52,832 nt of DNA, taken from contig VXME01000060.1 in the NCBI GenBank assembly GCA_009861545.1, positions 1 to 52,832 on the forward strand. The letters run 5' to 3'. The DNA comes from Acidobacteriota bacterium (GTDB lineage Bacteria > Acidobacteriota > Vicinamibacteria > Vicinamibacterales > UBA8438). Of the stretch, positions 1-52,832 are shown piece by piece (positions within the stretch are counted from its first letter, which is position 1; every line of letters begins with the position of its first letter). The notes under the pieces are model-generated. The model was given only the letters and a program-made list of their open reading frames with translations. It ran no database searches and was not told the DNA's origin. The translations under genes were made by a program, and so were the position numbers.

Positions 1-50
<50 letters not shown>

Positions 51-55
51 CCACC

Positions 56-466
56 GTGCATCGCGGAGGCGTCTACGTCTGCATCGAGGGCCCGCAGTTT
101 TCCACCCTCGCCGAGTCGCGCCTGTACCGGTCGTGGAACATGGACGTGATCGGCATGACCAACCTGCAGGAGGCGAAGCTTGCGCGGGAGGCGGAGATGT
201 GCTTCGCGACGCTGGCGCTGGTCACCGACTACGACTGCTGGCACCCCGAGCACGACGAGGTGACCGTCGAGATGGTCCTCGAGACGCTGCAGGCGAACGC
301 CGTGACTGCGCAGAAGACGATCGCCGAACTGGTGTCGCAACTGCCCGATGATCGCGAATGCGAGTGCACGACGGCGCTGGCGACCGCGATCATCACCCGG
401 CCCGAGGCGATTCCCCCCGAGACCCGCGCCGAGCTGGCGCCGCTCATCGGCAGGTACGTGTCATGA
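56..466 (+). CDS. mtnP: S-methyl-5'-thioadenosine phosphorylase, C-terminal part (truncated by contig edge)
   Basis: This is the C-terminal half of a nucleoside phosphorylase of the MTAP family, which cleaves 5'-methylthioadenosine to adenine and 5-methylthioribose-1-phosphate in methionine salvage. The motif [12 protein letters not shown] followed by AESRLYRSW is the substrate-binding region, and TDYDCWHP is the typical MTAP signature farther on. The real start lies upstream; the GTG at 56 is probably an internal valine, because about half of a normal protein of roughly 280-300 residues is missing and the upstream bases are a poly-C artefact. Its stop overlaps the next start as ATGA, so it is probably translationally coupled to the PfkB kinase. 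The family call is secure; a purine phosphorylase with other substrate preference cannot be excluded from half a protein. Confidence 0.85.
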
Positions 467-1383
467 GCCAGGCGGTGCTGACGGTGGGTTCGGTCGCCTT
501 CGACTCGATCCGGACGCCCTTCGGCGCGGTATCCCGCGTGGTCGGCGGCGCAGCGACCTTCTTCAGTATCGCCGCGTCGTTCTTCAGCGACGTGCGTCTG
601 GTGGCGGTGGTGGGGGAGGACTTCGACGAGCGCCACATGCAGGTTTTCGGCGGCCGGCGTATCGACCTCGAAGGCCTGCAGCGCGTGCCGGGCGACACTT
701 TCCGCTGGAAGGGGGAGTACAAGCTCGACCTGAACACGCGCGAGACGATCTACACGCACCTGAACGTGTTCGAGGACTTCTCGCCGCGCGTGCCGGAGGG
801 CTTCCGTTCCACGCCGGTCGTGTTTCTCGCCAACATCCACCCGGCGCTGCAGCTGGAGGTCCTCGACCAGATCGAGGCGCCGCGGTTCGTCGCTCTCGAT
901 ACGATGAACTACTGGATCGACGGGACCCCGGACGAGCTGCGCCAGGTGCTGCGGCGCGTGGACGCGGTGGTGATCAACGACGAGGAGGCGCGGCAACTGA
1001 GCGGGAAGGCGAACCTGGTGAAGGCGGCGCGCGAGATCCGCGCCATGGGTCCCCGGCGCGTGATCGTCAAGCGCGGCGAGCATGGCGTGCTGTTGACGCG
1101 GGGGGACGACTTCTTCGCCGCGCCGGGGTTGCCGCTCGAGGAGGTCTGCGATCCGACCGGGGCCGGAGACACCTTCGCGGGCGGTTTCATCGGCTACCTC
1201 GCCGCGGCGGGCGACCTTTCCGACGACGCGGTCACGCGGGCGGCCATCTGCGGCAATGCGCTGGCTTCGCTGTCGGTGGAGGACTTCGGTCTCGGCCGGC
1301 TGCTCACCCTGACCGACGAGGACATCCGGGCCCGCTTCGAGTCCTTTCGGCGCCTGACCCACTTCGATGCGCTCACGTTCTAG
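463..1383 (+). CDS. PfkB-family carbohydrate/nucleoside kinase
   Basis: A 306-residue kinase of the ribokinase/PfkB family. Near residues 229-241 it has the C-terminal signature [13 protein letters not shown], with the catalytic base Asp and the GAGD anion hole; the N-terminal GG motif appears as VVGGAATFF near residue 27. The ATG at 463 overlaps the stop of mtnP as ATGA, and the protein then begins right at the first beta strand ([14 protein letters not shown]), so I prefer it to in-frame starts upstream. PfkB enzymes phosphorylate sugars or nucleosides. Position next to MTA phosphorylase would suit adenosine or methylthioribose salvage, but the substrate cannot be read from the sequence. 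Confidence 0.85.
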
Positions 1384-1882
1384 GCTGCTGCTCCGGGGGT
1401 TGTTCGGGGGCGTCGTGCTCTGGTGCGCGGCGCTGGCGGCGACGCCGTACGCGCTGCGGCATGACGCGACGGGGGGTGCGCTGGTCGCGGGCAGCGCCGT
1501 CTACCTCGTCGCGAGCGCCGTCTGCCATCAGCGCGCGGATCGGTCCTTCCATCCCTGGGGGGTGCAGCTCCCGGTGTGCGGGCGTTGTGCCGGACTCTAC
1601 GCCGGGGCGCTGCTCGGCGTCTGCGCCGCAGGATTCTCGCGCCGGCGAAACTCCCAACGCGACCGGAGGGTCGCGCAAGGCGTCTGCGCGGTCCGGTCCT
1701 TCCGCGGCCGGACTGCGGGGCTCGTGCTGGCCGCGGCGGCGCTGCCGACCGCGGCGACCGTGCTGCTCGAGGCGGGGGGGCTGGTCGATCCCGGCAATCT
1801 CGGGCGCGCGGCGTCCGCGGTTCCGCTCGGCGCGGCCGCCTGCGCGTTCGTGGCCGGTGTGATTCGCGGAAAGGTACACTAG
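1367..1882 (+). CDS. DUF2085 family membrane protein
   Basis: A 171-residue predicted inner-membrane protein. The family hallmark is seen around residues 50-80: CHQRADRSF, then QLPVCGRCAGLYAG, giving three conserved cysteines and a histidine that could bind a metal. Several hydrophobic helices flank this motif. The function of DUF2085 proteins is not established. The start overlaps the end of the PfkB gene by 17 bases in another frame. The segment between the third and fourth helices (about residues 85-115) is arginine-rich and less typical. Confidence 0.75.
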   Translation: MRSRSRLLLRGLFGGVVLWCAALAATPYALRHDATGGALVAGSAVYLVASAVCHQRADRSFHPWGVQLPVCGRCAGLYAGALLGVCAAGFSRRRNSQRDRRVAQGVCAVRSFRGRTAGLVLAAAALPTAATVLLEAGGLVDPGNLGRAASAVPLGAAACAFVAGVIRGKVH

Positions 1883-1887
1883 AGGTG

Positions 1888-2277
1888 ATGCGCAACCGTC
1901 CGCAGTCGGCCGATCCGGGCCGCGTCGCCGCGATCTGCGCCGCCGCCTGGGCGTTGCCCGGCGCCGGACATCTCTGGCAGGGGCGTGTGTCCAAGGGAAT
2001 CGTGTTCCTCGTGGCGCTGCCGCTCATGTTCATGATCGGGCTCGGTCTCGACGGGGAGCTGTTCGCCATCGATCCGTCGCAGCCCCTGGTCGCGCTGGCC
2101 GCTCTGGCCGATCTCGGCATCGGAGTCCCTTACCTGCTGGCGCTCGTATTCGGCGCCGGGGGCGGCGACGCGGCGGCCGGCACCTACGAGTACGGCAACA
2201 CGTTTCTCATCGTCTCCGGTCTCCTGAACGTCCTGGTCGTCCTGGACGCGTTCGACATCGCCCAGGGCAGGAAGTAA
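1888..2277 (+). CDS. DUF6677-like small membrane protein
   Basis: A 129-residue protein with about four hydrophobic segments. Its N-terminal part, AWALPGAGHLWQGRVSKG, is the glycine-rich TM2-like motif seen in DUF6677 proteins, which I associate with Acidobacteriota; its C-terminal part contains TYEYGNTFLIVSGLLNVL, also typical of that group. Function unknown. The ATG at 1888 follows the DUF2085 stop by five bases, so the two are probably co-transcribed. Confidence 0.7.
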   Translation: MRNRPQSADPGRVAAICAAAWALPGAGHLWQGRVSKGIVFLVALPLMFMIGLGLDGELFAIDPSQPLVALAALADLGIGVPYLLALVFGAGGGDAAAGTYEYGNTFLIVSGLLNVLVVLDAFDIAQGRK

Positions 2278-2286
2278 GGCGGCGCG

Positions 2287-2460
2287 ATGGCCAGCCATTT
2301 CATCCTGATGGTGCTGTTCGCGGGCTTCGTCTCGCTGGTCTTCTCCGTCCTGATGCGAGACGAGCCGGCCGAGCAGGCGCGTTTCGGCGGGGTGCTGTTC
2401 GCCGGCTTCGTGCTGGCGGCCACGGTGCTCGCCTGGCTGATGTACCCGTTCCCGCTATGA
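2287..2460 (+). CDS. 57-residue two-helix membrane protein
   Basis: A short reading frame of 57 codons with two clear hydrophobic stretches (about residues 4-21 and 34-53) separated by a charged loop RDEPAEQARFGG. It starts nine bases after the previous stop and its own stop overlaps the VanZ-like start as ATGA. Tight packing on both sides, no internal stop and membrane character make it a real gene. I do not recognise a function. Confidence 0.7.
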   Translation: MASHFILMVLFAGFVSLVFSVLMRDEPAEQARFGGVLFAGFVLAATVLAWLMYPFPL

Positions 2461-2879
2461 CCGTCCGGCGCGGCGCAGGTCCGGGTCGGTTGCGCCGCCT
2501 GTTGTGGGCCTGGGGGCCGGCGGCCGGTCTGATGGCCGCCATCTGGTTCGTGTCCGGCACACCCTCGCCGCCGCGATTGCCCGGCTCGGTGTCCGACGTC
2601 ACCGCGCACTTCCTGGCGTACGGCTCGCTCGGGGCGGCGATGCTGCGGGGCGTGGCCGGCGCGGAATGGCCGCGGGTCGGCGTCGGCGGCGCGCTCCTGG
2701 CCGCCGCGCTGAGCGCCGCCTATGGCGTGACGGACGAGCTCCACCAGTCGTTCGTGCCCGGCCGGACACCCGAGCTGCGGGACGTGGCGGCGGATGCACT
2801 CGGATCGGCGGCCGGCGCCGGGCTGGTGTGGGCGTGGAGTATAGTTCTTGCCGTTCGAGCCAGACGCCATGCCGGATGA
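2457..2879 (+). CDS. VanZ-like family membrane protein
   Basis: A 140-residue protein with about four hydrophobic segments and the VanZ signature YGVTDELHQSFVPGR near residues 86-100, followed by RDVAADALGSAAG, also conserved. VanZ of Tn1546 gives low-level teicoplanin resistance, but most chromosomal VanZ-like proteins have no known role. Start overlaps the preceding small protein (ATGA), and its end overlaps the enoyl-CoA hydratase start by 11 bases. Confidence 0.85.
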   Translation: MTVRRGAGPGRLRRLLWAWGPAAGLMAAIWFVSGTPSPPRLPGSVSDVTAHFLAYGSLGAAMLRGVAGAEWPRVGVGGALLAAALSAAYGVTDELHQSFVPGRTPELRDVAADALGSAAGAGLVWAWSIVLAVRARRHAG

Positions 2880-3651
2880 GAACCTGACCATCGAGCGCGA
2901 TGGGGCCGTGGCCGTGCTCACCGTCACGCGGCCCGCGGTTCTGAACGCACTGAACAACCGGACGATCATCGAGCTGGAGGCCGCGGTGAGTCGGCTGACC
3001 GCCGACGACGCGGTGCGGGTGGTGATTCTGACCGGCGCCGGGGACAAGGCGTTCATCGCCGGCGCCGACATTCGCGAGCTGGCGGAGTTGAATCCGGTCA
3101 CCGCCGAGGCGCTGGCGGCGCGCGGGCACGCGTTGTGCCACGCGCTGGAGCGGATGGGCAAGCCGGTGATCGCGGCCGTCAACGGCTACGCGCTGGGCGG
3201 CGGTTGCGAGCTGGCCATGGCCTGCACGCTGCGCATCGCGGCCGACACGGCGAGGCTCGGCCAACCGGAGATCGGGCTCGGCCTGTTGCCCGGCTACGGC
3301 GGCACGCAGCGCCTGCCGCGGTTGGTCGGCGCCGGACGCGCGCTGGAGATGACCCTGACCGGCGATCCCGTCGACGCGCAGGAGGCCTGGCGGATCGGTC
3401 TCGTGAACCGTGTCGTGCCGCGGGCCGAGCTGATGGCGAGCACGATGGAGCTCGCGCAGCGGATCGCGGGCCAGGCCCCAGTCGCCGTGCGCTGCATCCT
3501 GGCGGCCGTCCGCGACGGACTCGGGATGACGCTCGCCGACGGGTGCACTCACGAAGCGAGCCTGTTCGGGCTGGCCGCCGCGACGAGTGACTGGGGCGAA
3601 GGTACGCGCGCGTTTCTCGAGAAGCGCCGGCCGCGGTTTACCGGCTCATGA
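2869..3651 (+). CDS. enoyl-CoA hydratase/isomerase (crotonase family)
   Basis: A 260-residue crotonase that would add water to 2-enoyl-CoA in beta-oxidation or related pathways. The CoA/oxyanion motif IAGADIRELAE is at about residues 63-73. Both catalytic glutamates are present: GGGCELAMAC and QPEIGLGLLPGYGGTQRL, so hydratase rather than isomerase-only activity is expected. I chose ATG 2869; a TTG at 2848 in frame would add seven residues. It fits with the electron-transfer flavoprotein genes farther downstream as part of fatty-acid oxidation, but it sits in a mixed operon ending in ribH. Confidence 0.88.
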   Translation: MPDENLTIERDGAVAVLTVTRPAVLNALNNRTIIELEAAVSRLTADDAVRVVILTGAGDKAFIAGADIRELAELNPVTAEALAARGHALCHALERMGKPVIAAVNGYALGGGCELAMACTLRIAADTARLGQPEIGLGLLPGYGGTQRLPRLVGAGRALEMTLTGDPVDAQEAWRIGLVNRVVPRAELMASTMELAQRIAGQAPVAVRCILAAVRDGLGMTLADGCTHEASLFGLAAATSDWGEGTRAFLEKRRPRFTGS

Positions 3652-4160
3652 GAGACACCCCTGTCATCGAGGGGGCGACCGACGCGTCGGGCTTGCGGGT
3701 CGGCCTCGTCGTCTCCGCGTACCATCGCGCGGTTACCGCCGGCCTGTGCGATGGCGCCCTGGAGGCGCTCCGCGCTGCGGGCGCCCGCAGCGCGGGGACC
3801 GAGGGCGCCGGCTCGGCGACGGTGATCGAGGTGCCGGGCGCTTTCGAGATTCCGCTTGCCGCGCGCCGGGCCGCGGAGTCCGGCAACTTCGACGCGGTCG
3901 TCTGTCTCGGCTGCATCGTGCGGGGGGAGACGCCGCACTTCGACTATCTGGCATCCGCAGTCGCGCACGCGATCGCCGCGGCGTCGCAGGCGACCGGCGT
4001 CCCGATGACGTTCGGGGTGCTGACGACGAACACGCTGGACGAGGCCGCCGCCCGCGCCGGTGACGGGCCCTCGAACAAGGGACGCGAAGCCGCACTGGCC
4101 GCCGTGCAGTTGGCCAACGTCCTCGGCTCGCTGCCGGAGTCGGGCCGGACCGGGGCGTGA
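3648..4160 (+). CDS. ribH: 6,7-dimethyl-8-ribityllumazine synthase
   Basis: A 170-residue lumazine synthase for the penultimate step of riboflavin synthesis, condensing the ribityl-pyrimidine with 3,4-dihydroxybutanone phosphate. Signature motifs are EVPGAFEIPLAARR (phosphate/ribityl binding), GCIVRGETPHFDYL with the proton-transfer histidine, and GVPMTFGVLTTNTLDEA. ATG 3648 overlaps the preceding stop. As in many bacteria it is followed directly by nusB, with a GTGA overlap, but here nusB carries an extra N-terminal region. Confidence 0.95.
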   Translation: MRDTPVIEGATDASGLRVGLVVSAYHRAVTAGLCDGALEALRAAGARSAGTEGAGSATVIEVPGAFEIPLAARRAAESGNFDAVVCLGCIVRGETPHFDYLASAVAHAIAAASQATGVPMTFGVLTTNTLDEAAARAGDGPSNKGREAALAAVQLANVLGSLPESGRTGA

Positions 4161-5403
4161 TTGGAGCATCCTGCCGTGCGGCGTCGCCGGACATGCCGGC
4201 GCACCGGTCCGACGAGAACGACGCAATGACGATCTCCCAGTTCTTCAGGGACCGCCTCGGCGCGCCCCTTGTCAACGCCAGGTGGTCGTGGGGGGCGATC
4301 TCGCCGTCGACCGGTCAGGTCTACCTGCGCGTCTGGGATGACGAGCGCGGTACGCTGAGAGGACGGCGCTGCGTCCGGATCACGGACGGCGAGTTCCCCG
4401 ACACGGCCGACCCGGGTGACCGCGAGCGGCATGCGCACGTGCAGGAGATCGAGAGAGGCGTCAAGCCCTATTGCGTCGTTCTGACAGCCGTCGACCCCCG
4501 GGAGAGTCCGCGGAAGATCAAGTCCTTCGACGAGAGCGCGTTGCTGGTCGGCGGTGAACTGATCAAGGACGCCGAGGGGCGCTTCTGGCTGGAGGATGCG
4601 GGCCGGTGCCCGGTCCCGGCGCCCGGCGAGCAGCCTGAGGTTGCTTCCTCGGGGACGCCGCGCGAGGAGCGGCCGCGACTGGTGAAGCGCGTCGCTCGCG
4701 GCGTGCCGGAAGCTCCTTCCGACCATCCGGCGCGTCGCGAGCCGTCTCGCGCCGCCCGCGCGTCCGGAAGCCCGGCGGAGGGGCCCCCTGAGAGCCGCGG
4801 GGTGCGGAACGCACCCGGGCACGGGGCCCGCGGGCAGGGGACGGTCGCCGGAGCGCCAGGCGGGCGCCGGCGGGCCCGGGAGACGGCGCTCCAGTCGTTG
4901 CATCGGACTCTCGATACCCCGGAGGGCGTGTTCGGCGCCAGGGAGTCCCGAACGGACAACTCGCGCGAGCGCCACAGGGCTCGCGAGACCGCTCTGCAGT
5001 TGCTGTATCAGTGGGACGTCGGCCGCATCGGGGCCGGCGACCTCGACGACGCGCTCGACCTCTTCTGGACGGTGCATCCGGCGCCGGCCCCCCGCCGGGA
5101 GCTCGCGGTCGGCCTCGCCCGCGGCGCCGTGGCCGCGTTGCCGGAGATCGATGCGCTGATCGCGCGACACACCGACAACTGGCGGTCGGAGCGCCTGGCC
5201 GTCGTCGACCGGCTCATCATGCGTTTGGCCGTGTACGAGCTGCTGTTCGAACGGACGCCGGCGGCGGTAGTCATCAACGAGGCGCTGGAGCTGGCGAAGA
5301 CCTTCAGCGGCGAGCGCGCGGTCGCCTTCGTCAACGGCGTGCTCGACGCCGTGCGGCGCGCGATCACGGAGGAGCGCGACCGGAGCAGCGCGCTGGGGAC
5401 GTG

Positions 5404-5404
<1 letters not shown>
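4157..5404 (+). CDS. nusB: transcription antitermination factor NusB with a long unrecognised N-terminal extension
   Basis: One open frame of 415 codons. The last 140 or so residues (from about 270) are NusB, an RNA-binding antitermination factor for rRNA operons: RARETALQLLYQWDVG, DRLIMRLAVYELLF and VVINEALELAKTFSGE are all present. Normal NusB is 130-160 residues. Residues 24-155 form a separate domain starting at ATG 4226, with GAPLVNARWSWGAI, GQVYLRVWDDE and SPRKIKSFDES; I cannot name this family. A Pro/Arg/Gly-rich linker follows (about 155-235). It contains RRRARETALQSLHR, a second copy of the NusB head. Starts possible are GTG 4157 (coupled to ribH), ATG 4226, or GTG 4928 for NusB alone. 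The extension uses AGG/AGA arginine codons that neighbours avoid. Whether it is a true fusion or two products is unresolved. Confidence 0.8.
4865..5011 (+). repeat. duplicated NusB head within the fused nusB gene
   Basis: Positions 4865-4906 and 4970-5011 are 42-base segments in the same frame with 30 of 42 identical bases. They encode RRRARETALQSLHR and RHRARETALQLLYQ. Nearly all differences inside the shared RARETALQ are at third codon positions, so the two look like homologous nusB starts from diverged sources rather than a recent tandem copy. Confidence 0.65.
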
Positions 5405-7479
<2,075 letters not shown>

Positions 7480-7502
7480 TCAGGCATCCTCGAGCGGGGC
7501 CC

Positions 7503-8738
7503 ATGAACCTGCCCTTCGAGCTCTACGTTTCACTTCGCTATCTCGTGGCGCGCCGCAAGCAGGCGTCCATGGCGAGCACGTCGCTCATCTCAGTGCTCGG
7601 CGTGACGGTCGGGGTCACCGCGCTGATCGTCGCGCTGGCCCTGATGACCGGGTTGCAGCAGGAGCTTCGGGACCGCATCGTCGGCTCGCAGGCCCACGTG
7701 TACGTCTGGAACGTGCTGGAAGGCGGCTTCGCGGACTACCGGGAGGCGGCTCGCACGCTGGCCGCGCTGCCGCGCGTGGAGGCTGCCGCGCCGGCGATTC
7801 CGGGCCGGGCCCTCGCCCGCAGCCGCCGCGGCGACGTCTTCATGAACGTCAAGGGCATCGACCCGGAGCTGGAGGCGGCGGTCACGGAGCTGGATACGTC
7901 GTTGAGCAGCGGAAGCCTGGCGGATTTGTCCGGCTACGACGGGCCGGCGCTCGGCGGCATCGTGATCGGCGAGGGGGTCTCGCGGGAGCTCGGCGCGTTC
8001 GTGGGGGACGAGATCACCCTCCTCACCCCGAGCGGCACGCTGTCGCCGATGGGGGTGCTGCCGCGTCCCCGCCGCCTCGCGGTGGTCGGCGTCTTCAGTC
8101 TCGGGATGTACCAGTACGACGCGGCGTACGGCTTCGTGACGCTGGACGCCGCCCGGCGGCTGTTCGGCAAGGACCGGGTCGAGATGATGCAGCTCCGCGT
8201 CGACGACCCCTATGCCTCGCGGGAGGTCGCCGACGCCATCCCGGAGCAGCTCGGCGACGCCTACATGACCGATGACTGGTCACAACTCAACTCGACCCTC
8301 TTCGAGGCGCTGTTCCTGGAGAAGATGGCCATCTCTGTCGCCATCGGCCTGATCGTGGTCGTGGCGACGCTCAACATCGTGTCGTCGCTGATCATGCTCG
8401 TCATGGAGAAGAGCCGGGACATCGCCATCCTCAAGACCATGGGCGCGAGCGCCCGCACGATACGGCGGATCTTCGTCCTGCAGGGGGCCGCCATCGGTCT
8501 GGCCGGGACCGCCGCGGGCGCCGCCGCCGGCTACGTCATCTGCACGGTCATGGATCGCTACCAGCTCCTGCGACTCCCGGTGGACGTGTACCAGGTGACC
8601 TACGTGCCGTTCATCATCGAGCCCTTCGACTTTGGCGTCGTCCTGCTGGCGGCGAACGCCGTCTGCCTCTTCGTGACCCTGCATCCCTCGCGCCGCGCGG
8701 CCGCCATCGAGCCGGCGGAGGCGCTGCGGTACCAGTAG
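7503..8738 (+). CDS. LolC/LolE-type ABC permease for lipoprotein release
   Basis: A 411-residue FtsX/MacB-type permease. It opens with the LolC/E signature FELYVSLRYLVARRKQ, then SLISVLGVTVGVTALIVALA as the first membrane helix (about residues 25-48). A large periplasmic domain (about 50-265) and three C-terminal helices follow, with VATLNIVSSLIMLVMEKSRD and DIAILKTMGAS typical of the family. With the adjacent LolD ATPase it should extract lipoproteins from the inner membrane and pass them to LolA. Only one permease gene is present, so it probably works as a homodimer (LolF-like); this is inference. Separated from lysS by 23 bases. Confidence 0.9.
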   Translation: MNLPFELYVSLRYLVARRKQASMASTSLISVLGVTVGVTALIVALALMTGLQQELRDRIVGSQAHVYVWNVLEGGFADYREAARTLAALPRVEAAAPAIPGRALARSRRGDVFMNVKGIDPELEAAVTELDTSLSSGSLADLSGYDGPALGGIVIGEGVSRELGAFVGDEITLLTPSGTLSPMGVLPRPRRLAVVGVFSLGMYQYDAAYGFVTLDAARRLFGKDRVEMMQLRVDDPYASREVADAIPEQLGDAYMTDDWSQLNSTLFEALFLEKMAISVAIGLIVVVATLNIVSSLIMLVMEKSRDIAILKTMGASARTIRRIFVLQGAAIGLAGTAAGAAAGYVICTVMDRYQLLRLPVDVYQVTYVPFIIEPFDFGVVLLAANAVCLFVTLHPSRRAAAIEPAEALRYQ

Positions 8739-8764
8739 GACATCGCGCCCGACCACCGCTGGCC

Positions 8765-9439
8765 ATGCCTTTCCTGGACGTGCGCGGGTTGTCGAAGTCG
8801 TATTCCATGGGCGGGCGTACGCTGCCGGTGCTGCGCGATCTCGACCTGACCGTCGAGACCGGGGAGATGGTCGCGATCATGGGGGCGTCCGGGGTCGGCA
8901 AGAGCACGCTGCTGCAGCTTCTGGGCGGCCTCGACCGCGTTCGGGAAGGGCGGATCGAGGCCGCCGGCGTGGAGCTGACGGCCCTCGACGACGATGCCCT
9001 CACCGCGTTCAGAAACCGGCGCGTCGGGTTCGTCTTCCAGCTCCATCACCTGCTGCCGGAGTTCTCCGCCCTGGAGAACGTCGAGATGCCGATGCGCATC
9101 GCGCGGCGTTCGCCGGCGGAGTCCCGGGCGCGGGCGGAGGCGCTGCTGCGCGAGGTGGGGCTCGGAGACCGCCTCGCGCACCGGCCCGGCATGCTGTCGG
9201 GCGGGGAGCAGCAGCGGGTGGCCGTGGCGCGCGCCCTCGTGATGCGGCCGGCGCTGCTGCTCGCCGACGAGCCGACCGGCGATCTGGACGAGTCGACCGG
9301 CGCGGCGATCCACGGCCTGCTCCTCGACATGCACCGCGCGCACGGCCTGACGTCGGTCGTGGCCACCCACAACGAGCGGTTGGCCGCCGCGTGCGACCGC
9401 GTGCTGCGGCTCGCCGGTGGGGGGCTTTCCGCGGCTTGA
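8765..9439 (+). CDS. lolD: lipoprotein-releasing ABC transporter ATP-binding protein
   Basis: A 224-residue ABC ATPase with Walker A GASGVGKST (about residues 40-48), Q-loop FVFQLHHLLPEFSALENV, signature LSGGEQQRVAVARAL and Walker B LLLADEPTGDLDE. The HHLLPEF variant after the Q-loop is characteristic of LolD. It powers the upstream LolC/E permease. It starts 26 bases after the permease and is probably in the same transcript. Confidence 0.92.
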   Translation: MPFLDVRGLSKSYSMGGRTLPVLRDLDLTVETGEMVAIMGASGVGKSTLLQLLGGLDRVREGRIEAAGVELTALDDDALTAFRNRRVGFVFQLHHLLPEFSALENVEMPMRIARRSPAESRARAEALLREVGLGDRLAHRPGMLSGGEQQRVAVARALVMRPALLLADEPTGDLDESTGAAIHGLLLDMHRAHGLTSVVATHNERLAAACDRVLRLAGGGLSAA

Positions 9440-9481
9440 CGCGGCGCCTCGGCGGTCCGCGTGGCCGGTGCGCCGGTACCT

Positions 9482-9487
9482 TATAAT
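9482..9487 (+). promoter_or_regulatory. candidate -10 box upstream of clpC
   Basis: A perfect TATAAT lies 46 bases before the clpC start, in an otherwise very GC-rich gap. No convincing -35 hexamer is seen at 16-18 bases, so this is a candidate only. The same TATAATCGA string occurs at 25154. Confidence 0.45.
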
Positions 9488-9533
9488 CGATGCACAACCG
9501 AGACGCTGGCCACCACGCGTCGGAGCAGTCGAC

Positions 9534-11969
9534 ATGTTCGAGCGATACACGGAACGGGCGCGGCGTGTCTTGTTCTTCGCGCGCTACGAGGCGAGCCAGC
9601 TCGGCAGCATCTCGATCGAGACCGAGCACCTGCTGCTCGGCCTGATTCGCGAGGGCAAGGGACTGACGAGCCGCATCTTCGCCCGCTCGCGCCTGTCTCT
9701 AGAGAACATCCGCAAGGAGATCGAAGGGCGCACCGTCTTCCGCGAAAAGGTGTCCACGTCGGTCGAGATTCCGTTCAGCGCCGAGACCAAGCGCGTGCTG
9801 CAGTTCGCCGCCGAGGAGGCGGACCGGCTGCTCCACAACTACATCGGGACGGAGCATCTGCTGCTCGGCATCCTGCGCGAGGAGCGCTCCGTGGCGTCGA
9901 CCATCCTCTCCGAGAAGGGGATGCGGCTCAACGCGGTCCGCGAGGACATCGTGCAGCTCCTCAACGAGAAGACCACGGTGACCCGCGTCAAGGAGACGCC
10001 GCTGCTGGCCGAGTTCAGCCGCGACCTGTCCGACGCGGCCATGAAGAACCGGCTCGACCCGCTGGTGGGCCGCGCCGTGGAGATCGAGCGGGTGCAGCAG
10101 GTGCTGTGCCGCCGGACGAAGAACAACGCCGTGCTCATCGGCGAGCCCGGGGTCGGCAAGACGGCCATCGTCGAGGGGCTGGCGCAGCGCATCGCTTTCG
10201 GCGACATCCCGCACTTCCTGGCCGACAAGCGGCTGCTCGCGCTCGACATCCCGCTGATCGTGGCCGGCACCAAGTATCGCGGGCAGTTCGAGGAACGCCT
10301 CAAGGCGATCATGAAGGAGCTGACCGAGAATCCGAACATCATCGTGTTCATCGACGAGTTGCACACGCTGGTGGGCGCGGGATCGGCGGAGGGCTCGCTC
10401 GACGCGGCGAACATCCTGAAGCCGGCGCTGTCGCGCGGCGAGATTCGCTGCATCGGAGCGACGACGCCGGCCGAGTACCGGAAGTACATCGAGAAGGACC
10501 GCTCGCTGGAGCGGCGGTTCCAGGCGGTGAAGGTCGAGCCGCCTACCGAGACCGAGGCGCTGGAGATCCTCAGCCGGATCAAGGACCGCTACGAGCGCTA
10601 CCACCGCGTGGCGTACTCGCAGGAGGCGATGGAAGCGGCGGTCTACCAGTCGAACCGCTACATCACCGATCGTTTCCTGCCCGACAAGGCCATCGACCTG
10701 GTGGACGAGGCGGGGGCGCGCGCCAAGCTCCGGGCCGCGGGCTACAGCGAGGAATTCAGCGAGATCAACAAGAACATCCGCGTCGCGGTAGAGCAGATGG
10801 AGAGCGCGACGGCGCAGAAGGACTACGAACGGGCGCAGTTCTTCCGCGAGCAGGAGGTTCTCGCGCGCGAGAACCTGCAGGTGGTGCGCGAGAAGTTCGA
10901 CGTCGAGGCGGGCGGCCAGCCCGTCGAGGTGGGCTCTGCGGACATCGACGACGTGGTGTCCAAGTGGACCGGTGTGCCCCTGACCACCATCAACCAGGAC
11001 GAGAGCGCGAAGCTGCTCCGGATGGAGGACGAGCTGCACCGGCGGGTGATCAGCCAGGAGCGGGCGATCTCGGCGCTCGCGCGCGCCATCCGGCGATCCC
11101 GCGCGGGGCTGAAGTCGCCGCACAGACCGGTCGGCAGCTTCGTCTTCCTCGGACCGACCGGCGTCGGCAAGACGGAGCTGGCGCGGGCCCTGGCGAGCTT
11201 CCTGTTCGGCAGCGACACCGCGCTGGTGCGGTTCGACATGTCGGAGTACATGGAGAAGCACTCCGTCTCGAAGCTGATCGGGTCGCCGCCCGGCTACGTC
11301 GGCCACGACGAGGGGGGGCAGCTAACCGAGAAGGTCAAGCGCCACCCCTACTCGGTCGTCCTGCTCGACGAGATCGAGAAGGCGCATCCCGATCTCTTCA
11401 ACATCCTGCTGCAGGTGTTCGAGGACGGCCATCTCACCGACGGCCTGGGCAATCGCGTCGACTTCAAGAACACCATCGTCATCATGACGTCGAACATCGG
11501 CGCCCGCCACATCCAGAAGAAGGCGGCGGTCGGCTTCCAGTCGACGAGCGCGCAGGAAGTGCAGCGCAGCGTGACGGACCTCGTGCTCGGCGAGGTCAAG
11601 CGGACGTTCAATCCCGAGTTCGTGAACCGGGTCGACGAGATCATCGTGTTCGAAGCGCTCACCGACGACGATCTGCGCGAGATTCTGCGGATGCTCGTCC
11701 GGCAGCTCAACGAGAACTTGGCCGGCCGCGACCTGCGCATCAACCTGGCCCCGGACGTCATCGACTGGATCATCGACCTGACCTGCAAGGACCGCTCCTA
11801 CGGGGCGCGGCCCCTGCGGCGGGCGATCCAGCGGCACGTGGAGGACCCTCTGTCGGAGGAGTTGATTCGGGGGCGGCTGGAGTCCGGCGAGATCGAGGTC
11901 TATCTGGATGCCGGGGTGCTGGCCTACCGGGCCGCCGGCGAGGAGGTGGAGGGGCGGTGCCTCGTTTAG
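9534..11969 (+). CDS. clpC: ATP-dependent Clp protease ATP-binding subunit ClpC
   Basis: An 811-residue AAA+ unfoldase that feeds proteins to ClpP. Two Clp-N repeats are visible ([14 protein letters not shown] and [14 protein letters not shown]). D1 has Walker [14 protein letters not shown] and Walker [19 protein letters not shown]-type middle segment ([13 protein letters not shown], about residues 427-440) marks ClpC rather than ClpA or ClpB. D2 has [27 protein letters not shown] and sensor-2 [14 protein letters not shown] 9534 was chosen because [12 protein letters not shown] is the conserved ClpC start; GGAG lies about eight bases upstream. An in-frame start at 9417 would add an unrelated tail overlapping lolD. 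Confidence 0.95.
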
Positions 11970-12015
11970 CAGGTTCATGCCGGCCGAAATCTGGTTCCGC
12001 ACGTCCAAAATGCCG

Positions 12016-12021
12016 TAGAAT
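12016..12021 (+). promoter_or_regulatory. candidate -10 box upstream of bamA
   Basis: TAGAAT lies about 95 bases before the bamA start in the 146-base gap after clpC, the AT-richest part of this gap. No strong -35 element is seen. The gap otherwise holds no recognisable feature. Confidence 0.3.
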
Positions 12022-12115
12022 CGTACGTAGTTCGTCTGTTACGCGGCGCTTGCCAGCCGTGACCGATGGGCGGGATGACGGGCCGGCACGGGCGGCGCCC
12101 CACGGGTGTACTTCA

Positions 12116-14896
12116 ATGCAGGTGAATCGACCAACGGCACATCCGGAGCGGGTCGGCATGCGCGGCGCGGCCGCGGTTCTGGCTTTCTCGGCGGCATTAT
12201 CAGTCGGCGTTGCACCGGCGGAGGGACAGCCTTCCATCTTCGGGACGCCGCAGCAGCAGGCGCCCTCCATCTTCGGCGGGACCCCCGAGCCCCCGCGGCC
12301 CTCGTTGCCGCCTCCCGATTCGCCGACGCTGCTCCGGAACATCGAGCTCCGGTTCCCGACCCAGGGAGGCGTGCCGGGCGTCGACCTCAATACGTACCTC
12401 TACTACATGGAGGTCGCGAAGCAGGTCAGCCTGCCGTCCCAGCAGAGGTGGACGCCCTACACGGACGAGACGGCCGAGCTCATCCTGGACGACTTCCAGC
12501 GCCTCTGGGACACCGGGTTCCTGAACGACCTGTGGATCGAGGTGGTCGACGACCCGTACCCGAACGGCGTGGAGGCCAAGCGGGTCATCTTCAACCTGGA
12601 GGAGCGCGAGCGGGTCAAGATCGTGACTTACGAGGGCTCCGAGGTGCTGAAGACCGAGGACATCCTGGAGAATCTGGAGCAGCAGGGCATCACGCTGCGG
12701 ATGGATTCCTTCATCGACCCGGAGACGATACGCCGCGTCAAGGCCGTGATCCGGCAGGGGCACCAGGCGCAGGGGCACATGTTCGCGGAGGTCGATCACA
12801 CCATCGAGGAGCTTCCGGGGGGGCCGAAGCTGGTCCGCCTGACGTTCCACATGACCGAGGGGCCGAAGGTCCAGGTGCACGAGATCGACTTCATCGGCAA
12901 CGAGGCGATGAGTGATCGCCGGCTGCGCGGCCAGATGAAGAAGATCAAGCAGCGCTGGTGGCTCTCGTGGATGACCGGCCGCGGCACCTACAAGCCCGAG
13001 GAGTACGAAGAGGACGCGGTGGCCATCGAGGGCTTCTATCGCGACCGGGGCTACATCACGGCGCAGGTGGGCCAGCCGGAGCTCGATTACCTGGAGCTCT
13101 CGGAGGACGGCGAGACCCGCGGGCTGCGGCTGCGGATTCCCGTCGACGAGGGAGAGCGGTACCGCATCGGCGATGTGGACTTCGCCGGCAACGAGATCCT
13201 GCTCGAGAGAGGGCTTCAGCGGATCTTCGAGGATATCGAGCCGGGGGACTACTACAGCGAGGGCGACGTGCGGAAGGGCTTCGACGACGCCCGTGAGCTG
13301 TACGGCTCGCTCGGCTACTACGAGATGACCCTCGCTCCCGAGCTCGAGCCCCGGACCGAGGAGAGCGAAGCGGCGCGAGTCGCCGAGGCGGAGGCCGCTG
13401 CCGCGGCCGAGGCGAACGGGAATGGCAACGGGAACGGGAACGGGAACGGTGAATCGCACGTCGAAGCCAATGGGAACGGGAACGGCGACGGCGAGTACGT
13501 CGCTGCGCCGCGTCCGACCCGCATCGACGGCGACCCCGTCGTCGACGTCACCATCCGCGTGCAGGAAGGCGAGCAGTACTTCATCAACCGGATCGAGTTC
13601 GCGGGCAACCAGACCACGCACGACGAGGTGATCCGCCGCGAGCTGCAGGTGGCCGAGAACGCGGTGCTCAACACCGAAGCGCTCAAGCACAGCGTGCGGC
13701 GGCTCAATCAGCTCGGGTTCTTCGAGCCGCTCGAAGAACAGGGCGTCAACATCGAGAAGGTGGAGTCGGCCGAGAACGAGGTGAACCTCACGTTCGATCT
13801 GACCGAGACCAACCTGAACCAGTTGACTTTCGGGGCCGGCTACTCGCAGTTCGACGGCGTGTTCGGCCAGGTCTCGTTCCAGACGTCGAACTTCATGGGA
13901 CGCGGCGAGACGTTCGGCGTCTCGGTGCAGCGCGGGCAGTGGGCCAACAACTCGCAGTTGTCCTTCACCCGGCCCTACAACTTCGGGCGTCCGATCTCTC
14001 TGGGAACGCAGATTTTCTCGCGGGAGATCGACTGGTTCAGCTTCCGGGAGAAGACGGTCGGCGGCTCCTCGACCTTCGGCATACCGCTGAGGCTGTTCAC
14101 CCGCATGTTCGTGACCTACAGCCTGGAGAACTCCCAGGCCAGCATCAGCGAGTACCTGGGGCGCAACGTCGACGCGTCGTACCTGGCGGCGTACAACCCG
14201 TTCTTCGCGGACGCCCTGCTGCTCGGGAGCGACGGCAAGCGTACGGTGAGCAAGGTGACGCCGCAGCTCCAGCACAACACGGTCGATCACCCGATCTTTC
14301 CGAGCCAGGGAAAGAGCCTGTCGCTGGCCCTCGAGCTGGCCGGCGCCGGCGGCAACACGAGGTTCGTGAAGCCGATCCTGGAGGCCACCGTCTACCGGCC
14401 GCATACGGCTCGCACGATCATCGGCGCGCGCGTGCAGTACCGTCACCTGCAGGCGGGCAATCCCGAAATGATTCCGGTCTTCGAGCGTTTGTGGCTCGGC
14501 GACGAGTACTCGATTCGCGGATTCGACATCCGCCGCGTCGGCCCGACGCTGTCGGACGTCAATCCCGATGTCCCGAACAATTCGTACCAGGGACTGATCG
14601 TCATGGGCGGCAACAAGAGCCTGCTGCTCAACCTCGAGTACCAGTTCGTGCTCGGGGGGCCGGTACGGCTGGTGACCTTCTACGACGCCGGGCAGGTCCA
14701 GGACTTCGGTCGGGAGTTCAGCATGAACGACTTCCGAACATCGACCGGCGTCGAGTTGCGCTTCTTCATGCCGATGCTGAACGTGCCGTTCCGGCTGATC
14801 TACTACTACAACCCGCAGGTGGAAGGCATCTTCAACGATCGCTATCAGCCGCAGGAACGCCACGGATTCCGTTTCGCGATGGGCACGACGTTCTGA
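12116..14896 (+). CDS. bamA: outer-membrane protein assembly factor BamA
   Basis: A 926-residue Omp85 protein that inserts beta-barrel proteins into the outer membrane. After a signal sequence (AAAVLAFSAALSVGVAPAEG, alternative start ATG 12158) and a Pro-rich linker come POTRA domains to about residue 545, with repeated features such as VHEIDFIGNEAMSD, IGDVDFAGNEILLE and INRIEFAGNQTTHD. The C-terminal barrel starts near ETNLNQLTFGAGYSQFDG and carries the conserved IRGFDIRRVGP loop motif. It ends in an aromatic residue, as outer-membrane proteins do. An Ala/Glu then Gly-Asn low-complexity insert splits the POTRA region (about residues 420-468). The same frame is open all the way back through clpC, so the start rests on the signal peptide. 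Confidence 0.95.
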   Translation: MQVNRPTAHPERVGMRGAAAVLAFSAALSVGVAPAEGQPSIFGTPQQQAPSIFGGTPEPPRPSLPPPDSPTLLRNIELRFPTQGGVPGVDLNTYLYYMEVAKQVSLPSQQRWTPYTDETAELILDDFQRLWDTGFLNDLWIEVVDDPYPNGVEAKRVIFNLEERERVKIVTYEGSEVLKTEDILENLEQQGITLRMDSFIDPETIRRVKAVIRQGHQAQGHMFAEVDHTIEELPGGPKLVRLTFHMTEGPKVQVHEIDFIGNEAMSDRRLRGQMKKIKQRWWLSWMTGRGTYKPEEYEEDAVAIEGFYRDRGYITAQVGQPELDYLELSEDGETRGLRLRIPVDEGERYRIGDVDFAGNEILLERGLQRIFEDIEPGDYYSEGDVRKGFDDARELYGSLGYYEMTLAPELEPRTEESEAARVAEAEAAAAAEANGNGNGNGNGNGESHVEANGNGNGDGEYVAAPRPTRIDGDPVVDVTIRVQEGEQYFINRIEFAGNQTTHDEVIRRELQVAENAVLNTEALKHSVRRLNQLGFFEPLEEQGVNIEKVESAENEVNLTFDLTETNLNQLTFGAGYSQFDGVFGQVSFQTSNFMGRGETFGVSVQRGQWANNSQLSFTRPYNFGRPISLGTQIFSREIDWFSFREKTVGGSSTFGIPLRLFTRMFVTYSLENSQASISEYLGRNVDASYLAAYNPFFADALLLGSDGKRTVSKVTPQLQHNTVDHPIFPSQGKSLSLALELAGAGGNTRFVKPILEATVYRPHTARTIIGARVQYRHLQAGNPEMIPVFERLWLGDEYSIRGFDIRRVGPTLSDVNPDVPNNSYQGLIVMGGNKSLLLNLEYQFVLGGPVRLVTFYDAGQVQDFGREFSMNDFRTSTGVELRFFMPMLNVPFRLIYYYNPQVEGIFNDRYQPQERHGFRFAMGTTF
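13412..13492 (+). repeat. GGGAAC-type hexamer tandem repeat inside bamA
   Basis: An imperfect tandem array of GGGAAC hexamers in two blocks (about 13412-13450 and 13469-13492), encoding runs of Asn-Gly separated by ESHVEA. It lies in frame between two POTRA domains and is preceded by an Ala/Glu-rich stretch. Repeat number probably varies by slippage. Confidence 0.8.
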
Positions 14897-14978
14897 CGAC
14901 GCAACCGGGTCCATGCATTCGTTGTCAACCATCCAGGCCGCGCGCGGCTGGGGGTCGCGCGCCCACGAGGACTACCCG

Positions 14979-15584
14979 ATGAGACTTGTTGTCCTGACGA
15001 CGTTGCTCGCCGCTTTACTGTCCGGGGTCACCGCTGCGCCCGCGGCCGCGCAGGCCCGGTCTTCGCTGCCGTTCCCGGCCGGCACCAAGTACGCCTTCGT
15101 GGATCTGCAACGCGTCGTCGCCGAGTCGGTCCCCGGACAGAGCGCCAACGCACAGGTGCAGCAGTTGCTCGAGGCGAAGCGGGCGGAGATCGAAGCGCGG
15201 CAGGCCACGCTGCAGACCCAGATCGACGCCAAGAACCAGAGCCTGCTGAGCATGCAGCAGCGACTGGCGCAGGGCGAGACGGTCATGAGCCTCGAGGCCC
15301 GTCAGGGCCTGACGCGCGACATCGCCCGCCTGCAGGTCGACATTCAGCGCGACACGGAGGACGCCCAGGCCGAGATGCAGCGCGTCACCCAGGATGCCGA
15401 CGCGGAGGTGACGGATCTGCAGCAGAGACTCCAGGTGGATCTGGACTCGAGGCTGGGTCCCGCACTTGCTTCGGTCGCGAGCGAGCGCGGGATCGATTTC
15501 ATCCTGAACTCGGCCGGGCTGGTCTGGGCGAACCCGGCGCTCGACCTGACGCAACTGGTCATAGACGACCTGAACAGACGCTGA
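14979..15584 (+). CDS. OmpH/Skp family periplasmic chaperone
   Basis: A 201-residue secreted protein: signal peptide MRLVVLTTLLAALLSGVTAAPAAAQ, then YAFVDLQRVVAESVPGQ (the typical Skp start) and a long helical hairpin of heptad-like Ala/Gln/Glu/Arg residues (about 60-165). It should hold unfolded outer-membrane proteins for BamA, whose gene is just upstream, as in many diderms. ATG 14979 gives a clean signal peptide; the in-frame ATG 14913 would add 22 residues. Confidence 0.88.
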   Translation: MRLVVLTTLLAALLSGVTAAPAAAQARSSLPFPAGTKYAFVDLQRVVAESVPGQSANAQVQQLLEAKRAEIEARQATLQTQIDAKNQSLLSMQQRLAQGETVMSLEARQGLTRDIARLQVDIQRDTEDAQAEMQRVTQDADAEVTDLQQRLQVDLDSRLGPALASVASERGIDFILNSAGLVWANPALDLTQLVIDDLNRR

Positions 15585-15643
15585 TGGCACGCCGCAGGTC
15601 GTTTCCCGGCCGGCCAGTGCCGTCGATCGGATCGTCCGCCGGG

Positions 15644-15672
15644 TGGACTGCGGGTGTGCGGCCCTGTAGACT
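15644..15672 (+). promoter_or_regulatory. candidate promoter for the fabZ-lpxA gene
   Basis: TGGACT at 15644-15649 and TAGACT at 15667-15672 are 17 bases apart, a sigma-70-like arrangement. Transcription would begin near 15679. The 103-base gap holds nothing else I can identify. The -10 hexamer matches the one in front of ilvE. Confidence 0.45.
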
Positions 15673-15702
15673 GGCGCCCGCGTTCACTTGAGCCGGACAC
15701 AC

Positions 15703-16953
15703 GTGCCTCTCGACATACCTGTCGTTCTCGATCGTCTCCGTCACCGCTATCCCTCCCTGCTCGTCGACAGCGTCGTCGAGCACGAGCCGGGCCGCCGCGT
15801 GCGCGCGGTGAAGAACGTCACCGTCAACGAGGAGTACTTCCAGGGGCATTTTCCCGGAAACCCGTTGATGCCCGGCGTCATGATGATCGAGACGCTGATG
15901 CAGGTGGCGACGTTGCTTCTACTCGGCCCGTCGAGCGACGTCCCCACGGGGCGGGCGGCGCTGCGCGGGGTGAACAACGCGAAGTTCCGCAAGCAGGTGT
16001 TTCCGGGGGACCGGCTGTGCCTCGATGTGACGCTCCGCAGCCGCGACGCGGAGGTGGCCGTCGTCCGGGGCGTGGCGACGGTGGACGGGCAGACCGTGGC
16101 GGAGGCGGAACTGCTGGTCGGCATTGAGCGGTCCGCCTACGTCGACAAGACGGCCAAGGTCCACCAGGACGCCGTGCTCGGCCCCGACACGGTCGTCGGC
16201 CCCCACGCCATCGTCGGGGCCGGCGTCAGAATGGGGCGCGGCTGCCGGGTGGGCGCGTCGGCCGTCGTGGACGGCGATACCGAGCTCGGCGACGAGTGCG
16301 AGATCTTTCCTTTCGCCTCCGTCGGGCTCATTCCGCAGGATCTCAAGTACGAGGGCGAGGAGACGCGCCTCGTCATCGGCCACCGGAACGTGATCCGGGA
16401 ATTCGTCACCATTCATCGCGGGACGCGCGGCGGCGGCGGGCTGACCCTCGTCGGAAACGACAACGTGTTCATGGCCTACGCGCACGTGGCGCACGACTGC
16501 ATCGTCGGCAACAAGACGATCTTCGGCAACGGCGCCACGCTGGGCGGCCACGTCGTGGTCGAAGACGAGGCGACGATCAGTGCCTTCTCCGGCGTCCACC
16601 AGTTCTGCCGCGTCGGGCGGCAGGCGTTCATCGGCGGCTACAGCGTGGTCACCATGGACGCGCTGCCGTACGGGAAGACGGTGGGCAATCGGGCGCGGCT
16701 GTACGGCGTCAACACCATCGGCCTCCAGCGCCGCGGCGCCTCGCCCCAGACCATCACCCAGTTGAAGCGGGCCTTCCGCTATCTGCTGCAGTCCAAGCTC
16801 AACACGACGCGGGCGCTGGCCCGCATCGATACGGACGAGAATCTCGACGGCCACGAGGTTCGCTACCTGGTCGAGTTCATTCGGACATCCAGGCGCGGCG
16901 TCAACCTGCGCCGTCCGGCCAGAAGGGTGGAGCCGGTCGTGGTCGAGGAGTAG
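15703..16953 (+). CDS. FabZ-LpxA fusion: 3-hydroxyacyl-ACP dehydratase joined to UDP-GlcNAc acyltransferase
   Basis: A single 416-residue frame joining two enzymes that compete for the same substrate, 3-hydroxyacyl-ACP. Residues 1-143 are FabZ, with hot-dog motif [15 protein letters not shown] carrying the catalytic His and Glu. From about residue 145 the protein is LpxA: hexapeptide repeats ([19 protein letters not shown]), the catalytic region [13 protein letters not shown], and [11 protein letters not shown], ending in the helical tail of LpxA. No stop or start separates the halves. GTG 15703 fits the candidate promoter; TTG 15688 would add five residues. Near bamA and skp as in the classical lipid A locus, but no lpxD or lpxB is seen here. 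Confidence 0.92.
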
Positions 16954-16973
16954 CCCGCAACCTCGAGCCGTCC

Positions 16974-17813
16974 ATGCGAATCGGCCTGATTGCAGGCAAC
17001 GGCCAGTTTCCGTTTCTGGCGCTCGACGCGGCCCGCAGCCTCGGCCACGACGTCACGGTGGTCGCGATACGGGAAGAAGCGGATCCTTCGATCGAAGCGG
17101 CGGCCGCCGCGGGTCGGCCGGCCGCGTTTCACTGGGTCTCGCTCGGCCAGCTCGGCCGTTGCATCGACATTCTGAAACGCGCGAACGTCACCCGGGCGCT
17201 GATGGCGGGGCAGGTCAAGCACACCCGCATATTCTCGGGCATCGTTCCGGACCTCACCCTGCTGTCGGTGCTCCGGCGGCTGAGGACCCGCAACACCGAC
17301 GCCTTGATCTCGGCGGTGGCGGACGTGCTCGGCACGCACGGGATTCAACTGGTCGACTCGACCGCGTTTCTCGACCCCCTTCTCGCGCGATCCGGCACGC
17401 TCACCGAGCGGGCTCCGAACGACGAGGAGCGCGGCGACCTCGCATTCGGCTACCGGATGGCGGATGCGATCGCCGGACTCGACATCGGCCAGACGATTGC
17501 CGTACGGCAGCGCGCCGTCGTGGCGGTCGAGGCGATGGAGGGCACCGACGAGGTCATCGCCCGAGCCGGACGGTTGGCCGGAGCCGGGTTCTGCGTCATC
17601 AAGGTCGCGAAGCCGAACCAGGACATGCGTTTCGACGTGCCGGTGATTGGCGTTCCGACGATTGAGGCGCTTCGCGCGGCCGGCGCCACCGTGCTGTCGG
17701 TCGATGCGCGTCGTACGGTGGTGCTGGACGGGGACCGCGTGTTCGAGGCCGCGAACGGCGCCGGCGTGTCGGTGGTGGGTCGGGTCGTCGGCGCGGGGGC
17801 GCCACCGGCATGA
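16974..17813 (+). CDS. lpxI: UDP-2,3-diacylglucosamine pyrophosphatase LpxI
   Basis: A 279-residue LpxI, the alternative to LpxH that hydrolyses UDP-2,3-diacylglucosamine to lipid X and UMP in lipid A synthesis. Family features: [15 protein letters not shown] at the start, [13 protein letters not shown], and in the second half [16 protein letters not shown] and [17 protein letters not shown] with [11 protein letters not shown] 16974 begins at the first beta strand. It follows the FabZ-LpxA gene by 20 bases and overlaps the next gene as ATGA. Confidence 0.93.
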
Positions 17814-18778
17814 GGGAGCCGGCCTTCCGCGCGGCGGTGGTCGGCGTCGGTCATCTGGGTCGCCACCACGCCCGCATTCTGGGCGCGGCCCCGGGGGTCG
17901 ATCTCGTCGCGGTGGTCGATGTCGACCTGGAGCGGGCGCGGGCGGTCGCCGCCGACGTGGGTACGGTCGCGTTGCCTACCGTGGGCGAGATCGAGCCTCC
18001 GGTCGACGGGGTCGTGGTGGCCGTGCCTACCCGGGATCACGTCCGTGTCGGCCTGCCGCTGCTGGAGGCCGGCGTCGCGGTGCTGGTAGAGAAGCCGATC
18101 GCCGCGTCGATTGCCGAGGCCGACCGTCTGATCGCGGCCGCTGCCGCCTCGGGCGCCACGCTGGCGGTGGGGCACACCGAGCGGCACAACCCCGCGGTCA
18201 CCGCGGCGCTGCCGTTGATTTCGGCTCCGCGCTTCATCGAGGTGCACCGCCTGGCGAGCTTTCAGCCCCGCAGCCTCGACATCGACGTCGTGTTCGACGT
18301 CATGATTCACGATCTCGACGTCGTGCTGTCCTGCGTCGGTTCCGAGCCGATCTCGATCGAGGCGGTCGGCGTCCCCGTGCTCAGCCCGCGGATCGATATC
18401 GCGAATGCCCGCCTGCGCTTCGCGAACGGTTGCATCGCGAATCTGACGGCCAGCCGGATCAGCCGGGATCGGGTCCGCAAGCTGCGCGTGTTTCAGCCCC
18501 ACGCGCTCGTCTCGGTAGACTATGCGGAGCAGCAGGTCGAGACCTGGAAGGTCAAGAAGGGCAAGGGCGAGCGGATGGGCATCGACGGAGGACGGGTCGA
18601 GGTGAGGAACGCCGAGCCGCTCGAGCGGGAGTTGGAGGACTTCGTTCGCGCCGCGCGGCGCCGGACGTCTCCGCGCGTGACCGGCGCGGACGGCCGGCGG
18701 GCGCTTGCCGTCGCCCAGCGGATCGCGGACGCCATGACGGCCGGCGGCGATCCGTCGCCGGTGCACGGGGCCGCATGA
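17810..18778 (+). CDS. Gfo/Idh/MocA family oxidoreductase
   Basis: A 322-residue NAD(P)-dependent sugar dehydrogenase-like protein. It has an N-terminal Rossmann motif [15 protein letters not shown], the family EKP motif ([15 protein letters not shown], about residue 92) and a C-terminal domain with [16 protein letters not shown]. Such genes commonly sit beside lpxI. One related enzyme, GnnA, oxidises UDP-GlcNAc at C3 for amide-linked lipid A, but its partner aminotransferase GnnB is not found here, so that role is speculative. Confidence 0.85.
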
Positions 18779-19671
18779 CCGCCGCATCCCGGTTCGAGGC
18801 GATCGGCGACAAGGTGCGGGCCGGCGTGCCGCTCTCCGCGTCGGAGATTGCCGCGCTGTCGGAGACGCGCGATCTCCTGCGACTCGGAGCGCTGGCCGAT
18901 GAACGGCGACGCACTACGCGCGGCGACCACGCCACCTTCGTACGCGTTGCGGAAGTGCCGGCGACGGGAATCCCCGTGGAATCCGTTTCCCGGCCGGCGG
19001 GTGAGGTGCGTCTCGCCGGGTGCCCTGCCGCCGCGAGCCGCGTCGTGGAAGCGGTTTGCGCCGCCGTGCGCGCGGCGGGCGACGTGCCGGTGAGCGGCTT
19101 CGCGCTCGACGAGCTCGTGGACCTGTGCGAGGGCGATGTTGCGCGCTTCGACGATCTGATCGCCGCGTTGCGAGCCGCGGGGCTGGCGTACGTCGCCGAG
19201 GCGCGCGTCGAGCGCACCGCGGATCCGGCGTGGATCGCCCGCGCGGCGGCGGGCGGCGTGCCGGTGGCGCGTTGGACCGTGGATTCGTCGCTGGCCGGCG
19301 GCGAGGCGCTCCGGCGCGTAGCCGGCTGGGGCGCGGATGTTTCCGTGTCGGTCTTCGCACCACTTCCGCGCGCCTCGTCCGAACGGCCCTCGACCGGCTA
19401 CGAAGACGTCCGGCAGGTTGCGCTGGCGCGCCTGCTGGTCGACAATACCGAGTCGATCCAGGTGGATTGGCGACGCTACGGACCGCAATTGGCGCAGGTG
19501 GCGCTGACGTTCGGTGCGGACGACGTCGACGGCGTCTCGCCGAGCGACGCATCGCAGCACGGGCTCCGTCGTGCGCCGCTGGAGGAAATCACGCGGAACA
19601 TCCGCGCGGCGGGACTGGTGCCGGTCGAGCGGGACGGCCGTTTCCGGAAGCTGCGCACGCATCAGCCATGA
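18775..19671 (+). CDS. MqnE-like protein lacking the radical-SAM cysteine motif
   Basis: A 298-residue protein homologous to aminofutalosine synthase MqnE at both ends: ASRFEAIGDKVRAGVPLS, then DLLRLGALADERRR, and at the C-terminus ARLLVDNTESIQVDW and ALTFGADDVDGVSPSD. After GDHATFVRV, where MqnE and MqnC carry CxxxCxxC for the 4Fe-4S cluster, there is no cysteine triplet. The protein is also shorter than MqnE (usually about 360-390). It therefore cannot do radical-SAM chemistry as MqnE does. It is packed between the Gfo/Idh gene and mqnA with ATGA overlaps on both sides and has no stops or frameshift, so it looks like a maintained gene rather than a decaying one. Confidence 0.75.
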   Translation: MTAASRFEAIGDKVRAGVPLSASEIAALSETRDLLRLGALADERRRTTRGDHATFVRVAEVPATGIPVESVSRPAGEVRLAGCPAAASRVVEAVCAAVRAAGDVPVSGFALDELVDLCEGDVARFDDLIAALRAAGLAYVAEARVERTADPAWIARAAAGGVPVARWTVDSSLAGGEALRRVAGWGADVSVSVFAPLPRASSERPSTGYEDVRQVALARLLVDNTESIQVDWRRYGPQLAQVALTFGADDVDGVSPSDASQHGLRRAPLEEITRNIRAAGLVPVERDGRFRKLRTHQP

Positions 19672-20468
19672 GTGCCATCCGTGTCGGAGTCGTCGAGTAC
19701 CTCAATGCAAGGCCGCTCGTCCACGGGCTGGATGCGCGTCCGGATCTCTTTTCGCTGCGGTACGACGTGCCGGCGCGTTGCGCCGCCCTGCTTCACGACG
19801 GGTCGGTCGACCTTGCGCTTCTGCCGGCCATCGAGTACCTGCGGCGGCCGGACTATCGGGTGGTGCCCGACATCGCGGTGGCGTCCACCGGTCCGGTGGC
19901 GTCTGTGGCGCTCTTCACGACCCGGCCAACGGCGGCCATCCGTTCGATCGCCATCGATTCGAGCTCGCGCACGGCGGTGGCGTTGCTCCGCGTCCTCTGC
20001 GCGGAGTGGTTCGAGATCGAGCCGAAGTTCGTCACGATGCATCCGGACCTGCAGGCGATGCTCAAGCGGTGCGACGCGGCTCTGCTGATCGGCGACATCG
20101 CGCTGTTCACGGAGCACGAGACGGTGGTCGACCTCGACAAGATCGACCTGGGCGAGGAGTGGGCCGCGATGACCGGCCTGCCGTTCGTCTGGGCCTTCTG
20201 GGCCGGTCGCAGCGACGTGGTCGAAGCGGAGCACGTGCAGGCCCTGCGCGCCGCACGCGATGCGGGCGCCGCCGCGATAGACGACGTGGTGGCCGCGCAT
20301 CCGCCTGCGGATGAGGAGCAGTCCGAGGCGGCGAGGGAGTATCTGCGGAAGAACGTGCAGTTCACTCTGACCGAGGAGGGCCGATCCGGCGTGAAGCGGT
20401 TCTACGCCGCCGCGGCGGACATCGGCATCGTGCCGCAGGCCGGCGCCCTGCGGTTCTTCGACGCATGA
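19668..20468 (+). CDS. mqnA: chorismate dehydratase MqnA
   Basis: A 266-residue periplasmic-binding-protein-fold enzyme that dehydrates chorismate to 3-enolpyruvyl-benzoate, the first step of the futalosine route to menaquinone. Typical features: VGVVEYLNARPLVHGL at the N-terminus, VDLALLPAIEYLRRPDY, SIAIDSSSRTAVALLRVL, AALLIGDIAL and GLPFVWAFWAGR. ATG 19668 overlaps the previous stop, and its own stop overlaps the mqnC start, so three mqn genes form one tightly coupled unit. Confidence 0.95.
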   Translation: MSAIRVGVVEYLNARPLVHGLDARPDLFSLRYDVPARCAALLHDGSVDLALLPAIEYLRRPDYRVVPDIAVASTGPVASVALFTTRPTAAIRSIAIDSSSRTAVALLRVLCAEWFEIEPKFVTMHPDLQAMLKRCDAALLIGDIALFTEHETVVDLDKIDLGEEWAAMTGLPFVWAFWAGRSDVVEAEHVQALRAARDAGAAAIDDVVAAHPPADEEQSEAAREYLRKNVQFTLTEEGRSGVKRFYAAAADIGIVPQAGALRFFDA

Positions 20469-21682
20469 CGGAACGTCTTGTCGACGGCGCCGTGCAGCGC
20501 GTGCTCGACGGCGGGCGTCTCGATGCCGCCGAGGCCCTCGCTCTCTATACCGACCTGCCGACGCACCGGCTCGGACAGTTGGCCGACGCCGCGCGGGCCG
20601 CACGGCACCCGGACCGAGTCGTCACCTACATCATCGATCGCAACGTCAACTACACGAACGTGTGCGTGGCCCGCTGCAACTTCTGTGCGTTCTACCGGGA
20701 GGTCGGCGCCGGCGACGGCTACGTGCTCGGATTCGACGAGATCTTCGCCAAGATCGACGAGACCGTCGCGGTCGGCGGCGTGCAGCTCCTGCTGCAGGGC
20801 GGCCACAATCCCGACCTGCCCCTGCGCTGGTACGAGGACCTGTTCAGGGCGGTCAAGGCGCGTTATCCGGACTTCAAGCTGCATGCGCTCTCGCCGCCGG
20901 AGGTCATCCACCTGTCCCGCCTCTCGCAACTGCCGGCGCGCACCGTCATCGACCGGCTGGTGGCGGCGGGTCTCGACAGCATTCCGGGCGGCGGGGCCGA
21001 GATCCTGGTCGATCGCGTACGCAAGCGGTTGAACTGCTACGGCAAGGCGACCGCGGCGGAGTGGATCGACGTGATGCGGCACGCCCACGAAGCGGGCCTG
21101 CGGACCACCGCGACGATGATGTACGGTACGGTCGAGCGGCTCGACGAACGGATCGAGCACCTGCTGCGGCTGCGGGAGCTGCAGGATGCGACCGGCGGCT
21201 TCACCGCATTCATCACCTGGAGCTTCCAGCCGTCGAACACCGAGCTGGGGGGCGCCGGCGCCACCGGCGTCGAGTACCTGAGAACCCTGGCGCTCGCCCG
21301 GCTCGTCCTCGACAACTTCGACAACCTGCAGGCTTCCTGGGTCACGCAGGGCGGCAAGGTCGGCCAGTTGAGCCTCGCCTGCGGGGCCAACGACATGGGC
21401 AGCGTGATGATCGAGGAGAACGTCGTGCGCGCCGCCGGTGCCGCGTACTGCATGGACGAGGTGGAGATCGTCCGCAACATCGAGGACGCCGGCTTCGTCC
21501 CGAAGCGTCGCGACATGCAGTACAGGGTGCTGGGCGACCCCATCTTTCGCGAGCGGCAGGTGCCGCGCATGACCGAGCTCGCCACCGCGCGCGAGGCGGG
21601 CGACGCGTCCGTGCCGGCCGAGCTGGATCGCTATCCCGCACGGAGTCTGGCCGGCAAGCGGCGCCGGCAGCCCGTGGCGTAG
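20465..21682 (+). CDS. mqnC: cyclic dehypoxanthinyl futalosine synthase (radical SAM)
   Basis: A 405-residue radical-SAM enzyme that cyclises dehypoxanthinyl futalosine. The cluster motif CVARCNFCAFYRE (CxxxCxxC) is at about residues 65-77, and YIIDRNVNYTNVC just before it is typical. LLQGGHNPDLPL, LSPPEVIHLSRLS and ITWSFQPSNTELGG are also MqnC-specific. It contrasts with the upstream MqnE-like paralogue, which has lost these cysteines. Starts with ATG overlapping the mqnA stop. Confidence 0.95.
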   Translation: MTERLVDGAVQRVLDGGRLDAAEALALYTDLPTHRLGQLADAARAARHPDRVVTYIIDRNVNYTNVCVARCNFCAFYREVGAGDGYVLGFDEIFAKIDETVAVGGVQLLLQGGHNPDLPLRWYEDLFRAVKARYPDFKLHALSPPEVIHLSRLSQLPARTVIDRLVAAGLDSIPGGGAEILVDRVRKRLNCYGKATAAEWIDVMRHAHEAGLRTTATMMYGTVERLDERIEHLLRLRELQDATGGFTAFITWSFQPSNTELGGAGATGVEYLRTLALARLVLDNFDNLQASWVTQGGKVGQLSLACGANDMGSVMIEENVVRAAGAAYCMDEVEIVRNIEDAGFVPKRRDMQYRVLGDPIFRERQVPRMTELATAREAGDASVPAELDRYPARSLAGKRRRQPVA

Positions 21683-21690
21683 CCCGGCCC

Positions 21691-22929
21691 GTGCCCCGGA
21701 TCCGCTACCGCGCCCGCTGGCTGGCGCCCATCGCGTCCCCCCCGCTGGAGGACGGCTGGGTGGACGTCGACGGGGGCGTCATTCGCGCCGTCGGCGCCGC
21801 GGCGGACGCCGGCAGCGACGCCGCGGACCGGGAGGTCGACCTCGGAAGCGTCTGCGTGCTGCCCGGCCTCGTCAATGCCCATACCCACCTCGAGCTGTCC
21901 GGGCAGCGGAGCGCCGTTCCGCCCGCCCGCTCGATGCCGGCCTGGGCGTCGGCGTTGATGCGCAACCTGCGGGAAGAGCCACCCGGCGCGGAGCAGGCGG
22001 CAATCGTCGCGGCGGTCGCCGAGCTGCGCCGGGCCGGGACCGCGCTGGTCGGCGACGTCACCAATACGCTGGCGTCGCTGGCGGCGCTGGAGGCGGGCCC
22101 GGTGGAGGCCGTGGTCTTCCACGAGTCGCTCGGCTTCGACGTCGCGGGTGCGGCCGCCGCGGCGGCCGCGGAGCGCCTCGACCGGCTGGTGTCCGAACGC
22201 GGGGACGAACGGGTGCGGGTCCGTCCCGCGGCGCATGCGCCCTACTCGGTTTCTCCCGCGCTCTTCCGGGCGCTGGCCGCCGTTGCCGGGCCGCGTTCGG
22301 TGCACCTGGCCGAGTCGCGCGAAGAGTGCGAGTTCCTGCGCGCGGGGACCGGGGCCTGGCGGGAGATTCTGGACGCCCGCGGCCGGTGGGATCCGGAATG
22401 GCGGCCGCCGGGGTCCGGGCCGGTGGCCTACCTGGACGCGCTGGGCTGGCTTCGGGATGACTCGTTGCTGGTTCACGGGGTGCAACTGCAGCCGGACGAG
22501 ATTCGCCGCGTGGCCCGGTCCGGCGCCACCATCGTGACCTGCCCGCGGAGCAACGCCTGGACCGGCGCCGGCGTCCCGCCCGTGCGGGCGTTCTACGCGG
22601 CCGGGGCGTCGGTGGCGGTGGGCACGGACAGCCTCGCCAGCGCGCCCGATCTGAACACGTTCGCCGAGCTGGCCGAGGTCCGCCGTCTCGCGCCGGAGGT
22701 CCCGGCCCGGCGCATCCTGCGCAGCGGCACCCTCGACGGGGCCGCCGCGCTCGGCCGGGGGAGGACGCACGGAGCCATCGAGGCGTCCCGCCGCGCGGCG
22801 CTGATCGCCGTCGAGACGCCGGCGACCGTACGGGATGTGGAAGAATATCTGTTGACGGGGATCGAGCCGGAGCAGATCGCCTGGCTCGATGGGGGGGACG
22901 CGGGCCGCGGCGCGCCGGCCGGCTCCTGA
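21691..22929 (+). CDS. amidohydrolase, probable aminodeoxyfutalosine deaminase (MqnF-like)
   Basis: A 412-residue amidohydrolase-superfamily protein of the chlorohydrolase/ATZ type. Metal ligands appear as NAHTHLELSG (HxH), VHLAESREE, LLVHGVQL and GTDSLASAP. Within a menaquinone cluster the expected substrate is 6-amino-6-deoxyfutalosine, converted to futalosine. The GTG at 21691 is nine bases after mqnC; the frame extends upstream through mqnC but without family similarity. Substrate assignment rests on context; a deaminase for another amino-purine or pterin is possible. Confidence 0.78.
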   Translation: MPRIRYRARWLAPIASPPLEDGWVDVDGGVIRAVGAAADAGSDAADREVDLGSVCVLPGLVNAHTHLELSGQRSAVPPARSMPAWASALMRNLREEPPGAEQAAIVAAVAELRRAGTALVGDVTNTLASLAALEAGPVEAVVFHESLGFDVAGAAAAAAAERLDRLVSERGDERVRVRPAAHAPYSVSPALFRALAAVAGPRSVHLAESREECEFLRAGTGAWREILDARGRWDPEWRPPGSGPVAYLDALGWLRDDSLLVHGVQLQPDEIRRVARSGATIVTCPRSNAWTGAGVPPVRAFYAAGASVAVGTDSLASAPDLNTFAELAEVRRLAPEVPARRILRSGTLDGAAALGRGRTHGAIEASRRAALIAVETPATVRDVEEYLLTGIEPEQIAWLDGGDAGRGAPAGS

Positions 22930-22962
22930 ATCGACCGCCGTCGCGCGATTCCCGGAGCAGGC

Positions 22963-23817
22963 ATGCTGTCTCGACTGCGGACCTACGCGTCGTTCATTCG
23001 GTTCAGCCACACCGTGTTCGCTCTGCCGTTCGCGTTGACCGGCGCGATGCTCGCCGGCCTGGAGACCGACCTGACCTGGCGTCGGGCCGGCTGGATCGTG
23101 CTGGCGATGTTCACCGCGCGGACGGCGGCGATGGCCTTCAACCGCCTCGTCGACGCGCACTACGACGCGCTGAATCCGCGCACGCGCGAGCGCGAGATTC
23201 CGCGCGGTCGGGTTTCCCGCCGGGAGGCGGCAGCCATCGTCGTCGTGGCCGCGACGGCGTTCGTGGCGGTCACGTATCCGCTGGGCGCGGTCTGTTTCGC
23301 GCTGTCCCCGGTGGCGCTCGCCATCGTGTTCTGGTACTCGCTGGCCAAGCGCCACACCACCTGGACGCAGCTCTTTCTGGGACTGGCGCTCGCCGTCGCC
23401 CCGGTCGGCGGGTGGCTGGCGGCGGGCGGCGGCTGGAGCTGGACGCCGTGGTTGCTGGCGGTGGCCACCGGGGCCTGGGTCGCGGGCTTCGACATGATCT
23501 ACGCGTGCGAGGACGTCGGTTTCGATCGCCGCCACGGCCTCCGGTCCATTCCGGCCCGGTTCGGGGTGGAGCGGGCGCTGCGCTTCTCGCGCCTCTCGCA
23601 CGTCGTGACCGTCGCCGGACTGGCCGCGCTGGCCTGGCTGGCGCCGTTGGGCCCCGTCTATCTGGCCGGGGTAGCCGGGGTGGCCCTGCTGCTGGCGTAC
23701 GAACAGTCGCTCGTCAGTGCCGCCGATCTGTCGCGCGTGAAGCAGGCTTTCGATCTGAACGGGTACGTCGGCATCCTCTATCTGGCCGCCACCGCCGCCG
23801 CCATCCATGTCGGATAA
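22963..23817 (+). CDS. mqnP: UbiA-type prenyltransferase of the menaquinone pathway
   Basis: A 284-residue integral membrane prenyltransferase with about eight to nine hydrophobic segments. The two Asp-rich Mg-diphosphate motifs are visible: NRLVDAHYDALN and DMIYACEDVGFDRRHG, followed by LRSIPARFG. It should attach the polyprenyl chain to the naphthoate-type intermediate made by the Mqn enzymes. ATG 22963 follows the amidohydrolase by 33 bases, and its end overlaps the ubiX-like start by 11 bases. Confidence 0.88.
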   Translation: MLSRLRTYASFIRFSHTVFALPFALTGAMLAGLETDLTWRRAGWIVLAMFTARTAAMAFNRLVDAHYDALNPRTREREIPRGRVSRREAAAIVVVAATAFVAVTYPLGAVCFALSPVALAIVFWYSLAKRHTTWTQLFLGLALAVAPVGGWLAAGGGWSWTPWLLAVATGAWVAGFDMIYACEDVGFDRRHGLRSIPARFGVERALRFSRLSHVVTVAGLAALAWLAPLGPVYLAGVAGVALLLAYEQSLVSAADLSRVKQAFDLNGYVGILYLAATAAAIHVG

Positions 23818-24418
23818 ACCGTCGCGTGTGGCGGTCGGGATCACGGGTGCGAGCGGCGCCCTCTACGCGGTTCGCACGCTGGCGGCGTTGCTGGCCGCGA
23901 ACGTGCGGGTGGATCTCGTGGTGTCGGATTTCGGGCGGCGCCTGCTGGCGGACGAGCTGGGGCCGGACGCCGCGGTGGATCGACTCGGCTCCTATCTGAC
24001 CGCGCGTTACGGGGTGGCTTTCGCGTCCGACGCGCTGGCCGTCCACCGCAACCGGGACGTCGGGGCGGCGATCGCCAGCGGCACCTCGCCCTGCGAAGCG
24101 ATGGTCATCGTGCCCTGCTCGATGAAGACGCTGGCGGGCGTGGCGCACGGATTGTCCCGCAACCTGATCGAGCGGGCGGCGGACGTTGCGTTGAAGGAGC
24201 GGCGCCCCCTCGTAATCGTGCCGCGCGAGACGCCGATGAGCCTGCCGCAACTCCGCAACATGGTGCTCTGCGCCGAGGCGGGCGCGCACATGCTGCCGGC
24301 GATGCCCGCCTTCTACCAGCGCCCGGACACGCTCGACGACCTCGCCGACTTCATCGCCGGGAAGATCGTCTCGTGCCTCGGTTTCGATCAGGACCTCTTT
24401 CCGGCATGGACCGGGTGA
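23807..24418 (+). CDS. UbiX-family flavin prenyltransferase
   Basis: A 203-residue flavoprotein that makes prenylated FMN, the cofactor of UbiD-type decarboxylases. The N-terminal AVGITGASGALYAVRTL binds FMN, and later motifs are VIVPCSMKTLAGVAHG (the typical CSMKT) and VPRETPMSLPQLRNM. In this cluster it probably serves the UbiD-like decarboxylase of the futalosine pathway, although no ubiD-like gene lies in this window. Overlaps both neighbours by about a dozen bases. Confidence 0.92.
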   Translation: MSDKPSRVAVGITGASGALYAVRTLAALLAANVRVDLVVSDFGRRLLADELGPDAAVDRLGSYLTARYGVAFASDALAVHRNRDVGAAIASGTSPCEAMVIVPCSMKTLAGVAHGLSRNLIERAADVALKERRPLVIVPRETPMSLPQLRNMVLCAEAGAHMLPAMPAFYQRPDTLDDLADFIAGKIVSCLGFDQDLFPAWTG

Positions 24419-25158
24419 TCGACAAGACGCCGGATCGCATCGCGGCGATGTTCGACGCCATCGCGGGGCGCTACGACCTGCTGAACCACCTGCTGAGCGG
24501 TGGTCTCGACCGGCGGTGGCGGGCGCGCGCCGTCGGCGCGTTGCGTCTGACCGGCGAAGAGACGGTTCTGGATCTGTGCACCGGTACCGCGGACCTTGCC
24601 ATCGCGCTGCGCCGCCCGCGCAAGGGCGCGTCGCGCGTCGTGGGCATCGACTTCGCGGGCCGCATGCTGGAGCACGCCGCCCGCAAGCTCGACGCACTGG
24701 GCATGGGCGGCCGGATCGGACTGGTGCGGGGCGATGCGATGTGCGTGCCGCTTCCGGCGGCCTCGGTCGATGCGGCCGCGATTGCGTTCGGCATTCGCAA
24801 CGTGGAGGACCCCCGCCGAACGCTGGCGGAGCTGCATCGCGTGGTCCGGCCCGGCGGCCGCATCGCCATCCTGGAGTTCGGGATGCCCACCCTGCCCGGA
24901 CTTTCCTCGCTCTACCGTTGGTACTTTCGCCGCGTGCTGCCGTGGGTCGGGCGCTTCGTCTCGCGGCACGACAGCGCCTACGCGTATCTGCCGGCGTCCG
25001 TCGGCGCGTTCCCGAGCGGGGCCGAGTTTCGCCGGTTGCTCGACGACGCGGGCTTCGTCGATACGACGGCGGTCCGGATGCTGCTGGGCGTCGTTTATCT
25101 GTACGCTGCGACCCGCGCGCCGGCGGCGGAAGCGCGCGAGGGTAGTCGCGGACTATAA
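24406..25158 (+). CDS. menG: demethylmenaquinone methyltransferase
   Basis: A 250-residue SAM-dependent methyltransferase of the UbiE/MenG family that performs the last step of menaquinone synthesis. Motif I is VLDLCTGTADLAIAL (about residues 50-64); the N-terminal IAAMFDAIAGRYDLLNHLLS and the later AIAFGIRNVEDP and AILEFGMP are family signatures. ATG 24406 overlaps the ubiX-like stop. The menaquinone context favours MenG over UbiE activity. Confidence 0.93.
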   Translation: MDRVIDKTPDRIAAMFDAIAGRYDLLNHLLSGGLDRRWRARAVGALRLTGEETVLDLCTGTADLAIALRRPRKGASRVVGIDFAGRMLEHAARKLDALGMGGRIGLVRGDAMCVPLPAASVDAAAIAFGIRNVEDPRRTLAELHRVVRPGGRIAILEFGMPTLPGLSSLYRWYFRRVLPWVGRFVSRHDSAYAYLPASVGAFPSGAEFRRLLDDAGFVDTTAVRMLLGVVYLYAATRAPAAEAREGSRGL

Positions 25159-25159
25159 T
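25154..25159 (+). promoter_or_regulatory. candidate -10 box before the TonB-like gene
   Basis: TATAAT overlaps the menG stop codon and lies 14 bases before the next ATG, giving a leader of only about eight bases if used. No clear -35 is seen. The wider string TATAATCGA is identical to the one before clpC. Confidence 0.35.
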
Positions 25160-25173
25160 CGACTGGGCGCTTC

Positions 25174-26277
25174 ATGATCTTCGACTTCGAGGACCGTTAC
25201 TTCGACACGCCCACGATCGAAGCGGCGATGTCGTGGCGCGAGCAGGTCCTGCTGTCGGTCCTCGCCCACGCACTGGTCGTGCTGCTGGTGCTGTTCGTGC
25301 CGCAGCTTCCGTTCGTGCAGGAGGCCGAGGCGCTCCGGTTGGCCCGGCTTGCGGAGCTGCAGGAGCTTCAGGAGCAGCAGCAGCAGCTCGCGCTGGCCGC
25401 GGACGAGAACCGCACGTTCGTCTACATCGAGCCGCTCGTCGACTTCGAGGCCGACCAGGCCCCGAATCCCAACGCGCCGTTGTCGGACCGGGATCGCATC
25501 GCGCAGTCGCCGACGGCCGCGGACGACCCCCTCAACAATCTGCCGAACGCCGACGGCAACTCGATGCGGTTCGTGGAGAGCGAGGATCCCTCCGATGCCC
25601 TCGAGCCGGATCGCGCGGTCGACGCCGCGGAGGCGGCGAACCGGGAGGAGTCGGCGGCCGAATCCCGATTCGAGGACGCGAGCGGCGACGTGCCCGACGC
25701 GGAGACGGCGGATGCATCGCGGGCCGCCGACGCGCTGGGGGAGGACGACGGCCGCCTGCCGGACGATCTGGTGGAGCAGTTGCTCGCCGACGGCGCCCTG
25801 AGCCTGCCCGGCGGCGGCGAGCCGGATCCGGACGACTTCGATGCGGACGCGGATCGGCCGGCGGACGGCCTGCTCGGGCGCGCCATGCGCAATCTCGACC
25901 GCTATGCCCGGCGTCAGACCTTCAACAACCAGCGCGGGCGCGTGGATCGGCAGGCGCCGTTCATCCAGTTCGACTCCAAGGGGGCCGACTTCGGCCCGTG
26001 GATCCGCCGGTTCGTGGCGCAGGTGTACCGCAACTGGTTCATGCCGTACGCCATCATGTCGATGCACGGCAACGTGGTGCTCACGTTCAACGTGCATCGC
26101 GACGGGTCGATCACGGACCTGAGCGTCATGAAGCCGTCCCGGGTCAGGGCTTTCACCAACTCGGCGTTCAACGCCATCTCCACGTCCAACCCGACCTATC
26201 CGTTGCCGGACGACTATCCGGACGACACCTGCTTCTTCACCGTCACGTTCTACTTCAACGAGTCTCCGCCCGCCTGA
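25174..26277 (+). CDS. TonB-family protein (energy transducer-like)
   Basis: A 367-residue protein with a single N-terminal membrane anchor (LLSVLAHALVVLLVLFVPQL, about residues 26-45), a coiled-coil Leu/Gln stretch (AELQELQEQQQQL), a long acidic low-complexity region (about 75-235) instead of the usual Pro-rich spacer, and a C-terminal TonB-like domain with VYRNWFMPYAIMSMHGNVVL and FNVHRDGSITDLSVMKPS. It would cross the periplasm and pass proton-motive energy to an outer-membrane partner, but no ExbB/ExbD or receptor gene is nearby. Confidence 0.8.
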   Translation: MIFDFEDRYFDTPTIEAAMSWREQVLLSVLAHALVVLLVLFVPQLPFVQEAEALRLARLAELQELQEQQQQLALAADENRTFVYIEPLVDFEADQAPNPNAPLSDRDRIAQSPTAADDPLNNLPNADGNSMRFVESEDPSDALEPDRAVDAAEAANREESAAESRFEDASGDVPDAETADASRAADALGEDDGRLPDDLVEQLLADGALSLPGGGEPDPDDFDADADRPADGLLGRAMRNLDRYARRQTFNNQRGRVDRQAPFIQFDSKGADFGPWIRRFVAQVYRNWFMPYAIMSMHGNVVLTFNVHRDGSITDLSVMKPSRVRAFTNSAFNAISTSNPTYPLPDDYPDDTCFFTVTFYFNESPPA

Positions 26278-26304
26278 GACCAACACGCCGCGGAGCGTAC
26301 GAAC

Positions 26305-26385
26305 ATGCCCTCGCGCCTGCAGCAGATCGGTTGGGTTCTGTTCCTCGTCGGATTGATCGTCTGGGTCCTGATGCGGTGGTCGTGA
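26305..26385 (+). CDS. 26-residue single-helix membrane peptide
   Basis: A frame of 26 codons (MPSRLQQIGW... RWS) that is almost entirely one hydrophobic helix with a basic end. It sits in the 104-base gap between the TonB-like gene and miaA, and its stop overlaps the GTG start of miaA as GTGA, the coupling style used throughout this window. It may be a genuine small membrane protein or a leader peptide controlling miaA. Too short for homology by eye. Confidence 0.5.
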   Translation: MPSRLQQIGWVLFLVGLIVWVLMRWS

Positions 26386-27362
26386 GCGCGCCGGCGCGGC
26401 CCTGCCTCGTGGCCGTCGTGGGACCGACGGCGACCGGCAAGAGCACGCTCGCCGTCGAGCTCGCGTTGCGGATCGGCGGCGAGGTCGTCAGTTGCGACTC
26501 GACGGCCCTGTACCGCGGCTTCGACATCGGGACCGACAAGCCGTCGCCGGCGGCGCGCTGCGGGGTGCCGCACCACCTCATCGACGTCGCCGAGCCGACG
26601 GCGAGGTATTCGGCGGCGCGCTACGCCCGTGAGGCGGCCGACGCCGTGCGCCGGGTGACCGCCGCGGGCCGCGTCCCGGTGCTCGCGGGGGGCACCGGCC
26701 TCTACTATCGCGCGCTGACGCGCGGCCTGTGTCCCGCGCCGGCACGCGACGACCGGCTGCGTGCGCGGCTCGGACGCGTCGCCGCACGGCGCGGCGTCGA
26801 GTCGCTGCATCGTTGGGTGGCGCGCGTCGATCCCGACTCGGCGCTGCGCGTGCAGCCGCACGACGAGAAGCGGCTCGTGCGGGCGCTCGAGGTCTACCTG
26901 CTCACGGGACGCACCCTGACCGCTCACTTCGCCGAGACCCGCTCCGCGCTGGAGGACTACGACGTGCTGCCGTTCGCCCTGCGCCTGCCGGCCGAGGAGA
27001 TCGCCCGGCGCGTCGCACGGCGGGTCGAGCGTCAGTTCGAGCGCGGCGTTCTGGACGAGGTCCGCCGGGCGCTCGCGGCCGGCGTGCCCGAGGATGCGCA
27101 TCCCTTCGGCGGCCTCGTGTACCGGCAGGTTCTGGAACACCTGCAGGGTGTGCGCGACGAGCCGGCCACGCGTGCGCTGATAGTGCAGGAGAACCGCCGC
27201 TACGCGCGGCGCCAGTTGATCTGGTTCCGAAAAGAACCTAACCTACGCTGGATTCAACGGCCCGGTGAGCATCCCGGCGCACTGGCCGAGGTCCTGACGG
27301 CGCTCGGCGCGTATTCCACACGCTTCGCGCCCTCTACTGCGAATCATGTCGACCCCCGCTGA
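26382..27362 (+). CDS. miaA: tRNA dimethylallyltransferase
   Basis: A 326-residue enzyme that adds dimethylallyl to A37 of tRNAs reading UNN codons. P-loop GPTATGKSTLAVELA (about residues 14-28), the catalytic loop CDSTALYRGFDIGTDKP, and PHHLIDVAEPTARYSAARY and GGTGLYYRALTRG are all canonical. GTG 26382 is chosen because the P-loop follows at the usual distance and no nearer ATG exists. As in E. coli, hfq follows directly, overlapping by 17 bases. Confidence 0.95.
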   Translation: MSAPARPCLVAVVGPTATGKSTLAVELALRIGGEVVSCDSTALYRGFDIGTDKPSPAARCGVPHHLIDVAEPTARYSAARYAREAADAVRRVTAAGRVPVLAGGTGLYYRALTRGLCPAPARDDRLRARLGRVAARRGVESLHRWVARVDPDSALRVQPHDEKRLVRALEVYLLTGRTLTAHFAETRSALEDYDVLPFALRLPAEEIARRVARRVERQFERGVLDEVRRALAAGVPEDAHPFGGLVYRQVLEHLQGVRDEPATRALIVQENRRYARRQLIWFRKEPNLRWIQRPGEHPGALAEVLTALGAYSTRFAPSTANHVDPR

Positions 27363-27597
27363 TCGTCAGTCCGCATCGAACCTGCAGGACGTCTTTCTGA
27401 ACGGCGCTCGGCGCGAACGGTTGCGCGTGACGGTGCGCCTGATGGACGGCACCGAGGTGTGCGGCCGCATCAAGAGCTTCGATCGCTACGCGCTGCTCGT
27501 GGAGCACGATGAATCGGACGTGCTGCTCTTCAAGCACGCGGTGGCGACCATCCGGCCTCGCGCCAGCGCCGGTCCGGACCCCGCCGCGGGGGGCTGA
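27346..27597 (+). CDS. hfq: RNA-binding protein Hfq
   Basis: An 83-residue Sm-like RNA chaperone that pairs small RNAs with mRNAs. The proximal-face LQDVFLNGARRERLRVTV and Sm1 region VRLMDGTEVCGRIKSFDRY are clear; Sm2 reads LLFKHAVATI in place of the common VYKHAISTI, retaining the key Lys-His pair. The C-terminal tail is short and Pro/Gly-rich. The miaA-hfq order supports the call. Confidence 0.93.
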   Translation: MSTPADRQSASNLQDVFLNGARRERLRVTVRLMDGTEVCGRIKSFDRYALLVEHDESDVLLFKHAVATIRPRASAGPDPAAGG

Positions 27598-28694
27598 TGG
27601 CGGAGCCCGGTTCCGACGACTCGCTTCGCCGGCAGCTCGAAGCGCGCGAGCGAGCCACGTTGGGGCCTGCCGCCGCACTCAGCAGTCGCAGCCGCGGCCG
27701 CCTGCGGCCCGAGCCGGATGATCCGATCCGGCCGGTGTTCCAGCGGGACCGCGACCGGATCGTCCACTCCAAGGCGTTCCGTCGTCTCAAGCACAAGACG
27801 CAGGTGTTCCTGGCGCCGACCGGCGATCACTACCGGACCCGCCTGACGCACACCCTCGAGGTGTCGCAAATCGCCCGGACCATCGCCAAGGTGCTGCGGC
27901 TCAACGAGGAGCTGACCGAGGCCATTGCGCTGGGCCACGACCTCGGGCACGCGCCGTTCGGGCACGCCGGCGAGCGCGTTCTGACCCGCCTGTTTCCGGG
28001 CGGCTTCAACCACTACGAGCAGAGCCTGCGCGTCGTCGACGTCCTCGAGCAGAACGGCGCGGGGCTCAATCTGACCTGGGAGGTGCGCGACGGGATCAGC
28101 AGGCATTCCAAGGGCAGGCATGGAGCTCCGGTCGGCGTCGAGCCTGCCCTGCGCGCCGCGACCCTGGAGGGGCAGGTCGCCCGGGTGGCGGACCTGATCG
28201 CCTACGTCAACCACGACATCGACGACGCGGTGCGGGCCGGCATACTGCGGGTCGAGGCCCTGCCGGCCGCACCGATCGCCGCGCTCGGCGCGACGTCCTC
28301 CGAGCGGATCGGCTGCCTCGTGGCGGACGTCGTGCGCGAGACCCTCGCGCGGGAGGGCGAGCCGGAAGTGGCGATGAGCGCCGAGGTGCTGCAGGCGACG
28401 CTCGACCTGCGGGCGTTCCTGCACGCCGAGGTATACGAGAACGACGCAGCGGTCGCCGAGTTCGCCAAGGCGTGCGGGATTCTCGAAGGCTTGTGGGAGA
28501 AGGTGCGGGAGAGGCCGGCGCGCTTCCTCGATGCCCGGACGGTGGAGCGCGACGGTCTGGACGTCGCGGCGAAGGACTTCCTCGCGGGGATGACGGATCG
28601 CTTTGCGATCGGGCTGTTCGAGCAGATCTTCGTGCCGCGGCCCTGGAGTCGGGGCGGGGTCGACGCCGAGCCGGGTAGAGCCGATGTGATATAG
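27597..28694 (+). CDS. dGTPase-like HD-domain phosphohydrolase
   Basis: A 365-residue protein of the dGTP triphosphohydrolase family (short type). The HD metal site is spread over RLTHTLEVSQIARTIAK and ALGHDLGHAPFGHAGE, and upstream PVFQRDRDRIVHSKAFRRLK with HKTQVFL is typical of the family. The second half shows YVNHDIDDAVRAG. It probably controls deoxynucleotide pools. Start ATG 27597 overlaps the hfq stop by one base. Confidence 0.88.
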   Translation: MAEPGSDDSLRRQLEARERATLGPAAALSSRSRGRLRPEPDDPIRPVFQRDRDRIVHSKAFRRLKHKTQVFLAPTGDHYRTRLTHTLEVSQIARTIAKVLRLNEELTEAIALGHDLGHAPFGHAGERVLTRLFPGGFNHYEQSLRVVDVLEQNGAGLNLTWEVRDGISRHSKGRHGAPVGVEPALRAATLEGQVARVADLIAYVNHDIDDAVRAGILRVEALPAAPIAALGATSSERIGCLVADVVRETLAREGEPEVAMSAEVLQATLDLRAFLHAEVYENDAAVAEFAKACGILEGLWEKVRERPARFLDARTVERDGLDVAAKDFLAGMTDRFAIGLFEQIFVPRPWSRGGVDAEPGRADVI

Positions 28695-28715
28695 TGCGTG
28701 GTTCGGTCGGAAGAC

Positions 28716-28723
28716 GGAAGGAG
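28716..28723 (+). promoter_or_regulatory. ribosome binding site selecting the GTG start of the DUF177 gene
   Basis: GGAAGGAG ends eight bases before GTG 28732 and 17 bases before ATG 28741, so it favours the GTG start. Confidence 0.6.
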
Positions 28724-28731
28724 CAGCCGGG

Positions 28732-29286
28732 GTGGTGTCCATGCGCTTGGACCTGCGTGAAGTTCGCGGTCCCGCGCACCGGGTCGATCGCAGCTTTCCC
28801 GCCTCGGCGTTCGGTCCGGAAGAGGCGTTCGCGGTCGCGTCGCCGGTCGAGCTGAGGTTGAACGTCCGGAAGGACGGCGACAAGTTCAGTCTGCGGGGGC
28901 GGCTCGTCACCACGGTGCGGCGCGACTGCTGCCGATGCCTGGAGCCGTTCGACGTGGCGACGGAGTTGGACATCGACGTGCGCTATCTGCCGCAACAGGT
29001 CAATACGGGCGAAGGCGAGCACGAGATCTCCGACGACGATCTGTCGATCGCCTTCTATCGCGACGACGAGATCGATCTCGGCGGCCTCGTGCGGGAGCAG
29101 TTGCATCTGGCGGCCCCGATGAAGCCGCTGTGCGACGACGCGTGCCGCGGCTTGTGCCCGGTCTGCGGCGCCAATCGGAATGACGAGACCTGCGGCTGCG
29201 ACACCGCGTGGCACGATCCGCGCTTCGCCGCCCTGCGGTCGCTCGTGCGCACCCCCGCCGGGCCGGGGCCGCAGCGAAAGGGTTGA
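28732..29286 (+). CDS. DUF177 (YceD-like) protein
   Basis: A 184-residue DUF177 protein, a family almost always coded next to rpmF and proposed to affect 23S rRNA or ribosome assembly. Four clustered cysteines are visible: CCRCLEPFD in the centre, and CRGLCPVCGANRN plus ETCGCD near the end, which may bind zinc. The GTG at 28732 is set by the strong Shine-Dalgarno sequence; ATG 28741 is the alternative. The gap upstream has a TATAGT string near 28690 that might be a -10 box. Confidence 0.85.
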   Translation: MVSMRLDLREVRGPAHRVDRSFPASAFGPEEAFAVASPVELRLNVRKDGDKFSLRGRLVTTVRRDCCRCLEPFDVATELDIDVRYLPQQVNTGEGEHEISDDDLSIAFYRDDEIDLGGLVREQLHLAAPMKPLCDDACRGLCPVCGANRNDETCGCDTAWHDPRFAALRSLVRTPAGPGPQRKG

Positions 29287-29292
29287 ACAGAC

Positions 29293-29475
29293 ATGGCGAA
29301 TCCAAAGCGGCGGCATTCGAAGGCCCGCACGGCCAAGCGACGTGCACACGATGCTCTCGAACCCGTCGTCTTGAGCACGTGCCCGCAGTGTCACGAGCCT
29401 CAGGTGCCGCATCGGGTCTGCCCGCACTGCGGCTACTACAAGGGACGCCAGGTCAAGGCGATCAAGGAAGCCTAG
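29293..29475 (+). CDS. rpmF: 50S ribosomal protein L32
   Basis: A 60-residue L32: MANPKRRHSKARTAKRRAHD at the start and the zinc-ribbon cysteines in CPQCHEPQVPHRVCPHCGYY. Length and motifs are exactly those of the family. It lies six bases after DUF177 and is followed by plsX, the usual order linking ribosome and lipid synthesis. Confidence 0.97.
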   Translation: MANPKRRHSKARTAKRRAHDALEPVVLSTCPQCHEPQVPHRVCPHCGYYKGRQVKAIKEA

Positions 29476-29532
29476 CCAGTACCGGTGGGTGGCGTGCCGG
29501 CGTTCACCGGGGTCGCGACGTGACCTATCACC

Positions 29533-30546
29533 ATGCGCATTGCCGTTGACGCGGGCGGTGGCGATCACGCGCCGCGAAACGTGGTCGCCGGCGCACTCGT
29601 GGCCGCACGCTCCCTCGGATTCGGGTTGACGCTGGTCGGCCCGAGGCAGGCGATCGACAGCGAGCTGTTGCGTCATCCCGAGGCCGAGGGGGTGGATCTG
29701 CGCGTCGAGCCCGCGCCCGACGTGATCGGGATGGACGAGGGGCCGGCGGCCCTGCGGCGCAAGCCGCGGTCGTCGGTGCGGGTCGCGGCGGAGACGGTGG
29801 CTCGCGGCGATGCCGCCGCGTTCTTCAGCGCCGGCAACACGGGGGCGACGCTCGTCGCGGCGCACGCTTCGTTCGGCATGCTGCCGGGCGTGGATCGGCC
29901 GGCGCTGGCGACCCGGATCCCGACGCTGCGACGCGACGCGGTCTTGCTCGACGTAGGGGCCACGGTCGACTGCCGGCCGCGCCATCTCGTGCAGTTCGCA
30001 GCGATGGGAACGGTGTATGCCAGGACGATGCTGGCGATAGAGACGCCGCGGGTGGGGCTGCTTTCGATAGGGGAGGAGTCGACGAAGGGCAACGACCTGA
30101 CGCGGGATGCGCATCGGCTGCTCAGCGGCGGGCCGTTGTGCTTCATCGGCAACATAGAGGCGCGCGACGTGTACTCCGGAGTAGCGGACGTGATCGTGTG
30201 CGACGGGTTCACCGGGAACGTCGCGCTGAAGGTGAGCGAGGGGCTGGTCGAGGTGGTCGAGGAGTTGTTGCGGGAGGAGCTGGGCCGGACGTTCACCACG
30301 CAGTTGGGGTTTCTGCTGTCGCAGCGCGCGTTTCGCCGGTTCCGCCGGCGCGTCGACTACTCCGAGTACGGCGGCGCGCCGCTGCTGGGCGTGGCCGGTC
30401 TCACGATGGTCGGCCACGGGCGTTCGTCCGTCAAGGCAGTCCGCAACGCCCTGGCGCTCACCTACCGTTTCGCGCGCGCGGAGTTCGTCGATACGATCGC
30501 CGCGCGCCTCGCACCGGAGGCGCCCCTGCTGGAGCGGGCCCAATGA
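29533..30546 (+). CDS. plsX: phosphate acyltransferase PlsX
   Basis: A 337-residue enzyme that turns acyl-ACP into acyl-phosphate for phospholipid synthesis. Characteristic segments: MRIAVDAGGGDHAPRNVV (family norm has DAMGGD, here DAGGGD), AFFSAGNTGATLVAA, LLSIGEESTKGNDLTRDA, VIVCDGFTGNVALKVSEG, and EYGGAPLLGV near the end. Overlaps fabD by four bases (ATGA). Confidence 0.95.
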   Translation: MRIAVDAGGGDHAPRNVVAGALVAARSLGFGLTLVGPRQAIDSELLRHPEAEGVDLRVEPAPDVIGMDEGPAALRRKPRSSVRVAAETVARGDAAAFFSAGNTGATLVAAHASFGMLPGVDRPALATRIPTLRRDAVLLDVGATVDCRPRHLVQFAAMGTVYARTMLAIETPRVGLLSIGEESTKGNDLTRDAHRLLSGGPLCFIGNIEARDVYSGVADVIVCDGFTGNVALKVSEGLVEVVEELLREELGRTFTTQLGFLLSQRAFRRFRRRVDYSEYGGAPLLGVAGLTMVGHGRSSVKAVRNALALTYRFARAEFVDTIAARLAPEAPLLERAQ

Positions 30547-31478
30547 TCGCATTCGTGTTTCCGGGCCAGGGTTCGCAGCGTGTCGGCATGGGCCGGGCGC
30601 TGTGCGAGACGTTCCCCGTTTGCAGGCAGGCGTTCGAAGAGGCGGACGAAGCGCTCGGCGACCCGATCAGCCGCCTCTGCTTCGACGGCCCGGAGGAGCA
30701 GCTCGCGCTGACCCGCAATACCCAGCCTGCCGTCCTGGCCGCGAGCGTGGCCGTGGATCGGCTGTTGCGTTCGCGCGGTCATGCGCCGGCGTTCCTGGCC
30801 GGACACAGCCTCGGCGAGTATTCGGCCCACGTGGCCGCGGGTACTCTCGGGCTTGCCGACGCGTTGCGTACCGTGCGCCGCCGCGGCACCTACATGCAGG
30901 AGGCGGTGCCGGTCGGAGAGGGCGCCATGGCCGCCGTGCTGGGCCTGCCGGCCGAGCGGGTCTCGCAGGCGTGCGCCGAGGTCGCCGACGGGCAGGTCGT
31001 CAGCGCGGCGAACCTGAACGCCCCCGGGCAGGTGGCGATTGCCGGCCATGCGGCGGCGGTCGAGCGGGCGGGGCTGCGCGCCAGGGCGCTCGGCGCGCGG
31101 CGCGTAATGCCGCTGCCGGTGAGCGCCCCGTTTCATTGCGCGCTGATGAAGCCGGCCGAGGAACGGCTGGCGCCCGAGCTGCGCGCCCTCGTGGTCGCCG
31201 ATCCCGCGGCGCCGGTCGTGGCCAACGTGGACGCCGAGCCCAAACGGACGGGTCGCGAGGCGGTCGAGGCCCTCATCCGCCAGGTGAGCGCGCCCGTGCG
31301 GTGGGAGGACGTCGTTCGACGATTGGTCGCCGACGGTGTGACCACGTTCATTGAAGTCGGGCCGGGCGGCGTGTTGAGCGGACTCATCAGGAAGATCGAC
31401 CGATCGGTCAGTGCGACCTGCGTCCACGACCCGTCGAGCCTGGAATCGGCGGAGACGACGTTGCGGGCGCAGGGATGA
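30543..31478 (+). CDS. fabD: malonyl-CoA:ACP transacylase
   Basis: A 311-residue transacylase charging ACP with malonate. The N-terminal FVFPGQGSQRVGMG, the nucleophile motif AGHSLGEYSAHVAAG with the catalytic Ser, and the catalytic His in PVSAPFHCALMKPA are present, as is TFIEVGPGGVLSGLI at the C-terminus. ATG 30543 overlaps the plsX stop and starts the first beta strand. Confidence 0.96.
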   Translation: MIAFVFPGQGSQRVGMGRALCETFPVCRQAFEEADEALGDPISRLCFDGPEEQLALTRNTQPAVLAASVAVDRLLRSRGHAPAFLAGHSLGEYSAHVAAGTLGLADALRTVRRRGTYMQEAVPVGEGAMAAVLGLPAERVSQACAEVADGQVVSAANLNAPGQVAIAGHAAAVERAGLRARALGARRVMPLPVSAPFHCALMKPAEERLAPELRALVVADPAAPVVANVDAEPKRTGREAVEALIRQVSAPVRWEDVVRRLVADGVTTFIEVGPGGVLSGLIRKIDRSVSATCVHDPSSLESAETTLRAQG

Positions 31479-31481
31479 CGC

Positions 31482-32222
31482 ATGTATGACCTGAGCGGGC
31501 GGGTGGCGATCGTGACCGGCGCGTCGCGAGGCATCGGCAGGGCGATCGCGCTCCGGCTTGCGTCGGCCGGCGCACGGGTAGTGGCGGGCGCGCGGGCCGA
31601 TCACGCGCAGGCGGTGGTCGACGAGATCGAGAATGCGGGCGGGACGGCGCTGGCCGTGCAACTCGACGTGACCGCGCCGGCGTCGGCGGCCGGCATCGCA
31701 CAGGCCGCCCTGGAGCACTTCGAGCGCATCGACGTGCTGGTGAACAACGCCGGAATCGTGCGCGATCAGTTGCTCTTGCGGATGAAGCCGGAGGATTGGG
31801 AGGCGGTGATCGCCACCAACCTGACCGCCGCCTTCTCGTGCTGCCGGGCGGTGCTGCGTCCGATGGTGAAGCAGCGGTCCGGGCGGATCGTCAACATCGG
31901 CTCCGTCGTGGGGCGGACGGGCAACCCGGGCCAGGCCAACTACGCGGCGTCGAAGGCGGGTCTGGAAGGATTCACCCGGTCGCTGGCTCTGGAGGTCGCC
32001 TCGCGCGGGATCACGGCCAACGTCGTCGCGCCCGGCATGATCGAGACCGACATGACGGCGTCGCTCGACGAGGGCGCCGTCGACGCGCTGCGCGGCCGCA
32101 TCCCGATGAGCAGGCTCGGAACGCCGGACGACGTCGCGGCGGCGGTCTGCTTTCTCGCGTCGGACGAAGCATCGTATATTACAGGGCAGGTCGTGAGCGT
32201 CAATGGTGGGATGCACCTCTAG
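31482..32222 (+). CDS. fabG: 3-oxoacyl-ACP reductase
   Basis: A 246-residue short-chain dehydrogenase reducing 3-ketoacyl-ACP. Cofactor motif TGASRGIGRAIA, NNAGIVRDQLLLRM, and the catalytic Ser-Tyr-Lys in NIGSVVGRTGNPGQANYAAS and the following Lys; VAPGMIETDM is FabG-typical. Four bases separate it from fabD. Confidence 0.95.
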   Translation: MYDLSGRVAIVTGASRGIGRAIALRLASAGARVVAGARADHAQAVVDEIENAGGTALAVQLDVTAPASAAGIAQAALEHFERIDVLVNNAGIVRDQLLLRMKPEDWEAVIATNLTAAFSCCRAVLRPMVKQRSGRIVNIGSVVGRTGNPGQANYAASKAGLEGFTRSLALEVASRGITANVVAPGMIETDMTASLDEGAVDALRGRIPMSRLGTPDDVAAAVCFLASDEASYITGQVVSVNGGMHL

Positions 32223-32229
32223 GGGCTGC

Positions 32230-32332
32230 GCCGTGACAGCGGTGCAGACTCCTGGTGAGGGTTGGTTGGGCGGCAAGCGGAGGCCGCAGCGCGACCTCGG
32301 CGGTCGCGTTCGGCGACGATTGACGGGCTAGG
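32230..32332 (+). repeat. intergenic repeat copy A (fabG-acpP)
   Basis: Fills the gap between the fabG stop and the acpP ribosome binding site. Its second half matches copy B (33861-33958) over about 60 bases with roughly 85% identity, including AGGCCGCAGCGCGACCT, and shares GGTCGCGTTCGGCGACGA exactly with copy C. That string can fold as GTCGC/GCGAC around GTTCG. Confidence 0.7.
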
Positions 32333-32342
32333 AGGCTGGTTA

Positions 32343-32585
32343 ATGGCGGTGGTTGACAAGGTCAAGAGCATCATCGTGGAGCAGCTGGGCGTCGACGAGG
32401 AAGAGGTCACGTCGGATGCGTCGTTCGTCGACGATCTGGGGGCCGATTCTCTCGACACGGTCGAGCTGGTCATGGCGTTCGAGGAGGAGTTCGGACTGGA
32501 GATTCCCGACGGGGATGCGGAGAAGATCACGCGCGTGAAGGAAGCGGTCGACTACATCGAGTCTCACGCCGGCGACGCCGGCTAG
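32343..32585 (+). CDS. acpP: acyl carrier protein
   Basis: An 80-residue ACP with the phosphopantetheine attachment motif [15 protein letters not shown] (Ser in DSL) and the acidic helix II following. Residues [16 protein letters not shown] are standard. AGGAGG seven bases upstream fixes ATG 32343; an in-frame upstream start at 32262 would run through the intergenic repeat and is rejected. Position between fabG and fabF is the classical order. Confidence 0.97.
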
Positions 32586-32619
32586 CGTCCCGTTGGCTCG
32601 ATCCCACCAGGAGCATCCG

Positions 32620-33867
32620 TTGCCAAGGCGCGTTGCAGTTACCGGGGTCGGCCTCGTGTCCTCGCTCGGAATCGGGACCGAGGCCAACTGGGAAGCGTTG
32701 CTGGCCGGCCGGAGCGGCATCCGGACCATCACTGCGTTCGACGCGTCCAGCTACGCCTCGCGGATCGCCGGTGAGGTGCCCGACTTCGACCCGCTGCAGT
32801 TTCTGTCGAAGAAGGACGTCCGGAAGATGGACGTCTTCATCCAGTACGCAATCGCGGCGTCGGAATTCGCGCTCCGCGACGCCGGGCTGCCGACGAACGA
32901 GGGACTGGGCACGGAGGTGGGTGTCTTCATCGCCTCCGGGATCGGCGGCTTCAGCACCATCGAGCGGGAGCACAAGGCCCTGCTCAACGGCGGCCCGCGC
33001 AAGATTTCGCCCTTCTTCATCCCCTCGGCGATCATCAATCTCGCGGCGGGGCAGGTCTCCATCCGATTCGGCGCAAAAGGGCCGAACTCGGCGACGTGCA
33101 CGGCATGCTCCGCATCCGCGCACGCGATCGGTGACGCTTTCGAGATCATCCGGCGGGGCGACGCGCAGGTCATGGTGGCGGGCGGATCCGAGGCCGCCAT
33201 AACGCCGATGGGAGTGGGCGGTTTCGCGGCCATGCGGGCCCTGTCGACGCGCAACGACGAGCCGCAGCGCGCCTGCCGTCCGTTCGACCGGGACCGGGAC
33301 GGCTTCATCATGGGCGAGGGGGCCGGCGTCGTCATTCTCGAGGACCTCGATCGCGCCCGGGCGCGCGGGTCCCGGATCTACTGCGAGCTGGTCGGTTACG
33401 GAATGTCGGCCGACGCGCATCACATGACCGCTCCCTGCGAGGACGGCGCGGGCGCCGTGCGGGTTATGCAGAATGCCGTCCGATCGGCGGGGATCGAGCC
33501 CTCGGCCGTGAATTACGTCAACGCACACGGCACTTCTACTCCGCACAACGACCGCATCGAGACCCTGGCCATCAAGACCTGCTTCGGCGATCACGCGTCG
33601 TCGTTGGCGATTTCGTCGACCAAGTCGATGACCGGACACCTGCTCGGCGCGGCAGGCGGACTCGAGGCCGGCATCACCGCGCTCGCGGTGCGCCACCAGA
33701 TCGTGCCGCCGACGATCAATCTGGACAATCCCGATCCCGACTGCGACCTCGACTACGTGCCCAACGCGCAGCGCGCGCTGCCCATCGACTATGCGCTGTC
33801 GAATTCCTTCGGGTTCGGCGGCACCAACGCCAGCCTTCTGTTCAAGCGCTACCCGTCCGGGGCGTAG
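32620..33867 (+). CDS. fabF: 3-oxoacyl-ACP synthase II
   Basis: A 415-residue condensing enzyme that elongates acyl-ACP. Catalytic Cys in TACSASAHAIGDA, the first His in NAHGTSTPHND and the second in SMTGHLLGAAGG, with the C-terminal SNSFGFGGTNAS. AGGAG lies six bases before TTG 32620, giving MPRRVAVTGVG as the natural start; TTG 32593 is a less likely alternative. In NAHGTSTP the usual following Leu is His, a harmless-looking change. Confidence 0.94.
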   Translation: MPRRVAVTGVGLVSSLGIGTEANWEALLAGRSGIRTITAFDASSYASRIAGEVPDFDPLQFLSKKDVRKMDVFIQYAIAASEFALRDAGLPTNEGLGTEVGVFIASGIGGFSTIEREHKALLNGGPRKISPFFIPSAIINLAAGQVSIRFGAKGPNSATCTACSASAHAIGDAFEIIRRGDAQVMVAGGSEAAITPMGVGGFAAMRALSTRNDEPQRACRPFDRDRDGFIMGEGAGVVILEDLDRARARGSRIYCELVGYGMSADAHHMTAPCEDGAGAVRVMQNAVRSAGIEPSAVNYVNAHGTSTPHNDRIETLAIKTCFGDHASSLAISSTKSMTGHLLGAAGGLEAGITALAVRHQIVPPTINLDNPDPDCDLDYVPNAQRALPIDYALSNSFGFGGTNASLLFKRYPSGA

Positions 33868-33958
33868 AACGGCGCAGACTGGCAGCGAGGCCTGGCCGGG
33901 CGGGAAGCTGAGGCCGCAGCGCGACCTTGCGGGCGCGTTCGGCAGCGATTTTCGGGCT
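33861..33958 (+). repeat. intergenic repeat copy B (fabF-etfB)
   Basis: Starts in the last codons of fabF and runs into the 153-base gap before etfB. It shares its beginning with copy C (GTAGAACGGC, then AGACT) and its second half with copy A (GAGGCCGCAGCGCGACCT, GCGTTCGGC). The remainder of the gap, 33959-34020, contains only a GAGGAG ribosome-binding-like string. Confidence 0.7.
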
Positions 33959-34020
33959 GCGCCGGGTGATCGGGTTCCGGCGGCGCCGGCGGGGGCTCGC
34001 CGAGGAGCGAAGAACGCACG

Positions 34021-34788
34021 ATGAAGACAGCCGTTTGCATCAAGCAGGTCGTGACCCGCGACTGGCCGTTGCGTCCGGCGGAATCCGCAACGTGGGTCCG
34101 TGACGACGACGCCAGCTTCGAGATGAACGAGCCCGATGCCTACGCGCTCGAGGAGGCCCTGCGCCTGAAGGAGCGGCACGGCGGCGAGGTGGTCGTCTGC
34201 TCGGCGGGTCCGGCCCGGATCAGCCAGGTCATTCGCGAGGCGCTCGCGCGCGGCGCCGATCGGGCCATCCACGTCGAGAGCGACGCGCTGTCCACGGCGG
34301 GGGCCGACGCGGTGGCGGCGGCGCTGGCGGCCGCGATGCAGGGCGAGTCGTTCGACCTGGTGCTGACCGGGCTGCAGTCCGACGACCAGGGTTTCGGACA
34401 GACCGGAGTCGTCCTGGCGGAGCGCCTCGGCCTGCCGCACGCCACCATCATCATGGAGGTGGACGTCGCCGCGGACGGAGCCGGCCTGCGGGTCAAGCGC
34501 GAGCTGGAGAGCGGCTGGTTCCAGTGGGTGGCCATGCCGCTGCCGGCCCTGCTCACCATCCAGAGCGGCATCAACCAGCTCCGCTACGCCACGCTCCGGG
34601 GCATCATGGCGGCGAAGCGGAAGGAGATTCGCACGGTGCAGCTCGACGGCGTCGCGGCGCAGGGGCAGCGGATTCTGGAACTGTACGTGCCGGAGAAGAC
34701 GAGCGCCACGCAGTTCATCGACGGATCGGCGCCGGAAGCGGCGCGCGAGCTGGTGCGGCTGCTGCGAGAAGAAGCGAGGGTGTTGTGA
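34021..34788 (+). CDS. etfB: electron transfer flavoprotein beta subunit
   Basis: A 255-residue FixA/EtfB subunit. MKTAVCIKQVVTRDWP, the nucleotide-binding region FDLVLTGLQSDDQGFGQTG, and the late signature AKRKEIRTVQL are recognisable. With EtfA it accepts electrons from acyl-CoA dehydrogenases in fatty-acid oxidation. Its stop overlaps the GTG of etfA. Confidence 0.93.
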   Translation: MKTAVCIKQVVTRDWPLRPAESATWVRDDDASFEMNEPDAYALEEALRLKERHGGEVVVCSAGPARISQVIREALARGADRAIHVESDALSTAGADAVAAALAAAMQGESFDLVLTGLQSDDQGFGQTGVVLAERLGLPHATIIMEVDVAADGAGLRVKRELESGWFQWVAMPLPALLTIQSGINQLRYATLRGIMAAKRKEIRTVQLDGVAAQGQRILELYVPEKTSATQFIDGSAPEAARELVRLLREEARVL

Positions 34789-35747
34789 CTCTGGTCATCG
34801 CGGAACAGCGCGGCGGCGTGCTCAACCCGGCCACGTGGGAGACGCTGGCGGCCGCGCAGCAGATGAACGCGCCGGTCGCGGTGGCGGTGGTCGGGGCCCG
34901 CGTGCAGGATCTGGCCGCGGAGCTGGCCGCGGCGAACGTGGCCGAGGTGCTGGCGGTGGCGCACGAGGCGCTCGAGCCGTACACGCCCGACGGCTTCGTC
35001 GCCGCTCTCGCGCAGGTGGTGGGGACGACGGGGCCGGAGCGGGTGCTGTTCCCGCACACGTATCAGACGCGCGACCACGCGCCGGCTCTGGCGGCCCGGC
35101 TCGGGAGGGTGCTGATTCCCGACTGCATCGGCTCGAAGGACCGCGACGGGCAACGGGTGTTCGTCCGGCCGATGTTCCAGGGCAAGTTCGTGGCCGACGT
35201 GCTGCCGGAGGGACCCGCTCCGCACTTTGCGAGCTTCCAGATCGGCGCGTACCGTGCCGACGCCTGCGTGCGCGGGGCGGCGTCCGCGACGGTGCGCGAC
35301 GTTGCCGTGCAGCTCGACGCGGGGGCGATTCGCCAGCGGCCCGAAGCCCCCTTCCAGGAGGCGAAGCAGGCCGTCGACTTGACCCAGGCCGAGCGCATCG
35401 TCGCCGTCGGGCGCGGCATCAAGGGCCAGGAGCACCTGCCGCTCGCACAGGATCTGGCAAGGGCGCTCGATGCGGAGCTGGCCGCGTCGCGGCCGATCTG
35501 CGACTCCGGCTGGTTGCCCATGGACCGGCAGATCGGCAGCTCGGGCCAGACCGTCGCACCGAAGCTGTATCTGGCGGTCGGCATCTCCGGCGCCATCCAG
35601 CACCTGGTCGGCATGAAGGGCGCCCGCACCATCGTCGCCGTCAACAAGGACGCCGACGCTCCCATCTTCGAGGTGGCCGACTACGGCATCGTCGGCGATC
35701 TGTTCGAGGTCGTGCCGGCGATCGTGGCGGCCCTCGACGGAGACTGA
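34785..35747 (+). CDS. etfA: electron transfer flavoprotein alpha subunit
   Basis: A 320-residue FAD-binding subunit. The C-terminal signature is GSSGQTVAPKLYLAVGISG, followed by HLVGMKGARTIVAVNKDADA and DYGIVGDLFEVVP, the FAD-binding domain of EtfA. GTG 34785 overlaps the etfB stop and starts at the first beta strand (MTLVIAEQRGG). Confidence 0.94.
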   Translation: MTLVIAEQRGGVLNPATWETLAAAQQMNAPVAVAVVGARVQDLAAELAAANVAEVLAVAHEALEPYTPDGFVAALAQVVGTTGPERVLFPHTYQTRDHAPALAARLGRVLIPDCIGSKDRDGQRVFVRPMFQGKFVADVLPEGPAPHFASFQIGAYRADACVRGAASATVRDVAVQLDAGAIRQRPEAPFQEAKQAVDLTQAERIVAVGRGIKGQEHLPLAQDLARALDAELAASRPICDSGWLPMDRQIGSSGQTVAPKLYLAVGISGAIQHLVGMKGARTIVAVNKDADAPIFEVADYGIVGDLFEVVPAIVAALDGD

Positions 35748-35748
35748 C

Positions 35749-37407
35749 GTGGAGCGCGAGACGCTCGACGTCGACGTGCTCGTCGTCGGGGGCGGGCCGG
35801 CCGGACTTGCCGCGGCGTACCGCCTGGCGCGGCTGAACGAGGAGCAGGGCGGCGAGCCGCTGATGGTGGCCGTTCTCGAGAAGGCCCGCGCGGCCGGCGC
35901 CCACATGCTCTCGGGGGCGGTGCTCGATCCGTCGGCCCTCACGGACCTGATGCCGGACTGGAAGAGCCGTGGCGCGCCCCTCGACGTTCCCGTTCGCGAC
36001 GACCGCATCTACTTCCTGACCGCGCGCCGGGCGCTGCCGTTCCCCGTCACCCCGCCGCCGCTGCGCAACCACGGACACTACGTGGTCTCTCTCAACCGCC
36101 TTGCGAAGTGGCTCGCGGAGCAGGTCGAGGCGGCGGGCGTCGACGTTTTCACCGGGTTTCCGGGGACGGAGCTGCTCTACGAGGGAGATCGGGTCGTCGG
36201 CGTGCGCACCGGCGACCGCGGCCTCGACCGGCACGGCGAGCGCAAGGGCACGTTCGAGCCGGGCGTCGACATCCGCGCCAGGGTCACGGTGCTGGCCGAC
36301 GGGGTGCGGGGCAACCTCACCAAGACCCTGGTTCGCCGCTTCGGGCTCGATGCCGGCCGCTCGCCGCAGAGCTACGCCATCGGGATCAAGGAGCTGTGGG
36401 ACGTGGACCCGGACCGGCTGCCGGCCGGCTCGGTCATCCACACCATGGGCCATCCGCTCCGCCACGAGGAGTTCGGGGGCGGTTTCATCTACGCGTTGCC
36501 GGCCGGACGCCTCTGTGTCGGCTTCGTGGCGGGGCTCGACTACCGGGATCCGCTCTTCGACCCGCACGTGGCGTTCCAGCGCTTCAAGCGCCACCCGCTC
36601 GTCTCGAGCCTGCTGGGCGGCGGCCAGATGGTGCGCTACGGCGCCAAGGCGCTCCCGGAAGGCGGCTGGCATGCCCTGCCGCGCTGCCACGCCGACGGCG
36701 CGCTGATCGTGGGCGACGCGGCGGGATTCCTGAACTCGATGCGGCTCAAGGGCATCCATCTCGCGATGCGGAGCGGCATGCACGCGGCCGACGTGGCGTT
36801 CCGCGCCGTGCGCGAGGGCGACGTCTCGGGCGCGCGGCTGTCCGAGTACGCCCGTCTCGTCGAGGAGGGACCGATTCGCCGCGAGCTCTACCCGGTGCGG
36901 AACGTGCACCAGAGCTTCGCCGGCGGACTGCTGGCCGGCCTCATCTATTCCGGCATGTCGCTCGTGACCGGCGGGTGGTGGATCAGGGATCCCATGCCGT
37001 CCCACGCGGGCCACGAGCGGACCCGGACCCTGAAGCAGTACTTCGGCGGCGGTCCGCCGCCCGAGTCTCCGAGCGTGCCGATCGACCGCGCGCTGACGTT
37101 CGACCGGTTGACCAACGTCCACTACTCGGGCACGCGCCACGACGAGGATCAGCCGTCGCACCTGCTCGTGGCGGACACCGACATCTGCCGCACGCGCTGC
37201 ATCGAGGAGTACGCCAATCCCTGCACGCGTTTCTGTCCCGCCAACGTGTACGAGATCGTCGACGCGGGGGCCGGCGCGGGCAAGCGGCTGCAGGTCAACG
37301 CGTCGAACTGCGTCCACTGCAAGACGTGCGACATCATGGACCCCTACCAGATCATCGACTGGGTGCCGCCCGAAGGCGGCGGCGGTCCGTCCTACGAAGG
37401 CATGTGA
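35749..37407 (+). CDS. electron transfer flavoprotein-quinone oxidoreductase
   Basis: A 552-residue ETF dehydrogenase passing electrons from ETF to the quinone pool. FAD motif VLVVGGGPAGLAAAYRLARL (residues 10-29), GAHMLSGAVLDP, IVGDAAGFLNSMRLKGIHLA, and a C-terminal 4Fe-4S ferredoxin-like part with CTRFCPANVYE and NCVHCKTCDIMDPYQIIDW. Because this window encodes menaquinone rather than ubiquinone synthesis, menaquinone is the likely acceptor (inference). GTG 35749 is one base after the etfA stop. Confidence 0.94.
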   Translation: MERETLDVDVLVVGGGPAGLAAAYRLARLNEEQGGEPLMVAVLEKARAAGAHMLSGAVLDPSALTDLMPDWKSRGAPLDVPVRDDRIYFLTARRALPFPVTPPPLRNHGHYVVSLNRLAKWLAEQVEAAGVDVFTGFPGTELLYEGDRVVGVRTGDRGLDRHGERKGTFEPGVDIRARVTVLADGVRGNLTKTLVRRFGLDAGRSPQSYAIGIKELWDVDPDRLPAGSVIHTMGHPLRHEEFGGGFIYALPAGRLCVGFVAGLDYRDPLFDPHVAFQRFKRHPLVSSLLGGGQMVRYGAKALPEGGWHALPRCHADGALIVGDAAGFLNSMRLKGIHLAMRSGMHAADVAFRAVREGDVSGARLSEYARLVEEGPIRRELYPVRNVHQSFAGGLLAGLIYSGMSLVTGGWWIRDPMPSHAGHERTRTLKQYFGGGPPPESPSVPIDRALTFDRLTNVHYSGTRHDEDQPSHLLVADTDICRTRCIEEYANPCTRFCPANVYEIVDAGAGAGKRLQVNASNCVHCKTCDIMDPYQIIDWVPPEGGGGPSYEGM

Positions 37408-38114
37408 GCCGCGACGCCCCGCGCCGGCGCCTGTCCGCCCGCCAGATCGCTTCGGCCGAGGCGATCGCCACGGTGGGACTGCCGGTCGTCGCCGCCCTCT
37501 GCCGGACGATCCGGTGGACGGCCGAGGGGTTGCAGCACTACGATGCGATTCAGGCGGCGGGCCGGCAGCCGGTCATGGCCTTCTGGCACGGCCGCATCGT
37601 GCACGCCACCTGGTTCTTTCGCCGCCGCGGCATCGTCGTCATGATCAGCGAGAACTTCGACGGCGAGTGGATCGGGCGGCTGATAGAGAAGTTCGGCTAC
37701 CGCACGGCGCGCGGGTCCACCTCGCGCGGCGGCGCGCGTGCGCTGGTCCGGATGCGGCGGCTGGCGGTGGAGGGCGCGCCGACCGGGTTCGCGGTCGACG
37801 GTCCGCGCGGCCCGGCCCGCTCGGTGCAGCCGGGCGCGGTCTGGCTGGCCAGCCTCACCGGCAACCCGGTGCTGCCGTTTCACAGCGAGGCGGATCGCTA
37901 CTGGACCGCGCGGAGCTGGGACGGGACCCAGGTGCCGAAGCCGTTCGCCCGCGCGGCCATGGTGGTAGGCGAGCCGATCGAGGTGCCGCGCGGGGCCGAT
38001 GCCGATCTGATCGAGCGCAAGCGGGAGGAGCTGGCGCGTTCGCTGCACGACCTGGCAGGGCGCGCCCGCGCGATCCTGGCCGGTGCGGACGAACGCCAGG
38101 AGTCTGCGCCGTAG
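37404..38114 (+). CDS. DUF374 lysophospholipid acyltransferase-like protein
   Basis: A 236-residue membrane-associated acyltransferase-like protein. VMAFWHGRIVHATWFF, SENFDGEWIGRLIEKFGY, RGSTSRGGARALVRM and AVDGPRGPARSVQPG are the DUF374 signatures, with His, Asp and Gly-Pro-Arg-Gly-Pro at expected places. Such proteins are related to lipid A late acyltransferases; the exact acceptor is unknown. GTG 37404 overlaps the ETF-QO stop. Confidence 0.85.
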   Translation: MSRDAPRRRLSARQIASAEAIATVGLPVVAALCRTIRWTAEGLQHYDAIQAAGRQPVMAFWHGRIVHATWFFRRRGIVVMISENFDGEWIGRLIEKFGYRTARGSTSRGGARALVRMRRLAVEGAPTGFAVDGPRGPARSVQPGAVWLASLTGNPVLPFHSEADRYWTARSWDGTQVPKPFARAAMVVGEPIEVPRGADADLIERKREELARSLHDLAGRARAILAGADERQESAP

Positions 38115-38204
38115 AACGGCGTAGACTCCGGCCAGGCTCGACTGAGCAGGGTTGGGACGCCGCGGCTCGACCGCAGCCGGTCGCGTTCGGCGACGACCTC
38201 CGGG
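38108..38204 (+). repeat. intergenic repeat copy C (DUF374-HDAC)
   Basis: Begins at the DUF374 stop with a perfect hairpin, CGCCGT-AGA-ACGGCG, shared in part with copy B, and ends with GGTCGCGTTCGGCGACGA, identical to copy A. It stops just short of the AAAGGAGA ribosome binding site of the deacetylase gene. Confidence 0.7.
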
Positions 38205-38226
38205 CCAGCCGAAAGGAGAGCCAGTG

Positions 38227-39264
38227 ATGGCGAAGGCGGACGTCTTGCTCATCTCTTCACCCCGGTTCGTCGATCACCGTCCGCCCAGCGGGCACCCGGA
38301 GCGCCCGGAGCGGGCCGAGGTCATGGCGCGCGTGGCCGCGCGCTGGACGACGGGCGGAGGCCGCACCGCGCAGCCTGCGCCGGCCACGGACGAGGCGCTC
38401 GCGCGAGTCCACGACGGCCGCTACCTGGAAGCCATTGCGGCGACGGCGGGACGGCGAGCCCAGCTCGATCCCGACACCTGGACGTCGACGGACTCCGTGG
38501 CGGTGGCGCGCCTCGCGGCGGGCGCCACGGTGGCCGCCGTCGATCACGCCCTCGACCACGGCGCGCCGGGATTGGCCTTCGTGCGCCCGCCCGGCCATCA
38601 CGCCGAGCGCGCGCGCGCGATGGGATTCTGCCTCTACAACAATGCCGCCGTCGCGGCCGCGCACGCTCTGGCGCGCGGCATGGAGCGCATCGCGGTGGTC
38701 GACTACGACGTCCATCACGGCAACGGCATCCAGTGGATCTTCTACGACGATCCGCGGGTAATGTACGTCTCCACGCACCAGTATCCCTTCTATCCCGGCA
38801 CGGGGGCGGCCGACGATGTCGGTCGGGGCGACGGGGCGGGGACGACGGTCAACGTGCCGCTCGCGGCCGGCGCCGGGGACGCGGATCTCGACCGTGTGTT
38901 CCGCGAGGTCGTGATGCCGATTCTGAGTGCGTACGAGCCGGACGCGGTCGTGTTGTCGGCCGGCTTCGACGCGCACGCGGCCGATCCGCTCGGCGGGATG
39001 CAACTGTCGACGGGCGGCTACGCAACCCTGACGCGCCGCCTGTGGGCGTTTGCGGCCGACCGCTGCGCGGGCCGGCTTGCCGTAACAACCGAGGGCGGTT
39101 ACGACCTCCAGGCGCTGGAGGAGTGTCTCGACAGCACGCTGGAGGTCTGTGCGGCGGAGCCGCCGGCGTCGGTCGCTCCGGTGGCCGGGTCGACAACCAT
39201 CGCCGCCGCGGCCCTCGAGTCCGTGCTGCGGGCCCAGTCGCCGTACTGGCCGGGCGTCGGGTGA
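38227..39264 (+). CDS. histone deacetylase-like / acetylpolyamine amidohydrolase family protein
   Basis: A 345-residue zinc hydrolase of the arginase/deacetylase fold. Catalytic features: RPPGHHAERARAMGFCLYNN with the two histidines, VDYDVHHGNGIQ with Asp and His zinc ligands, SAGFDAHAADPLGG with the third ligand, and TEGGYDLQAL with the catalytic Tyr. Bacterial members deacetylate polyamines, acetoin-related substrates or proteins such as acetyl-CoA synthetase (AcuC). AAAGGAGA supports ATG 38227 (or GTG 38224). Confidence 0.9.
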   Translation: MAKADVLLISSPRFVDHRPPSGHPERPERAEVMARVAARWTTGGGRTAQPAPATDEALARVHDGRYLEAIAATAGRRAQLDPDTWTSTDSVAVARLAAGATVAAVDHALDHGAPGLAFVRPPGHHAERARAMGFCLYNNAAVAAAHALARGMERIAVVDYDVHHGNGIQWIFYDDPRVMYVSTHQYPFYPGTGAADDVGRGDGAGTTVNVPLAAGAGDADLDRVFREVVMPILSAYEPDAVVLSAGFDAHAADPLGGMQLSTGGYATLTRRLWAFAADRCAGRLAVTTEGGYDLQALEECLDSTLEVCAAEPPASVAPVAGSTTIAAAALESVLRAQSPYWPGVG

Positions 39265-39278
39265 AACTCTCCCCGCGG

Positions 39279-39530
39279 TCAGGGCAAACGGTCTTCGGGC
39301 TCCGGAGGCTGTCCACCTTCCCTCCGCAACAGCCGGCGCGCCGCCTCGATGTCGGCCCGCGCCGCGCAACCGGAGAAGAACTCGGCGGTCTTCATCGCGG
39401 AGATCTTCTCCGCCACTGCCGTCGTCACGAACTGATTGATGCTCGTGCCGTCCGCCTTGCTGATCTCTACAATGGCCGCCTTCAGCGACGCAGGCAGCCG
39501 CAACGGATAGGTGCTGAGCAGTTTCTTCAT
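39279..39530 (-). CDS. ribbon-helix-helix-like antitoxin
   Basis: An 83-residue protein. LLSTYPLRLPASLKAAIVEI followed by KADGTSINQFVTTAVAEKIS is the strand-helix-helix pattern of HicB/Arc-type antitoxins; the C-terminal half is charged and probably wraps the toxin. The start codon overlaps the PIN gene stop by four bases, so it is translated after the toxin. Converges with the deacetylase gene, 14 bases away. Confidence 0.78.
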   Translation of the reverse strand: MKKLLSTYPLRLPASLKAAIVEISKADGTSINQFVTTAVAEKISAMKTAEFFSGCAARADIEAARRLLRREGGQPPEPEDRLP

Positions 39531-39949
39531 GACGGGAGGTTCCTCAATGCCTCCTGGGGTGACAGCACTGATATGCCGAAGCGGGCCGGGGCCTGGCCGA
39601 AGTCCCGCCGGTTGAAGGTGACCAGGGCGTCGGCCGCGCCGTTGATGGCGGCTTCCAGGACCATCTCGTCGGCCGGGTCGCGTAGCTGCGGGCGCCACAG
39701 GAACCGGGTTGCAACTGGTTCGGCGACCGCGCACAGCGCGGTGACGATGGTCTCGACATCGGTCTCGCTCAGGCCCGACGCGATGCGCTGGTCCGCGTCG
39801 CCGCAGACCGCTTCGTATTCCAGCGCCAGCGCCACGGAGACCAGCAGCGTGAATGCACCGGTCAAGGCTCGGTCGAGCAACTCTGCCGACGCACCGGTCG
39901 GACTCCGCAGGCCGGCGACGACGACATTGGTGTCCAGCACCAATCTCAT
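39527..39949 (-). CDS. PIN-domain toxin ribonuclease
   Basis: A 140-residue PIN protein (COG1569-like). MRLVLDTNVVVAGLRSP holds the first catalytic Asp, ALALEYEAVC an acidic residue, and DPADEMVLEAAINGAADALV the third site; the last motif reads VTFNRRDFG, as seen in this subgroup. It probably cleaves RNA unless bound by the adjacent antitoxin. Order is toxin first, antitoxin second, the reverse of most type II pairs. Confidence 0.82.
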   Translation of the reverse strand: MRLVLDTNVVVAGLRSPTGASAELLDRALTGAFTLLVSVALALEYEAVCGDADQRIASGLSETDVETIVTALCAVAEPVATRFLWRPQLRDPADEMVLEAAINGAADALVTFNRRDFGQAPARFGISVLSPQEALRNLPS

Positions 39950-40115
39950 CACATACGATATCACGACGTAGCGAACGCGCCCGGAAGCGGAGGCTCGTCC
40001 CACGAGCGATGGCGGCGACGAGGGATAGGGCGACAACTGCCTGGGGGCGGCATCACTCGACTGGAGGCGTCGGCCCGCATGTGCGAACTGGCGGTCGCGC
40101 CGTCGCCGGCGACTG

Positions 40116-40121
40116 TACAAT
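40116..40121 (+). promoter_or_regulatory. candidate -10 box before leuS
   Basis: TACAAT ends seven bases before the GTG start of leuS. If used, the transcript would be leaderless or nearly so. No good -35 is visible. The remaining part of the 179-base divergent gap (39950-40128) holds no other recognisable feature. Confidence 0.35.
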
Positions 40122-40128
40122 TCTCCTT

Positions 40129-42729
40129 GTGCGCGACTACGACCCCCAGGCGATAGAGAAGAAGTGGCAGCGCCGCTGGCGGGAGCGCCGCGCGTTCGAG
40201 GTGGCAGTGGATCCGGAGCGGCCGAAGTTCTACTGCCTCGTGATGTTCGCCTATCCGTCCGGCCACGCCCACGTCGGCCACGTGCGCAACTACATGATCG
40301 GCGACGTGGTGGCGCGCATGAAGCGCATGCGCGGCTACAACGTGCTCCATCCGTTCGGCTGGGACGCCTTCGGCATGCCGGCCGAGAACGCCGCGATCAA
40401 GAACCGCACGCATCCGGAGACCTGGACGCGCGCGAACATCGCGCACATGAAGGACCAGTTGCAACGGCTGGGGATCAGCTACGCCTGGGAGCGGGAGATA
40501 GCTACCTGCGACCCGGAGTACTACCGCTGGAACCAGTGGCTGTTCCTGAAGATGTACGAGCGGGGGCTCGCCTACCGCCGGCAGTCCGCCGTCAACTGGT
40601 GCTCCGACTGCCGGACGGTGCTCGCCAACGAGCAGGTCGTGGACGGCGGCTGCTGGCGTTGCGGAACGGCGGTGGAGACGCGCAACCTGAAGCAGTGGTT
40701 CCTGCGCATCACGCAGTACGCCGACGAGTTGCTCGACGGAACGGAGAAGCTCGACCAGTGGCCGGACAAGGTGCTGACGATGCAGCGGAACTGGATCGGC
40801 CGCTCGCACGGCGCGCTCGTCCGCTTCGCCCTGGCCGGCGAAGGCGGCGCGTCGGTTGGCGCGGCCGGCTCCTCCGGCCCGGCCGGTACCGACGGCGGGG
40901 GTGAACCGGCGGAGGACGGCATCGAGGTCTTCACCACGCGCATCGACACCATCCACGGGGCCACGTTCGTCCTGCTCGCGCCGGAGCATCCGCTCGTCGA
41001 GCGGATTGCGGCCGGGCGGTCCGACGCGTCGGCGTTCCGGGCTCGGGTGGGTCGCTTTCGCGCCCTGGACCGAACGGCGCGGCTGACCGGGCAGATCGAC
41101 AAGGAAGGCGTGGACACCGGACGCCGGGCGGTCAATCCCTTCACCGGCGAGACCGTGCCGATCTGGGTGGCCAACTTCGTCCTGGCCGAGTACGGCACCG
41201 GGGCGATCATGGCGGTTCCGGCCCACGATCAGCGCGACCTGGAGTTCGCCCGCAAGTACGGGCTTCCCGTGCGGGTGGTCATCCAGCCGGCGGGAGAGGC
41301 GCCCCTGGACGACGGTTTGGACACGGCGTTCGCGGATCCCGGCGTCCTGGTCGACTCGGGGGAGTTCTCCGGCCTGGAGAGCGATCGCGCGCGGGCGGTC
41401 ATGACGGCGGCGGCCGAGGAGCGCGGGATCGGGAAGGGCCGGGTGCAGTACCGGCTGAAGGACTGGGGCATCTCCCGCCAGCGCTACTGGGGCACGCCCA
41501 TACCCATCGTCTACTGCGACACTTGCGGAACCCGTCCGGTGCCCGAGGACCAGCTCCCGGTGGAGCTGCCGCGGGTGGAGGAGTTCACCGGCCGCGGCGA
41601 CTCGCCGCTGGCGCAGGTGCCGGAGTTCGTCGACGTGGAGTGCCCGGACTGCGACGGCCCCGCGCGCCGCGAGACCGACACGATGGACACGTTCGTCGAC
41701 TCGTCGTGGTACTTCTATCGCTACTGCGACCCGCGCGGCGACACGGCGCCGTTCGACCCCGGGACGGTCCGCTACTGGGCGCCGATCGATTTCTACAGCG
41801 GCGGGGTGGAGCACGCGATCCTGCACCTCATCTACTCCCGCTTCTTTTGCAAGGTGCTGCGCGACCTCGGGCTGGTGGAGCACGACGAGCCGTTCACGCG
41901 GCTGCTGACGCAGGGGATGGTCCTGCGCGACGGCGCGGTGATGTCGAAGTCGAAGGGCAACGTGGTCGATCCGGACCAGATGACCGCCACCTGCGGCGCG
42001 GACGCGCTGCGGCTCTACGAGATGTTCGTCGCCCCGCCGGAGAAGGAGATCGAGTGGACCGACGCCGGGCTCGACGGCAGCGCCCGCTTCCTGGCCCGCG
42101 TCTGGCGGCTCGTGACCCCGTTCGCGGAAATCTGCGCCGCGGGCGGCGTTCCTTCCGTAGAGGGGCTGGAGCTCGGCGACGCCGAGCGCGCACTCCGGCG
42201 CAAGACGCACGACACCATCCGGCGCGTTTCCGAGGACCTCGATCCGCGGGTGCACCTGAACACCGCCGTGTCGGCGCTGATGGAGCTGGTGAACGACCTG
42301 TACGCCTACTGCGAGCGGGCGCACATCGGCCCGTTCGCGGGCGATCCTTCCGCGCCGGCGTCGGGGGCCGGGCCGGCTTCGCTGGCGGTCGTACGCGAGG
42401 CGCTCGAGGCGCTGGTGCTGATGCTCTCGCCGTTCACTCCGCACCTGTCCGAGGAGCTGTGGGAGGCCATGGGCCATGGCGAGGGCGTCGAGGCGGCGGG
42501 GTGGCCGGTCTTCGACGCCGACGTGGCGCGGGCCGACACGCTGGTCCTGCCCGTGCAGGTGAACGGGAAGGTGCGCGCCCGGTTGACGGTCTCCGTCGAC
42601 AGCGGCGAGGACGAGCTGCGCCGGCTCGCGCTGGACCAGCCGCAGGTGCGGGCGCACACCGCGGGGAAGACCGTCGCCCGGATCGTCGTCGTGCCGGGCC
42701 GGCTCGTCAGCATCGTCGCGAAATCGTGA
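40129..42729 (+). CDS. leuS: leucyl-tRNA synthetase
   Basis: An 866-residue class I synthetase. HIGH motif in YPSGHAHVGHVRNYMIGDV; KMSKS appears as AVMSKSKGNVVDPD. The zinc/knuckle segment has CSDCRTVLANEQV and CWRCGTAVE, and the CP1 editing domain has TTRIDTIHGATFVLLAPEH and MAVPAHDQRDLEFARKYG. A Gly/Ser/Ala-rich insert (about 40840-40920) precedes the editing core. GTG 40129 gives VRDYDPQAIEKKWQRRW, the usual LeuRS start; the frame extends upstream to 39853 but opposes the PIN gene. Confidence 0.95.
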   Translation: MRDYDPQAIEKKWQRRWRERRAFEVAVDPERPKFYCLVMFAYPSGHAHVGHVRNYMIGDVVARMKRMRGYNVLHPFGWDAFGMPAENAAIKNRTHPETWTRANIAHMKDQLQRLGISYAWEREIATCDPEYYRWNQWLFLKMYERGLAYRRQSAVNWCSDCRTVLANEQVVDGGCWRCGTAVETRNLKQWFLRITQYADELLDGTEKLDQWPDKVLTMQRNWIGRSHGALVRFALAGEGGASVGAAGSSGPAGTDGGGEPAEDGIEVFTTRIDTIHGATFVLLAPEHPLVERIAAGRSDASAFRARVGRFRALDRTARLTGQIDKEGVDTGRRAVNPFTGETVPIWVANFVLAEYGTGAIMAVPAHDQRDLEFARKYGLPVRVVIQPAGEAPLDDGLDTAFADPGVLVDSGEFSGLESDRARAVMTAAAEERGIGKGRVQYRLKDWGISRQRYWGTPIPIVYCDTCGTRPVPEDQLPVELPRVEEFTGRGDSPLAQVPEFVDVECPDCDGPARRETDTMDTFVDSSWYFYRYCDPRGDTAPFDPGTVRYWAPIDFYSGGVEHAILHLIYSRFFCKVLRDLGLVEHDEPFTRLLTQGMVLRDGAVMSKSKGNVVDPDQMTATCGADALRLYEMFVAPPEKEIEWTDAGLDGSARFLARVWRLVTPFAEICAAGGVPSVEGLELGDAERALRRKTHDTIRRVSEDLDPRVHLNTAVSALMELVNDLYAYCERAHIGPFAGDPSAPASGAGPASLAVVREALEALVLMLSPFTPHLSEELWEAMGHGEGVEAAGWPVFDADVARADTLVLPVQVNGKVRARLTVSVDSGEDELRRLALDQPQVRAHTAGKTVARIVVVPGRLVSIVAKS

Positions 42730-42743
42730 GAGGAGTGCACCCG

Positions 42744-43355
42744 ATGCAACGAATCCCACCGAGGAACAACGCCCGCGGAGCGGGCATGGACGCGCGGATG
42801 CCGGGGCGCCTGCGCCGCGCGCCGGCGGTTTGCGCTCTGCTTGCCGTCCTTGCCTGTGGCGCCCTCTCAGGGTGCGGCTACTCGCTGGCCGGGCAGGGAT
42901 CGTTCCTGCCGGATTACATCGAGACCGTCGCCATCCCGATGTTCGAGAACAACACCCCCGTCTTCGACGTGGAGCAGCTTCTCACGCAGGAGGTGCGTAC
43001 CGCATTCATCAGCCGGGGCTCGTACCGGGTTCAGACGGCGGAAGCGGGCGCCGACGCGACCTTGACCGGGACCATCACCGACATCCGTATCGCGCCGGCC
43101 AGCTTCAGCGCGGACCAGCAGGCCTCCCGCTACGTCTTCACGCTGCAGGCCGCCATCGAGTTTCGCGATCTGACGACCGGCGAGGTCGTCTGGGACGATG
43201 CCCAGATGGTGTTCAGCGACGAGTACGAGGTGGCCTCGGGAACGGGCGACATCGCCAGCGTATCGACCTTCTTCGGGCAGGAGGCGAACACCGTCGAGCG
43301 GCTCGCCGTGGACTTCGCGACCACGGTGGTCAGCTCCATTCTCGAGGCCTTCTGA
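42744..43355 (+). CDS. lptE: LPS assembly lipoprotein LptE
   Basis: A 203-residue lipoprotein. A signal segment VCALLAVLACGALSGC ends in a lipobox (LSGC, Cys about residue 44), then GYSLAGQGSFLPDYI, the typical LptE start. It helps LptD deliver LPS to the cell surface. AGAGGAG eight bases upstream supports ATG 42744; two internal ATGs are close behind. The leuS-lptE-holA order is that of E. coli, which strengthens the call. Confidence 0.85.
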   Translation: MQRIPPRNNARGAGMDARMPGRLRRAPAVCALLAVLACGALSGCGYSLAGQGSFLPDYIETVAIPMFENNTPVFDVEQLLTQEVRTAFISRGSYRVQTAEAGADATLTGTITDIRIAPASFSADQQASRYVFTLQAAIEFRDLTTGEVVWDDAQMVFSDEYEVASGTGDIASVSTFFGQEANTVERLAVDFATTVVSSILEAF

Positions 43356-43361
43356 GGGCGC

Positions 43362-44324
43362 GTGGGCGTACTGACGCCGGCGGCGCTGCGGGCCCGGATC
43401 GCGTCCGCCGAGCCGGATCCCGTCTATCTCCTGGTCGGCGACGACGAGCGCGAGAAGGCGGCGTTGATCGCGGCGCTGGCCGATACCATCGACGAGGGCG
43501 TGCGCGCCTTCAATCTCGACCGCTTCCACGGCGGCGACGCCGGCCTGGACGACGTGCTCGCCGCGGCGGGAATTCTGCCGGTGATGGCCCCGCGCCGGAT
43601 CGTCATCGCGGTGCGGGCCGAGCGGATGCTGCAGCCACCGAAGGAGAGCGAGGCCTCACGTCGCGCCCTGGCGGCTCTGGAAGGCTACCTGCAGGCGCCG
43701 CCGGCCGAGACGACGCTCGTGCTGGCGGCGGACGGGCTGGACACGCGGCGGCGGATCGCGAAGCAGCTTCGAGAGCGGGCCACCGTCGTCCGCTGCGGCG
43801 TTCCGGAGGACGCGGCCGGGGTTCGCGACTGGATACGGGAGCGCGTGGAAGAGGCGGGCCGGCGGGCCGAGGCCCCGGCAATCCGTTTGCTGAGCGACCT
43901 CGTCGGCCGCGACGCCGTGCGCTTGCGGAACGCGGTGGACCGGCTGCTGCTGTTCGCGGATGCGGGCGACGCGATAACCTCGGCCCACGTACGTGAGTTG
44001 CTGGGCCCGGTCACACCCGGCGCAGCCGACGACTGGGCAGTGGCCCGCGCCATCGAGCAGGGCGCGACCGACCGTGCGCTCCGGGAGCTGGGGCTGACCC
44101 TCGACGCCGGGGCCGTGCCCTACATGGTCCTGGGCCAGCTCGCGTGGGTTGCCCGGGCCAAGCTTGCCGGGGCCCGGGTCGCGCCCGCGATAGAAGCGGT
44201 CTTCCGTACGGACCTCGCCTTGAAACAGTCCGGCGGGGATCCGCGCGTTCTGCTGGAGCGCCTGGTGGTGGATCTGTGTGGAACCGCGACGGCACGGGGT
44301 GCGAGCCGCCGCTTCCGGTCTTAG
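43362..44324 (+). CDS. holA: DNA polymerase III delta subunit
   Basis: A 320-residue clamp-loader subunit. VYLLVGDDEREKAALIAAL is the delta-subunit P-loop-like start, VRAFNLDRFHGGDA follows, and the middle and end contain DLVGRDAVRLRNAVDRLLLF and QLAWVARAKLAGA. It opens the beta clamp. GTG 43362 is six bases after lptE. Converges with rpsT. Confidence 0.9.
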   Translation: MGVLTPAALRARIASAEPDPVYLLVGDDEREKAALIAALADTIDEGVRAFNLDRFHGGDAGLDDVLAAAGILPVMAPRRIVIAVRAERMLQPPKESEASRRALAALEGYLQAPPAETTLVLAADGLDTRRRIAKQLRERATVVRCGVPEDAAGVRDWIRERVEEAGRRAEAPAIRLLSDLVGRDAVRLRNAVDRLLLFADAGDAITSAHVRELLGPVTPGAADDWAVARAIEQGATDRALRELGLTLDAGAVPYMVLGQLAWVARAKLAGARVAPAIEAVFRTDLALKQSGGDPRVLLERLVVDLCGTATARGASRRFRS

Positions 44325-44333
44325 CCTAGCCGC

Positions 44334-44633
44334 CTAGCCTTCCGGGGCCGGCGCCGACGCCTTCCGCATCCGCTTCTCGAGCCGCGACTTGTGCCGCGCC
44401 GCCGCGTTGCGGTGGATGACGCCCTTGCCCGCGAGCTTGTCGATCAGGGCCGACGTCGCGCGGATCGACTCGCGCGCGCTCGACGCCTGGTCCTCGTTCC
44501 CGCCGTCGACTGCGCCGATGGCGCTGCGCGCCGCACGGATCGCGCGGCGTACCCGGCTCTTCATGCGGTTGTTTCTGTCCCGGCGCTGGAGACTCTGCTC
44601 GTGGGCCTTGATCGCAGACTTGTGGTTCGCCAT
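44334..44633 (-). CDS. rpsT: 30S ribosomal protein S20
   Basis: A 99-residue S20: MANHKSAIKAHEQSLQRRDR, then NRMKSRVRRAIRAARSAI and the conserved AGKGVIHRNAAARHKSRLEK. It binds 16S rRNA. ATG 44633 starts the known sequence. Its stop lies nine bases from the holA stop on the other strand. The 127 bases before it (44634-44760) contain a hairpin of the upstream gene but no clear promoter. Confidence 0.96.
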   Translation of the reverse strand: MANHKSAIKAHEQSLQRRDRNNRMKSRVRRAIRAARSAIGAVDGGNEDQASSARESIRATSALIDKLAGKGVIHRNAAARHKSRLEKRMRKASAPAPEG

Positions 44634-44737
44634 GAAACTCCCAATCCCGGCAGTCCGCGGTGAAAGGCACCGCCGCATGCGAGCGACGATGCATCCCGCG
44701 GGGACTGCATTCTTCCCGGGGCGCGGCCGCCGCGCAA

Positions 44738-44759
44738 GGACGGCAAACCGGCGCCGTCC
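44738..44759 (-). terminator. hairpin after the DUF411 gene
   Basis: GGACGGC and GCCGTCC form a perfect seven-base stem around an eight-base loop, two bases beyond the DUF411 stop on the minus strand. No U-rich tract follows, so it could be a weak terminator or an RNA-stabilising stem. Confidence 0.4.
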
Positions 44760-44760
44760 G

Positions 44761-45225
44761 CTACCTGCCGTGCGACGAGTAGACCTCCGCGTTGCCGTTT
44801 CTCTCGAATGCGATGACGTCGTAGCGCTGTATCGGCCGGCCCGGCACTTCCATGCCCGGAGACCCGATGGGCATTCCCGGCACCGCGAGTCCGGCAACGC
44901 GCGGACGCTCGATGAGCAGGCGCGCGATGTCCGCGGCCGGCACGTGGCCCTCGATCACGTAGTCGCCGACGATGGCGGTGTGACACGACGACAGCGCCGG
45001 GGGAACGCCTGCGCGCCGCTTGAGCGGCACTACGTTGGGGACGTCCGTCATCTCTACGTCGAAGCCGTGTTCCTGCAGGTGAACCACCCACTTGACGCAG
45101 CAGCCTCAGGTGGGGGACTGGAAGACCTTGATTGTCTCCGCATGCTGCTGGCCGTGTGCAACGCCCGACGACACCATCAGGCCGGCTGCCAGCAGCAGAC
45201 CGAGCGCCAGTACGAGATTTCGCAT
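44761..45225 (-). CDS. DUF411 family protein with an in-frame UGA at the conserved metal/redox cysteine (selenocysteine candidate)
   Basis: Reading through one TGA gives a 154-residue secreted DUF411 protein. Residues 1-25 are a signal peptide (RNLVLALGLLLAAGLMV, ending VAHG). Then comes TIKVFQSPT, TGA as codon 40 (45108-45106), and GCCVKWVVHLQEHGF. Family members normally read SPTCGCCxKW, so TGA replaces exactly the first Cys of CxCC. Downstream, SSCHTAIVGDYVIEGHVPA and GLAVPGMPIGSPGME are DUF411 hallmarks, with no further stop until 44763. AAGGAG lies seven bases before ATG 45225. A hairpin follows the TGA at SECIS distance. DUF411 proteins are linked to metal (copper) handling. If UGA is not decoded, or is a sequencing error for TGC, this is a normal DUF411 gene or a pseudogene. 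Confidence 0.7.
45073..45100 (-). promoter_or_regulatory. SECIS-like hairpin downstream of the in-frame UGA
   Basis: On the minus strand CAAGTG and CACCTG pair (one A-C mismatch) around the loop GGTGGTT; a lower CTG/CAG helix adds three pairs across a three-base bulge. The loop begins 17 bases after the UGA and contains GGU, close to the position and sequence of the GGU in the E. coli fdhF SECIS loop. Folding was judged by eye only. Confidence 0.45.
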
Positions 45226-45272
45226 GGACATGCTCCTTGGCGCGGGCGACAGACAACCCGCGAGTGACCGCC

Positions 45273-45278
45273 ATTATA
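45273..45278 (-). promoter_or_regulatory. candidate -10 box for the DUF411 gene
   Basis: On the minus strand a perfect TATAAT lies 47 bases before ATG 45225, in the 137-base gap after the S24 gene. No clear -35 hexamer is found. Nothing else is seen in the gap. Confidence 0.4.
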
Positions 45279-45362
45279 AGGCAACGCGACGGGTTTCGGG
45301 GACGAGTCGGAGCGTGCCCGACCGGTCCAATCGACACCTCCCTCGTCCGGGGCGGCCGGCAA

Positions 45363-46217
45363 TCATGGTGGCCCTTGCGGCCCGGACCACGCGACCTCCC
45401 CGAGGATCCGGTCGTCTTCGGCCACCGTGCGGGGCTCGTGGGCGGGATTGTCGCTGGCCAGCAGCCAGCGGGCGCCGGACTGCCGCAGGCGCTTGACGAC
45501 GAGCCCCGCGTCGGTGCGGACCGCGAACAGGCGTCCGTCCAGCGGTTCGGTACGGCCGGCGTCGATCGCGACGAGGTCCCCGTCGCGAATCGTCGGCTCC
45601 ATCGAATCGCCCACCGCACGGACGCAGGTGAGGCGTTCCGGCCGCGCCCAGGTCGCCAGCGCGTCCGTCGCAACGGCGATCGACATCTCGGGCGACTCGT
45701 CGAATACGATTTCGCCGGAGCCCGCCGCGAGCCGGACGTCGGGAGCGAACGGGATCATTGCCACGGCGCTGTCGCGCCCCGTGCGAGCGGACGATCGTCC
45801 GTCTGACGCCGGGCCGGAAATCAGCGCCACGGCTGTCGCCGTCCGGTCCACGAAGTCCTGTACGAGGCCGACGCTTTCGCGCAGTCTCGATGCCAGCGCG
45901 TCCCTGTCCAGCGCCTCGAGTGCGTCGGCGACGCTGGCATCTCGCGGGAGGCCGAGTGCGTCGGCGATCGCCGGCGGCAGTCCCGGTCCCGTCGACGAGG
46001 GCGCCCGGGCCGGGCCGATGTAGAGCTCGAGGTCCAGCGCGGAGGCCATCAGCTCGAGGGTCGTGCTGCGCGCGGCGCGGCCCTGCATGATGCTTCTCAA
46101 TTGTCCGACGGGGATGCCGGTGCGAAATGAGAACGGCCGCAGACCCTCTGCCGCGACCCGCTGGCGCACGGCCTGCCGCAGGTAGTCGATGCCGTCGGAA
46201 CGTGTCACTACTGACAC
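45363..46217 (-). CDS. HTH/S24-peptidase transcriptional repressor, copy 1 (LexA/CI-like)
   Basis: A 284-residue protein with an N-terminal helix-turn-helix (FRTGIPVGQLRSIMQGRAA, about residues 25-45) and a C-terminal S24 domain: CVRAVGDSMEPTIRDGDLV holds the catalytic Ser and LVVKRLRQSG the Lys. An Ala-Gly in VRLAAGSGEIVF could be the self-cleavage site. Such proteins repress until RecA-stimulated self-cleavage after DNA damage. I choose GTG 46217 because MSVVTRSDGIDYLRQ aligns with the paralogue; the frame extends upstream without similarity to it. The start lies inside an inverted repeat. Confidence 0.85.
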   Translation of the reverse strand: MSVVTRSDGIDYLRQAVRQRVAAEGLRPFSFRTGIPVGQLRSIMQGRAARSTTLELMASALDLELYIGPARAPSSTGPGLPPAIADALGLPRDASVADALEALDRDALASRLRESVGLVQDFVDRTATAVALISGPASDGRSSARTGRDSAVAMIPFAPDVRLAAGSGEIVFDESPEMSIAVATDALATWARPERLTCVRAVGDSMEPTIRDGDLVAIDAGRTEPLDGRLFAVRTDAGLVVKRLRQSGARWLLASDNPAHEPRTVAEDDRILGEVAWSGPQGPP

Positions 46218-46218
46218 G
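46201..46218. promoter_or_regulatory. inverted repeat over the start of S24 copy 1 (candidate operator)
   Basis: CGTGTCA and TGACACG flank a four-base centre (CTAC), an 18-base palindrome covering the GTG start. The same geometry occurs at the start of the second S24 gene. It could be an autoregulatory operator, but both starts encode similar residues (VSVVTR), so coding constraint may explain part of the match. Confidence 0.45.
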
Positions 46219-46305
46219 ATATCAGGAATCGAGCGGGTGGGGTCGGGTTCTCGGAACACCCTGCATGCTGAACGCGGCGGCGCTCGGTAGCGGGGCAGCT
46301 CTTCT

Positions 46306-47163
46306 TCAGCCGTCGCCGCGGCCCCGCGGGCCGCACCACGCGACCTGCCCGAGAATCCGATCGTTCTCGGCCACCGGATGCGATGCATGGGTACGGTTGT
46401 CGCTGGCCAGCAGCCAGCGCCCGCGGCTCTGCCGCAGGCGCTTGATGACGAGACCGCTGTCCGTCCGAACCGCGAACAACTGTCCGTCCAGCGGGTCGGT
46501 CCGGGCCGGGTCGACCACGACGAGGTCGCCGTCGCGGATGTTGGGCTCCATGGAGTCGCCGGCCGCGCGCACGCACGTCAGGTGCTCGGGCCGCGCCCAG
46601 GACGGCAGGGCGTCGGCGGCGACGGCGATTGACACCTCCGGCGATTCCTCGAACACCACCTCGCCGGTACCCGCCGCGAGCCGCACTTCCGGAGCGAACG
46701 GGATCATGACCACGCCGCTCTCCGAGGCCTCGCCTGCGCGCGAACGCCCACCGGAGACGAGGCGGGGAATCAACGCCGCCGCGGTCGCCGCCCGTTCCAT
46801 CAACTCCTGCACGAGTCCGATTCCCTCGCGCAGCCTCGACGCCATCGCATCCTTCTTGATCGCGTCGAGAGCGTCGTCGATCGTGGCGTCGCGCGGCAGG
46901 TCGAGGGCCCGCGCGATCTCCGAGGGGAGCCGCGGCCGGGTCGTCGAATCCGCCCGCGCCGGGCCGATGTAGAATTCCAACTCCAGGACGGACGCGATCA
47001 ACTCGAGGGTCGTGCTCCTGGCCGCCCGCCCCTCGATCACGCTCCTCAACTGTCCGAGCGGGATGCCGGTGCGGTGCGCGAACGGACGCAGTCCCTCCGC
47101 GTCGATCCGCTGCCGAACGGCCTGCCGGAGGTAGTCGATCCCGTAGCGTGTCACGACCGACAC
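46306..47163 (-). CDS. HTH/S24-peptidase transcriptional repressor, copy 2 (paralogue)
   Basis: A 285-residue protein very similar to copy 1 along its whole length. HTH region HRTGIPLGQLRSVIEGRAA; S24 site CVRAAGDSMEPNIRDGDLVV with Ser, and LVIKRLRQSRGR with Lys; possible cleavage site in VRLAAGTGEVVF. GTG 47163 gives MSVVTRYGIDYLRQ, matching copy 1. It is upstream of copy 1 on the minus strand with an 88-base gap, so they may be co-transcribed. Its start is 52 bases from the divergent HTH-like gene. Confidence 0.85.
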   Translation of the reverse strand: MSVVTRYGIDYLRQAVRQRIDAEGLRPFAHRTGIPLGQLRSVIEGRAARSTTLELIASVLELEFYIGPARADSTTRPRLPSEIARALDLPRDATIDDALDAIKKDAMASRLREGIGLVQELMERAATAAALIPRLVSGGRSRAGEASESGVVMIPFAPEVRLAAGTGEVVFEESPEVSIAVAADALPSWARPEHLTCVRAAGDSMEPNIRDGDLVVVDPARTDPLDGQLFAVRTDSGLVIKRLRQSRGRWLLASDNRTHASHPVAENDRILGQVAWCGPRGRGDG

Positions 47164-47164
47164 G
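47147..47164. promoter_or_regulatory. inverted repeat over the start of S24 copy 2 (candidate operator)
   Basis: CGTGTC and GACACG flank a six-base centre, again 18 bases long and covering the GTG start, in the same register as the element at 46201. Shared consensus TGTCAC-N3-CGACA/TGTCAC-N2-CTGACA supports a recognition site of these repressors. Confidence 0.45.
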
Positions 47165-47189
47165 ATACACGGAATCACTTGCACGCACG

Positions 47190-47203
47190 TGCCATTTGTG
47201 GCA
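47190..47203. promoter_or_regulatory. inverted repeat between the divergent regulators
   Basis: TGCCA and TGGCA flank TTTG in the 52-base divergent gap between S24 copy 2 and the small HTH-like gene. A TTGCAC at 47179 may be a -35 box for the plus-strand gene. A regulatory role is likely from position only. Confidence 0.35.
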
Positions 47204-47215
47204 TGCTTCCGTGCC

Positions 47216-47539
47216 ATGGACGACACGGTTCGGCGGCTCGTGGCGCTCTGCGGCCTGTTCGCCGAGAGCACCGGGCGGAGCATCTCTACCGTCTCCCGCT
47301 ACGCGACGGGAAGCGGCGAAACCATCGCGCGGCTGCAACGCGGCCACGCCATCACGACGCGGCGCGCGGAACGCGCCATCCGCTTTCTCTCCGACAACTG
47401 GCCGGCGCCGGTGGAGTGGCCGGCAGACATTCCGCGCCCCGCCGTATCTCCAGGTCTCGCCGATGAGCCGGAACTGCCGGTCGCGGCCCTCGGCGACGGC
47501 AGGGACGCGCTGTCCGTGGAACCGCTGAGCAGCGGCTGA
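47216..47539 (+). CDS. small helix-turn-helix-like protein
   Basis: A 107-residue protein transcribed away from the S24 genes. Residues 10-45 (LFAESTGRSISTVSRYATGS, then GETIARLQRGHAITTRRAER) resemble a phage-type XRE DNA-binding domain, followed by FLSDNWPAPVEWP and a Pro-rich tail. Together with the S24 proteins it recalls a CI/Cro-type arrangement, though no prophage genes are present. ATG 47216 was preferred; GTG 47189 would place the start inside the inverted repeat. Confidence 0.6.
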   Translation: MDDTVRRLVALCGLFAESTGRSISTVSRYATGSGETIARLQRGHAITTRRAERAIRFLSDNWPAPVEWPADIPRPAVSPGLADEPELPVAALGDGRDALSVEPLSSG

Positions 47540-47638
47540 GAGACCGGCCTTTTCTCCCGCGCTTCACGAGGTCCGAGCCCAGGCGCTTCGATTCGAGGCT
47601 GGCGCGGCAGGCAGCCGGTAGCAGCGGCTCGTCGTTGC

Positions 47639-48058
47639 CTATTCGCGACCCTTCAGGCGCCGGAGTTGCCGCCGCTGCTGCTTGTCGGGGGCCGTAGCGC
47701 GGCCGGCGCGCCGGAGCAGCATCCTGAACGCCAGCTCCTCCTCCCTGGGCGGCGGCGTCCGGTCCTCGTACAGCCCCCGCGCGTCGGCCTTCGGCAGATG
47801 GTGCTCGGCGAGCGCCGCCACCGACACTATCTGCGTCACACCGTTGGGGCGGGTGATGCGGATCTCGTCGCCAGGGCGGATCTCCCGGTGCGGCTTCGCT
47901 CTACGACCGTTGATCTCGACCTTGCCGCCCTTCGCCGCGCGCTGCGCCTCGGAGCGCGTCCGGAAGAGGCAGGCCACGTCGAGCCAGACGTCGAGACGTA
48001 CGCACTGCAAGAGGTCCGTGTCCGTAGGCTGGGACGGTGATCCTGCCCGATTATCCAT
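47639..48058 (-). CDS. S4-domain RNA-binding protein (Hsp15-like)
   Basis: A 139-residue protein with an S4 domain: VRLDVWLDVACLFRTRSEAQ, then KGGKVEINGRRAKPHREIRP and GDEIRITRP. The basic C-terminal tail (KQQRRQLRRLKG) suits RNA binding. Hsp15 relatives act on stalled 50S subunits. ATG 48058 chosen because the S4 fold begins about 20 residues later; an in-frame ATG far upstream adds low-complexity sequence. The 99 bases between this gene and the HTH-like gene hold nothing recognisable. Confidence 0.85.
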   Translation of the reverse strand: MDNRAGSPSQPTDTDLLQCVRLDVWLDVACLFRTRSEAQRAAKGGKVEINGRRAKPHREIRPGDEIRITRPNGVTQIVSVAALAEHHLPKADARGLYEDRTPPPREEELAFRMLLRRAGRATAPDKQQRRQLRRLKGRE

Positions 48059-48137
48059 GAGCGGTGCAGGGCGGTTCCCGGCGATCCCGCACGATGCGCG
48101 GCGGTAGTGGAACGCGGCGGGACGCTTCGCCGCGAAG

Positions 48138-50942
48138 CTACGATCCGACCAGCATGCGGCCGACCGCGGTGCGGCTCTCGGGAACGATGCTGTCGATACG
48201 GTCGATCTGCCGGCCGCCCGCCTGCGCAAAATCCGGGCGCCCGCCGCCGCGTCCCCCGACGATGGGCGCGAGCTCCTTGATCAGATTGCCCGCGTGGACG
48301 CGATCCGTCAGGTCACGGGTTACCGAGACGACCAGGGCCGCCTTGCCGTCGTTGTCGGACGCCAGCACCACGACTCCGCTTCCGAGGCGGTCGCGGAGCG
48401 AGTCGGCGAGTGTGCGAAGCGCTCCCGGCTCGAGGCCGGACACCACGCGGGACACGACCGGGATGCCGTCGACCTCCTCCGCACCGTCATCCTGCGCCTC
48501 TCCCGCCGCCGCACCGGCCATCGCCGCCTGCACTCTGAGGCGCTCGTTCTCACGTACAAGCCGCTTGTAGTCGGCGGCCAGCTTTCTGACGGCGTTCGCA
48601 GCCTGATCGGCGTGGACCCTGTTCACGGGGCGACGGAACCGGAGGTGGTGCAGTCTGTCGACGGCCGCCACTGCTGAATCCGCTGGCGTATCGAGGGCGT
48701 GGGCCAGCAGGGAAAGCTCGTCTCCGCGATCCTGGAACATCTGTACGGCCTTCTCTCCGGTCACTGCCTCAATCCGCCGGACGCCGGCCGCAACGCCGCC
48801 CTCGTGGGTGATGAGGAAGGGCCCGATGTCGCCGGTCGCGCGGCAATGCGTCCCGCCGCAGAGTTCGACGGAGAAGTCCGGGACGGTGACGACGCGCACC
48901 CGATCCCCGTACTTCTCGCCGAAGAGAGCCATGGCGCCGGCTGCGATGGCCTCCTCCGTCGACCGCTCCTCGGTCTCGACTGCCTGATTCCGGAAGACGT
49001 GACTGTTCACCAGGCGTTCGATCCGGTGCAGCTCGTCGGCGGTGACCGGTTCATGGTGAGTGATGTCGAACCGGAGGCGATCCGGGTCTACGAGCGATCC
49101 CGCCTGCCGCACGTGCTTCCCCACGATCTCACGCAGCGCCGCGTGCAGGAGGTGTGTCGCGGTGTGGTTGCGCCGGATGTCGTCGCGGCGCTTCCCGTCG
49201 ACCTCGGCGGTTACCTCGTCGCCGAGACGGAGCTCTCCGTCGCGCACCGCGGTCAGGTGCATTCGGGGCCAGACCCGCTTCAGGCGCACCACATCTTCCA
49301 CGGCGGCGCCGAGATCCTTCGCGATCAGGCGGCCCGTGTCCGAGACTTGGCCCCCCGCCTCCAGATAGAAGGGGGTCCGATCGAGTACGACGTATCCTTG
49401 CTCCCCGGGAGCGAGCGCCTCGACGCCGGTGAGACCCGCGCCGTTGCCGTCGCGACGGAACAGATGGGTGATGCCGCTCCGGGTGGATGTGGTCTCGTAA
49501 CCGTCGAACTGCTCCGGACGGAATTGCGGTTCGCCCTTCGACGTAAGCACGTACGGTCCGGCGGTTATCGCAACCTCCGATTCCTGCGCGCCGCCGAACG
49601 TCGCCCCCGCGCGGGCGCGGGCTCGCTGTTCCTCCATCGCCCGTTCGAACTCCGCCCGATCCACATCCACCGACCGGGACTGCGCCATGTCCTCGATGAA
49701 GTCGAGGGGCATGCCGAACGTGTCGTAGAGCTGGAACGCCGCGTCTCCGGTCAGGGTTCCTCCGCCGCTCTCGGCGACGGCGAGCGCCGCTTCCAGGTGC
49801 GGCAATCCGTCGCGGAGCACGCGGTCGAACTGCGCCTCCTCGCGGCGCACGACCGATGCGATGACCTCGCGGCTGGCATCCAACTCGGGATACGCACCGG
49901 CCATCTCGGCAATCACCACGCCGGTGAGCTCGTGCAGGAACGGCTCGGTCAGCCCGAGCTTCTTTCCGTGCCGCATCGCCCGCCGCATGATCTTGCGGAG
50001 CACGTAACCGCGCCATTCGTTCGACGGGACGACGCCGTCGGCGATGAGGAACGTCATCGCGCGCAGGTGATCCGCGATTACACGCAACGACACGTCGCTC
50101 GTGTCGTTCGCCGGGCGGCCGGCCAGCGGCCCGTACTCCGAGCCCGCCCTTTCCCCGATGGCGGAGAGGAGGGGGGAGAAGAGGTCCGTGTCGTAGTTCG
50201 ACAGCTTGTCCTGCAGGACCGCGACTATCCGCTCGAGTCCCATGCCGGTGTCGATGGACGGGGCCGGCAGCGGCGTGAGCGAACCGTCCGCCCGCCGCTC
50301 GAACTCCATGAAGACGTTGTTCCAGATCTCGACGTAGCGGTCGCAGTCGCAGTCGATGCCGATGCAGGGTTCGGTGGTGCAGGGCAGATGGTCGCCGCGG
50401 TGGTAGTGGATCTCCGAGCAGCGGCCGCACGGGCCCGTCTCGCCCATCGCCCAGAAGTTCTCCGCCGCGCCCAACTCGGCGATGCGCGACGCCGGGACGA
50501 GGCGCTCCCAGATGGCGTACGCCTCGTCGTCCCGCGGGACGCCGTCCTCGCCCTTGAAGACCGTCGCGTAGAGGCGCTCGGCGGGGAGGTTCCAGACGCC
50601 CGTCAGCAGCTCCCACGCAAAGGGGATGGCGTCGGCCTTGAAATAGTCGCCGAACGAGAAGTTGCCGAGCATCTCGAAGAACGTGTGGTGCCGAAGGGAA
50701 GGCCCGACGTTCTCGAGGTCGTTGTGCTTCCCGCTGACCCGCATGCACTTCTGGGACGTCGTGGCGCGCCGGTACTCCCGCCGCTCGGCGCCGAGGAAGA
50801 GGTCCTTGAACTGGTTCATCCCCGCGTTGGTGAACAGCAGCGTGGGGTCGTCCCCGGGCACGAGCGGGGAACTGGCCACGATGCGGTGCCCGCGCTCGCG
50901 GAAATACTCGAGAAAGCTCTGTCGAATCTCGGCCGAAGTCAT
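48138..50942 (-). CDS. alaS: alanyl-tRNA synthetase
   Basis: A 934-residue class II synthetase. Aminoacylation core: TLLFTNAGMNQFKDLFLG, SQKCMRVSGKHNDLENVG and GETGPCGRCSEIHYHRGD. Editing domain: HTATHLLHAALREIVGKH and VELCGGTHCRATGDIGPF with zinc ligands. C-Ala domain: VGGRGGGRPDFAQAGG. Start ATG 50942 (MTSAEIRQSFLEYF) matches the family; ATGs at 50951 and 50966 are in frame and possible. It lies 57 bases after recX. Confidence 0.95.
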   Translation of the reverse strand: MTSAEIRQSFLEYFRERGHRIVASSPLVPGDDPTLLFTNAGMNQFKDLFLGAERREYRRATTSQKCMRVSGKHNDLENVGPSLRHHTFFEMLGNFSFGDYFKADAIPFAWELLTGVWNLPAERLYATVFKGEDGVPRDDEAYAIWERLVPASRIAELGAAENFWAMGETGPCGRCSEIHYHRGDHLPCTTEPCIGIDCDCDRYVEIWNNVFMEFERRADGSLTPLPAPSIDTGMGLERIVAVLQDKLSNYDTDLFSPLLSAIGERAGSEYGPLAGRPANDTSDVSLRVIADHLRAMTFLIADGVVPSNEWRGYVLRKIMRRAMRHGKKLGLTEPFLHELTGVVIAEMAGAYPELDASREVIASVVRREEAQFDRVLRDGLPHLEAALAVAESGGGTLTGDAAFQLYDTFGMPLDFIEDMAQSRSVDVDRAEFERAMEEQRARARAGATFGGAQESEVAITAGPYVLTSKGEPQFRPEQFDGYETTSTRSGITHLFRRDGNGAGLTGVEALAPGEQGYVVLDRTPFYLEAGGQVSDTGRLIAKDLGAAVEDVVRLKRVWPRMHLTAVRDGELRLGDEVTAEVDGKRRDDIRRNHTATHLLHAALREIVGKHVRQAGSLVDPDRLRFDITHHEPVTADELHRIERLVNSHVFRNQAVETEERSTEEAIAAGAMALFGEKYGDRVRVVTVPDFSVELCGGTHCRATGDIGPFLITHEGGVAAGVRRIEAVTGEKAVQMFQDRGDELSLLAHALDTPADSAVAAVDRLHHLRFRRPVNRVHADQAANAVRKLAADYKRLVRENERLRVQAAMAGAAAGEAQDDGAEEVDGIPVVSRVVSGLEPGALRTLADSLRDRLGSGVVVLASDNDGKAALVVSVTRDLTDRVHAGNLIKELAPIVGGRGGGRPDFAQAGGRQIDRIDSIVPESRTAVGRMLVGS

Positions 50943-50999
50943 CCGGGTCATTTTGTCACACGGCATCTCGCCGCCGGCGGCGCGGCGGCGATACCTCCT

Positions 51000-51488
51000 T
51001 CAGGAGGGCTCCTCGTCATCCGCCGGTGCGGGCGCCGCGGCGCGGTTGCGCAGCGTCGCGGTCACCATGCGCGGCTCGAAGCCCTGGCGAACCAGATAGC
51101 GGTACAGCTTGCCTAAGTGGATGCGGTCCTCGACCGCCGCGCCCTCGGGCAGGCGCCGTGCGAGAGCCCGTTCGAGCACCGTTTGCACACCGTGCTCGGC
51201 GTAGACCTCGGCCACGGCGGCGTGCGCCACCGCGGGTGCGATGCCGAGTGCGGCGATCTCCCGCTCGGCCCGGAGGGGGCCGCGATGGGTTACGCGGGCC
51301 GCCCGACGGGCATGCACGCGGGCGGTACGGCTGTCGTCGAGCGCGCCCTCCTGCTGCAGGCGGGCGACGGCGGCCTCTATTCCGCCGCTATCGAAACCTC
51401 GCCGGCGCAGCCCCTCTACCATTTGTGCCGTGCACCGCTCGCGCCGGGCCAGCAGGGACAACCCCGCTGTGTAGGGATTGGAAGGCAA
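51000..51488 (-). CDS. recX: regulatory protein RecX
   Basis: A 162-residue RecX, which modulates RecA filaments. Three-helix repeats are evident: AGLSLLARRERCTAQMVEGL, RRGFDSGGIEAAVARLQQEG, then LDDSRTARVHARRA. It lies 35 bases after ilvE and before alaS; in many genomes recX and alaS are neighbours of recA, but no recA is present here. Confidence 0.85.
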   Translation of the reverse strand: MPSNPYTAGLSLLARRERCTAQMVEGLRRRGFDSGGIEAAVARLQQEGALDDSRTARVHARRAARVTHRGPLRAEREIAALGIAPAVAHAAVAEVYAEHGVQTVLERALARRLPEGAAVEDRIHLGKLYRYLVRQGFEPRMVTATLRNRAAAPAPADDEEPS

Positions 51489-51523
51489 AGCGCACTGCAG
51501 GCCGCCGCGCCGGGCTCGTACCG

Positions 51524-52498
51524 TCAGCCTGCTCCGGCTGCGGCCTCGGCCCCTTGCGCCGCCGTCACGGGATCGCCGTAGACGAACTTCAGCCAGCCGT
51601 GCGTATCGGGTACGCGGCCCTTGATGACGTCGAAGAAACGGCGCTGAATGGCCGCGGTCAGCGGGCCGCGCTTGCCGTTGCCGATCGCGATTTTGTCGAT
51701 CGACCGGATGGGCGAGATCTCGGCCGCGGTGCCCGTGAAGAAAACCTCGTCGGCGATGTACAAGGCCTCGCGCGGCAGCGTCTCCTCGCGTACCTCGAAC
51801 CCGAGATCTCCCGCCAGCGTGATGACGACATCGCGTGTGATGCCCGGCAGGATCGAGTCGGCGGACGGGGGCGTCGTGATGAGGCCGTCACGGACCACGA
51901 AGATGTTCTGGCCGCTGCCTTCGCTCACGAAGCCGCGCGGGTCGAGGGCGATGCCTTCGGCGTACCCGTTCAGGGTCGCCTCCATCTTGATGAGCTGCGA
52001 GTTGGCGTAGTTGGCGGTCGACTTGGCCACGGACGGGAACCGGTTGGGCGCCCCCCGGCCCCAGGAGCTGACCTGGACGTCGACGCCGTGCTCGAGCGCG
52101 TCATCCCCCAGGTAGGCGCCCCATTCCCAGACCAGGATCGCAGCCTCCACCGGGCAACTGAACGGGTTGACCCCCAAGGTGTCGTAGCCCCGATAGAGCA
52201 GCGGACGGACGTAGCAGGCGCTGTACCGGTTCGCGCGTATCGTGTCGAGAATCGCCTCGTGGAACTCTTCCGGTTCGAGCTCCTTGTAATCCATGCGGTA
52301 GATCTTCGCCGAGTCGTACAGCCGCCGGACATGTGCGTCGAGGCGGAACACGGCGGCGCCGTCGGGCGTGTCGTAGCAGCGTGCACCCTCGAAGACGCCG
52401 CTTCCGTAGTGGATGACGTGGGAGCCGATGTGAATCTTCGCGTCGGCCCAGTCGACCAACTCGCCGTTCATCCAGATACGGCCGGTGCCGAAGCTCAT
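51524..52498 (-). CDS. ilvE: branched-chain amino acid aminotransferase
   Basis: A 324-residue fold-type IV PLP enzyme interconverting branched-chain amino and 2-oxo acids. HYGSGVFEGARCYD and YVRPLLYRGYDTLGVNP are family motifs; the PLP lysine lies in SVAKSTANYANSQLIKMEA, and GFVSEGSGQNIFVV, LPGITRDVVI and ADEVFFTGTAAEISPI follow. ATG 52498 fits the usual start (GRIWMNGELVDW). A good promoter lies upstream. Confidence 0.95.
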   Translation of the reverse strand: MSFGTGRIWMNGELVDWADAKIHIGSHVIHYGSGVFEGARCYDTPDGAAVFRLDAHVRRLYDSAKIYRMDYKELEPEEFHEAILDTIRANRYSACYVRPLLYRGYDTLGVNPFSCPVEAAILVWEWGAYLGDDALEHGVDVQVSSWGRGAPNRFPSVAKSTANYANSQLIKMEATLNGYAEGIALDPRGFVSEGSGQNIFVVRDGLITTPPSADSILPGITRDVVITLAGDLGFEVREETLPREALYIADEVFFTGTAAEISPIRSIDKIAIGNGKRGPLTAAIQRRFFDVIKGRVPDTHGWLKFVYGDPVTAAQGAEAAAGAG

Positions 52499-52541
52499 GG
52501 CAATTCCGTGATCTCTTCCGAGGCCAACAGGTTAATTGTCC

Positions 52542-52570
52542 AGTCTAAGAGGGCGGCGCGCGGTTTGCAA
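52542..52570 (-). promoter_or_regulatory. sigma-70-like promoter of ilvE
   Basis: On the minus strand TTGCAA (52570-52565) and TAGACT (52547-52542) are separated by exactly 17 bases. The start of transcription would be near 52535, about 36 bases before ATG 52498. This is the best promoter match in the window. Confidence 0.6.
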
Positions 52571-52579
52571 GCGAACGAA

Positions 52580-52747
52580 CTACCAAATCTCTCCGCAGAA
52601 CGGGCAGCGGTCCGCCCGCGCGTGCAGCGGCTTGTGGCAGCGCGAGCAGAAGCGGCTCGACGACGGGCTGTCGCTGCGCCGGCGGCGAGGGGTGACGCGG
52701 CCGCGGGCGCGGGGCGCCTCGGCGTGGGGTTCCGGCGGCGCCGCCCC
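52580..52747 (-). CDS. zinc-ribbon protein, C-terminal end (truncated by contig edge)
   Basis: Reading leftwards to the TAG at 52580 gives a basic Ser/Arg/Pro-rich stretch followed by a C-terminal CSRCHKPLHARADRCPFCGE, a four-cysteine zinc ribbon. The start lies beyond the low-quality contig end. The zinc ribbon is clear; overall function is unknown. Confidence 0.6.
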   Translation of the reverse strand, partial: GAAPPEPHAEAPRARGRVTPRRRRSDSPSSSRFCSRCHKPLHARADRCPFCGEIW

Positions 52748-52749
52748 CC

Positions 52750-52832
52750 GCCCGGGCGGGGGGGGGGGCCCCCGGGAGGTTTTAAAAAAAGCGCGCCCCC
52801 GCGACCAAAGACAGACGGGGAAGGGGGGGGGT
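52750..52832. other. low-quality contig end
   Basis: Homopolymer runs of G and C and A-rich stretches unlike the rest of the window replace normal coding composition here. It mirrors the poly-C at the left end and is best treated as unreliable sequence. Confidence 0.75.

Follow-up and report, generated by a model that had tools for sequence, protein, structure and literature searches.

Does a DUF411 gene interrupted by a single in-frame TGA, found in an Acidobacteriota bacterium, encode a selenoprotein? The gene lies in a 52,832-nucleotide contig (VXME01000060.1), the whole stretch of DNA analysed here and called the window. It is read on the minus strand, in a single frame throughout, from an ATG at 45225 with an AGGAG ribosome binding site upstream to a TAG stop at 44763-44761, and the TGA at codon 40 (45108-45106) was the sole interruption of the DUF411 frame. 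The first-pass annotation had described a good ribosome binding site and a signal peptide and DUF411 body in one frame broken only by this TGA, and its coordinates were right; its proposal that the codon specifies selenocysteine (Sec) gained support from machinery genes, recurrence, a hairpin and selection (see below). The features concerned are the following:

44761..45225, minus strand: DUF411/CopG gene predicted to encode a Sec protein, 154 aa when the UGA is counted as a residue (frame, Pfam and PDB match).
45106..45108, minus strand: in-frame UGA, codon 40, predicted Sec at position 1 of the CxCC motif (U-G-C-C) (frame, relatives).
45151..45225, minus strand: N-terminal hydrophobic signal peptide of about 25 codons, end approximate (read from the sequence).
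45060..45108, minus strand: SECIS-like hairpin from the UGA on, with the apical stem at 45091-45075 and GGU from 45088 (folding, covariation).
44983..44985, minus strand: codon of Cys81 (SSCHTA), fourth among the conserved thiol or selenol positions (residue number from the translation; alignment to SCHT of 6wis).
44334..44633, minus strand: ORF directly downstream of the DUF411 gene, which we take to be rpsT (ribosomal protein S20; ORF list, named by sequence recognition).

With the UGA taken as a residue, the window protein scored 95.4 bits against the Pfam DUF411 model (PF04214; gathering score 27), and a PDB search returned the DUF411 protein of 6WIS/6WJE as its only match (E = 1.9e-29), homologous over 120 residues. 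The solved homologue 6WIS aligned across the whole mature window protein, and the UGA fell exactly on the first Cys of its CGCC, as the first-pass annotation had supposed. The CxCC motif was present, as were other conserved Cys and Met residues: U-G-C-C, SSCHTA and PGMPIGSPGME aligned with 6wis. In CopG, CxCC serves as the binding site of a tetranuclear copper cluster (PMC7558416). The window protein resembles CopG (PF04214; PDB 6WIS, 6WJE) in the aligned CGCC, SCHT and PGMP..GSPGME segments, and differs from it in that the first Cys of the copper-cluster CxCC is encoded as UGA (Sec). Two points are new relative to the first-pass annotation: the family is that of CopG, with a known copper-cluster structure, and the Sec form occurs across many phyla.

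Of 396 genomes searched in the phylum, 42 carried DUF411 genes, 43 in total; another two with only weak DUF411 matches were left out of the count. At the first Cys, the codon was TGC in 24 genes, TGT in 3 and TGA in 16, with no other codon found. The TGA genes had the UGCC motif in 15 of 16 cases and a UPCC variant in one (L176). In L176 (genome G362), this second form of the Sec motif reads GPG-U-PCC at about base 340. Relatives thus kept the UGA at this codon, among them an independent close relative of the window gene, L082, with the same TGA. All 16 UGA genomes of the phylum had selA above the curated cut-off versus 17 of 26 Cys-only genomes (Fisher p = 0.009, computed with the first 15 UGA genomes), and every selA-less DUF411 genome in the survey had the Cys form. 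Between the window gene and L082, the part after the UGA showed dN of 0.066 and dS of 0.434 (dN/dS ~0.15), which indicates that the downstream part is constrained as protein by purifying selection.

A DNA pattern for PTUGCCxxW was also scanned over GTDB species genomes, some of which overlap with the phylum survey. Among the 117 pattern matches listed, 93 were UGA-DUF411 loci, so that there are at least 93 of these; as the pattern demands TGA, its counts say nothing on the Sec:Cys ratio. The UGA-DUF411 genes among the matches listed belonged to Acidobacteriota, Gemmatimonadota, Chloroflexota, Rokubacteria/Methylomirabilota, Tectomicrobia, Myxococcota and Pseudomonadota, and two Helicobacter species were also present. 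A selA gene above the cut-off was found in 27 of 30 sampled UGA-DUF411 genomes versus 6 of 16 genomes with non-DUF411 chance matches (p = 0.0003). Two of the three exceptions had tRNA-Sec and selB. The third (L104, in G417), a single-contig Gemmatimonadota MAG, carried a UGA-DUF411 gene with no selA and a C-terminal fragment only of selB, a state for which loss or misassembly is a possible cause.

The first-pass annotation had suggested a search for sel genes in the source genome (6.35 Mb; completeness 99%, contamination 2.6%), and this recovered selA (E = 3e-159), selC (a tRNA-Sec whose anticodon is UCA), selD and part of selB. Only the N-terminal part of selB was found, its frame running off the end of contig C24; the wing domain of SelB (PF09107, the SECIS-binding part) was not found in the assembly, which can be explained by the early end of this contig. 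A second partial selA-like match (L002, G000:C112:1797-2210, model positions 314-454) is perhaps contamination or a fragment.

The GGU-loop hairpin at SECIS distance that had been described earlier was recovered by folding: starting at the UGA, it had -19.9 kcal/mol (z = -1.7 versus dinucleotide shuffles), and its apical GGU began 17 nt past the UGA, close to the spacing in E. coli fdhF. An Rfam scan of the window gave no SECIS match. We compared 42-nt windows of 93 Sec and 27 Cys genes with within-gene synonymous-codon shuffles. In the Sec genes, folding energy dipped clearly where the 42-nt window began between 0 and 12 nt from the UGA (at +6, mean z = -0.87, s.e. 0.12), whereas the 27 Cys genes showed no such dip in the same windows (mean z = -0.27, s.e. 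0.19) and had their own folding dips further downstream, at +66 to +114. By phylum, the mean signal was -1.4 in Acidobacteriota, -1.3 in Pseudomonadota and -1.0 in Rokubacteria, and weaker in Gemmatimonadota (-0.5). A SECIS-type hairpin just 3' of the UGA was thus present in the window's group and most phyla, unlike Chloroflexota (z = -0.23) and Myxococcota (-0.09), where the signal was not seen; the Chloroflexota genomes sampled had selA despite lacking it. No single consensus structure covered all Sec genes, the hairpin occurring in several registers. Compensatory changes, another of the checks suggested earlier, were sought in 39 sequences from taxa with the window's hairpin register, and covariation was present: in the 12-pair helix 72% of cells were paired, versus 65.5% when shuffled (s.d. 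1.0) and 26-44% when slid, and the covariation score was 0.160 versus 0.099 shuffled (s.d. 0.008). Note that these taxa were picked after viewing the folds, so that the covariation is supporting and not independent evidence.

On the conserved UGA, the open and selected frame, the hairpin signal, the machinery genes and the homology to CopG, we consider it very probable that the gene at 45225..44761 encodes a selenoprotein of the DUF411/CopG family. Among the alternatives, the one that survives best is that the UGA is read without selenium, either because a near-cognate tRNA for Trp or Cys suppresses it in the ordinary way or because it acts as a regulatory read-through stop. Bacterial UGA stops are leaky, and G417 has the UGA without selA; against this, the UGA was found only at the reactive Cys, UGA genomes have selA while the selA-less genomes of the phylum survey are all of the Cys form, and a hairpin directly follows the codon in most clades, all of which makes suppression very unlikely. 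Still less probable is a start behind the UGA (e.g., GTG 45087) that would give a truncated protein of 108 residues and leave the upstream frame incidental: the ORF list does hold 44761..45087 with a GTG start, which gene callers would tend to annotate, but such a product would lose the signal peptide, the first beta strand and the CxCC motif, though the family is conserved up to the UGA. A TGC-to-TGA change in a pseudogene, by base error or recent nonsense mutation, which the first-pass annotation had held to be the main alternative, is practically excluded by recurrence and downstream purifying selection: one base separates TGA from a Cys codon and in G206, a close relative with matching gene order, the codon is TGC, but the same UGA recurs in 16 of the 43 genes from the phylum and in at least 93 pattern-scan loci, the frame behind it is under the constraint given above, and no other stop or missense codon occurred at the site, where an error or pseudogene would give other codons too.

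For the selenoprotein, the standard bacterial route would apply: SelA would make the Sec-tRNA with selenophosphate from SelD, SelB would deliver the selenocysteinyl-tRNA to UGA codon 40 under the direction of the hairpin that immediately follows within the coding sequence, and Sec would stand in for the first Cys of CxCC. The protein would probably be exported, as its signal peptide suggests, and work in the periplasm as a thioredoxin-like protein. By homology, Sec would replace one ligand of the CopG-type copper cluster, and its selenolate, together with the neighbouring thiols, may bind Cu(I) and, as in CopG, help in the redox handling or detoxification of copper; in such a site Sec, whether as ligand or as redox residue, would be softer and more reactive. 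We lean towards a copper role for the Sec-DUF411 protein. The neighbours of 14 Sec-DUF411 loci, read by eye for copper genes, showed no consistent copper context; hints near these loci were scattered, namely a CsoR-like regulator by L121 and cysteine-rich proteins by L043 and L114.

A recent inventory (PMC13188914, 2026) lists 119 families or subfamilies of prokaryotic selenoproteins, and DUF411/PF04214 is absent from it. NCBIfam release 20 held no fitting model for Sec-DUF411, and full-text literature searches of incomplete coverage, joining selenoprotein or selenocysteine with DUF411, COG3019, PF04214 or CopG, returned nothing relevant. Within the literature covered, Sec-DUF411 is therefore unlisted as a selenoprotein family. 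It resembles the bacterial thioredoxin- and glutaredoxin-like UxxC selenoproteins in having Sec at the N-terminal place of a CxxC-like motif, a thioredoxin-like fold and a hairpin behind the UGA, but DUF411 is not among the families of PMC13188914. Sec at a presumed copper or metal site is shared with the CopZ-like (2Fe-2S)-binding selenoprotein and the SO_0444 Cu/Zn efflux transporter selenoprotein, which are other families, told apart by their listed domain identifiers (PMC13188914). Tentatively, as a combined picture whose chances we put a little short of even, Sec-CopG may be a widespread unlisted family with a selenolate ligand of the copper cluster (a natural copper-selenolate site), engaged in copper redox handling and with repeated Sec/Cys exchange between lineages. 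The bacterial selenoproteome would gain a broadly distributed family and selenium would be linked to copper handling; UGA-DUF411 genes in many genomes are probably annotated as truncated or as pseudogenes. With the natural Sec/Cys pairs and the solved copper-cluster structure, what selenium contributes to a metal-thiolate site can be tested directly.

A tree of 122 proteins, poorly resolved, needed about 12 Sec/Cys changes, at least 4 of them forced by well-supported branches. In the family to which the window gene belongs, the two Sec forms had the Cys form L004 as their sister, and the gene order DUF411-rpsT was common to the window, L004 (Cys form) and L082 (Sec form). One betaproteobacterial contig (L142) carried two Sec-DUF411 genes, one of them on a very long tree branch. 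A plasmid search gave 3454 records bearing DUF411, counted irrespective of the codon at the first Cys. In Helicobacter brantae and H. cholecystus (L069, L110), the Sec-DUF411 gene lay upstream of a purM-like gene, and both genomes had selA. In the window, two tandem paralogous repressor-like genes (~45363..46388 and 46306..47283, minus strand), both with S24/LexA-type C-terminal domains, adjoined the Sec-DUF411 gene upstream.
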